Both the position numbers and the translations under genes were made by a program. From positions 1 through 34,764 of IMG/VR virus record IMGVR_UViG_3300021964_000238: a stretch of 34,764 nucleotides of DNA; one strand, written 5' to 3'. Origin of the DNA: a virus. Position 1 is the first letter of the stretch, and each line of letters begins with the position of its first letter. A model generated the notes under the pieces. The model was given only the letters and a program-made list of their open reading frames with translations, searched no databases and was not told where the DNA came from. Positions 1 through 34,764 of this stretch are shown here, piece after piece.

Positions 1-1
1 T

Positions 2-505
2 ATTGATCCTGAATTCAAGCCCTATTTAAAAAGAGTATTGGCAGATGTAACTAATCGTTATGAAAGCGAAGTTACAGGAGGCCCTGATTCGATACTTGCA
101 CAACTAGACCCTAGACAAATAGCAGCAATAGATGCTCAAACTCAACTAGGTCAACAAGCTATTTCAGGCAGAGGTATTTATGATACTAGCGGTGAAGTAG
201 AGCGCATGTTGAGAAATGTTGAAGGCAAAGCAATGCAACAACAATCTAAAGGTGGAGCATTAAGTTCTGCTCGTGCGCAAAAAGCTCGTCAAGCAGTAAT
301 GGCAGACATGGGTTATGACTTTGCTAGACAAAGACAGGCTGATGCACTATCAGGCATGCAACAATTAGGCGATGCTGGTTCTGCACTACAAGAGTATGAG
401 CAAGCGCGATTAGATGCTCCTCATACTTCTGCTTCAAGATATTTTGGTTATCTTGGAAATGCACCACAACAACAAACACAGACGACTAAAGGAGGCGGTA
501 AATGA
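2..505 (+). CDS. Virion/ejection-type protein, 5' end cut by the window edge
   Basis: The frame is open from base 2 with no credible start inside the window; the first in-frame alternative start is a TTG at 38 without a good ribosome site. I therefore read it as the last 167 codons of a longer gene. The visible protein is rich in Ala, Gln and Arg with long predicted helices and no catalytic motif. Its stop overlaps the next ATG (ATGA at 502-505), so it is translationally coupled to a chain of virion genes. Composition and position are like the small internal-core or ejection proteins that precede the giant ejection proteins in T7-like phages. That role is inferred from context only. Confidence 0.6.
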   Translation: MDPEFKPYLKRVLADVTNRYESEVTGGPDSILAQLDPRQIAAIDAQTQLGQQAISGRGIYDTSGEVERMLRNVEGKAMQQQSKGGALSSARAQKARQAVMADMGYDFARQRQADALSGMQQLGDAGSALQEYEQARLDAPHTSASRYFGYLGNAPQQQTQTTKGGGK

Positions 506-1227
506 TTAGAACCGTTGCTAATAAACCTCGTGAAAACGAAAGTGCAAGAGGTCAAGCCCCTCGTTATCAAATGGGTCCAATGTCTGTTGCACAACCTGAA
601 AAAGGTGTAATAGGTCAAATGTCAGATATGGCTAAGCAAAGAGCTATGACAGGTGCATTAGATAAGGGCCAAGAAACAGTAATGGCTAAGCTTGCTACTG
701 ATCCTTTAGCAAAAACAGGAACTGAACTTGCTGGAACTGAACTTGCTAAAATAGGGCTTGGTGGTGCAGGTGAAGAAGCTTTAATTGGTAATGCGCTTAC
801 TCAAGGAGCTACAGGAGCTACAGGAGCTGCAGGAGCTACTGGCGCAATGGCTGGATTAGGTGCTGCAGTACCTTATATTGGTGCTGGTATCCTTGCTGGT
901 AAAGCGCTTGGTTTCTTTAGTAAAGGAGGCGAAGTAGACCCACAATATAAACAAATGGGTGGTCCTCAAACAATGGGTACTAGGAATAACCGTAATCGTA
1001 TGCGTATGCCAATTCAAAATGTATCTAGACCTGGCCAAGATTTAAGCAGAGCATTTTATGGTAATAGACAATTTAATCCAACTCCAATGAATCCAGATAG
1101 ACGAGATATGGCTATGAATAGGATGCGTCAATTCATGTCAGGAAAACCAGCAGGACCTAGCCAGGATATAAGTCAGTTAAGAAATCGTCAAAGAGATGTG
1201 GTAAATCCTGGTCGTGGTGGCAAATAA
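502..1227 (+). CDS. Putative small internal virion protein with collagen-like Gly-Ala-Thr repeat
   Basis: 241 aa. The N-terminal third is polar and Met/Gln-rich. The middle, about residues 80-140, is made of short Gly/Ala/Thr repeats leading into a hydrophobic stretch (about residues 114-137) that could insert into a membrane. It then has a SKGGEVD motif, which recurs in phage virion proteins, and an Arg/Asn/Met-rich basic tail that could bind DNA. It overlaps the upstream gene by 4 bases and lies 14 bases before the 1388-aa lysozyme protein. By position it resembles the T7 gp14 class of ejected core proteins, but I see no direct homology. No enzyme motif is present. Confidence 0.6.
   Translation: MIRTVANKPRENESARGQAPRYQMGPMSVAQPEKGVIGQMSDMAKQRAMTGALDKGQETVMAKLATDPLAKTGTELAGTELAKIGLGGAGEEALIGNALTQGATGATGAAGATGAMAGLGAAVPYIGAGILAGKALGFFSKGGEVDPQYKQMGGPQTMGTRNNRNRMRMPIQNVSRPGQDLSRAFYGNRQFNPTPMNPDRRDMAMNRMRQFMSGKPAGPSQDISQLRNRQRDVVNPGRGGK
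805..840 (+). repeat. Four tandem 9-base units coding Gly-Ala-Thr
   Basis: Four near-identical units of the form GGAGCTACA follow each other in frame (units 3 and 4 differ by one base each). They encode a short collagen-like Gly-Ala-Thr run just before the hydrophobic segment of the host gene. Such repeats can expand or contract by slippage. Confidence 0.8.
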
Positions 1228-1241
1228 ATTAGGAGGTTAAA

Positions 1242-4200
1242 ATGGCAATTATTCCGTATCAACCGACTTATGCGGTTAACCCTAAGTATGGTTTTCGTTA
1301 TTTGTCTCAACCTTATGTACCTAATGTAACTAGCCCTTCTCAGCCTCTGCAAGGCCTTGATGGGAGTCTAGCGGCTGCTCCAGCTGTACTGGGTACACAA
1401 CAAGGCACATACGGAGGTGATAATACTCCTCCAACGATAGATAAAGTTCCTGCAGCACAAGCATCAGGTTATCAACAAGGAAGACAAGATATTGCAGGTG
1501 GCCTTGGCACTATGCTTGGCGCGGCTACAGGTATTCCTTTTTTAGGTACAATTGCAGGGGCTGCAGCGCAAAAACTTGATCAATCAGGAAAACCACCTGT
1601 TGGTTCTTTTGGAACATATGATGTTGAAGGAAATGTTTATGGTCAAGATATGACTACAGGCGAAATGAGTGGAAAAAGATATGATCCAATTACAGGTGAA
1701 AAAGCAGGTTACTCATCTCCCTCAAATTACTTTTCTGACGTATATGGATATGGAACTGAAGATGGCCTTTTTGGCGAAAGCAGTAGTTATGGTAAACTAA
1801 GAGAAGCAGGATATGATCCTGTACAATCTATTTTAGGTAGCTATGAAGCGTCTACTGCGTATATTCCTAGATCGGATAGAATGTCAGGGATTAGTCCAGC
1901 GAGTAAACAAGGTGTGCTTACTACAATGGGCAAAGTTCGTTCTAACACATTGGCTGCAAAAGGAATGGATGATTCTTTATTATTAGGTGATCAACCAGAA
2001 GTTGGTGGTGGATATAAAATAACTCCTGAAACAATAGGATTTTCTCCAAATACCCCTGGATATGAATTAGCTTTAAATAGTTCAGGTCAATTTGGAATGG
2101 ATCCAGGAGATATTGCAAAAACAGCTTCGGGACAGACTGGAGTAATTAATGATCAAGGTGCAATTGTAACACCAACAGGTACAGTAGTGCAAGGCGATAT
2201 TGTTGATGCTGCTGGTATTAAAACAGGAGGGACATGGACGTCTAAAGGTTTAGGCGGTGCTGGTTTTAATACAGAAGTTGAAATATATCAGCCAGCTCCA
2301 ACTACAACTTCTAGCAGTAGTAGCAGTGGTGGTGGTAGCAGTGGTGGCGGTAGTGGCGGTTGGCAAGACTCTTCTTACGCAAATGATCCTGGATGGACAG
2401 GTAGCGATAGTAGCGATGATTCATCAGGTGGTGGTGGTTGGAGTAGCAGTCCATCGTCAGGTGATGATTGGTCCGCACACATATCTGAAGGCGCAAAAAT
2501 TGAACCAAAACAAAAACCAGAGGGGGTTAGTATGCATTTAAAAAGCTTTAAGCAGAAAGACCGCTATGGTAATGAAATGGCTGTAGAATTTTATGATGTG
2601 CCGCCTATGCAAACACCTGAATACGATCATCCAGGAGAGCCTAAAGGCCCAGATACAGTACCAGCATGGCTTACTCCAGGTGAGTTTGTAGTTAATGCAG
2701 AAGCTGTTCGTATGTTTGAACCTGAAATAGAAGCTATGAATGAAGCTGGTCGTGCAGTACAACGCGAACAAGGCGGTACTATTCCTGAATATAAAGCAGA
2801 GGGTGGTGGAATAATTCAAGGCATTACTGATTACTTTACTATGCCTAAAGCACCTCCAGGAATTGAATATCGTAGGATGCCTGATGGCAGTATTGGTCAG
2901 TTTACTAAAAAGACAGGCACAGGTGGTGGTCAAACATATCTTGGTAAGCTAGAAGGTAGCAGACCAACTAAACAAAACAGAGATACGTTTGATTTTAGTT
3001 CTTTGTATAATGCAGAAGGTGGACCCATTTATGCGGAAGAAGGTACACTTGCAGACTTTTTAAAAGCAGAAGAAGGTATTCGTAATGAAGCATATTTAGA
3101 TTCCGCAGGTGTACCTACAATAGGGTACGGTAGCACCTACGGTGTTAAGATGGGCGACAAGGTATCAGACGCAGAGGCTAACCAAAAGTTAATGCAAGAT
3201 ATTGCAGTAGCGGAAGAAGACTACGATAAATTAGTTAATGTTGATTTAAATCCTAATCAACAAAAAGCAGTTAAGTCTTTATTGTTTAATATTGGTGGAC
3301 CTCAATTTGAGGTTAGCAAAGCTAGAGCAGCACTTAATGCTGGTGACTTTGATACTTTTCAAAAAGAAGCTTCTGAATTTAGAATGGCAGATGGAGAGGT
3401 TCTTCCAGGACTTGAAGCTCGTAGAGCTAGAGAAATGGATTTATTTCGAACTCCTTATGAAACAGCAGATGCAGATACAGGTTCAGGCTTTTCGTTTATT
3501 AAAGGCGCGGAAGCTAGCACACTTGTCCCTGCAGTAGATCAAGAGCCTCCGAAACCTGAAGATGATTCTAATTTCTTTCAAAAGTATATTCTTGGACCAA
3601 AAGGAAAAGAGTTTTTTGATAGTTATTCAAACATTAATCGTGAAGGTCTTAATGCTGAGTTTAATAGAAAGATTACTGAAGGAAATGCAGACTCGGTTGC
3701 AAATTCTTTTGAGACAATGGAAGCTAAACGGCTTGACAATCTTGAAAAAGGTAAAGAAGAGTTTGATGGTATAAATGAATTTACTTACAATAAATCTAAA
3801 GAAGCAGTTGAGTTTCAAAAACAAAAGTTAATTGAAGCTACTCAAAATTCTTTAGATCTTAATCAAGTAGATCCTGGACGTGCTGATGCTGCAATGGATA
3901 CAGTTTCTAGGCAAGTGTCTGAGCTGGGTGTACCTTCACCAGAAGATCTAGCTATTTATCAATCAGATGGTTATCAGTCAATGTTAGGTCGGCAAGGTGC
4001 TGAACCTTTATCTATTGATGAGTATAAAGAAATACATACTGAAGATGAATCGGGTGTTGCTCCTGTTGAGCGTATAACAGGTACATTAGACGCAGACCCT
4101 ACTAGTGAAATTGAAAGCAACATCCAATCAGTTTCTGAAATCACTAAGACAGAACGGCCTTCTCAAACAGCAGAAGTAATCACTGGTGATACTGCTGTAG

Positions 4201-5408
4201 ATAACGCTCTTGGTAACGTATTTAATTATGGCTCATTAGAAGCTGACCCAGATAAAGATGGCGTTGACGAAGACGATGTAGGTAATACAGGTCAAAATAA
4301 GCTTAAAGAAGATCCCACTATGGCAGAAAATATTATGGGATTCTTTGAAGATGCATTTAGTGATTTGTTTGACGGTAAAGAATTAGCACGCATGGCTATT
4401 ATGTATGCTGGTTCGAGGGCTATGGGTTATACTCATAGTGGCTCTCTAAGTTATTCTATGAAGAATTACATTAAGAGAGTAGATGCAAACGTTGCTGCTC
4501 GTGAAAAGTTTATTAATAGTGAAAAGGCTATTGAAGCATATACAGAAAGCTCACTTCAAGAATACAGAAAAACTGGTGATCGTTCTAAACTAATCCCTAA
4601 AGAAAAAGAAGTAGTAGCTGAAGGACTTGGTGATAATATTTATCATGAACAATTTGGTGTGCTTCCAACAGTTAAAATAGGAGATGGTAAAAATGCTATT
4701 GAATATGGCGGTCAGTATTATTCTTTTAACGATCCTCTTATGGTAGGTAAAGTTCATAAGTATGATAAAGACTTACATGACCCTGTAACTTATATGGAAT
4801 TCTTTAATGATAGAGCAGACAGTTATTCAACGAAGGCTTCTCAAAGATATAAACAGGGTAAAGAAAACGTTGATATGTCTAGCATTGACAATAGCTTAGT
4901 AGCTGACGATGCAGCACAGATATTCCAAGAACAAGTATTGTTATTTGGAGCAACTCCTGCTGCACAAAATAAAATTCGTGGTCAAGTTAGTCGGGCAGTT
5001 GACGATTATTATGACGCTGTTGCTAAGGCTCTTGCTAGTGGTAAAACACCACCTGCGAGTATGCATCAGTTCTATAATAAAAGAGCTATTTCTCAAAGAA
5101 CTGCTGGTCAAGTTAGCTATGAAATGATCAAAGATGTTGATGCAGAAACTTTTGCATTACTTGATCGTAGTCTACTTCAAAATGCAATGGCGGCTGGTCC
5201 TGACGCTGCTAAAAATGCTAAAGTATACCTCAATGCTTGGGAAACTTTTGAAAGCACTTGGAAGCGTAACAGTAAAGGTTCTCCTTTTGAAAAAATAATG
5301 GGTAAAGATGATAAGCATAATAACTTTACTTATTGGATTCAATCACTGTTAGACCCAACTTCTTATATGCATAAAGAAGCGAAAGCACTATTAAACAAAA
5401 AGGAGTAA
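1242..5408 (+). CDS. Giant internal virion (ejection) protein with GH24 lysozyme domain
   Basis: 1388 aa, started at an ATG behind a strong AGGAGG. Order of parts: hydrophobic Gly/Ala segment (about residues 83-112); low-complexity Ser/Gly linker (about 356-410); a DTVPAWLTPGEFVVNAEAV motif at about 471-489, of a type seen in large phage tail and internal proteins; a lysozyme domain at about 604-740; a long charged, helical C-terminus. The lysozyme has the full T4-type arrangement Glu-x8-Asp-x5-Thr (E611, D620, T626) followed by IGYG, so it should cut peptidoglycan. In T7-like phages the ejected core carries a wall-cutting domain that opens a path for DNA entry; that is the likely job here. 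I see no separate endolysin in the window, so it could also help in lysis. Confidence 0.85.
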   Translation: MAIIPYQPTYAVNPKYGFRYLSQPYVPNVTSPSQPLQGLDGSLAAAPAVLGTQQGTYGGDNTPPTIDKVPAAQASGYQQGRQDIAGGLGTMLGAATGIPFLGTIAGAAAQKLDQSGKPPVGSFGTYDVEGNVYGQDMTTGEMSGKRYDPITGEKAGYSSPSNYFSDVYGYGTEDGLFGESSSYGKLREAGYDPVQSILGSYEASTAYIPRSDRMSGISPASKQGVLTTMGKVRSNTLAAKGMDDSLLLGDQPEVGGGYKITPETIGFSPNTPGYELALNSSGQFGMDPGDIAKTASGQTGVINDQGAIVTPTGTVVQGDIVDAAGIKTGGTWTSKGLGGAGFNTEVEIYQPAPTTTSSSSSSGGGSSGGGSGGWQDSSYANDPGWTGSDSSDDSSGGGGWSSSPSSGDDWSAHISEGAKIEPKQKPEGVSMHLKSFKQKDRYGNEMAVEFYDVPPMQTPEYDHPGEPKGPDTVPAWLTPGEFVVNAEAVRMFEPEIEAMNEAGRAVQREQGGTIPEYKAEGGGIIQGITDYFTMPKAPPGIEYRRMPDGSIGQFTKKTGTGGGQTYLGKLEGSRPTKQNRDTFDFSSLYNAEGGPIYAEEGTLADFLKAEEGIRNEAYLDSAGVPTIGYGSTYGVKMGDKVSDAEANQKLMQDIAVAEEDYDKLVNVDLNPNQQKAVKSLLFNIGGPQFEVSKARAALNAGDFDTFQKEASEFRMADGEVLPGLEARRAREMDLFRTPYETADADTGSGFSFIKGAEASTLVPAVDQEPPKPEDDSNFFQKYILGPKGKEFFDSYSNINREGLNAEFNRKITEGNADSVANSFETMEAKRLDNLEKGKEEFDGINEFTYNKSKEAVEFQKQKLIEATQNSLDLNQVDPGRADAAMDTVSRQVSELGVPSPEDLAIYQSDGYQSMLGRQGAEPLSIDEYKEIHTEDESGVAPVERITGTLDADPTSEIESNIQSVSEITKTERPSQTAEVITGDTAVDNALGNVFNYGSLEADPDKDGVDEDDVGNTGQNKLKEDPTMAENIMGFFEDAFSDLFDGKELARMAIMYAGSRAMGYTHSGSLSYSMKNYIKRVDANVAAREKFINSEKAIEAYTESSLQEYRKTGDRSKLIPKEKEVVAEGLGDNIYHEQFGVLPTVKIGDGKNAIEYGGQYYSFNDPLMVGKVHKYDKDLHDPVTYMEFFNDRADSYSTKASQRYKQGKENVDMSSIDNSLVADDAAQIFQEQVLLFGATPAAQNKIRGQVSRAVDDYYDAVAKALASGKTPPASMHQFYNKRAISQRTAGQVSYEMIKDVDAETFALLDRSLLQNAMAAGPDAAKNAKVYLNAWETFESTWKRNSKGSPFEKIMGKDDKHNNFTYWIQSLLDPTSYMHKEAKALLNKKE

Positions 5409-5411
5409 TCT

Positions 5412-8400
5412 ATGTCTGAAAGATCGTTCGTAACCAATGATGGTACGTCTCGGTTGCTTATTGACGGTGACACAGTTACCGATACTACAGGCAAGCGTAA
5501 ACGTATTGATGGTATGGATGCCCTAGAAATCGATAAGATTGTACTTGACGATGAAGGTAATCCTACTTTTAAACGAGGCCATGTCGGTGCTACCGAGCAA
5601 GCAAATGCAATTGCTCGTGTTATCGAAGAAGGTGGCTTTAATATCGAAGAAAGTACAGGGCAGGTCGATCAAAGTAAAGGCAAACGAGAGCTTGTTAATT
5701 ATAAGAACGCTGATGGTGAAGATTTAGTTAATACTTTATATGCTTCAGGTGTATTAAAGTTAGACGAAAATGCTTCACCAGAAGCGGTTCGTATGAAGCG
5801 AGAAGCAGATCTTAATGCAGCTTTGTTTGGTGAAAACAGCAACCCTTACTCAGATATTGCTAAAGAACATAATAACTTTATGAACGCTCAAGGGCTTCAG
5901 TTTAAAACAAGAGCAATTAACGAAGCTCTTTTTAATTCTGAAATCCACAGCGAAGTTGACTTTAGAAAAGACGATAGAGGTCTGGACAACAGAGCCGAAG
6001 GATTACTTGGTGGTGTTGGTCCAGGCTGGCGTCTTGGTGTCGAAGGTCTTAAAGAAGGATTCTTTGGTTATGCAGATGCTATTGGCGAAACATTTGGTCT
6101 TGAATCAGTAGAAAGATTTGGTGAAGCAGGTGTGGCTCGCTCAAGAGAGCGCATTAAAAACCTTCCCGATATTACTATTGACTACAAAGATATTAATAGT
6201 ATTAGCCGTGGTTTTGAATACATGGTTAATAATATGGCTATGATGGCTCCTCAAATGTTAACTGTATTTGGTTCAATGGCTGTAGCTGCTCCTGTAGCAG
6301 CAGTAGCTGGGCCTGTTGCCGCTGGCGCAGTTGCCATGTCACCTATTTCTATTGTATCAGCAGGTCAAACTTGGAATGAAATGGAAGGTGAAAAGGGTGC
6401 GCCTCAATTAGTTGCCGCTTCAATGGCAGGTGTAGGTGTAGCCGCATTAGAACGCTTTGGTCTTAGTCGTATTATTAAGCCAGGAAAAGTTCTTTCTCCA
6501 GAAGGTGAAGCAAAAATTGTTTCTGCACTTATGGATAAAGAAAAGTTAACGCGTACCGAAGCCACTGCTAAGTTTAATCGAGTAGTTGGACAAGAAGTTT
6601 CTAAGTTCTCAAAATCTTTAGGCGAAAGACTAGATCCTGAAATGATACGAAGGTTTAGTCTTGCAGAAGTAGCTAAAAGAGGAGCGCAAGGTTTTGGCAT
6701 TGAAAGTGGAACTGAAATACTACAAGATTCTACAATGATGCTTGCCGCTACTATCGCTTCAGAAACAGGTTACTCTCAAGAAGAGGTAATTGACCGTCTT
6801 ATTAACGCTGGTCTTGCAGGTGGTATGGTAGGTGCGCCTCTTAGTTCTGCTTCTAGCATTTACAATCAAGGTAAAAACAAACTACTTAAAACTAAATTAG
6901 AGATAGCAGATCCCTCTCGTTATTCTCTTATTGAAAATAAAAGAGTAGAAGATTCTAGAGATCCAAATAATCCTATTATGACTGTAGATGAAGTAATTGC
7001 AGACTTTGATGACAAGCCCGACTTTAATTCCTCTTCAGATAAAAATATTGGGTTAGCAACAAGACACCACGACTCTTATAAAAAGAATCGTAAGGGTGTT
7101 CTTAAAATGTTTAAAGAAGCTGAAGATCCAGCTGATTATATTACGGCTTCAGTTATAGGATTACGAAGACTGGTAGCTGCAATGGAGTATGAAGCCTTAC
7201 CGCTAGCAAAGCTTTTACAAAGTAAAGTAGCGTTAGCTTCTTTTCATACATGGGGAGCTGAAACAACAGGGCGATACCATACTGGTGGTGGCAACCATAA
7301 AGAATACCAAGACTTAGTGGAGTCTGAGTTAGGGCGTTATCTCAATAAGCAATCCATAGCTAAATTGTTTGGTGTAAAAGCTATTCGATTTAAAAATGCT
7401 GAAACAATTAGTAAACAAATAATTGATTTTGGTAAGTCAGGACAGTTTAAAAAATGGGATACTTATATCCTTGGTCAACAGGGTGCGTATCAGCTAGCTC
7501 TTACTGCACTTAACCCTAACGCAAATATTAGAGACAAAGAAGCTGCTTTAAAACGATTAGAGCAATTAGGATTATCTGAAGATTATCAAATACGTTCTTA
7601 TATGGATAATGTTAAACAATTAGGCTCTAAAGATGGTTTAATTGAACTAACTAATTCAGAAGGTAAACCATTGACAGGGACAGAAGAAGATGCGCAACGT
7701 ATTCTTTATAGTGCTTCCTTGCAATTTAGAAATTCTTCTGATGCTGCTTTTCGTTTAGCAAATGATACTCATTTAGCTGAAACAGGAGAAGCTCTTTCTG
7801 ATTATAACTCTGATTCTTGGTGGCAAGATCAAGGGTTCGATTGGAAAAAAGTTAAAAGGAATAAAGATAAATTTCTTAATTGGCTTAAGAATAATACTGC
7901 TTTAGACGAAGATGAGCGTATGGCTCTGTATGAAAGTATTGTACGTGAGGGTCAAGGTAATGTTGTTGCTGTTGAATCTTTAGTTCAAGGTAAAACATAT
8001 CGCCCATTTTCTTTCTACAATAAGATGGCAGGTTACTCGACTAAAGATGGTTTTGAAGACTTTGCTAGTAATAATTTGTTTCAAGCTAACACTCGTCAAG
8101 TAAAAGAAGTAGCTAAGTACGATGCAGTAACTAAGTACTTTGGTCATGGCGGTCGTAAGCTTAATAACATTGCTCATCGTCTTAAGAAAGAAGGTGTGTT
8201 AAATGACGCTGAAATAGATCAGTATATGTATTATACGATATCGTCTATTAATAGTAGTCATGGTACGTTTAATCGTATTCAAGATAAAGGTTGGGCGGCT
8301 GTTAATTCTTTCTTAACTAGCTGGTCACTAATGGCTGGTTTACCACTAGCTGCTATATCTTCTATTCCTGAAACACCTATGGTATACTTTAATATTAAAG

Positions 8401-9770
8401 ATGATACTGAATTTAAAGCCGCAACTAAACAACTCACTAATCAATTAGCACAAGCGTTTGATACTGCAATTAAAGCAGAAGTCGAAAAGACAGAAGCAAT
8501 GCTAGAGCGAATTAACCAAAGTGCTGATTCTAGTTCGGTAGTTGATAGACTTGCAACTGGTGAACGTGATATTGCTTTCTTAAGACTGCATGAATCGTTT
8601 TTTAGAGGTACAGGTATTATTAAGATTACTCAGATCCAACGTAGAATTAATGCTGGGTTTGGGTTAGACTTTATTAAAAATAGTATGGATATCCTTGATC
8701 TTGCACCTCGTCTTACAACTGAAAAAACTATTAAAAATGCTGCTGGTATTAAAACTAAAATAGTTGAAGATAAAGGTTTTGATTTTGAAAAGATGAATGA
8801 TTATGAGCGTAGAGCTTATAACCAGCTTACTGACTTGGGTGTTGACATTGACCGACTTCAGTTTATGATGGAAGATCTTAATGAACTTGCTCGTGATGAA
8901 CTGTTTAATACTACAGATAATGCACCTCTTGATATGACAGATACTGATTTTATCAGATCACCTTCTGCTAGACAAACAGTATTAAGAGAGCTTGCTAAGA
9001 AAGAAAAACTAAATTTACCAATTAGTAAACGAGGTTCTCAAGAGCGTGAACAATATGATCGTTCTATTTTAGAAGAAGCAAGAAAGCTTCAAGACGAAGT
9101 TAATGACATGCTTGACTTAGCTTTGTATCGTTTTGTTAAAGAAAGAGTTCAGCTTCCAGGGGCTTCTAACAGACCTCTTTGGATGCAAGACCCTAGATAT
9201 CAGTTGTTCACTCAATTTAACGGTTTTATTAGTACATTTACTGCTAACATTATCCCTAAACTTTATAACAGACAAATAAGAAAAGGAACAGTTGCAGTTA
9301 AGTATGATACTTTTGCATTGATAGTAACTATGATTGCTCTCGGTGCGGCCTCTCAATACTTAAAAGACCTATTTAAGTTTGGTCGTTCTTCACCTTATCT
9401 TGACACTTCGGGTTACATTCAACGTGCAGTATATTCCTCTGGTGTTCTTGGTCAAGGCGAACGTGTTGTAGATATGATTGCACCTCTTTATCCTGATAGA
9501 ACTGAAGGTCCACTTGATTGGATGTTTAGTACTGCGTTAGGAGAAGCAGGGCCAAGTGCTAGGAATGTACTTAGAGTTGGTGAGGCAATAGGTGATGTTC
9601 TTGAAGGAGAATTTGGAAGAGCTACTAATAAAGCCCTCTCAGTAACTCCAGGCATTGGCCCATTTACAGGCTTGCGTAGAGCAGGCTCTGATATTGTTGA
9701 AGGTCAAAACCCTTTACCTGATCTTGAAATCCCTGATGCAGAAGATCTCAGAGATTTCTTATTAAAATAA
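5412..9770 (+). CDS. Giant internal virion protein with N-terminal staphylococcal-nuclease-like domain
   Basis: 1452 aa, AAGGAG upstream, 3 bases after the lysozyme gene. Residues about 13-115 match the staphylococcal nuclease pattern: IDGDTV (17-22), R31-x4-D36-x2-E39 in the context RIDGMDALE, then R92 and ADGEDLVN (100-107). R31, E39 and R92 line up with the three catalytic residues of that family (R35, E43, R87) and D20, D36 with its calcium-binding acids, so it may be active on DNA or RNA. Hydrophobic segments lie at about 270-318, 960-985 and 1300-1317. The C-terminal block around 1255-1285 (LFTQFNGF region) resembles C-terminal domains of large phage polyvalent proteins; this is a tentative match. 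Context says it is packaged and probably ejected with the DNA. Confidence 0.75.
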   Translation: MSERSFVTNDGTSRLLIDGDTVTDTTGKRKRIDGMDALEIDKIVLDDEGNPTFKRGHVGATEQANAIARVIEEGGFNIEESTGQVDQSKGKRELVNYKNADGEDLVNTLYASGVLKLDENASPEAVRMKREADLNAALFGENSNPYSDIAKEHNNFMNAQGLQFKTRAINEALFNSEIHSEVDFRKDDRGLDNRAEGLLGGVGPGWRLGVEGLKEGFFGYADAIGETFGLESVERFGEAGVARSRERIKNLPDITIDYKDINSISRGFEYMVNNMAMMAPQMLTVFGSMAVAAPVAAVAGPVAAGAVAMSPISIVSAGQTWNEMEGEKGAPQLVAASMAGVGVAALERFGLSRIIKPGKVLSPEGEAKIVSALMDKEKLTRTEATAKFNRVVGQEVSKFSKSLGERLDPEMIRRFSLAEVAKRGAQGFGIESGTEILQDSTMMLAATIASETGYSQEEVIDRLINAGLAGGMVGAPLSSASSIYNQGKNKLLKTKLEIADPSRYSLIENKRVEDSRDPNNPIMTVDEVIADFDDKPDFNSSSDKNIGLATRHHDSYKKNRKGVLKMFKEAEDPADYITASVIGLRRLVAAMEYEALPLAKLLQSKVALASFHTWGAETTGRYHTGGGNHKEYQDLVESELGRYLNKQSIAKLFGVKAIRFKNAETISKQIIDFGKSGQFKKWDTYILGQQGAYQLALTALNPNANIRDKEAALKRLEQLGLSEDYQIRSYMDNVKQLGSKDGLIELTNSEGKPLTGTEEDAQRILYSASLQFRNSSDAAFRLANDTHLAETGEALSDYNSDSWWQDQGFDWKKVKRNKDKFLNWLKNNTALDEDERMALYESIVREGQGNVVAVESLVQGKTYRPFSFYNKMAGYSTKDGFEDFASNNLFQANTRQVKEVAKYDAVTKYFGHGGRKLNNIAHRLKKEGVLNDAEIDQYMYYTISSINSSHGTFNRIQDKGWAAVNSFLTSWSLMAGLPLAAISSIPETPMVYFNIKDDTEFKAATKQLTNQLAQAFDTAIKAEVEKTEAMLERINQSADSSSVVDRLATGERDIAFLRLHESFFRGTGIIKITQIQRRINAGFGLDFIKNSMDILDLAPRLTTEKTIKNAAGIKTKIVEDKGFDFEKMNDYERRAYNQLTDLGVDIDRLQFMMEDLNELARDELFNTTDNAPLDMTDTDFIRSPSARQTVLRELAKKEKLNLPISKRGSQEREQYDRSILEEARKLQDEVNDMLDLALYRFVKERVQLPGASNRPLWMQDPRYQLFTQFNGFISTFTANIIPKLYNRQIRKGTVAVKYDTFALIVTMIALGAASQYLKDLFKFGRSSPYLDTSGYIQRAVYSSGVLGQGERVVDMIAPLYPDRTEGPLDWMFSTALGEAGPSARNVLRVGEAIGDVLEGEFGRATNKALSVTPGIGPFTGLRRAGSDIVEGQNPLPDLEIPDAEDLRDFLLK

Positions 9771-9776
9771 ACCTAC

Positions 9777-9801
9777 GGGTGGCACTCCAAAGGTGTCACC
9801 C
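9777..9801. other. Stem-loop between two giant virion genes
   Basis: A 9-pair stem (one G-T pair) with a 7-base loop fills the 47-base gap between the 1452-aa gene and the polymerase-like gene. No T run follows in either direction, so it is more likely an mRNA processing or stability element than an intrinsic terminator. The ribosome site of the next gene lies just 3' of it. Confidence 0.55.
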
Positions 9802-9817
9802 ATACTAGGAGACTTAT

Positions 9818-12800
9818 ATGGCTATTAAATTTACACAAGCTCAACAAGCTCGTCTTGATGCAGCTAAGAAACAACAGATGGAATTGTTGTCTAGAGATGT
9901 ACAATCTGGACCTCTAATGCCGCTAATTAGCACAGCTACAGAACAAGCAGGTGCGACTACAACCCCATTGCTTGCAGCGAAAGATCAAGGCGCAATGCCT
10001 GAGTCCACTGTATACGAACCTATTAATATTGAAACACCCACTTCAGTAACTCCTACTACCGATTTAAATGTACCTACTGCTAAAAACTTAGAGTTAGAAG
10101 GTGTTGAAGAGAAAACTGGGGATGTTCCTATTATCCAAGAGTTAGCCAAGCTAGGTGGTTTTCTTACTCCTGAAAATCAACAGTACGTTGAAGCCAGTAC
10201 TCTTGCTGGTAAACAAGCTACTCAAGAAGCTATTAATGTAGAACGTGAAAGGCAATCTGCTAGAGCAACTAGATCAACGCCTAACTTAATGGGCGCAGAA
10301 ACAACAAGGGACTTTAGAGAAATACTATCTTCTGAAATCGGAGAAGATGCAGATGGTACTCCTCCTAAATTATTTTCATCAGAAGAAACTGTAGATAATG
10401 TTATCGGTCGTGGAAGGTTAGTTAATAATGCACTTCTTTCTCGTGCTACACCTATTCTTTCTGCTGATCCTAATGCAAACCCATTAGCTGCTAAAGTCCA
10501 AGGTTTTATCGGTAATAATCTCTGGGATGCACAACAACAGACTTTTAAAAGTTCAGTTGGAACTGCAGCCGCTATTAGTTTTTTAGAGTTAGCAAGAGAT
10601 ATTGCTAATAAAAAAGATGATGCTACTGATTTTAGTCAAGCAGAAGTTGATAACGATTCGTTTAGTCCTGATATGGTTAAAGAGCGCATTGCTAAAAAAG
10701 TTATTAATAAATTATTTGATAACCCTAATGTTGGTGCTGAACAAAATCAAAGATTAGACTATGGAGGAGCTGCAGAATTAGTTGACCCTGAAATTATGTC
10801 TGCGCTTGAGCCTCTTTTCTATGAATCATTTGTAGAACAAGGTTTTTTTAAGGTTCAAGACTTAAATGAGTTTGATCCTACTACTGACTTAGTAGAAAAC
10901 CAACTTACACTTTCAGATACTGGACAACAGTTCCTAAATGAAAATCAAATATTGTTAGATGATTTGCAGCCAGATCAGCGAGTTGATGTTAGCTCTTTAC
11001 CAGTGTTTGTAGAAGCATATGGTGGTCGTGAGCGTGAACTCGGTGATAAAGCAAAACCAATCTCTAAGAAAGGTAAGTCATCTCGTAATACAGCGTTTGA
11101 AGACTCTGTTAAATTAAAGCTTGGCTTTATGCCTATGCGTATTGATAAAGATGGCCTTACTTATGCACAAATGATGCTTGAAGACACTCTAACACCAATG
11201 TCAGAATTTGATGGTTCTGCTGGAGTTACTTTCAATCAAAAGCGTTTTGTTTTTAAACAACCATCAAAAGGAGGTTTCTTTTTCTCTGAAGGAGAATTTG
11301 CTAAAACTTTAGGACTTGATTTTTCTAAATGGATGGAAGCAAAAGAAACCGCGCTTAAGCGATATGGCTCTGAAGAAGTTGGTAAAGCTAACGATCAAGC
11401 AGATAAAGTAATGCGTATGCGAGCAAGAGCAATAATGCGAACTATCGAAGATGCTATAAAAAATAAAGACAAAGCATTCTATAATAAATGGATGCATTCA
11501 AGTTCAGTTGGTCGTTACTTTGTTCTCAATACAGTGTTAAATCCGCAGACAGATAAGCTTGCTAGAAGCATGGTTGTAAGTGCTGAGAAACTGTTGGTAG
11601 ACCTAAATAACCCCCTTAAAGGGAGGGATAAACGTCGATTAGATAATTGGAAATATATCATCGGTAAAAATCTTTTAGACCCTGATATTAAAAACAATTA
11701 TAATAAGACTGGTGGGCTTCGCACTGAAGATATGCAATGGAATGCTATTGTTCGTCTTTCAAATGAAGTATTTAATAACCCTAATGGTGACACATACCAA
11801 CAATGGTTACGTACTGGTAGAGAACTTCGTGAAGCGTTTAATTCAAACGACATAAATAAGCTTAAGGCTATTACTCGTGATGGTAATCCTCATGCTAAAG
11901 CTATGAAGAAAAATGGTGAATGGAGTTATAAGATGCAAAGCTATATCGACTTTGCTAACTTTCATGACGCTAAACAAAAACCAAGTGGTCAACCAGCTTA
12001 CTTTGAAATGAGAGCTACAACACAGCATGACGGTAAACAAAACGGTATTGCTATTCAAGCTATGCAATCAGGTAAACAAGAAATGCTAGAATTAGTTGGC
12101 ATGATGTATAATGCAGATAGCGAGAGTGTTATTCCGCAAGGTGATATCCGTGATAGCTTCTTGAAGAAAGCTATTGACTCTACTTCTACTGTTTTTGCTG
12201 AGAATGAAACTAAAATAAAGTTTTGGGATGCAGTATTAGATCAAATTAAAAAGACCAGAGGGCCAGATCGCGCTGAACTTATTAAAGCCTTATCGAAAAC
12301 ACCCCTAATGGAATCTTCTTACGGTAAGCCAAAGGAATTTCATATTGAAACAGCTATCGAGTTTATTCGAAGTGAAGAAGGTCGTTTGCTAATTCAAAAG
12401 GCTACTGCACAAGTACCTGGAATCTCTAATATAGATGATTACTTTGATTACCAAGTTTATAGTGATCTTAATAATCTTATTGGTGAATCACTCAGTCAAA
12501 CTCTTGATCTGAATAAGCAACGTATGTATAAACAAGCAGGTCAGCTATGGGCTATGTTTGGTGCAGACGTTCGTTTAAGAGGTCCACTCGGTACTTATAT
12601 TTATATGGGTACTAATGAACACTTTAAGACAGGTCAAACTATTGAGATACCTACGCCAGAAGGAACAACTAAGTTAGTAGACTTAACTCGTTCAGAATAC
12701 ACTGCGAGTAGTGGTAAACGTAAAACAACTAGACGATATAACTTTGAAACGAATCAGTATGAAGTAACTAACCGTTCTAAGTTTGGTCAGCTTGTAGCTA

Positions 12801-13453
12801 ATCAGCTTCCTGTTCTTACTGTTCAACAAATTGATGCGGCTATCATGGCTCGTACTATTGACGCAGTAAATAAAAGCTTTACTAAAGGTGCAGCTAAAGC
12901 AGGGTTTGAACGTCCTAAGTTTATGATTCCAGTTCATGATGCGATTATTACTAATGCAGATGCAGTCGATGTTTATCATAGAGAAATTAACAACCAATTT
13001 AGAAAAGTAAATCAAGAATATTCTATTTCTAAAGCGGTATATCAAGGGTTGCAAGAGTCTTATAGCAAGTTCAAAAAGATGATTGACGCTAACCCTGGAA
13101 AGGTGGTAGAGCTTAGCTATGATAGTAAGTATAGGGCTGTTCATGACTACCTTGTCGGTATCGAAGATAAGATTAATAAGCGTAGAGGTGAAGTGATAAC
13201 AGCTACAGGCACAGAGCCTGGTGATGTTGCTATCTCTAACTTTGATCAATCAATTCTTAATTTAGCAAGAGAAGGCGGTAATTGGTCACGCGAAGGCGGT
13301 GAAATTTCTTTTAAAAACCTTGGACGTATTGTCGAAAAGATTGAAAAGAAACTTAATCCTATTGCAGCAATTAAAAATAGACACCAACAAATTGAAGCTA
13401 ACAAACCTTTTATCTGGAAAATGCTTTCGGCTATGGGTTATCAGTATAACTAA
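9818..13453 (+). CDS. Probable virion-packaged single-subunit RNA polymerase (N4 vRNAP-like)
   Basis: 1211 aa, start set by AGGAG. In order it has the four signatures of single-subunit RNA polymerases: SSVGRY (T/DxxGR-like, R566); motif A, HDGKQNGIAIQAM with D738; motif B, KALSKTPLMESSYG with K823, K827, Y835, G836; motif C, PVHDAI with D1041. Motif B matches T7 R627/K631/Y639/G640 spacing exactly, with Lys for the Arg. D738-K827 is 89 residues and K827-D1041 is 214, against 94 and 181 in T7. The N-terminal about 450 residues are unrecognised. It lies in the rightward block of giant ejection proteins, not with the replication genes, and the phage has a second T7-like polymerase. In N4 such an enzyme is packaged and injected to read early genes. 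The motifs are seen; the packaging role is inferred. Confidence 0.75.
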   Translation: MAIKFTQAQQARLDAAKKQQMELLSRDVQSGPLMPLISTATEQAGATTTPLLAAKDQGAMPESTVYEPINIETPTSVTPTTDLNVPTAKNLELEGVEEKTGDVPIIQELAKLGGFLTPENQQYVEASTLAGKQATQEAINVERERQSARATRSTPNLMGAETTRDFREILSSEIGEDADGTPPKLFSSEETVDNVIGRGRLVNNALLSRATPILSADPNANPLAAKVQGFIGNNLWDAQQQTFKSSVGTAAAISFLELARDIANKKDDATDFSQAEVDNDSFSPDMVKERIAKKVINKLFDNPNVGAEQNQRLDYGGAAELVDPEIMSALEPLFYESFVEQGFFKVQDLNEFDPTTDLVENQLTLSDTGQQFLNENQILLDDLQPDQRVDVSSLPVFVEAYGGRERELGDKAKPISKKGKSSRNTAFEDSVKLKLGFMPMRIDKDGLTYAQMMLEDTLTPMSEFDGSAGVTFNQKRFVFKQPSKGGFFFSEGEFAKTLGLDFSKWMEAKETALKRYGSEEVGKANDQADKVMRMRARAIMRTIEDAIKNKDKAFYNKWMHSSSVGRYFVLNTVLNPQTDKLARSMVVSAEKLLVDLNNPLKGRDKRRLDNWKYIIGKNLLDPDIKNNYNKTGGLRTEDMQWNAIVRLSNEVFNNPNGDTYQQWLRTGRELREAFNSNDINKLKAITRDGNPHAKAMKKNGEWSYKMQSYIDFANFHDAKQKPSGQPAYFEMRATTQHDGKQNGIAIQAMQSGKQEMLELVGMMYNADSESVIPQGDIRDSFLKKAIDSTSTVFAENETKIKFWDAVLDQIKKTRGPDRAELIKALSKTPLMESSYGKPKEFHIETAIEFIRSEEGRLLIQKATAQVPGISNIDDYFDYQVYSDLNNLIGESLSQTLDLNKQRMYKQAGQLWAMFGADVRLRGPLGTYIYMGTNEHFKTGQTIEIPTPEGTTKLVDLTRSEYTASSGKRKTTRRYNFETNQYEVTNRSKFGQLVANQLPVLTVQQIDAAIMARTIDAVNKSFTKGAAKAGFERPKFMIPVHDAIITNADAVDVYHREINNQFRKVNQEYSISKAVYQGLQESYSKFKKMIDANPGKVVELSYDSKYRAVHDYLVGIEDKINKRRGEVITATGTEPGDVAISNFDQSILNLAREGGNWSREGGEISFKNLGRIVEKIEKKLNPIAAIKNRHQQIEANKPFIWKMLSAMGYQYN
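11609..11627 (+). promoter_or_regulatory. Promoter-like motif inside the polymerase-like gene
   Basis: Reads AACCCCCTTAAAGGGAGGG and shares its core with the motif in front of the large terminase gene at 29151-29167 (one base different across CCCCCTTAWAGGGA). The 3' half resembles the T7 promoter start region TATAGGGA. It also folds as a 4-pair hairpin with a 3-base loop. It lies in coding sequence, as several T7 promoters do. Function unproven. Confidence 0.35.
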
Positions 13454-13462
13454 GAGGATAAT

Positions 13463-13714
13463 ATGAGTGTAAAGAAAAGTTATAACCGACTTGCATTGCA
13501 AGGTCTTGATTTTGATGATATGGAATTTGTCCAGCAATTTAAATTAGATCCTGCAGTTGCATACACACCTAAAATTAATGATGTTATGCTTGAGGATGTT
13601 TACAATAAAAACATTCGTAGTTTTGTAGCAGATGGTATGTCTGAAAATGATGCCAGGCGTGAGGCTGGTAGGCTACGTGCTAAAGCTAAAAAAGAAATTA
13701 CTGAGTTAATGTAA
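13463..13714 (+). CDS. Small protein at the end of the rightward virion operon
   Basis: 83 aa, not recognised. Acidic in the middle, with a basic helical C-terminus (residues about 60-83, rich in Arg and Lys). No Cys, no membrane segment. It starts 9 bases after the polymerase-like gene behind AGAGGA and ends just before the bidirectional terminator, so it is the last gene of this transcript. It may be a virion partner of the polymerase-like protein or a late accessory protein; the sequence does not decide. Confidence 0.6.
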   Translation: MSVKKSYNRLALQGLDFDDMEFVQQFKLDPAVAYTPKINDVMLEDVYNKNIRSFVADGMSENDARREAGRLRAKAKKEITELM

Positions 13715-13724
13715 AAAAAAATAA

Positions 13725-13765
13725 CCCCACAGGGAATCCTATATGGAAACCTTGTGGGGTTTTTT
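13725..13765. terminator. Bidirectional intrinsic terminator between converging operons
   Basis: CCCCACAGGG (13725-13734) pairs with CCTTGTGGGG (13750-13759), ten pairs with one G-T, around a 15-base loop. Six T follow on the plus strand, and nine A precede it (13713-13720 region), giving a U tract for leftward transcripts too. It sits between the last rightward virion gene and the last leftward gene, so it stops both. Confidence 0.92.
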
Positions 13766-13769
13766 ATTT

Positions 13770-15887
13770 CTAGCAAAAGAAATAGTTAGAGTCTTTAACT
13801 CTATTGATTTCTAGCTTGCCTATTGTTGGTTGTTGTCCTTGAAAACCTTTACCAAACTCTATTGTCTCATAAAAGTTTTCTTTGTTGTATACATCTATAA
13901 ATGTATCACGAGTAATGTTCATTAGGTCTTCGGTACGTGTTGCATAACTACTAAATGAGTCATGTACAGCACCAAAATCATCATCCCAATTAGCAATAAC
14001 AAGTGCCATGTGAGATGCATCCATGCTATGTACAAAGTTAGGGCTAATGCCACACATAAAGCCACGTCTATCAGGGATATCAGTCTTCTCTCTAATAACG
14101 TGCTTGAAGCGTATTTCGCCATGTGGAGTATTAAATCCATAGCAATCTACTTTAGCAGGTCTAGTACGATAACACTCATAAATAACAGGGAAGCCTGAAG
14201 GCGTTATCCATTCAATAGCATGTCCACGATCTGTACCGTACATATCCATCCAGTTATTTATTTCTTGGTCAGCTAACTTTTGAAGATACTTCATTGTAGT
14301 TAATGGCCCTGGACAGACTTCTTCGATGGCTTTAATAATTTGACCGCTGAGATCAATACAGTCGTATTCAGATATATTATAGTCGTCTGTAAAGCCATAC
14401 TGATAACAATCAGAGTACATAGACTCAGCCATTTTCTTTTGTCCACAGCTATAAGCACGGGTCATGGCAGCACGTTTAGCAATACCCTTACGGATATGCT
14501 TCATTGGTATGCTACGTTCTTCAAACCATTCAGGCATACGCTCAGTAAGACGCTTAGCTATTTGAACATAGAAGTCATTCTGTATTTCAGTAGGTACAAG
14601 ACCTACTAGACTACCTGTCTTATTGTCTTTAGACATAGCACCAAGATGTTGCCATCCATTGTTAGCACCATCAATAGGTATCGGTAAGTGAGTATAGAAG
14701 TCACCTTTTGCTATGGAATAGTTATACCATTCAATACAACAAGCAAGGAATGAAATCTCTTTTTCGGCTTCTGCAAAGAAGAAACCCATTTCACCAGCCT
14801 CGATAATAGTATCGATGTTTTGCTGTGTCCACATTGCTCTATCTTCAAGGGTCATCTTATCTACTGATATAGTGTCAAGACCTTCTTCCTCAAGGGCAGA
14901 ACGGTAATCTGCTGTTGCCCAATCAGGTATCTCATCAACAGTATAAGATTGATTATAACAACAAGCAGTGTGTACGGCTAACCAGAAACTAGCTGTCTCA
15001 TCAAAGAGTTTACCTTCAGCAAATAAAAGTTGTCCTCGTGCCATATCCGAACCTTGAAAGTTAAAGAATGGTTCTGAGTAATATAGGCGGCCTCGATAAT
15101 CAGCATCAATGTAGAAATAAAAGTCTTTGTTTAACCACTTATCAGCGGTAGCCATTATCTCTTTCACTTCACGATTCTTTGATGCTTGACGTTGATAAAG
15201 CTTATCGTTCTCTTTATCATCATCACCTTTAAACACCTCATTACCAATGAAGTGATCCCAGTTAGCAAGTATAGCCTTGTGTACTGCAGTGTTTACTTGA
15301 TAACGAGTTGACTGTAGCTTATCGATTGCCTTAACAAAAGGCGCATTAAGATACTTAGTGAATAACATCTCTTTAGATTTATCCCAAGTCTTAATAACGC
15401 TCCTTCCGTTATCCTGAAACAAACCTGTAATAGGTGGAATAGCATTTTCAGATATACAGGTAGTTTTGCCAGCAACAATTTCCATTTCACCCCATTTACG
15501 GGTAGCATGAATTGTCACTGGCTTACGGCTTTTCATGTGTCCTACACTAATAGTTAAGTATTCACACATAACAAAGCCTTCAATTACAAGATCACCTACT
15601 CTAATGTGATCTCTAAAGTTTACATTACTACTGTCCCAGCCTTCAACAATATACTTGCCAATAGCCATAGACGCTTGAGTAATAGGTGTTTCACCTTCAA
15701 CTTTACTTCTTTTAAAGCAACGCTGAATATACTTTCTAGCAAAGATAATCATGTCTTCAATTAAAAAGTCAAGCATATCTACACCATCAGTATCAATCAT
15801 ACGCATAAGCTGAAGGTTACGTCTGGGTTTAACCCCAATGTCTTCACTACGAATTCTCTCCAAGAGATATGTCTTTATGTCTTGCAT
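13770..15887 (-). CDS. T7-like single-subunit DNA-directed RNA polymerase (short form)
   Basis: 705 aa from the ATG at 15887, preferred because GGAAAAGAG precedes it; an in-frame ATG at 15908 gives 712 aa but lacks a ribosome site. Signatures in order (numbered from 15887): DYRGRLYY (DxxGR, R267), motif A IDGANNGWQH (D406), motif B KGIAKRAAMTRAYS (K467, K471, Y479), FVHSMDASH, motif C VHDSFS (D643). All catalytic residues are present. It is shorter than T7 RNA polymerase (883 aa), mostly before the DxxGR motif, where T7 has RNA-binding and promoter-contact elements. Lys replaces the Arg of motif B and Ser replaces the Gly after Tyr. Unlike T7, the gene is the last of the leftward operon, opposite to the late genes it should read. 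Confidence 0.95.
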   Translation of the reverse strand: MQDIKTYLLERIRSEDIGVKPRRNLQLMRMIDTDGVDMLDFLIEDMIIFARKYIQRCFKRSKVEGETPITQASMAIGKYIVEGWDSSNVNFRDHIRVGDLVIEGFVMCEYLTISVGHMKSRKPVTIHATRKWGEMEIVAGKTTCISENAIPPITGLFQDNGRSVIKTWDKSKEMLFTKYLNAPFVKAIDKLQSTRYQVNTAVHKAILANWDHFIGNEVFKGDDDKENDKLYQRQASKNREVKEIMATADKWLNKDFYFYIDADYRGRLYYSEPFFNFQGSDMARGQLLFAEGKLFDETASFWLAVHTACCYNQSYTVDEIPDWATADYRSALEEEGLDTISVDKMTLEDRAMWTQQNIDTIIEAGEMGFFFAEAEKEISFLACCIEWYNYSIAKGDFYTHLPIPIDGANNGWQHLGAMSKDNKTGSLVGLVPTEIQNDFYVQIAKRLTERMPEWFEERSIPMKHIRKGIAKRAAMTRAYSCGQKKMAESMYSDCYQYGFTDDYNISEYDCIDLSGQIIKAIEEVCPGPLTTMKYLQKLADQEINNWMDMYGTDRGHAIEWITPSGFPVIYECYRTRPAKVDCYGFNTPHGEIRFKHVIREKTDIPDRRGFMCGISPNFVHSMDASHMALVIANWDDDFGAVHDSFSSYATRTEDLMNITRDTFIDVYNKENFYETIEFGKGFQGQQPTIGKLEINRVKDSNYFFC

Positions 15888-16110
15888 TTGTTTCTCTTTT
15901 CCGAACATCTACGCCCCAAGTCGGGGCAGGTGGGTTGTTAAGTGTATATGTATCACAAGTTAACGGATCATAGTTTGTCTTAACTCCGACTAAAATCTCA
16001 TAAGTTTCGACAGGGAATATTTCTTTTACCTGTTCTAGTTCTTCAGGCTCACATTGAACCCATGCAATATAGTTAGGGTCAACATCTATTGATTTGAAAT
16101 GGACTTGCAT
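15847..16110 (-). CDS. Small acidic hypothetical protein
   Basis: 87 aa, not recognised. The first 40 residues are acidic with a short amphipathic helix; then a Thr/Asn/Pro-rich middle (NNPPAPTWGV) and a polar tail. It overlaps dCMP deaminase by 25 bases and the polymerase start by 41 bases, typical of coupled genes in this operon. The overlap with the polymerase start supports a real gene of fixed end. No membrane segment. Confidence 0.55.
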   Translation of the reverse strand: MQVHFKSIDVDPNYIAWVQCEPEELEQVKEIFPVETYEILVGVKTNYDPLTCDTYTLNNPPAPTWGVDVRKRETNARHKDISLGENS

Positions 16111-16520
16111 AGTCGTATTATACCTTTCTCTTTAAGGAGGCTATATGCTTCCATGTATCGTTCATCTGCTTCATTAATGATAACTTCGCTGATCCCAGAT
16201 TGCAGGATAAGCTTAGTACATTCCATACAAGGCGCGAGCGTAGTGTAGAGTGCGGCATTAGATCCGTTGCCTCCAGTACGAGCCAGCTTACAGATAGCAT
16301 TAGCTTCAGCGTGAATAACATAAGGTAATGTAGCCCCTGTATGAGGATGCTTACACTCATTAGGAAAGCCCGAAGGAGTTCCATTCCAACCCATCGAAAT
16401 AATATTTCCATCTTTAACTATAATCGCTCCAACTTTAGTGTCAGTGTCATAGGACATTTCACTTACTCTTTTAGCAATGTCCATATACATATCATCATAA
16501 CGTATTTGTTTTGCTGTCAT
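16086..16520 (-). CDS. Deoxycytidylate (dCMP) deaminase
   Basis: 144 aa, usual length for the family. Zinc-site motifs are complete: HAE at 70-72, with E72 as the proton shuttle, and PCMEC with C98 and C101. Extra Cys and His at about 56-60 match the second zinc region of phage dCMP deaminases. The enzyme makes dUMP from dCMP for dTTP synthesis and supplies the phage replisome encoded around it. Its ATG overlaps the stop of the 51-aa gene upstream (TAATG). Confidence 0.93.
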   Translation of the reverse strand: MTAKQIRYDDMYMDIAKRVSEMSYDTDTKVGAIIVKDGNIISMGWNGTPSGFPNECKHPHTGATLPYVIHAEANAICKLARTGGNGSNAALYTTLAPCMECTKLILQSGISEVIINEADERYMEAYSLLKEKGIIRLCKSISNQ

Positions 16521-16675
16521 TATTCATAAGCCTGTTCTAATTGTTTTTCGAGTAGCTCTATTTTATTAGCACGCATTATAGCTTGACTACGAAACTTATT
16601 ACGCTCCGCAGTTACTGCTTCTAATAGCCTACGAAGCTCTTGGTTCTCAGTCATGATTTTATTTAGCTCACCCAT
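16520..16675 (-). CDS. Small coiled-coil protein between primase-helicase and dCMP deaminase
   Basis: 51 aa. Almost entirely a charged heptad-like helix rich in Glu, Leu, Arg and Asn (pattern ENQELRRLLEAVTAERNK), so a coiled coil is likely. A good GAGGTGG ribosome site precedes the ATG at 16675. The stop of the primase-helicase overlaps its start and its stop overlaps the dCMP deaminase start, both as TAATG. That double coupling, with no other reading of the 155 bases, makes it a credible gene. Function unknown; a small partner of the replication proteins is possible. Confidence 0.75.
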   Translation of the reverse strand: MGELNKIMTENQELRRLLEAVTAERNKFRSQAIMRANKIELLEKQLEQAYE

Positions 16676-18339
16676 TATACCACCTCAAAATCAATAGCAG
16701 TTTCATCATGGTAAGTTAATCGAGTTGTATCGTGGTTGTACTTGGCATGTCCAGCGGGGCCAGTTCTACCTGTAAACCTACTTTTAAGCACGATGAAATT
16801 AATTGTGTTTCTAATCTCTTCATTGTCGTTAGCCATATCCCTAGCGAATCCGATGATATCAAATGAAATCTGTTTGATTGAACCAGAACCTTTGATGTCA
16901 TCCATGCTAGGCAGTTTGCCTTGCTCGAAGGTCGCACCTCCACCTTGAACTTTACGCAAGTGAGAGATAACTCCAAGCCATATATTGTGCTTCTTAGTAA
17001 GCTTAAGGAGGTCTGACATAACCTTATCAATGGCTTCATTACCAGTGTAACCTTCTGCTCCCTCTGATACAGCAATTGTAATATGGTCAAGAATAAGGTA
17101 CTTGCACCCCATAAGAGCCATATATTCAATCTTATCAATAAGAGACTCATCACCAACCGAACCTTGATGATCGAGTAATACAAGTTGTTCTGTTCCGAAT
17201 ACTGCACGGGATGCTTCCTCCTGTTCTTCAAGAGATACATCACACTCTTGTAGGTTACGTTCTAGTTTCATCTGAATAAACTTTTCTGCAGTATCACCTA
17301 CAGACTCTTCAAGTGAAATCATACCAATTTTATCATCAGTTTTATCGAGAAGGTCTAATACAATCTCTTTAATGACTGTTGATTTACCGCTACCTGTACC
17401 CGAAGTAAACAAAGTAATCTCACCAAAGCGCATACCTTTAGTCTTATCGTTAATACCTGTTAGACAAACAGGATAAGCAACAGACTCAGTAGAGCGTCTA
17501 GCAAGATACTGTTCCCACACAGGGTCATGACCTACTACAATACCAGCAGGACTAAACGGTTGTGCATCCCAGATAGCTCTCATGACACCGTCTTTACCTT
17601 TCTCAAGGTATAGATCACAAGGGTCTTTAGCAGAGCTAGTAGCAATCTTTACTTTATCGATACCAATAATATTAGCGGCTTCTTTAATAGCCTTCTGTCC
17701 TGCTACGTCTTTATCAAAGAACAATACGACTTCTTCGAAAGACCTAATCCATTCCCTTGCTTGCAGCAAGCTTTTAAGGTTACTAGCTGAGGCAACAGAA
17801 ATTGCAGGATAGATTTTATTATAATGATCCAGCGAGGCTTGTGCAACGGACATCGCATCAAACTCACCTTCCGTGATGACGAGGCGTTTGCCTCCCATTC
17901 CAAAGCTTTGACAACCAAAAGGCCAGACATCTTTAAAGTCTCCTACAGTACTAAACTGTTTTGGAAGCTTCCGAGTCTTGTATGCAACAAGATCTTCTGC
18001 TTTATAATAAGGATAATGATAAGCACTGATATTACGTTCACTATCATAGTCAACCCTAATACCATAATGCTCTGCTATTGTTTTAGTAATACCACGTTCT
18101 TGACAGCCACGGGCATCCCCTGTATTAGCTTTAAATACTTCAGGACACCAGACAGATTTAATAGTTGTATTATCGAGAGGCATTTCCTCTTCCTTTCCAA
18201 TTTCTTTTTCATAATGATTACAAACAAAACAATACCCATGACCGTCATCATAGATAGCAAAGCCATCTGATGAAGGACAAGCAGGGCATTTAGTTTTACC
18301 TATTTCTTTACTCTCCGAATAATCTACTTTCTTTAGCAT
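16675..18339 (-). CDS. Bifunctional DNA primase-helicase (T7 gp4 type)
   Basis: 554 aa, close to T7 gp4 (566). Zinc finger CPAC (18-21) and CFVC (37-40); TOPRIM primase core with TEGEFDAM (E157) and FFDKDVAG (D209, D211); linker; then a RecA-like DnaB helicase with Walker A SGTGSGKST (313-321) and Walker B YLILDH (D418), followed by ISHLRK. It makes RNA primers and unwinds DNA 5' to 3' at the fork with the phage DNA polymerase encoded upstream in the same operon. The start overlaps the 75-aa gene by 32 bases. Confidence 0.96.
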   Translation of the reverse strand: MLKKVDYSESKEIGKTKCPACPSSDGFAIYDDGHGYCFVCNHYEKEIGKEEEMPLDNTTIKSVWCPEVFKANTGDARGCQERGITKTIAEHYGIRVDYDSERNISAYHYPYYKAEDLVAYKTRKLPKQFSTVGDFKDVWPFGCQSFGMGGKRLVITEGEFDAMSVAQASLDHYNKIYPAISVASASNLKSLLQAREWIRSFEEVVLFFDKDVAGQKAIKEAANIIGIDKVKIATSSAKDPCDLYLEKGKDGVMRAIWDAQPFSPAGIVVGHDPVWEQYLARRSTESVAYPVCLTGINDKTKGMRFGEITLFTSGTGSGKSTVIKEIVLDLLDKTDDKIGMISLEESVGDTAEKFIQMKLERNLQECDVSLEEQEEASRAVFGTEQLVLLDHQGSVGDESLIDKIEYMALMGCKYLILDHITIAVSEGAEGYTGNEAIDKVMSDLLKLTKKHNIWLGVISHLRKVQGGGATFEQGKLPSMDDIKGSGSIKQISFDIIGFARDMANDNEEIRNTINFIVLKSRFTGRTGPAGHAKYNHDTTRLTYHDETAIDFEVV

Positions 18340-18535
18340 TACGAGCTTCCTTTCGTTTATTTCTTGCTCTTGCTGATTTAACTACTCGCTCAGCCTTTTG
18401 ACGTTTATTATTAAACATATCAATAAGGTCATCATCCCACTCATCTACTTCAGGCTCAACGGATTTACCTTGTATTACCTGTTGTGGTGGAATTTTATTG
18501 TAGTAAGGATTACGTGTACGACTCGACGATTTCAA
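18308..18535 (-). CDS. Small basic hypothetical protein before primase-helicase
   Basis: 75 aa. Acidic middle (EVDEWDDDLIDMF) followed by a strongly basic helical tail rich in Lys, Arg and Ala. Its end overlaps the primase-helicase by 32 bases and its start overlaps the GIY-YIG nuclease gene by 26 bases. The charge split suggests a protein or nucleic-acid adaptor for the replisome, but I recognise no family. Confidence 0.65.
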   Translation of the reverse strand: MKSSSRTRNPYYNKIPPQQVIQGKSVEPEVDEWDDDLIDMFNNKRQKAERVVKSARARNKRKEARNAKESRLFGE

Positions 18536-19130
18536 GGTGTTTCTCCATGTTGTTCATAGCTGGCTTGAAACGGATCTCATGAACCCATTTGTTATACCAC
18601 ATATCAGTGCATAAAGCATTAGTATGATATATCATTTTGGCTTCCATATAGCTAAGATCGCCTTTCATTTCACAAGAGAACAATATGTCGAAATCAAAGT
18701 TCTCTTTACCAACACTCTCTATTTCTTTATTAAGTTCTTGCGATGAACTAGTGTATGCCTTCCAGCTAGTATGCAGTGTTTTCACACCGATATAGCGTTT
18801 ATCATTACGTTTATCAGTAATAACATAAAGGAAGCCATGATGTGACTCATCAAATAGCTTATCGTTGATAATAGTCCAATGACTTTCTACTTCGATATGA
18901 CCTCTAGGGTCATCAGCAATAGTAGGGGTCTTTCCTTTATAAAAGAAAACAGTGATTGGACCTTTATATCCTTTCTTAAGTTTAAATCGTTTCTTATTTC
19001 TACGTTTGCAACGGATTTCTCCGTGTTCTTTAGTGATAACTCCGCACCAGTCATGATCATCGAACTGAGTGATACGAGTTATCTCTACGTTGTGCCAACG
19101 CTCGTGATTATTAAATCTCGAAATAGTCAT
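18510..19130 (-). CDS. GIY-YIG endonuclease, SegE-like
   Basis: 206 aa. Residues 99-190 form a GIY-YIG nuclease domain: GFLYVI (99-104), RYIGVK (112-117, the YIG part), then W123, the KENFDFDILF strand (142-151), LSYMEAK with the metal-binding Glu at E163, and a closing YN (179-180). This order matches the SegE-like branch of putative phage endonucleases. The first 95 residues are a basic beta-rich region, perhaps DNA binding. It sits between the exonuclease and primase-helicase, where T7-like phages keep their junction-resolving endonuclease, which I do not see elsewhere here. It may process branched replicating DNA; a free-standing homing enzyme is the alternative. Confidence 0.78.
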   Translation of the reverse strand: MTISRFNNHERWHNVEITRITQFDDHDWCGVITKEHGEIRCKRRNKKRFKLKKGYKGPITVFFYKGKTPTIADDPRGHIEVESHWTIINDKLFDESHHGFLYVITDKRNDKRYIGVKTLHTSWKAYTSSSQELNKEIESVGKENFDFDILFSCEMKGDLSYMEAKMIYHTNALCTDMWYNKWVHEIRFKPAMNNMEKHLEIVESYT

Positions 19131-19797
19131 CTGAACTCCTTAAGATGTGAATACCATTAGCGGTTTCTAATAGCTTTTCTTTCCAATCAACACGACCAAA
19201 CTTAGCCCTGTATGCTGCAAGAACTCTGTGTTTGCGTCTGCCTAGTGGTACACCTGCAAGCATCTTCTCTGCTTTCTTAGGACCAATCTTAGGTAGTCCA
19301 GGAAGGTTATCAGTTGGATCACCTTTAAGCATCTGAGTCCAGTACAATAGGTCTGCTGTATCAACATCAATATCATAGAAAGTTTCTTTCTTTGGATTGT
19401 AATGCCGACCTGGAATACAATCTAAGTCTTTATCAATGTGTACAACAGTAAACTCTTTATTGAGACTAGCACATTCAGTAGCTTTAATGCGTACCATATC
19501 ATCTGCTTCCATACCATGCGACGGTATAGCTAAGCCTTCTTCAACAATACGTTCCATTAGAGGGCGAAATAACTTAGCGTCATCAGGAGGGTCTTTACGA
19601 TTTGCCTTATAATTAGGACAAAGCTTATAGCGAAAGTTATCTTTACCTCCGCAATAAACAATGTGTTCATCAGACCAAACAGGATCAATCCAGTGTTTGT
19701 GTATGATATTCTTGTAGTTTTCAAATGCTTTATCAAGCGTAGGTTGTTGCCAAGCCGTTTGATAAATGCAACTATCAGCATCAATAATAGCTAACAT
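19111..19797 (-). CDS. 5'-3' exonuclease (T7 gp6 / FEN-like)
   Basis: 228 aa. The acidic residues of the FEN/5'-exonuclease fold are all visible: D6 and D8 at the N-terminus, EADD (E97, D99, D100), IDKDLD (D122, D124), and KGDPTDNLPG (D160, D163) leading into the helix-hairpin-helix LPKIGPKKA. It removes RNA primers and degrades duplex ends from 5', feeding nucleotides and recombination in T7-like phages. It follows the DNA polymerase by 11 bases and overlaps the GIY-YIG gene by 20 bases. Confidence 0.93.
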   Translation of the reverse strand: MLAIIDADSCIYQTAWQQPTLDKAFENYKNIIHKHWIDPVWSDEHIVYCGGKDNFRYKLCPNYKANRKDPPDDAKLFRPLMERIVEEGLAIPSHGMEADDMVRIKATECASLNKEFTVVHIDKDLDCIPGRHYNPKKETFYDIDVDTADLLYWTQMLKGDPTDNLPGLPKIGPKKAEKMLAGVPLGRRKHRVLAAYRAKFGRVDWKEKLLETANGIHILRSSDDYFEI

Positions 19798-19808
19798 AGC
19801 TTTCCTTT

Positions 19809-21626
19809 CTAGTGTACGTCTGCGTAACAGTTACCGATGACACCATCGCCATCCATACACTGTACATTAAATTGTTTAGGTGCTTCTCTGAAAGCCTCAA
19901 TACATATCTCTTTGACACGCTCAGCTTGTTCTTCTTTAACAACCCAAGCCATCTCGTCGTGATAGAATATCACAGGATAGGCATCAATACTTTCTTCTTC
20001 AATCTTTTGCATAGCATAGCCTACAGCCGCTTTACAAGTGATTGCTTCAGCACTTTGTAATAGGTAGTTAAGCGATTGGTGAGCCGATCCAACATATACT
20101 CTACGTCCGTCCAATGCTGGAATAAAGCTATCACCATAGCCTGATTTAGTTTGATTAAATATTTCATCTAGTTTTGATTTTACTTTCCCTAATCCTGGAA
20201 TTGCTGATTGATATTTCTTCTTACTAGCATCTCCGACTTTAGCGTCAGGTTTACCAGTGAGAATAGTGCCAAGCTTGCGGCCACCACCGCCAAATAAATA
20301 GGCATAAAGCCAACGCTTAGCATCACCACGGCTACTCCCAAGAATACCTGCATTATAAGTGTGAATGTCTCCATCTGTTACTTCCTTTGTAAACTTATCA
20401 TCACCAATGTAATGGCATAAGGCTCTCATCTGATTACCAGCTGAGTCAGCACCAACTACTTTATATCCGTCTTCACAGATAAATAGACTGCGCATTTCTT
20501 TACCCCATGCTGCATCAACACTAGGTAAATTAGTTATGACTTCGTGTCTTGCTCTGAATGTAGGCGTACCGATAACCCACATTCTGCCATGTAGCCTATC
20601 TCCCTTACTCTCTTTAAGCCAGCCTTCGAGAATAGACCTTCGCGATCTTGTGGTGTAGTATCTATCGATGTCTTTTCCGATTGAACCGAGAAGTTCAAGG
20701 CTTGTTGTCGTGAGTTTCGGGCTTGTTTTAATAAACTCATAGCCCACTTTCTTGTAGTTCCAGTCATCAGGCTTCCATCCTATACTGTAGAGATACTCTT
20801 TAACTTCTTCCATGTTACCAAGTGTTACTTGTGTTTGATAACTACGTTGAAATGTTTTCTCAGGTGGCCACTCCATCTCATCAGGCTCTTCACCATCGAG
20901 ATACTCAGTAAGCAGTCGCTTAGTTACTGCTGTAAACTTACCTGCCTTAGTGTACTTAGCTAGCTTTGGTTGCTTGTCCACATAAATAGTCATCTCAGGT
21001 AAGTTAGGATGTACACGAGACTCAATCTCTTGCATTTCGTTAGCCATCTCTTCAAGCAGCTTGTTCGCTGCAGGTATATCGAATAGCCAGCCTTTCATTC
21101 TGACTTTAGACTCGAAGATAGCCGCATCATGTTCTGCCCTAAGACCTTTAGCAAGCAAAGGTTTCTTAGTTGATTGGTCTTTAAATTCCTTGAGTAGCAT
21201 CTCATATACTCTTGTATTGAGTTCTACATCTCTAACACAATATGTTAGCATCTCTTGACTGTAATTATCCCAGTCACTAAAGTCTAACTTACTGTATCCA
21301 AGGTATTCACCCCAACCACCAAGACCATGCTTGTGTTTACGCTTATAGTTAAGGGTCTGACTCATAATCCAAGTGTCATATAACTTCTTGTTATAAAAGT
21401 CTTTTCCTGTAAGCTTGTTGAGTATAGCAAGGTCATAACCAATAATATTATGACCAATAAGTGCTTCAGCTTTGTCCATAAGAGCAAAGCCATCTGATAG
21501 TGATAGACACATTTCGTCTTCATCAGAACACTTATATATTGTTTTAGTATCGACATCCTGTAGCACTAAACACCAAATACGTGTGGCATCAATGCCATCA
21601 GTCTCGATATCAAAGACTAGTTTCAT
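19809..21626 (-). CDS. Family A DNA polymerase with proofreading exonuclease (T7 gp5-like)
   Basis: 605 aa, shorter than T7 gp5 (704). Proofreading domain intact: D6/E8 (FDIETD), HNIIGYD (D65), YCVRD (Y129, D133). Polymerase motif A GADSAGNQMR (D394); motif B RGDAKRWLY (R433, K437, Y441); motif C YHDE (H556, D557, E558). Tyr at the O-helix position matches T7 and implies low discrimination against dideoxynucleotides. The shorter length suggests a reduced thumb or thioredoxin-binding insert, so its processivity factor may differ from T7's. Its ATG overlaps the stop of the zinc-ribbon gene upstream (TAATG). Confidence 0.97.
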   Translation of the reverse strand: MKLVFDIETDGIDATRIWCLVLQDVDTKTIYKCSDEDEMCLSLSDGFALMDKAEALIGHNIIGYDLAILNKLTGKDFYNKKLYDTWIMSQTLNYKRKHKHGLGGWGEYLGYSKLDFSDWDNYSQEMLTYCVRDVELNTRVYEMLLKEFKDQSTKKPLLAKGLRAEHDAAIFESKVRMKGWLFDIPAANKLLEEMANEMQEIESRVHPNLPEMTIYVDKQPKLAKYTKAGKFTAVTKRLLTEYLDGEEPDEMEWPPEKTFQRSYQTQVTLGNMEEVKEYLYSIGWKPDDWNYKKVGYEFIKTSPKLTTTSLELLGSIGKDIDRYYTTRSRRSILEGWLKESKGDRLHGRMWVIGTPTFRARHEVITNLPSVDAAWGKEMRSLFICEDGYKVVGADSAGNQMRALCHYIGDDKFTKEVTDGDIHTYNAGILGSSRGDAKRWLYAYLFGGGGRKLGTILTGKPDAKVGDASKKKYQSAIPGLGKVKSKLDEIFNQTKSGYGDSFIPALDGRRVYVGSAHQSLNYLLQSAEAITCKAAVGYAMQKIEEESIDAYPVIFYHDEMAWVVKEEQAERVKEICIEAFREAPKQFNVQCMDGDGVIGNCYADVH

Positions 21627-21826
21627 TAGTTATCCTTTCCATTATCATAATAGGGACTTTTTACTGAGAAAGTCCAATTATCACAAGAGGGGCAGACAAA
21701 CTCATCGCTGAGAAAGTCCAAAGCCCCCTCCATAAAGGGCGTTTTACAGTTATCACAAAGTCTTTCGTTTCTCGATGTCTTGAAAAAGCTCTGCGTTACA
21801 CATTCTAATCCATTCTCTTGCTTCAT
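21626..21826 (-). CDS. Small zinc-ribbon protein just before DNA polymerase
   Basis: About 66 aa from the ATG at 21826; the frame is open to 21898, so the start is uncertain and no good ribosome site marks it. The C-terminal part is a clear zinc ribbon: CDNC, a 19-residue gap, then CPSCDNW. Its stop overlaps the DNA polymerase ATG as TAATG, which supports the frame. It overlaps the preceding 70-aa gene by 74 bases. It could be a free adaptor protein or reach translation by frameshift from the 70-aa gene. No further function visible. Confidence 0.5.
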   Translation of the reverse strand: MKQENGLECVTQSFFKTSRNERLCDNCKTPFMEGALDFLSDEFVCPSCDNWTFSVKSPYYDNGKDN

Positions 21827-21965
21827 CTGATATAGTTTCACCTTTCTTAAGGTATGCTGTAGCCAAGTGATTGCAATTGGGATATCCACAGAACACATCT
21901 CCTATCTTATGTTGATTACACTCTCTTCCTTCAGAGTCTCTATTGTTACATTTCACTATCGTCAT
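21753..21965 (-). CDS. Small cysteine-containing hypothetical protein
   Basis: 70 aa. Four Cys near the N-terminus (residues 6, 16, 26, 31) in the pattern KCNN...RECNQH...VFCGYPNCNH could bind zinc. The rest is a charged helix (ISDEAREWIRMCNAEL). The start overlaps the 44-aa gene by 20 bases. It belongs to the run of short genes upstream of DNA polymerase; role unknown. Confidence 0.6.
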   Translation of the reverse strand: MTIVKCNNRDSEGRECNQHKIGDVFCGYPNCNHLATAYLKKGETISDEAREWIRMCNAELFQDIEKRKTL

Positions 21966-22080
21966 CGTACTCTACCATAGCTATCATAATTTCTTTGCCA
22001 TCAATCTGACAAGATACCCATGCACAACCGAACATGAGTACCTTGAAAGGTGTTGCTAGGAAAGACTGTATATTACTCAT
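21946..22080 (-). CDS. 44-residue hypothetical protein
   Basis: A short frame filling the gap between its neighbours, overlapping the 91-aa gene by 8 bases and the 70-aa gene by 20. The first half is hydrophobic (FKVLMFGCAWVSC) and the end acidic (EYDDDSE). A weak GAAG lies before the ATG. Real by position, since otherwise about 110 bases would be empty in a packed operon; function unknown. Confidence 0.5.
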   Translation of the reverse strand: MSNIQSFLATPFKVLMFGCAWVSCQIDGKEIMIAMVEYDDDSEM

Positions 22081-22348
22081 ATACTTCATAGTATACATCT
22101 CCGTTGTCTCTTATTTTAGTGTCCTCATAATCAGCTACAAAGCGTCTATAGAATTCTAGCTGTGCGCCTGTTAAAGCACCCATGACATCGTTACACTGTT
22201 GGTAGTTAAGACCACCATATTTAATGTAGTGATGTATCATAATAGCAATCAAGTATTGAATTTCACCAGCAGTTCGTGGTGGATGAGACTCAATAGCTGA
22301 TTCAACAAACATAAACGTATTACGGTCTTCCTTAGTAATGTAAGGCAT
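22073..22348 (-). CDS. Conserved phage hypothetical protein (MPYITKEDR...NGDVY type)
   Basis: 91 aa. Begins MPYITKEDR and ends with YEDTKIRDNGDVY, a pair of blocks that I recognise from a widespread family of small phage proteins of unknown function. The middle is helical (EIQYLIAIMIHHYIKYG, then a CNDVMGAL segment). All alpha, soluble. The GGAA-type ribosome site precedes the ATG. In other phages such genes sit among early or replication genes, as here. Confidence 0.7.
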   Translation of the reverse strand: MPYITKEDRNTFMFVESAIESHPPRTAGEIQYLIAIMIHHYIKYGGLNYQQCNDVMGALTGAQLEFYRRFVADYEDTKIRDNGDVYYEVYE

Positions 22349-22360
22349 TGTTATTCCTTT

Positions 22361-22579
22361 CTAGAGTTCGCTTGAGTCTTCGTTCCAGTTACCATCATTA
22401 AGAAGCCCAGCAACGTATTCAACTGATTCGTTACCAATACTTCCCATTAAGTTATAACACAAGTTATAATCATTGTATTGTAAGCTAATATCATCGCACT
22501 TGTTGGTTGCCATAATATCATGGAATACTTCAGTTGCAGCGTTAAGGCTTTTAGTGTATGTATCAAATCGTAATTTCAT
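22361..22579 (-). CDS. Small hypothetical protein
   Basis: 72 aa from the ATG at 22579, chosen because GAGGAGA lies 7 bases upstream; the frame is open further up but without a start signal. Polar, acidic C-terminus (GNWNEDSSE), mixed helix and strand, two Cys. No recognised motif. It lies 12 bases upstream of the 91-aa conserved gene. Confidence 0.6.
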   Translation of the reverse strand: MKLRFDTYTKSLNAATEVFHDIMATNKCDDISLQYNDYNLCYNLMGSIGNESVEYVAGLLNDGNWNEDSSEL

Positions 22580-22589
22580 TTTGTTCTCC

Positions 22590-23027
22590 TCAATCAAAGT
22601 AGTAGGTGCAAGCATCAAGACAGTCTTCGAGTGTATTGTGCTTCTCAGTGTAAATGCTCTCATAGAATGGGTGTATAGAGTCATTTGGATTAGCCCACAA
22701 GATAATAATCTTATTCTTCATGTGAGCAAACATAAGTTCCATTGCAGTGCCAGTGCCACGACCACTAGCTCTGCGTACATCAGCAAGCACTACAGTGCTG
22801 TTAGCAATATCTTGCATGTCCATCTTAAAGATGCGTCTGCACACTGATTGTATTGGCACTCCTTTTTGTTCAAGAGTTAGTTCATCATGGAATGTTACTC
22901 GTCTTGTTGGATCAAGATACTGTATTGCAGCATCATCCAAAACGTTCGACGCCTGAATCCTCCATCCCGTCATCCATTCTTCGGTGCAGTCCTCCATCGG
23001 TCCTGCTAGGTAAACGTAGTTCTTCAT
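22590..23027 (-). CDS. Nucleoside 2-deoxyribosyltransferase-like protein
   Basis: 145 aa. Starts with YLAGPM (6-11), the nucleotide-binding strand-loop of the family, then MQDIANSTVVLADV (71-84) with D73, and SGRGTGTAMELMFA (88-101), where E97 matches the catalytic Glu that carries the deoxyribosyl group; then KNKIIILW. Family members move deoxyribose between bases or hydrolyse nucleoside bonds. Here it may salvage nucleotides beside dCMP deaminase, or act on a nucleotide signal of host immunity; the second idea is speculation. The 3' end of the upstream gene overlaps its start by 95 bases. Confidence 0.75.
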   Translation of the reverse strand: MKNYVYLAGPMEDCTEEWMTGWRIQASNVLDDAAIQYLDPTRRVTFHDELTLEQKGVPIQSVCRRIFKMDMQDIANSTVVLADVRRASGRGTGTAMELMFAHMKNKIIILWANPNDSIHPFYESIYTEKHNTLEDCLDACTYYFD

Positions 23028-23205
23028 CCTGTTTCCTTTCGTTTTCTAGGATATACAACTTTAATTGTTCGATAGTCTTTACACACTTGATATAGTGTTC
23101 ATTACCTGACTTACCTCGCATGGTCATTTCAGACCAATAGTCTGCACAGTCAGTAAGGCTATCAATGCTTGGTTGCAAACTCTTTCTCAACATCTTTAAC
23201 CGCAT
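22933..23205 (-). CDS. Hypothetical protein with long overlap into the deoxyribosyltransferase gene
   Basis: About 90 aa from the ATG at 23205 (another ATG at 23193). It is the only sound reading of 23028-23161. The middle is helical and contains a CVKTIEQLKLYILENERK stretch; the tail, in the region shared with the next gene, is rich in Gly, Asp and Arg and looks unstructured. It overlaps 95 bases downstream and 44 upstream, both large for this phage. Function unknown. Confidence 0.5.
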   Translation of the reverse strand: MRLKMLRKSLQPSIDSLTDCADYWSEMTMRGKSGNEHYIKCVKTIEQLKLYILENERKQDEELRLPSRTDGGLHRRMDDGMEDSGVERFG

Positions 23206-23482
23206 CTTCAAATTGCTCCTTTAGATCTGAAGAGATTGATAAGTTACCGTCTTCATCTACTACTATTAGTTTCTCTTGCATTGCTTCAAAGCAAACACCT
23301 GAGAATTGTAGAAAGAAGAAGACGTATTGCTCGCTATCTAAGATACTCTGTAGTTTATCACCACCAATAGTAATCCAAAGAGCAACTATACTCATTTCGA
23401 GTAATAGCTGCTCATCGTTTTCTAATTCTACTTCAATGGTTTTATCACGGAGTCTTGATTGAAAATCAATTACATCACCCAT
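23162..23482 (-). CDS. Acidic hypothetical protein downstream of SSB
   Basis: 106 aa. Very acidic (many Glu and Asp), with a hydrophobic core segment about residues 30-70 containing two aromatic clusters (FFFLQF). No membrane topology or enzyme motif is convincing. Its ATG overlaps the stop of the first single-stranded-DNA-binding protein as TAATG, so the two are made together; it could be an SSB partner, by position only. Confidence 0.6.
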   Translation of the reverse strand: MGDVIDFQSRLRDKTIEVELENDEQLLLEMSIVALWITIGGDKLQSILDSEQYVFFFLQFSGVCFEAMQEKLIVVDEDGNLSISSDLKEQFEDAVKDVEKEFATKH

Positions 23483-23973
23483 TAAAAGTCTACCGAAGCA
23501 TCTCCCTCACCATCAGGTGCATCCCCAATAATGTCAAAGTCTGTGCCTGAGTCTGGCGAATATACCTTGTGATTAACTACTTGTACCTTAGAGATAATGC
23601 TTGATACACCTTTACGTCCACCAACATCATATGGATACTGGAATAGCATAACGTTACCTACTGAACCGTTACCAATAGTTGCACCATCAATAGGCTGTTT
23701 AGCACCATCGACTACATCTGGTGGTGTATTCTTATCACCATCTTTCTTGATAGCCTTACGCTTAAGGTTTGCCTTCCAATACTTACCATCATCATCGTCC
23801 TCTTGTTTAATAGTAAGGTAGAAGTCTTCCTTCCATTTCTTTGCTGTGTCTTTATCCCGTGTACGGATCTGAAGCTCCCACTGTAGTGTGCCGAAAGGCT
23901 CTACAGGCTTGCTGAGTTTTGCCCAATGCATTTCCGCATCACGAATAATTACTGTACGTTTATCATCAATCAT
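23482..23973 (-). CDS. Single-stranded DNA-binding protein, T7 gp2.5-like (copy 1)
   Basis: 163 aa with an OB-fold-like pattern of strands. Features: basic centre (KYWKANLKRKAIKKDG), the block ATIGNGSVGNVMLFQYPY (98-115), and an acidic tail ending Asp-Phe (GDAPDGEGDASVDF), the usual protein-docking tail with a terminal aromatic residue in gp2.5-like proteins. It should coat single strands at the fork and recruit polymerase and helicase. A second, shorter paralogue lies at 27359-27823 with the same central block. AGAGGA precedes the ATG. Confidence 0.82.
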   Translation of the reverse strand: MIDDKRTVIIRDAEMHWAKLSKPVEPFGTLQWELQIRTRDKDTAKKWKEDFYLTIKQEDDDDGKYWKANLKRKAIKKDGDKNTPPDVVDGAKQPIDGATIGNGSVGNVMLFQYPYDVGGRKGVSSIISKVQVVNHKVYSPDSGTDFDIIGDAPDGEGDASVDF

Positions 23974-24103
23974 TTTTATAATCCTCTAATTTGATTTCAT
24001 TGTTACATGAGTAGCAGTATAGCCTCCCAAGCTCTGCTAAAGCTTGAGAGACATATTGTTTGTTTTTACAGTGTTTACAAGTTATTTCCTTTCCTGTAGG
24101 CAT
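23966..24103 (-). CDS. 45-residue zinc-ribbon protein
   Basis: Short frame with CKHC (residues 9-12) and CYSC (30-33) spaced by 17 residues, a classic zinc ribbon, plus a charged C-terminus. GAGG lies 10 bases before the ATG. It overlaps the end of the DUF3310-type gene by 29 bases and the start of SSB by 8. The paired CxxC motifs make it a credible gene despite its size. Confidence 0.65.
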   Translation of the reverse strand: MPTGKEITCKHCKNKQYVSQALAELGRLYCYSCNNEIKLEDYKND

Positions 24104-24365
24104 CAATAGCCTCCTTGACTATCTCGTTTACTTCTTCAGGCTTAGCACCTTGCCCTACCATCAGATGAGAGGTATACCAAAGGACTTTACCTAGCTCTTG
24201 AGTCTTACTATCTTTCTTACCATATCGCATAAGATACTTATAGATTTGACCCATCAAGTGTGACTCAACACCTACAAAGTCTTTTAGTAGGTAGACCATC
24301 AAGTTCATGTATTGATAGCCAGGCACTATGTCTTTATAGTGCTTTGGACTAACTGCTTTCTTCAT
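24075..24365 (-). CDS. DUF3310-type protein (T7 gp1.7-like)
   Basis: 96 aa from the ATG at 24365, with AAGGAA about 10 bases upstream. The pattern SPKHYKDIVPGYQY followed by IYKYLMRYGKKD and LGKVLWYTSHLM fits DUF3310 (P-x-H-Y, then a K-Y-x-x-R-x-G-x-K helix, then a paired helix). In T7 the related gp1.7 is a nucleotide kinase acting on dTMP and dGMP. A role in nucleotide metabolism suits this operon but is inferred from the family. Confidence 0.65.
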   Translation of the reverse strand: MKKAVSPKHYKDIVPGYQYMNLMVYLLKDFVGVESHLMGQIYKYLMRYGKKDSKTQELGKVLWYTSHLMVGQGAKPEEVNEIVKEAIDAYRKGNNL

Positions 24366-24507
24366 TCTGAGTTCCTTTCTCTTCAATGTAGTTCTTTAGA
24401 GCCGTTATGAACCCCAGCTCTAATATCTTAGCAACTTCTTCATCCTCCATAACTACTTGTATGGTTACAGAGCCGTCACCATTGTCCTCGTAGTGTGTTA
24501 CTTCCAT
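24349..24507 (-). CDS. 52-residue acidic hypothetical protein
   Basis: Starts at 24507 behind AAGGAAAAG and ends inside the next gene (17-base overlap). Sequence is acidic with a possible strand-helix fold (GSVTIQVVMEDEEVAKILELGF). Its ATG overlaps the stop of the small membrane frame upstream as TAATG. No family recognised. Confidence 0.6.
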   Translation of the reverse strand: MEVTHYEDNGDGSVTIQVVMEDEEVAKILELGFITALKNYIEEKGTQNEESS

Positions 24508-24617
24508 TACTTTTCCTTCTTAAACCTATGCTTAAAGAACACTACTGTGTTAAGCCCTGTATTAAGAGTTACCATAGCTAGTAACCACCAATGAGTCCAC
24601 GAGTCTAACCATTCGAT
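24507..24617 (-). CDS. Small membrane protein, probable non-ATG (ATC) start
   Basis: A 36-residue frame begins IEWLDSWTHWWLLA and continues through a hydrophobic stretch to a basic end (FKHRFKKEK), typical of a one-pass membrane peptide with the basic end inside. It ends as TAATG at the next gene, and a perfect GAGGAG lies 8 bases before the ATC at 24617-24615. No ATG, GTG or TTG occurs in the open part of this frame before the hydrophobic segment. So either ATC is used as start, or a base is wrong here. Without this frame the 97 bases would be empty. Confidence 0.4.
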   Translation of the reverse strand: MEWLDSWTHWWLLAMVTLNTGLNTVVFFKHRFKKEK

Positions 24618-24784
24618 TGTTCTATCTCCTCTACGTTCATTACTTCTTCGTTCTTATAGTCAGTTTCGTGTACATCCTCGAAGTTACCTGCCCATAAGTT
24701 ATCTACAGCGTCATCTTTAGTTTCAGCATTTACATAATACTCAGTTACTACTGTAGACTCAGTTATCACTCTAAACATTTTCAT
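24605..24784 (-). CDS. Small acidic protein, paralogue of its upstream neighbour
   Basis: 59 aa from the ATG at 24784. The pattern FRVITES...EYYVNAETKDDAVDNLWAG, strand-strand then helix, resembles the 57-aa product encoded just upstream (YYVDVEAETEDKAIEDYYENG), so the pair probably arose by duplication. The Y-x-V-x-A-x-x-x-x-x-A pattern recalls DpnD/PcfM-type small proteins of mobile elements, a weak match. Very acidic C-terminus. Confidence 0.6.
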   Translation of the reverse strand: MKMFRVITESTVVTEYYVNAETKDDAVDNLWAGNFEDVHETDYKNEEVMNVEEIEQSNG

Positions 24785-24944
24785 TATAAACACTCGCTTC
24801 CACTACATAGTTTTCTATTACTCTTTCACCATAAGGATCACCACCATTCTCGTAGTAATCCTCAATGGCTTTATCTTCTGTTTCAGCCTCTACATCTACG
24901 TAGTAGCCTGTGTGTTCACTTATCAAGAGTTTGTAAGTAGGCAT
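24771..24944 (-). CDS. Small acidic protein, first of a paralogous pair
   Basis: 57 aa, starting at 24944 with AAGGAAA 7 bases upstream. Two strands followed by an acidic helix (VEAETEDKAIEDYYENG) then a strand-rich end. Overlaps the next gene (its likely duplicate) by 14 bases and the preceding gene by 29. No catalytic residues evident. Confidence 0.6.
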   Translation of the reverse strand: MPTYKLLISEHTGYYVDVEAETEDKAIEDYYENGGDPYGERVIENYVVEASVYNENV

Positions 24945-25236
24945 CTATAGTTTCCTTTCCTATTGCCTTTGCAAGACCTCTATCAGCATCACCTAACTCA
25001 GAGGTGAGACTATCTGCTTTATCATGGCTTGACCCAATAAACTCGTCAAAGATCTTATCGTCTTCTATTGAGTCTACAAGACTGAAGATATCCATAGCCT
25101 TAAGGTATGCAGCTTCTATCCTGAGATAGTCTCTTATCTTCTTGTCTTCTACTTTATTCTTAAAGAATGTATCCCAGTTAATGTAGTTCCGTGATACATG
25201 GCTTAAGTATTTTTCTCTTAGTTCATCATAAGTCAT
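24916..25236 (-). CDS. Acidic helical hypothetical protein
   Basis: 106 aa from the ATG that overlaps the stop of the preceding gene (TAATG at 25238-25234); an in-frame GTG three codons earlier is less likely. Mostly helical with many Asp, Glu and Lys. No Cys, no membrane segment, no known motif. Confidence 0.6.
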   Translation of the reverse strand: MTYDELREKYLSHVSRNYINWDTFFKNKVEDKKIRDYLRIEAAYLKAMDIFSLVDSIEDDKIFDEFIGSSHDKADSLTSELGDADRGLAKAIGKETIDAYLQTLDK

Positions 25237-25538
25237 TACTTCCACTTTCTGACTGTGTCTTCCATCATAGTGTACGCTGTAGGCACTGCATTAGTCAGCC
25301 TCAAGACCCTATCTCTGTGTAGCTCATAGTTCTTACTGTTTGGTGTATAGTCTAGTATGTCATTGGTCATTGGACTAGGGTTCTTGACAAAGAGAGTTAC
25401 TCGTTTACGCATAGGACTAAAAGTCCAGATGGCACTCTTAGTTTCATAAGCCACCCCTCCTTCATCAGTAATCCTTTTTACTTCTTCATAAGTTCTGATC
25501 ATGTAGTTGGCTTGTTTATGGTTAAGTACTTTACGCAT
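25236..25538 (-). CDS. Basic hypothetical protein
   Basis: 100 aa. Basic throughout (many Arg and Lys), with a strand-rich middle (AIWTFSPMRKRVTLFVKNP) that may be a small beta fold, and a helical end. Starts 8 bases inside the end of the gene upstream. Could bind nucleic acid; not recognised. Confidence 0.6.
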   Translation of the reverse strand: MRKVLNHKQANYMIRTYEEVKRITDEGGVAYETKSAIWTFSPMRKRVTLFVKNPSPMTNDILDYTPNSKNYELHRDRVLRLTNAVPTAYTMMEDTVRKWK

Positions 25539-25842
25539 TTTCTAGTTCCTTTGCTGCTTCTAGTAGTTCTTCGAAAGCATAGCTATCAGGCCATGCTCTG
25601 TCTGCTAAGTAGCCTTGTTCGTTTAAGACTATGATGGCTGTCCTCAAGTGTTCCTCTAGTAATAACGAGTCACGACTAGATTCCACGCTTTCTTCTATCA
25701 CTTCGGCTCTTACTAGTGCCTCTCTGATATCATCAGGCGTATCTGCTAGTATCCTATCGTACTCTTCCCAGTTCTCCTCATGTATAGCCTGAGTTATCCT
25801 GTTAAAGTAGAAGTGGTACATTCCAGGTGTTCTCTTAGTCAT
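25531..25842 (-). CDS. Acidic helical hypothetical protein, first gene after the repeat cluster
   Basis: 103 aa. Helical and acidic (EENWEEYDRILADTPDDIREAL). The leader between this gene and the one upstream carries three CTTAAAGG-type repeats and a 15-base near-palindrome, so its transcription or translation may be set there. AGAAAGGA precedes the ATG. Not recognised. Confidence 0.6.
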   Translation of the reverse strand: MTKRTPGMYHFYFNRITQAIHEENWEEYDRILADTPDDIREALVRAEVIEESVESSRDSLLLEEHLRTAIIVLNEQGYLADRAWPDSYAFEELLEAAKELENA

Positions 25843-25869
25843 TGTTTGTCCTTTCTTGACTATATGTTT

Positions 25870-25915
25870 CCTTTAAGTATCCTTTAAGGATAGATAATCT
25901 ACCCCCCTTTAAGGG
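25870..25915 (-). repeat. Three CTTAAAGG repeats with hairpins, promoter or operator candidate
   Basis: The 8-mer CCTTTAAG (minus strand CTTAAAGG) occurs at 25870-25877, 25881-25888 and 25906-25913. The middle copy is the centre of TATCCTTTAAGGATA (25878-25892), a 6-pair hairpin with a 3-base loop; the third is in CCCTTTAAGGG (25905-25915). The last differs from the motif before the large terminase gene by one base. It overlaps the stop of the 55-aa gene. May be promoter copies for one of the phage RNA polymerases, an operator, or in part ribosome-site sequence. Confidence 0.4.
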
Positions 25916-26076
25916 TGTTTTATAGGCGTTCCATAGAACACTAAGTAGTTTAGTTGTGCTTGTGTTGCATAAGTCTCAAACCTTCCTTCCTGTCTCATCT
26001 TATCAGCGAGTTCACTGCATTGTTCAAGACCTCTGCGAGTGTCTGCTTTGTCTCTGGCGTAATATAGTACCATCAT
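25909..26076 (-). CDS. 55-residue hypothetical protein
   Basis: Starts at 26076 overlapping the preceding stop as TAATG, with GGAG about 10 bases upstream. Basic N-terminal helix (YYARDKADTRRGLEQC) then a polar and aromatic end. Fills a gap that would otherwise be empty. Function unknown. Confidence 0.65.
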   Translation of the reverse strand: MMVLYYARDKADTRRGLEQCSELADKMRQEGRFETYATQAQLNYLVFYGTPIKHP

Positions 26077-26414
26077 TAGTCTAACTCCGCATTTGTTTCT
26101 ACGTCATATGGTCCTTGTTCTAGGGCGGTCTCTTCGGGGCTTAGTTCGAGTGTCACATAGACACGCTCTGTGTTTGACCAGTCTTCTTTATTGACATTTA
26201 GTGGACACTCTGTACGGTATCCGTCAATCCACACGAAGATGCTGTCTCCGAGTGCTTTGCAGGCATTGATGATGTCCTCATCGGTGTCATGTGCAAGGAT
26301 TATCTCGTCATAGTTGGTCTCCCAAACGTACCAGTGAGCGTGATTGAGAGTGCCTTGAAACTCGATATCCCAAGAGGCATCATAACAGTTCTTCATATCA
26401 AATGATAAGTTCAT
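26076..26414 (-). CDS. Hypothetical acidic protein, first gene after the 26.5-kb control region
   Basis: 112 aa from the ATG at 26414, placed by AGAAAGGAA about 9 bases upstream. Aromatic-rich (many Trp, Tyr) and acidic, predicted mostly beta strands (WYVWETNYDEIIL). It is the first gene downstream of the repeat-rich region with a candidate host-type promoter at 26607-26635, so it is probably made early. The aromatic, acidic character recalls small phage proteins that bind host targets, but nothing in the sequence proves it. Confidence 0.65.
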   Translation of the reverse strand: MNLSFDMKNCYDASWDIEFQGTLNHAHWYVWETNYDEIILAHDTDEDIINACKALGDSIFVWIDGYRTECPLNVNKEDWSNTERVYVTLELSPEETALEQGPYDVETNAELD

Positions 26415-26452
26415 TTTATAGTTCCTTTCTGTGACTATTTTGTTTATCACTC

Positions 26453-26634
26453 ATACACTCCCAGTACACCCACCGCCCAATTATTCCACGTAAACCTAGA
26501 GTGTACTTATAAGTAATACCAAAGTGGACCTAATTAGGACCAAAATGGTACTATCAGTGTACCCTGAGTGTACTTGCAGTGACTTTGAGGGGCGGTTAGA
26601 TAGGTAATTATACTAGTTGTTCTTATGAGTGTAT
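26453..26634 (-). repeat. Cluster of six GTGTA(C/T) iteron-like repeats
   Basis: Four copies on the plus strand start at 26501, 26557, 26568 and 26629, and two inverted copies lie at 26453-26458 and 26464-26469. Most share the wider form GAGTGTAYT. They surround a palindrome and a promoter candidate in a 294-base stretch without genes, and look like binding sites for a regulator or a replication initiator. There is no visible gene in this stretch. Confidence 0.55.
26517..26550. promoter_or_regulatory. Dyad-symmetric operator-like element
   Basis: Centre CCTAATTAGG (26529-26538) is a perfect palindrome. It is flanked by GGACC on each side as a direct repeat, by ACCAAAGTGG and ACCAAAATGG, and by outer arms TACCA and TGGTA (26517-26521, 26546-26550). 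The nested symmetry suggests a dimeric DNA-binding protein. It lies downstream of the promoter candidate at 26607-26635. Confidence 0.5.
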
Positions 26635-26635
26635 T
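26607..26635 (-). promoter_or_regulatory. Candidate host sigma-70-type promoter, leftward
   Basis: A perfect minus-strand -10 box TATAAT (26612-26607) is spaced 17 bases from AATACA (26635-26630), a weak -35. The start would fall near 26600, upstream of the repeats, the palindrome and the gene ending at 26076. The -35 overlaps one GTGTAT repeat, so the repeat-binding factor could control it. Confidence 0.4.
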
Positions 26636-26668
26636 GCGAGTAATACCCCTAGTATTACCCACGGTATT

Positions 26669-26694
26669 AAAAAGAGACCCCCTGAGGGATCTCT
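26669..26694 (-). terminator. Leftward intrinsic terminator
   Basis: On the minus strand AGAGA pairs with TCTCT and CCC with GGG across small bulges, followed by five T (plus-strand A run 26669-26673). It lies 14 bases after the 24-aa membrane peptide gene and ends the transcript upstream of the repeat-rich control region. Confidence 0.75.
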
Positions 26695-26707
26695 TCTTAG
26701 TTGTTGT

Positions 26708-26782
26708 TTATTGTCTAGTGTATGCTACTAGCCAGGATATCATGAGTATTATGAAAAGTAGAAGACCTAGCAATGTACCCAT
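26708..26782 (-). CDS. 24-residue membrane peptide
   Basis: Starts MGTLLGLLLFI and is one unbroken hydrophobic helix ending in a short polar tail with Arg (AYTRQ). GGAG lies 9 bases before the ATG, and the ATG overlaps the stop of the upstream gene as TAATG. The terminator follows directly. All three signals support a translated inner-membrane peptide, perhaps a regulator or inhibitor of a host membrane protein or an exclusion peptide. No family can be named at this length. Confidence 0.7.
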   Translation of the reverse strand: MGTLLGLLLFIILMISWLVAYTRQ

Positions 26783-27000
26783 TATTTACTTCTCCGTGCT
26801 TGTACACGATTAAGTGCTTCTTCTAGAATAGCACCTTCAATGGCATTGAACATAAAAGCAGTAGACACAGTAGCCCCATGATCACCTACAAAGTCATTGT
26901 ATTGACGCTCAGTGAAGTTCATAGACCACTCTTCAAATGCACTATCATATGCATCATCAAGTATTTCTACGAGGTTCTTGATTTCTTGTTCGATATTCAT
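26782..27000 (-). CDS. Small acidic hypothetical protein
   Basis: 72 aa from the ATG at 27000, with AGGAG 9 bases upstream; the frame is open above but without signal. Acidic helical N-terminus, aromatic middle (YNDFVGDHGATVS), basic end. It follows the 92-aa gene by 2 bases and is coupled to the membrane peptide by TAATG. Not recognised. Confidence 0.65.
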   Translation of the reverse strand: MNIEQEIKNLVEILDDAYDSAFEEWSMNFTERQYNDFVGDHGATVSTAFMFNAIEGAILEEALNRVQARRSK

Positions 27001-27002
27001 AG

Positions 27003-27281
27003 TTACGCTCCTGTTGTTTTGCGTGATTGTATTAAGTCTTCTTGAGCATGCCACTCATGGAGTATTTCTAGTGCTGCAGGTGACTCTCCAGGACCAGCAC
27101 ATTCTGCAAGGTAATCGATATACCCGTCACGGTATTTCTCTTCGACTTCACCTACGTAGATACCATTAGTAATGGCATCATCATAGATTCTGTATCTCCG
27201 ATCTTGTAGTTCTACTAATGCAGTCTGTACAAGCTCTTCGATTTGTCTGTTAGACATATCAGTGATATCTATGGTATTCAT
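27003..27281 (-). CDS. Small hypothetical protein
   Basis: 92 aa, AAAGGAAG before the ATG. Acidic, helical; begins MNTIDITDMSNRQIEEL. No Cys pairs or membrane segment except one Cys in the middle. It begins the three-gene unit that ends at the terminator 26669-26694. Not recognised. Confidence 0.65.
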   Translation of the reverse strand: MNTIDITDMSNRQIEELVQTALVELQDRRYRIYDDAITNGIYVGEVEEKYRDGYIDYLAECAGPGESPAALEILHEWHAQEDLIQSRKTTGA

Positions 27282-27337
27282 AGTACTTCCTTTCTTTTGG
27301 TTTGTCTCATCAGAGAGTAAGTAACCAACTTACCCTG

Positions 27338-27353
27338 ACGCCCCGAAGGGCGT
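27338..27353 (-). terminator. UUCG-loop hairpin after the second SSB gene
   Basis: Minus strand ACGCCC-TTCG-GGGCGT, six G/C-rich pairs closing a UUCG tetraloop, 5 bases after the SSB stop. No T run follows, so it may protect the mRNA end or stop transcription only weakly. Confidence 0.55.
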
Positions 27354-27358
27354 TTCGA

Positions 27359-27823
27359 CTAGAAGTCGTTTGCTGGAGCAGCTTGTGTGTTGCCCTCATT
27401 AACTACTAAATCGAAGTCTACAGTTGCTTCTGGATTGTATTCTTTCAGATCCATAACCTGAATTGCGATAAGAATAGTCTTGCGACCTGACTTACCAGCT
27501 ACATTCCAGTCGTAGCTATAGGCCATGACATTACCAATAGAACCGTTACCGATACCATCAGTCATATCATTCTTCTCAGAGTCTACAACACGGATCTTAT
27601 TCTTCTGTCCTTTACCATTCTTGGCTGGACGAGAAAGATTGATAGCAAAGTTACCATTAGGCAAAGGACGAACTTTACCATATGTAGCCATCTCTGCTAC
27701 CCGATCCTTACCGAACTCTAACTGAACATCGAACTGGTCTTTACCGAAAGGATTAACTTCCGACTTATAAACCTTAGCAAAGTTCAGAGTTACGTTGCGG
27801 ATAATTGTTGTTGAGTTTGACAT
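27359..27823 (-). CDS. Single-stranded DNA-binding protein, T7 gp2.5-like (copy 2)
   Basis: 154 aa, AGGAG before the ATG. Shares with the 163-aa SSB at 23482 the block D-G-x-x-I-G-N-G-S-x-G-N-V-M, the following Y-D-x-x-G-x-x-G segment, the KxYxP stretch, DFD and the Asp-Phe end. Its tail (NTQAAPANDF) is much less acidic than that of copy 1, and the first 60 residues diverge. Having its own leader and hairpin, it is likely expressed separately and more strongly, as SSBs are needed in bulk. It could be the main SSB, with copy 1 specialised, or the reverse. Confidence 0.8.
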   Translation of the reverse strand: MSNSTTIIRNVTLNFAKVYKSEVNPFGKDQFDVQLEFGKDRVAEMATYGKVRPLPNGNFAINLSRPAKNGKGQKNKIRVVDSEKNDMTDGIGNGSIGNVMAYSYDWNVAGKSGRKTILIAIQVMDLKEYNPEATVDFDLVVNEGNTQAAPANDF

Positions 27824-27889
27824 ATTAATCTCCTATAGTTATGTCATTATGAGATGACTCTTCAGATCGTGGTCTCTCACACCACAATG

Positions 27890-27919
27890 ACCTCTGGGCT
27901 GGGAGGAATACCCAGAGGT
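27890..27919 (-). other. Stem-loop between two leftward genes
   Basis: ACCTCTGGG (27890-27898) pairs with CCCAGAGGT (27911-27919), nine perfect pairs and a 12-base loop, right after the stop of the 62-aa gene. There is no T run on either strand, so processing or 3'-end protection is more likely than termination. Confidence 0.6.
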
Positions 27920-27925
27920 TTCGTC

Positions 27926-28114
27926 TTACAACGCTTTACCGTGATTGCTTTCCTTTAAGACAAGCTCACGAAATGCTAGTTGTTCTTTAGCTCTCTTAAT
28001 TGCAGCATCTGCTACCCATTTAGCAATCCGAGCGTTACGCTTTTCATGCTCTAATGAGTTAGCGATGTGTTCAGCTTCAATTGCTGCTGCTGATGTAAGA
28101 TTACCATACCACAT
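27926..28114 (-). CDS. Small Ala/Lys-rich helical protein
   Basis: 62 aa, AGGAG before the ATG. Nearly all helix, rich in Ala, Lys, Glu and Arg (NLTSAAAIEAEHIANSLEHE then a basic half). It lies alone between two hairpins, so it is probably a separate transcription or processing unit. No family recognised. Near its end the coding strand carries CTTAAAGGAAA, like the repeats at 25870. Confidence 0.65.
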   Translation of the reverse strand: MWYGNLTSAAAIEAEHIANSLEHEKRNARIAKWVADAAIKRAKEQLAFRELVLKESNHGKAL

Positions 28115-28145
28115 AATATATCTCCTGTTACTGTGGGTTTGTGTT

Positions 28146-28171
28146 AAAAAGAAAGCCCCGAAGGGCTTTCT
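28146..28171 (-). terminator. Leftward intrinsic terminator with UUCG loop
   Basis: Minus strand AGAAAGCCC-TTCG-GGGCTTTCT, nine perfect pairs with the very stable UUCG loop, then a run of T (plus-strand A 28146-28150). It begins directly at the stop of the 99-aa gene. Confidence 0.9.
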
Positions 28172-28471
28172 CTATAGCTCACCTTCAATAATGGATTGAA
28201 TATCCATCATGTTATCGTAAGCTTGTTGTATTTGATCAGCATACTCAGTACGAGGATCATCAAAGTCTTCATTCTTAGCAGCAGCCAATACTGCCTTAAT
28301 ATTAAAGTCATTGATAATATCGTGATAAGATGTCAAGAGAAGCTCAAGATATTTTATCTCAGCCTTGAGTGCCATGTTCTCTTTAAGTAGCTCTACGCCA
28401 CGCTTTTGAACATGAGTATACTCATACTCAGGAACCATGTTTTCCTCTTGGTTAAGAGTCGTTGTGTCCAT
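28172..28471 (-). CDS. Acidic coiled-coil hypothetical protein
   Basis: 99 aa, AAAGGAAA before the ATG. The middle (about residues 22-55) has a heptad pattern (KENMALKAEIKYLELLL) suggesting a coiled coil; the rest is acidic helix. It lies between two strong leftward terminators, so it is a nearly isolated unit near the start of the leftward block and probably expressed early. Not recognised. Confidence 0.7.
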   Translation of the reverse strand: MDTTTLNQEENMVPEYEYTHVQKRGVELLKENMALKAEIKYLELLLTSYHDIINDFNIKAVLAAAKNEDFDDPRTEYADQIQQAYDNMMDIQSIIEGEL

Positions 28472-28500
28472 ATAATTTCCTTTCTATATGGGTTTGTTTT

Positions 28501-28523
28501 AAAAAGAGACCCCTAAGGGTCTC
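28501..28523 (-). terminator. Leftward intrinsic terminator
   Basis: GAGACCC (28506-28512) pairs with GGGTCTC (28517-28523), seven perfect pairs and a 4-base loop; five A on the plus strand (28501-28505) give the minus-strand U tract. It stands 10 bases after the stop of the first leftward gene. Confidence 0.9.
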
Positions 28524-28533
28524 CTTTACTCCA

Positions 28534-28971
28534 TTAATGATGGAGGTTTTGTGCGTACTCGTCCCACTGTTCCTGAGTCCAAGTTTCTTGACCTAGACCT
28601 GGGCCAGTGTATCTATGATAGATTTCTCCATCATAGTAGACTTGTACTTTTGCTTCTAAACCTTCTTTAAGCTTTTCTATTCGATTAGCTCGTTCAGAAG
28701 CAGTAAGCCTTTGCGCCTCAATCGCAGACTCCTCTGCAGCGAAGAACTCTTCCTCTTCGTTTGAGTAAGGGCCAGTGTTCCAACCATGCGCATCTGCATA
28801 GTGTAACAATGTTTTAACACTTTGTTCTGGTGTGTATCCAGCATCTCTTTCGAGATAGAATAACACATCAATACAAGCGTGTTCACCCTTGCGGAGTGCT
28901 GCTTCAAAAGCCGCAGTAGCTTTACGAATGGCCAGTTCGTTTTCAAGTTCAGCCGTTGTCAAATGTTGCAT
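28534..28971 (-). CDS. Acidic hypothetical protein, first gene of the leftward block
   Basis: 145 aa from the ATG at 28971, set by a strong AAGGAGGG 7 bases upstream; the frame runs on to 29121, but that part covers the terminator and is not coding. Helical and acidic in the first 115 residues, then a tail with Tyr, Gly and Trp (YHRYTGPGLGQETWTQEQW). As the first leftward gene, behind a structured leader, it is likely one of the earliest proteins made; such proteins often block host functions, but no motif supports a particular one. Confidence 0.7.
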   Translation of the reverse strand: MQHLTTAELENELAIRKATAAFEAALRKGEHACIDVLFYLERDAGYTPEQSVKTLLHYADAHGWNTGPYSNEEEEFFAAEESAIEAQRLTASERANRIEKLKEGLEAKVQVYYDGEIYHRYTGPGLGQETWTQEQWDEYAQNLHH

Positions 28972-28990
28972 AGCAACCCTCCTTTTGACA

Positions 28991-29048
28991 GAGTCGGACA
29001 GGATTGTCCAGAACCTTAAAAAGAGGCCCGACTCCGAAGAGCCGAGCC
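28991..29048 (-). terminator. Leader terminator with alternative pairing in front of the leftward operon
   Basis: Minus strand GGCTCGGCTC-TTCG-GAGTCGGGCC (29048-29025), ten pairs including two G-T, with a UUCG loop and a T run (29022-29018). The 3' arm GAGTCGG can instead pair with CCGACTC 30 bases on (28997-28991), and GGACA-GGAT-TGTCC (28996-29009) forms another small hairpin. It lies upstream of the first leftward gene, so it either blocks transcription entering from the right or acts as an attenuator for a promoter between it and 29190. Confidence 0.7.
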
Positions 29049-29150
29049 AGTTGGGGAGGAAGGGGGGTACACAAAGAAAGGAAGGGTACCCAATACACCG
29101 CCACATCTTTTTCTCACACAAAGAAGAAGGGATTGTTAAACTTTATAAAA

Positions 29151-29167
29151 ACCCCCTTATAGGGAAA
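29151..29167 (+). promoter_or_regulatory. T7-like late promoter candidate before the large terminase gene
   Basis: ACCCCCTTATAGGGAAA. The TATAGGGA core matches the T7 promoter from -4 to +4, preceded by a C-rich recognition segment and an AT-rich stretch. It lies 23 bases before the terminase ATG and points at the rightward late genes. CCCT-TAT-AGGG also forms a small hairpin with a 3-base loop. The related sequence at 11609-11627 has the same orientation. Confidence 0.5.
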
Positions 29168-29189
29168 TTTTTAGAGGACACTAAAAATA

Positions 29190-30815
29190 ATGGATAATAG
29201 GACCAAATTGGAACTATTGAAGGAAAAAGCTAAACGAGACAAACGTCAAAAGTATATTGATGACTTCGAACTATTCGCAAAAGAACAGATTAGGATCATC
29301 ACAAAGAATGCTTCTCAAGGCTTTGTTCCTTTTGAGTTCAATGACGCTCAACGAGCAATTAATAAACAAATTGAAGAGCAACGGAAAAAGACTGGCAAGG
29401 TCAGAGCAATTGTATTGAAAGCTAGGCAACAGGGTATTTCAACCTATTGCGCTGGAAGAGTATTCTGGAAGACTTTTTATACACCTTACACAAGATCTGT
29501 CGTCATGGCGCATGACAGTGCGACATCTGACGCTCTCTTTAATATGAGTCGTAATATTATTGATAACATGGAAGAAGCTCCCACGCTTCAAAAGTCAAAC
29601 GCTAAGGAGATTTTGTTTGAACATAACAAGTCGGGCTATAGGCTATATACCGCAGGTGCGAAAGAAGCAGGACGAGGCACTACGCCAACAATCGCTCACC
29701 TTTCAGAAGTTGGTTTCTGGCAGTTTGATGAGCAGATACTCGCAGGTTTATTCCAAGGAATCAGTCAAGAAGAAGGAACAGAAGTGATACTGGAGAGTAC
29801 CGCCAATGGAGCCAGTGGAGAGTTTTACAGGCTCTACCAAGGTGCTATGAGAGGTGAAAATGAGTATATTCCAATCTTTTTACCTTGGTTTATTACCCAA
29901 GAGTATCGCAGACCTGCACCTGAAGGGTTTGAAAAGACAGAAGAAGAAGACGAACTAGTAGAAAAATATAAGTTAGATGACGATCAGTTATACTGGAGAA
30001 GGCTTAAAATAGCCGAAAGTGGTGAAAATAAGTTTAAGCAAGAGTACCCAGCTACACCAAAAGAAGCCTTTAGGGTTTCTGGTAATAGTGTATTTGATCA
30101 AGAGGCTATTGCTAACTACGAAGTACAAGCACCAAGTTATACAAGAGTGTTTGATGAGATAAGTAGTTACTTCGAAGATAATAGAGAGGGGCATCTGGAA
30201 ATATGGACACCTCCTAGTTTTTCGGAAAGATTTATAATAGGTGCTGATGTAGCACTAGGCGTAGGTCAAGACCACAGTGCAGCTGTAGTGTTTAACACAA
30301 ACAGAGAAGTATGTGCTTTGTTCAGAGACAATCATGTAGACCCAAGTATGTTTGGGGATATGTTATTCTACTTAGGTAGATACTATAATAATGCATTACT
30401 AGCAGTAGAAAGCAACAGTCTAGGTATCGCTACCCTAAACAGACTCAAACAGATGAACTATGTCAATCTATATTATCAGACTAAGTCGGCAAACCTTTCA
30501 AACGAAGAAGGTAGCAAGCCAGGTTTTAGAACTACTGTTTCTACTAAACCTATGATTATTGGCAACCTAAAACGAGCCATTGAAGACTATGATATAGATA
30601 TTAGGTCTGATATTATTCTATCAGAACTCAAGACATATGTAGCAAATGAGAACGGAGCGACTAACGCCCTTCCAGGAAACTACGATGATACTGTTATTGC
30701 ACTAGCAATTGCATTAGAAGCTTATAGAACACATCAACATAGACTAACAGATGACACTGTTTCGTGGAAAGATAAAGTTGGTCAGATTATGGAGGATAAT
30801 ACACAATGGCTGTAA
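29190..30815 (+). CDS. terL: Terminase large subunit
   Basis: 541 aa. ATPase half: variant Walker A KARQQGIST (77-85), Walker B PTIAHLSE (166-173, E173), coupling motif LESTANG (201-207). Nuclease half: GADVALG (D353), VESN (E407), GNYDD (D499/D500), the RNase-H-fold metal acids. It pumps DNA into the prohead through the portal and cuts it. AGAGGA lies about 11 bases before the ATG. It opens the rightward late block and overlaps the next gene by 10 bases. Confidence 0.96.
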   Translation: MDNRTKLELLKEKAKRDKRQKYIDDFELFAKEQIRIITKNASQGFVPFEFNDAQRAINKQIEEQRKKTGKVRAIVLKARQQGISTYCAGRVFWKTFYTPYTRSVVMAHDSATSDALFNMSRNIIDNMEEAPTLQKSNAKEILFEHNKSGYRLYTAGAKEAGRGTTPTIAHLSEVGFWQFDEQILAGLFQGISQEEGTEVILESTANGASGEFYRLYQGAMRGENEYIPIFLPWFITQEYRRPAPEGFEKTEEEDELVEKYKLDDDQLYWRRLKIAESGENKFKQEYPATPKEAFRVSGNSVFDQEAIANYEVQAPSYTRVFDEISSYFEDNREGHLEIWTPPSFSERFIIGADVALGVGQDHSAAVVFNTNREVCALFRDNHVDPSMFGDMLFYLGRYYNNALLAVESNSLGIATLNRLKQMNYVNLYYQTKSANLSNEEGSKPGFRTTVSTKPMIIGNLKRAIEDYDIDIRSDIILSELKTYVANENGATNALPGNYDDTVIALAIALEAYRTHQHRLTDDTVSWKDKVGQIMEDNTQWL

Positions 30816-31180
30816 GTAAACATCCAGGGTCAGAAAACCTTAAAAGTATTACTTCTACCGAAATGGCTAATGAGTATCGTCTTAGAGGTCTTGAGGTTAG
30901 AAGAAAGAATAAAGAAAAACGTGAGCTTGCTAAGCAAACTATTGTTGCTATGAAAGAGCTTGGTGATGAAGCCCCAGATGCTATGGCGGCTCTTAACTAT
31001 GTCTTAGTACAGGCTATGGAAGAAAACGACACTGAACAGATTGTAAAGGTTGCTTCTATACTAGCTGAATACCAAGCACCAAAGCTTTCTCGTCAAGACG
31101 TTACACAAACAAACCTTGATGCAGCAGACTTGTCAGACGAAGAATTAGAGGAAGAGCTACAAAAGCTCACTCTTCAGTAA
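30806..31180 (+). CDS. Probable terminase small subunit
   Basis: 124 aa. Basic N-terminal half, then helices, and an acidic C-terminus (ADLSDEELEEELQKL). Small terminase subunits have this arrangement: a DNA-binding basic start, an oligomerising helical centre and an acidic end that touches the large subunit. It overlaps the large terminase by 10 bases. The order, small after large, is unusual for T7-like phages, where the small subunit gene comes first. Assigned by context and composition, not by a catalytic motif. Confidence 0.5.
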   Translation: MAVSKHPGSENLKSITSTEMANEYRLRGLEVRRKNKEKRELAKQTIVAMKELGDEAPDAMAALNYVLVQAMEENDTEQIVKVASILAEYQAPKLSRQDVTQTNLDAADLSDEELEEELQKLTLQ

Positions 31181-31231
31181 AACACCCCAAAAGCGTCATT
31201 CGTGCAAAGGAAAGCTATTTGGCAGGTGTCA

Positions 31232-31390
31232 GGCCGAGGTTTAAAGGTTTGTAGGAATATCCCAAGTTGGGCCTATTGTAATTCCAGACCTCGCCCATCA
31301 AAGAATGAGAGAGGTTTGCGATAGCAAGCTATCTCACCTTATCTACCGTTGTCCTCGCCTAGTCAGGGCTGCTAGGGGTAGAGAAAGCCC
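31232..31390 (+). ncRNA. Candidate structured RNA beside the terminase genes
   Basis: The 229 bases between the small-terminase stop and the next ATG have no convincing gene, and by hand count 31201-31380 has 88 G or C in 180, well above its neighbours. Three nested domains pair without conflict. (1) 31232-31240 with 31288-31295 (one bulge), enclosing 31254-31258 with 31281-31285 and a CCCA/TGGG hairpin at 31261-31271. (2) 31306-31310 with 31332-31336, enclosing 31314-31319 with 31324-31329 around a GATA loop. (3) 31342-31347 with 31377-31382, stacked on 31358-31362 with 31372-31376. The loop GGGCT (31366-31370) can pair with AGCCC (31386-31390), a pseudoknot. It matches no class I know. Confidence 0.6.
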
Positions 31391-31409
31391 ATTACTCTAG
31401 GAGAGGAAA

Positions 31410-31604
31410 ATGAGAAAAGGACCATTGGCAAAAAAGAAAAGTACTGTAAATAGTTCAGGTAACTACACTAAGCCAGGACTTAGAAAATCTATCTATGAGC
31501 GTATTCTTGCAGGATCTAAAGGCGGTAAACCTGGACAGATCAGTGCTAGAAAAATGCAGATGGTTGCTAAAGAATACAAAGCTAAAGGTGGAGGCTACAA
31601 ATAA
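31410..31604 (+). CDS. Small basic conserved phage protein
   Basis: 64 aa, AGGAGAGG before the ATG. Lys/Arg-rich; the pattern NYTKPGLRKSIYERI then GSKGGKPGQISARKMQMVAKEYKAKGGGY is of a type I recognise from many aquatic phages near head genes, without known function. The charge suggests nucleic-acid binding. Its stop overlaps the next ATG (TAATG). The structured RNA lies directly upstream and a small CTCT/AGAG hairpin can hide its ribosome site. Confidence 0.75.
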   Translation: MRKGPLAKKKSTVNSSGNYTKPGLRKSIYERILAGSKGGKPGQISARKMQMVAKEYKAKGGGYK

Positions 31605-31861
31605 TGGGTCTCACAGCACAACAAAAATCGCTTAAGAAGTGGACTAAACAAAAGTGGCGTACTAAAAGTGGTAAACCTTCTATGCAAGGACCGCTTGCTA
31701 CAGGTGAACGCTATATGCCAGCTAAAGCAGTTAAGTCGCTTACTGCAGCCGAACACGCTGCAACTACAAAGAAAAAGCGAGAAGGTACTGCTAAAGGTAA
31801 ACAATTTGTTGCAAATACAAAAAGTGCTAAAAAGAAAATAAAAAAGGCAAGACAGTCATGA
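31604..31861 (+). CDS. Small very basic conserved phage protein
   Basis: 85 aa. Pattern LKKWTKQKWRTKSGKPS, GERYMPAKAVKSLT, KKKREGTAKGKQFV, then a Lys-rich tail; this matches a short conserved domain of unknown function (I believe DUF5872) found in phages and giant viruses. Highly basic, probably DNA binding, perhaps packaged. Its stop overlaps the holin-like ATG (ATGA). Confidence 0.75.
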   Translation: MGLTAQQKSLKKWTKQKWRTKSGKPSMQGPLATGERYMPAKAVKSLTAAEHAATTKKKREGTAKGKQFVANTKSAKKKIKKARQS

Positions 31862-32064
31862 GTGTAGAAGCTTTTCTTAAATGGAAAATACTTCCAAGGT
31901 TTATGATGCTTATAAGCACTTTGATGTCTTGGAGATGTGCTGAGTGGTTTATGGACTTAGCTGAGCCTACAGCTAGTCAATCAGCTTTTGTCAGTGTAGT
32001 AATGGGTGTTATGACAGGTGTGTTCGGAATATGGATGGGACATGAAAATAAAGATTTGAGGTAA
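31858..32064 (+). CDS. Putative holin, two membrane segments
   Basis: 68 aa. Two hydrophobic segments at about 11-31 and 43-61 separated by a short polar turn (DLAEPTASQ), with a charged end (GHENKDLR). Size, topology and place in the late block fit a small class II-like holin that opens the inner membrane at lysis. The central WRCAEWFM and WMGHE elements recur in small phage membrane proteins of this kind. No antiholin seen. Confidence 0.6.
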   Translation: MSVEAFLKWKILPRFMMLISTLMSWRCAEWFMDLAEPTASQSAFVSVVMGVMTGVFGIWMGHENKDLR

Positions 32065-32069
32065 TTAAT

Positions 32070-32465
32070 ATGCCTAAGTTAAACGACAATACAGAAGTTG
32101 CGCTTCCCTTGCGTAATATAATTAGTATGATAGCTGCAGCCAGTGTTGCTACTTGGGCTTATTTTGGCATTATAGAAAGACTTAATCAAATAGAAACAAG
32201 TATAACTATGATGAAGTCTGACTTAAATCAAAACACTGAATTTCGTATTAAATGGCCTCGTGGAGAAATGGGTTCGCTTCCTGCAGATAGTGAACAGTTT
32301 ATGCTAATAGAGCATATTGCAGGTGAGCTAGAAACCTTAGCTACTGAAATAGAAGAAGGACGTGCGCCATACGATCAACAACAAAAACTAACACTTGAGT
32401 TTTATGAAAAAAGAATTTCTACATTAGAGGCACATATAGAAAAATTACGTAATGGAGATCACTAA
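32070..32465 (+). CDS. Membrane-anchored coiled-coil protein, possible inner-membrane spanin
   Basis: 131 aa. One membrane segment at about 16-36, then a long helical, charged region with heptad character (IERLNQIETSITMMKSD; TLEFYEKRISTLEAHIEKL). This topology fits an i-spanin (Rz-like), which spans the periplasm to fuse membranes at the end of lysis, and the gene follows the putative holin by 5 bases. A structural accessory role is possible. Its stop overlaps the next ATG (TAATG). Confidence 0.5.
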   Translation: MPKLNDNTEVALPLRNIISMIAAASVATWAYFGIIERLNQIETSITMMKSDLNQNTEFRIKWPRGEMGSLPADSEQFMLIEHIAGELETLATEIEEGRAPYDQQQKLTLEFYEKRISTLEAHIEKLRNGDH

Positions 32466-32698
32466 TGGTAGAGACACTCTTTGTTTTATTTCTCATAATT
32501 GGTAGAGAACCAATTGAGTGGACTCCACATGCAACCCTATCAGAATGTCTTAGTGTAAAACGAAAAATTGAACGTAATGTAGGACGACAGGCATCAAATA
32601 GATACGCCTGTAAAGAACGCACTGTACAATTAAACAAAGATTATGTTATAACAAAGTTTGTTACGGAGAGTGGTAATGAGTATAAAGAAGGGAAATGA
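32465..32698 (+). CDS. Small exported or membrane-anchored protein with a Cys pair
   Basis: 77 aa. The first 13 residues are hydrophobic (ETLFVLFLIIG), like a short signal or anchor; the rest is polar and basic with two Cys (CLSVKRK and YACKE) that could form a disulfide in the periplasm. No lipobox, so it is not a standard outer-membrane spanin. It may belong to the lysis cassette or exclude other phages. Overlaps the next gene by 23 bases. Confidence 0.55.
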   Translation: MVETLFVLFLIIGREPIEWTPHATLSECLSVKRKIERNVGRQASNRYACKERTVQLNKDYVITKFVTESGNEYKEGK

Positions 32699-32951
32699 AA
32701 CGTTTAGTGGCTACAATAAGCCTAAACGCACTCCAAACCATCCTACCAAAAGTCATGCAGTGCTTGCCCGTAGTGGTGGTAAAGAAAAACTTATTCGCTT
32801 CGGATCACAAGGTGTAAGTGGAAGCCCAAAGAAAAAGAACGAGTCAGAGAGTTATAGAAAGCGCAGACAAGGCTGGAAAGCTCGTCATGCGACTAATATT
32901 GATAAAGGTCCAATGAGTGCAGCTTATTGGGCTAATAAGGTGAAATGGTGA
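32676..32951 (+). CDS. Small basic conserved phage protein
   Basis: 91 aa from the ATG at 32676 (GGAGAG upstream). Blocks KSHAVLARSGGKEKLIRFG, KKKNESESYRKRRQGWKARH and GPMSAAYWANKVKW are of a type repeated in many phage late regions. Positively charged, likely DNA or RNA binding and possibly virion-associated. Function unknown. Confidence 0.75.
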   Translation: MSIKKGNETFSGYNKPKRTPNHPTKSHAVLARSGGKEKLIRFGSQGVSGSPKKKNESESYRKRRQGWKARHATNIDKGPMSAAYWANKVKW

Positions 32952-33127
32952 TGAAGGGAGTTCCACATTATTTTAGGGATGGTACTTTACATAAAGGCAA
33001 TACTCATAAAATGCCTAATGGTAAATTACATAGTAATAAAAATCATACTAAAACATCAAAACCTCTTTATCACTTTAAAGAGCTTAGTGAACGAGCTAAA
33101 AAGAAAGCAAAAACCCAGGAGCGGTAA
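32945..33127 (+). CDS. Small His/Lys-rich phage protein
   Basis: 60 aa from the ATG at 32945 (58 aa if the ATG at 32951, which overlaps the upstream stop, is used). Pattern YFRDGTLHKGNTHKMPNGKLHSNKNHT has repeated Gly-x-Leu-His turns that resemble a two-repeat beta hairpin and are common in small phage proteins near the portal. Basic Lys-rich tail. Function unknown. Confidence 0.7.
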   Translation: MVMKGVPHYFRDGTLHKGNTHKMPNGKLHSNKNHTKTSKPLYHFKELSERAKKKAKTQER

Positions 33128-33268
33128 ATGTTACGTTATATACAACAGCCTAAAGAAGGCAAAGAGGCTAAAAAGAAGGAACGAAAGATTCCTTTGAGTC
33201 AGCCAGGAAAATATAATCAAAAGGCTATGGAGTCAGCTAAGCCTATCTACGGACAGGGGAAAATGTAA
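33128..33268 (+). CDS. 46-residue basic protein before the portal
   Basis: Begins MLRYIQQPKEGKE and continues Lys-rich with a Pro/Gly-containing end. It starts directly after the stop upstream and its stop overlaps the portal ATG (TAATG at 33266-33270). Such coupling supports expression. No family recognised. Confidence 0.6.
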   Translation: MLRYIQQPKEGKEAKKKERKIPLSQPGKYNQKAMESAKPIYGQGKM

Positions 33269-34764
33269 TGGCACATAGTGGTTATAAAGAAGCAGTAACA
33301 GATGAACAATTAGCGGCTCTTATTGAAACAGGTATTTCAAATAGTGTAGGTGATTGGCTTAACAGTAGCGATCTTACTCATGAACGCTTGAAGGCAACCT
33401 ATGAATTTGCTGGAGTACCGCATGCACATTTAGTGCCTCAAGGTGTTAGCACTATTGTTGATACGAGTACTACTGAAGTTGTAGAAGCGTACACCGCTGT
33501 ATTATCAGACTTATTTTTGTCTAACAACAAACTAGCTAGGTTTGTACCTTATGATGACAGTCCAGGCGCTTTTAAAGCTGCAAAGGACGCTTCAAGGCTA
33601 GTAAACTATTGTATATTTAAAAAGAACAAAGGATGGGAACTCCTCCAGACTTGGATGAAGTCTTCTCTTTTGTGGAAAAACGCTATTATTCGCTGGGACT
33701 ATGTCGAGGAATATGATTACGCTATTGAAGAATACGAAACAATAGATGAAGCAAAACTTGACGAGATACTTGCGGATGAAAATTATGAAATCGTCAACGA
33801 GCTAACGCTCGATACAAGTAGTGAAATGATCCAATATGTAGATGTACGTTTGCGTAAACGGATTGATAAAAGTAGAATTAGACTAGAGTGTATTCCACCT
33901 GAGTCTTTTAGAATCAGTAATGATGCCAAAGATATTGAAGATGCCTCTTATGTAGGAATCCAAATGGAAATGACTAAGTCTGACTTGCGTAAATATTACC
34001 CTGAATGGGCTGATGATATCGATAGTGATACATGGGCTCAATTAGGAGTTGATGGTAATTGGCTTGGTAATAGTCCTTACAGTGAAGAAATTGCAGCTAG
34101 AAAAGAAGTAGTAGGTCAAACTTACTGGCAAGGAATGGCTAACGAAGGTATATACCCTTTAGAAGCTAATACAGAAGTAACTGTAACAGAGTCATGGATC
34201 AGAGTAGATAGAGACGGAGATGGTATTGCTGAATTAAAGCACATCATAACAGCAGGAGATAACATTCTTTGGGAAGAAGATTGTGACATGATTCCGCTTG
34301 CCTCTATTGTACCAATTGATATTCCACACGAGTTTTATGGTTTGTCTATGGCAGACTTCACTCGGAGTAGTACTTTGGCAAGCACAGCTATTTTAAGAGG
34401 TTTTGTAGAAAATACGTACTTGACTAACTATAGTCCTAAGTTGGCAGATCCTAATGTAGTTGATTTTAGTGCGCTTCAAAACATGAAGCCAAAACAAATT
34501 ATTCCTACTAATGGTAATCCAACAGGAGCAGTGCAAGCGCTTTCTCCAGAGACTATTTCTACAGGAACAGTTCCGTTGCTTGAACACTTACAACTTATTA
34601 AGGAACAAGCAACTGGTATGTCGAAAGCCGCACAAGGTCTTAACGACACGCTTTATGTTTCAGGTAACTCTGAGCAGAAATTGAGTGCAGTTCAATCTGC
34701 AGCTCAAAAAAGAATCCAGCATATCGCGCGTAGATTTGCGGAGACTGGGTTCAAGCGGCTTATT
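33268..34764 (+). CDS. Portal protein, 3' end cut by the window
   Basis: 499 codons visible, open to the last base. Features of podovirus-type portal proteins: an N-terminal helical clip region, WIRVDRDGDGIAELKHI (a strand pair before the stem), PHEFYGLSMADFTRSSTLASTAILRGF, typical of portal stem helices, and the basic end RIQHIARRFAETGFKRL. Portals form the 12-fold ring at the DNA vertex, hold the terminase during packaging and the ejection proteins in the head. GGGG/AAAATGTA before the ATG and the TAATG overlap mark the start. Confidence 0.9.
   Translation, partial: MAHSGYKEAVTDEQLAALIETGISNSVGDWLNSSDLTHERLKATYEFAGVPHAHLVPQGVSTIVDTSTTEVVEAYTAVLSDLFLSNNKLARFVPYDDSPGAFKAAKDASRLVNYCIFKKNKGWELLQTWMKSSLLWKNAIIRWDYVEEYDYAIEEYETIDEAKLDEILADENYEIVNELTLDTSSEMIQYVDVRLRKRIDKSRIRLECIPPESFRISNDAKDIEDASYVGIQMEMTKSDLRKYYPEWADDIDSDTWAQLGVDGNWLGNSPYSEEIAARKEVVGQTYWQGMANEGIYPLEANTEVTVTESWIRVDRDGDGIAELKHIITAGDNILWEEDCDMIPLASIVPIDIPHEFYGLSMADFTRSSTLASTAILRGFVENTYLTNYSPKLADPNVVDFSALQNMKPKQIIPTNGNPTGAVQALSPETISTGTVPLLEHLQLIKEQATGMSKAAQGLNDTLYVSGNSEQKLSAVQSAAQKRIQHIARRFAETGFKRLI

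Follow-up and report, generated by a model that had tools for sequence, protein, structure and literature searches.

A 34,764-nt stretch of viral DNA from IMG/VR (hereafter the window) encodes, between its terminase and head genes, a 49-nt RNA pseudoknot that we call element B. Its existence as a real RNA structure is strongly supported by compensatory base changes in related phages. Element B is best explained as a new family of cis-encoded regulatory RNAs of marine CRP-7-like phages, with a function that we predict from sequence. To our knowledge, structured regulatory RNAs within the late operons of tailed phages have rarely been described. Element B is compact and strongly covarying, has a specific candidate base-pairing partner, is found across a marine phage group and bears on the poorly explained scarcity of terminase relative to capsid protein in phages. 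An isolate with a candidate copy exists, the Roseobacter phage CRP-7.

Fold and covariation of element B

The genes that frame element B in the window are the following.
29190 to 30815, + strand: terL, terminase large subunit (PHROG 2; CRP-7 TerL is 59.8% identical)
30806 to 31180, + strand: terS-like gene of 124 aa, from the family of the gene after or near terL in relatives
31410 to 31604, + strand: 64-aa gene 3′ of element B (PHROG 17747), with its own Shine-Dalgarno GGAGAGG
33268 to 34764, + strand: portal gene (PHROG 1216), incomplete at the window end

Small genes run from 31410 onward and the portal gene from 33268. By TerL, the nearest phage isolate is CRP-7 (59.8% identity). The 124-aa gene has no match in a PHROG search and probably is terS, a name taken from its position. 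A preliminary description had singled out 206 nt between terminase and head genes as an unexplained structured RNA with a pseudoknot. Its placement of the region, after the end of the TerS-like ORF (31180) and before the start of the 64-aa ORF (31410), is correct, as is the elevated G+C content (48% compared with 39% for the whole window, a level reached by 1.6% of the window's 206-nt stretches). It had recognised no known class, and against Rfam (4227 families) the window likewise has no match at gathering score, positions 31150 to 31420 have none at E-values up to 10 and the divergent copies described below have none at E-values up to 1. In the literature, mainly openly accessible, we found no terminase-adjacent pseudoknot RNA and no phage anti-Shine-Dalgarno kissing element; an earlier description is possible.

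Element B consists of the following parts.
31343 to 31391, + strand: element B, 49-nt RNA pseudoknot with covariation in relatives
31343 to 31347 / 31377 to 31381, + strand: P1
31358 to 31362 / 31372 to 31376, + strand: P2
31366 to 31370 / 31386 to 31390, + strand: pseudoknot helix (PK)
31348 to 31357, + strand: near-invariant internal loop GUUGUCCUCG (family consensus RUUGUCCUCR), candidate anti-Shine-Dalgarno
31391, + strand: conserved last A

The element is a hairpin with a 10-nt internal loop on its 5′ side and an apical loop that base-pairs immediately 3′ of the hairpin. Both this five-pair loop-tail pseudoknot and the hairpin that carries it, the last one in the preliminary description, are conserved: across 29 distinct copies, held at 49 alignment columns by removal of one linker base from four copies, the 15 pairs are formed in 435 of 435 cells. 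Five pairs have both sides changed (C-G/A-U, C-G/U-A and A-U/U-A, and U-A/C-G in PK), and the covariation is 0.172, compared with 0.064 after shuffling.

Divergent copies, reached through a TerS profile search and a second TerL scan, lie 3′ of terS (L392, L394, L395) or 3′ of terL (L427, L428). Their P1, P2 and PK sequences are all new yet complementary, which is also visible by eye, and their loop RUUGUCCUCR is unaltered. Among 14 representatives that include divergent copies, 208 of 210 cells are paired (99%) and covariation reaches 0.713 (0.170 when shuffled), in an alignment that carries N at missing loop positions for structural register and that tilts somewhat toward the structure. Stems without compensatory changes in homologous phages had been named in the preliminary description as grounds for rejecting it; the representatives have double changes in 11 of the 15 pairs. 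The internal loop is constant while every flanking stem varies. In a terL tree with 58 rows, at least 9 changes are required for the three-pair state label and 6 for one pseudoknot-variant state alone, hence the pair changes do not reflect a single event.

Distribution and neighbouring sequence

We compared 72 loci of TerL relatives in IMG/VR and 85 contigs from a pattern scan. Element B is present in nearly all relatives of the window's group whose contig extends far enough, and the near-complete genomes checked have one copy each; in three relatives (G007, G008, G009) it was not detected. A model, R2, was made from window-group and divergent copies and used for a wider search. It finds element B in two CRP-7-like contigs with a glutaredoxin gene after terS (G015, G016), and in CRP-7-like contigs the element stands away from the terminases, immediately 5′ of portal (L438) or of a small pre-portal gene (L439). 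A structure descriptor, for which control motifs give 2–12 distinct chance matches over 3.1 Mb, locates a copy in G014, 3′ of terL and behind a promoter-like motif, and a looser match in isolate CRP-7, immediately 5′ of portal with the loop GCUGUCCUU. In the CRP-7 copy additional bases separate P1 from the loop, and it is a less certain, candidate element B. Searching phage isolates by DNA similarity gave no copy, and the CRP-7 candidate was reached by structure only. A pattern scan of bacterial genomes returned 44 matches, which we take as chance, one of them with a chance pseudoknot-like match and none a full element B; the model search of five Rhodobacterales genomes found none.

Element B usually follows a stop codon by 0–6 nt, in the part of the late transcript that leads from terminase to head genes, and the gene directly after it is not constant among relatives. 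Because it stands before portal in CRP-7-like phages, the head-gene side is the constant neighbour, and proximity to the terminases, although usual, is not obligatory. In L428, approximately 300 nt of apparently noncoding and possibly structured sequence (1920 to 2220) lie between element B and the small pre-portal gene.

Three further features lie upstream of element B in the window.
31154 to 31168, + strand: hairpin H0, GAGCU-ACAAA-AGCUC, in the 3′ coding end of terS, its pairing kept through synonymous changes
31181 to 31342, + strand: lineage-specific insert of element A and two further hairpins, absent from most relatives
31182 to 31186 (ACACC) / 31225 to 31229 (GGTGT), + strand: pairing arms of element A (54 nt)

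In 43 of 67 distinct relatives, −1 to +6 nt separate element B from the TerS stop, and the remaining loci have varied inserts before it (element A, short hairpins, a small ORF). The region is thus modular, and as most relatives lack them, two of the three hairpin domains of the preliminary description are inserts. What stands of its structured RNA is the 49 nt of element B and not three domains as one structure; the complete 206-nt region does not fold better than shuffled sequence (z −0.28). The element A pattern ACACC..CATTCGTGCAAA..GCTA..GGTGT (31181 to 31232 in the window) also occurs after terS in L033, L024 and L010, and all of the seven viral contigs that carry it are already among the relatives of this locus. 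H0 (5 bp) is fully paired in 43 of 53 relatives, compared with 30.2 ± 1.9 (maximum 37) in 2000 synonymous-codon shuffles. Its arms vary as GAGCU/AGCUC, GAGUU/AACUC and GAACU/AGUUC, and it is disrupted in L027, L028 and a few others.

The terL leader and its match to the internal loop

The sequence just 5′ of terL holds a second conserved structure.
29150 to 29164, + strand: promoter-like AACCCCCTTATAGGG 5′ of terL, kept before terL in relatives
29167 to 29188, + strand: terL leader hairpin AUUUUUAG-AGGACA-CUAAAAAU with the terL Shine-Dalgarno in its loop; stems vary, loop constant
29174 to 29180, + strand: terL Shine-Dalgarno GAGGACA, reverse complement of UGUCCUC in element B

Similar copies of the promoter-like sequence are found in G001, G014 and the window, and within the window alone its count is not above chance. 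Its position suggests that the late transcript carries the leader hairpin at its 5′ end. A recurring promoter-like motif, CCCTTATAGG/CCCCTTATAG, is present at 29150 to 29164 and at about 11612 in the window and at several places in G014, one of them just 5′ of element B; it is perhaps a motif for a phage RNA polymerase.

Among relatives the leader often forms such a hairpin, with the stems AUUUUUAG/CUAAAAAU, UAAUAG/CUAUUA, AUUUAG/CUAAAU and AUUUGA/UCAAAU around a fixed AGGACA loop. Stems reach 6 bp or more in 18 of 30 leaders, compared with 6.2 ± 1.9 (maximum 13) when the 3′ flanks are shuffled. This hairpin could serve terL translation by itself.

By hand count, 40 of the 47 distinct terL leaders in the window's group contain GAGGAC, and 28 of these contain GAGGACA. 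GAGGACA also precedes terL in G014, L428, L394 and L395, and many relatives without element B (L402–L434) have no GAGGAC 5′ of terL. The duplex between the loop and the terL Shine-Dalgarno has an energy of −12.0 kcal/mol; for the same Shine-Dalgarno with the 16S 3′ end it is −5.8. Part of this complementarity is free, given that any CCUC loop pairs with any GAGG-type Shine-Dalgarno, and evidential weight falls only on the C and A that follow GAGGA. GAGGACA ribosome sites are found at 21 of 508 Shine-Dalgarno genes in genomes with element B and at 5 of 439 in relatives without it and controls (p = 0.005), a comparison that counts related genomes as independent, uses mechanical gene calls and has three of its five control cases in one genome without element B, G012. 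Besides terL, the genes with such sites in element B genomes include a 66–71-aa LEYDSM family, lysozyme and glutaredoxin. The LEYDSM-family gene (G001, G002, G011, G012, G014) often has a GAGGAC-type ribosome site, as terL does.

The loop is near-invariant and the terL Shine-Dalgarno mostly invariant, and one two-letter double change is in G012, in which the model finds no element B. Following TerL there (L480, minus strand, about 15030 to 14990) is a small hairpin-pseudoknot with the loop GAGUCCUC, and the terL Shine-Dalgarno GAGGACUC complements it exactly over 8 nt; in both the loop and the Shine-Dalgarno, two letters are changed. P1 is missing at this site, hence the double change is a lead only.

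The last hairpin had also been proposed to hide the next ribosome site. This does not hold across relatives, in which the loop has no more complementarity to the Shine-Dalgarno just 3′ of element B than to other Shine-Dalgarno sequences (p = 0.11). The target, if any, is therefore not the next gene.

Possible functions of element B

Translation control is the best of the roles that the preliminary description had offered, with the difference that the likely target is the terL Shine-Dalgarno at the 5′ end of the transcript and not the next ribosome site. We tentatively propose, as a plausible reading of the sequence, that the loop of element B is an anti-Shine-Dalgarno that kisses the terL hairpin and limits terminase translation. 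The exposed internal loop would contact the leader hairpin loop either in cis, across 2.1 kb of one late mRNA in the window, or in trans between transcripts, and the pairing would mask the terL Shine-Dalgarno. Terminase synthesis would then be kept below head-protein synthesis after transcription has passed element B, and other phage genes with GAGGACA sites may be members of the same regulon. We infer the loop pairing and the repression from two conserved structures and their complementarity. In support, most lineages that bear element B and have terL first on the transcript possess a terL site GAGGAC(A), often in a hairpin loop. Against it, the loop is the same where the Shine-Dalgarno is GAGGAA (L032, L097, L131) or GAGGAAC (L392), there is no clear covariation between loop and Shine-Dalgarno in the window's group, and CRP-7-like phages have element B adjoining portal but a terL without GAGGAC. 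It is possible that an intercistronic pseudoknot with a fixed anti-Shine-Dalgarno loop, kissing a hairpin-displayed terL site and perhaps serving a GAGGACA regulon, sets the terminase-to-head-protein ratio by RNA alone.

In kissing antisense RNA regulators, a loop-loop contact covers the Shine-Dalgarno. As proposed here, a C-rich exposed loop is complementary to a G-rich Shine-Dalgarno displayed by a hairpin, but the loop of element B lies inside a pseudoknot within the late mRNA of its own target. The Escherichia coli infC-rpmI-rplT operon, in which a long-range pseudoknot controls translation within the operon (bL20 operator, PMC10931766), is similar in that an operon mRNA makes a long-range contact, in our case a proposed one, that controls a gene of the same operon. 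The partner of element B would be found about 2.1 kb toward the 5′ end, where the transcript has its first gene, and as far as known no ribosomal protein takes part.

The main rival to the anti-Shine-Dalgarno reading, though in our estimate an unlikely one, is that element B acts in mRNA stability or as a nuclease roadblock: a ring-like pseudoknot would halt a 5′–3′ exonuclease (for example RNase J) or mark a processing boundary, such that head-gene mRNA outlives the terminase part. This idea draws on the topology of plant-virus xrRNA_D (dianthovirus/polerovirus), a P1-internal loop-P2 hairpin with an apical loop that pairs 3′ of P1 via a 3–4-nt linker, and with conservation both in the internal loop and in the bases that precede the pseudoknot strand; like element B, xrRNA_D can be intergenic, upstream of coding genes (PMC6299227). 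Element B has the same P1-L1-P2 arrangement with an L2 to 3′-flank pseudoknot, and all three of its helices covary. The likeness is one of topology, with element B in a phage DNA genome and a bacterial host, and its sequence (L1, L2B) has no Rfam match, in a library that possibly holds no xrRNA_D model. A roadblock would fit an element that is independent of which gene comes next, tolerates inserts on its 5′ side and in G014 sits in a leader behind a promoter-like motif. However, in several relatives an ORF started upstream runs through element B, and ribosomes would therefore unfold it there, and both the fixed loop and its match to the terL Shine-Dalgarno are left unexplained. If element B does prove to be an exonuclease block, the xrRNA idea would be extended into bacteria.

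Equally improbable, in our view, is an operator role, in which an RNA-binding protein of the phage or host would recognise element B as an autogenous operator for translation of the late or head operon. A constant single-stranded loop borne on stems that vary is characteristic of RNAs recognised by proteins, the start codons of the head operon lie 3–6 or 15–23 nt after element B in most loci, and the element is ahead of portal in L438 and, as a candidate, in CRP-7. Nevertheless, the directly downstream gene differs among relatives, and the protein partner is hypothetical. Processing into, or action as, a small trans RNA whose UGUCCUC seed targets several ribosome sites of the phage or host would account for the GAGGACA sites at further genes (LEYDSM family, lysozyme, glutaredoxin), but the window has no promoter-terminator pair that isolates element B, and we regard this role as distinctly doubtful.

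A self-cleaving ribozyme that parts terminase mRNA from head mRNA is very improbable: the compact pseudoknot, its conserved core and its position right after stop codons would suit one, but Rfam finds none, the topology is unlike that of the small ribozymes known to us, and cleavage would remove the start codon of the ORFs that cross element B (L003, L011, L013, L014, L029, L096). Less credible again is a role as packaging RNA in the terminase motor, for which the preliminary description had looked to the place beside the terminase genes. Element B often adjoins terS and terL, but it precedes portal and head genes instead in CRP-7-like phages, and many relatives without it retain both of the same terminase genes; its link to the terminase genes is not fixed, which disfavours this role. 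The phi29 pRNA, the comparison made there, is likewise a structured phage RNA, whereas element B is 49 nt inside an mRNA and has no terminase tie. The cabRNAs of staphylococcal phages are also structured RNAs from the terminase gene region; they have no mutual sequence likeness, come from coding sequence and trigger CBASS (PMC10686824), whereas element B is a conserved element with covariation.

That element B is mainly coding sequence, for the peptide YHCPHLVWAARGRKSP, can practically be dismissed: this frame is open in most copies, and in the same six relatives element B falls inside an ORF whose ATG or GTG start overlaps the TerS stop or closely follows it, but in most copies the frame has no start, several meet a stop just past P1 (GGTAGGTAA), the frame relative to TerS is inconstant, the third positions of TGT CCT are invariant and the divergent copies alter residues while every pair is kept. 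The earlier statement that no reading frame spans the region is accurate for the window, in which no gene-sized ORF crosses the gap; some relatives are open across element B, and in a few the frame is probably coding. Stop-codon readthrough or frameshifting from TerS was rejected, as the frame is not constant with respect to TerS and the majority of extensions stop immediately. In the six relatives, the ORF covering element B encodes a small basic protein of a YKSP/YKCP family. Elsewhere the genes of this family start 3–5 nt 3′ of element B, and such a shift of the start codon across an intact element argues that it acts at the RNA level and is not cut out.
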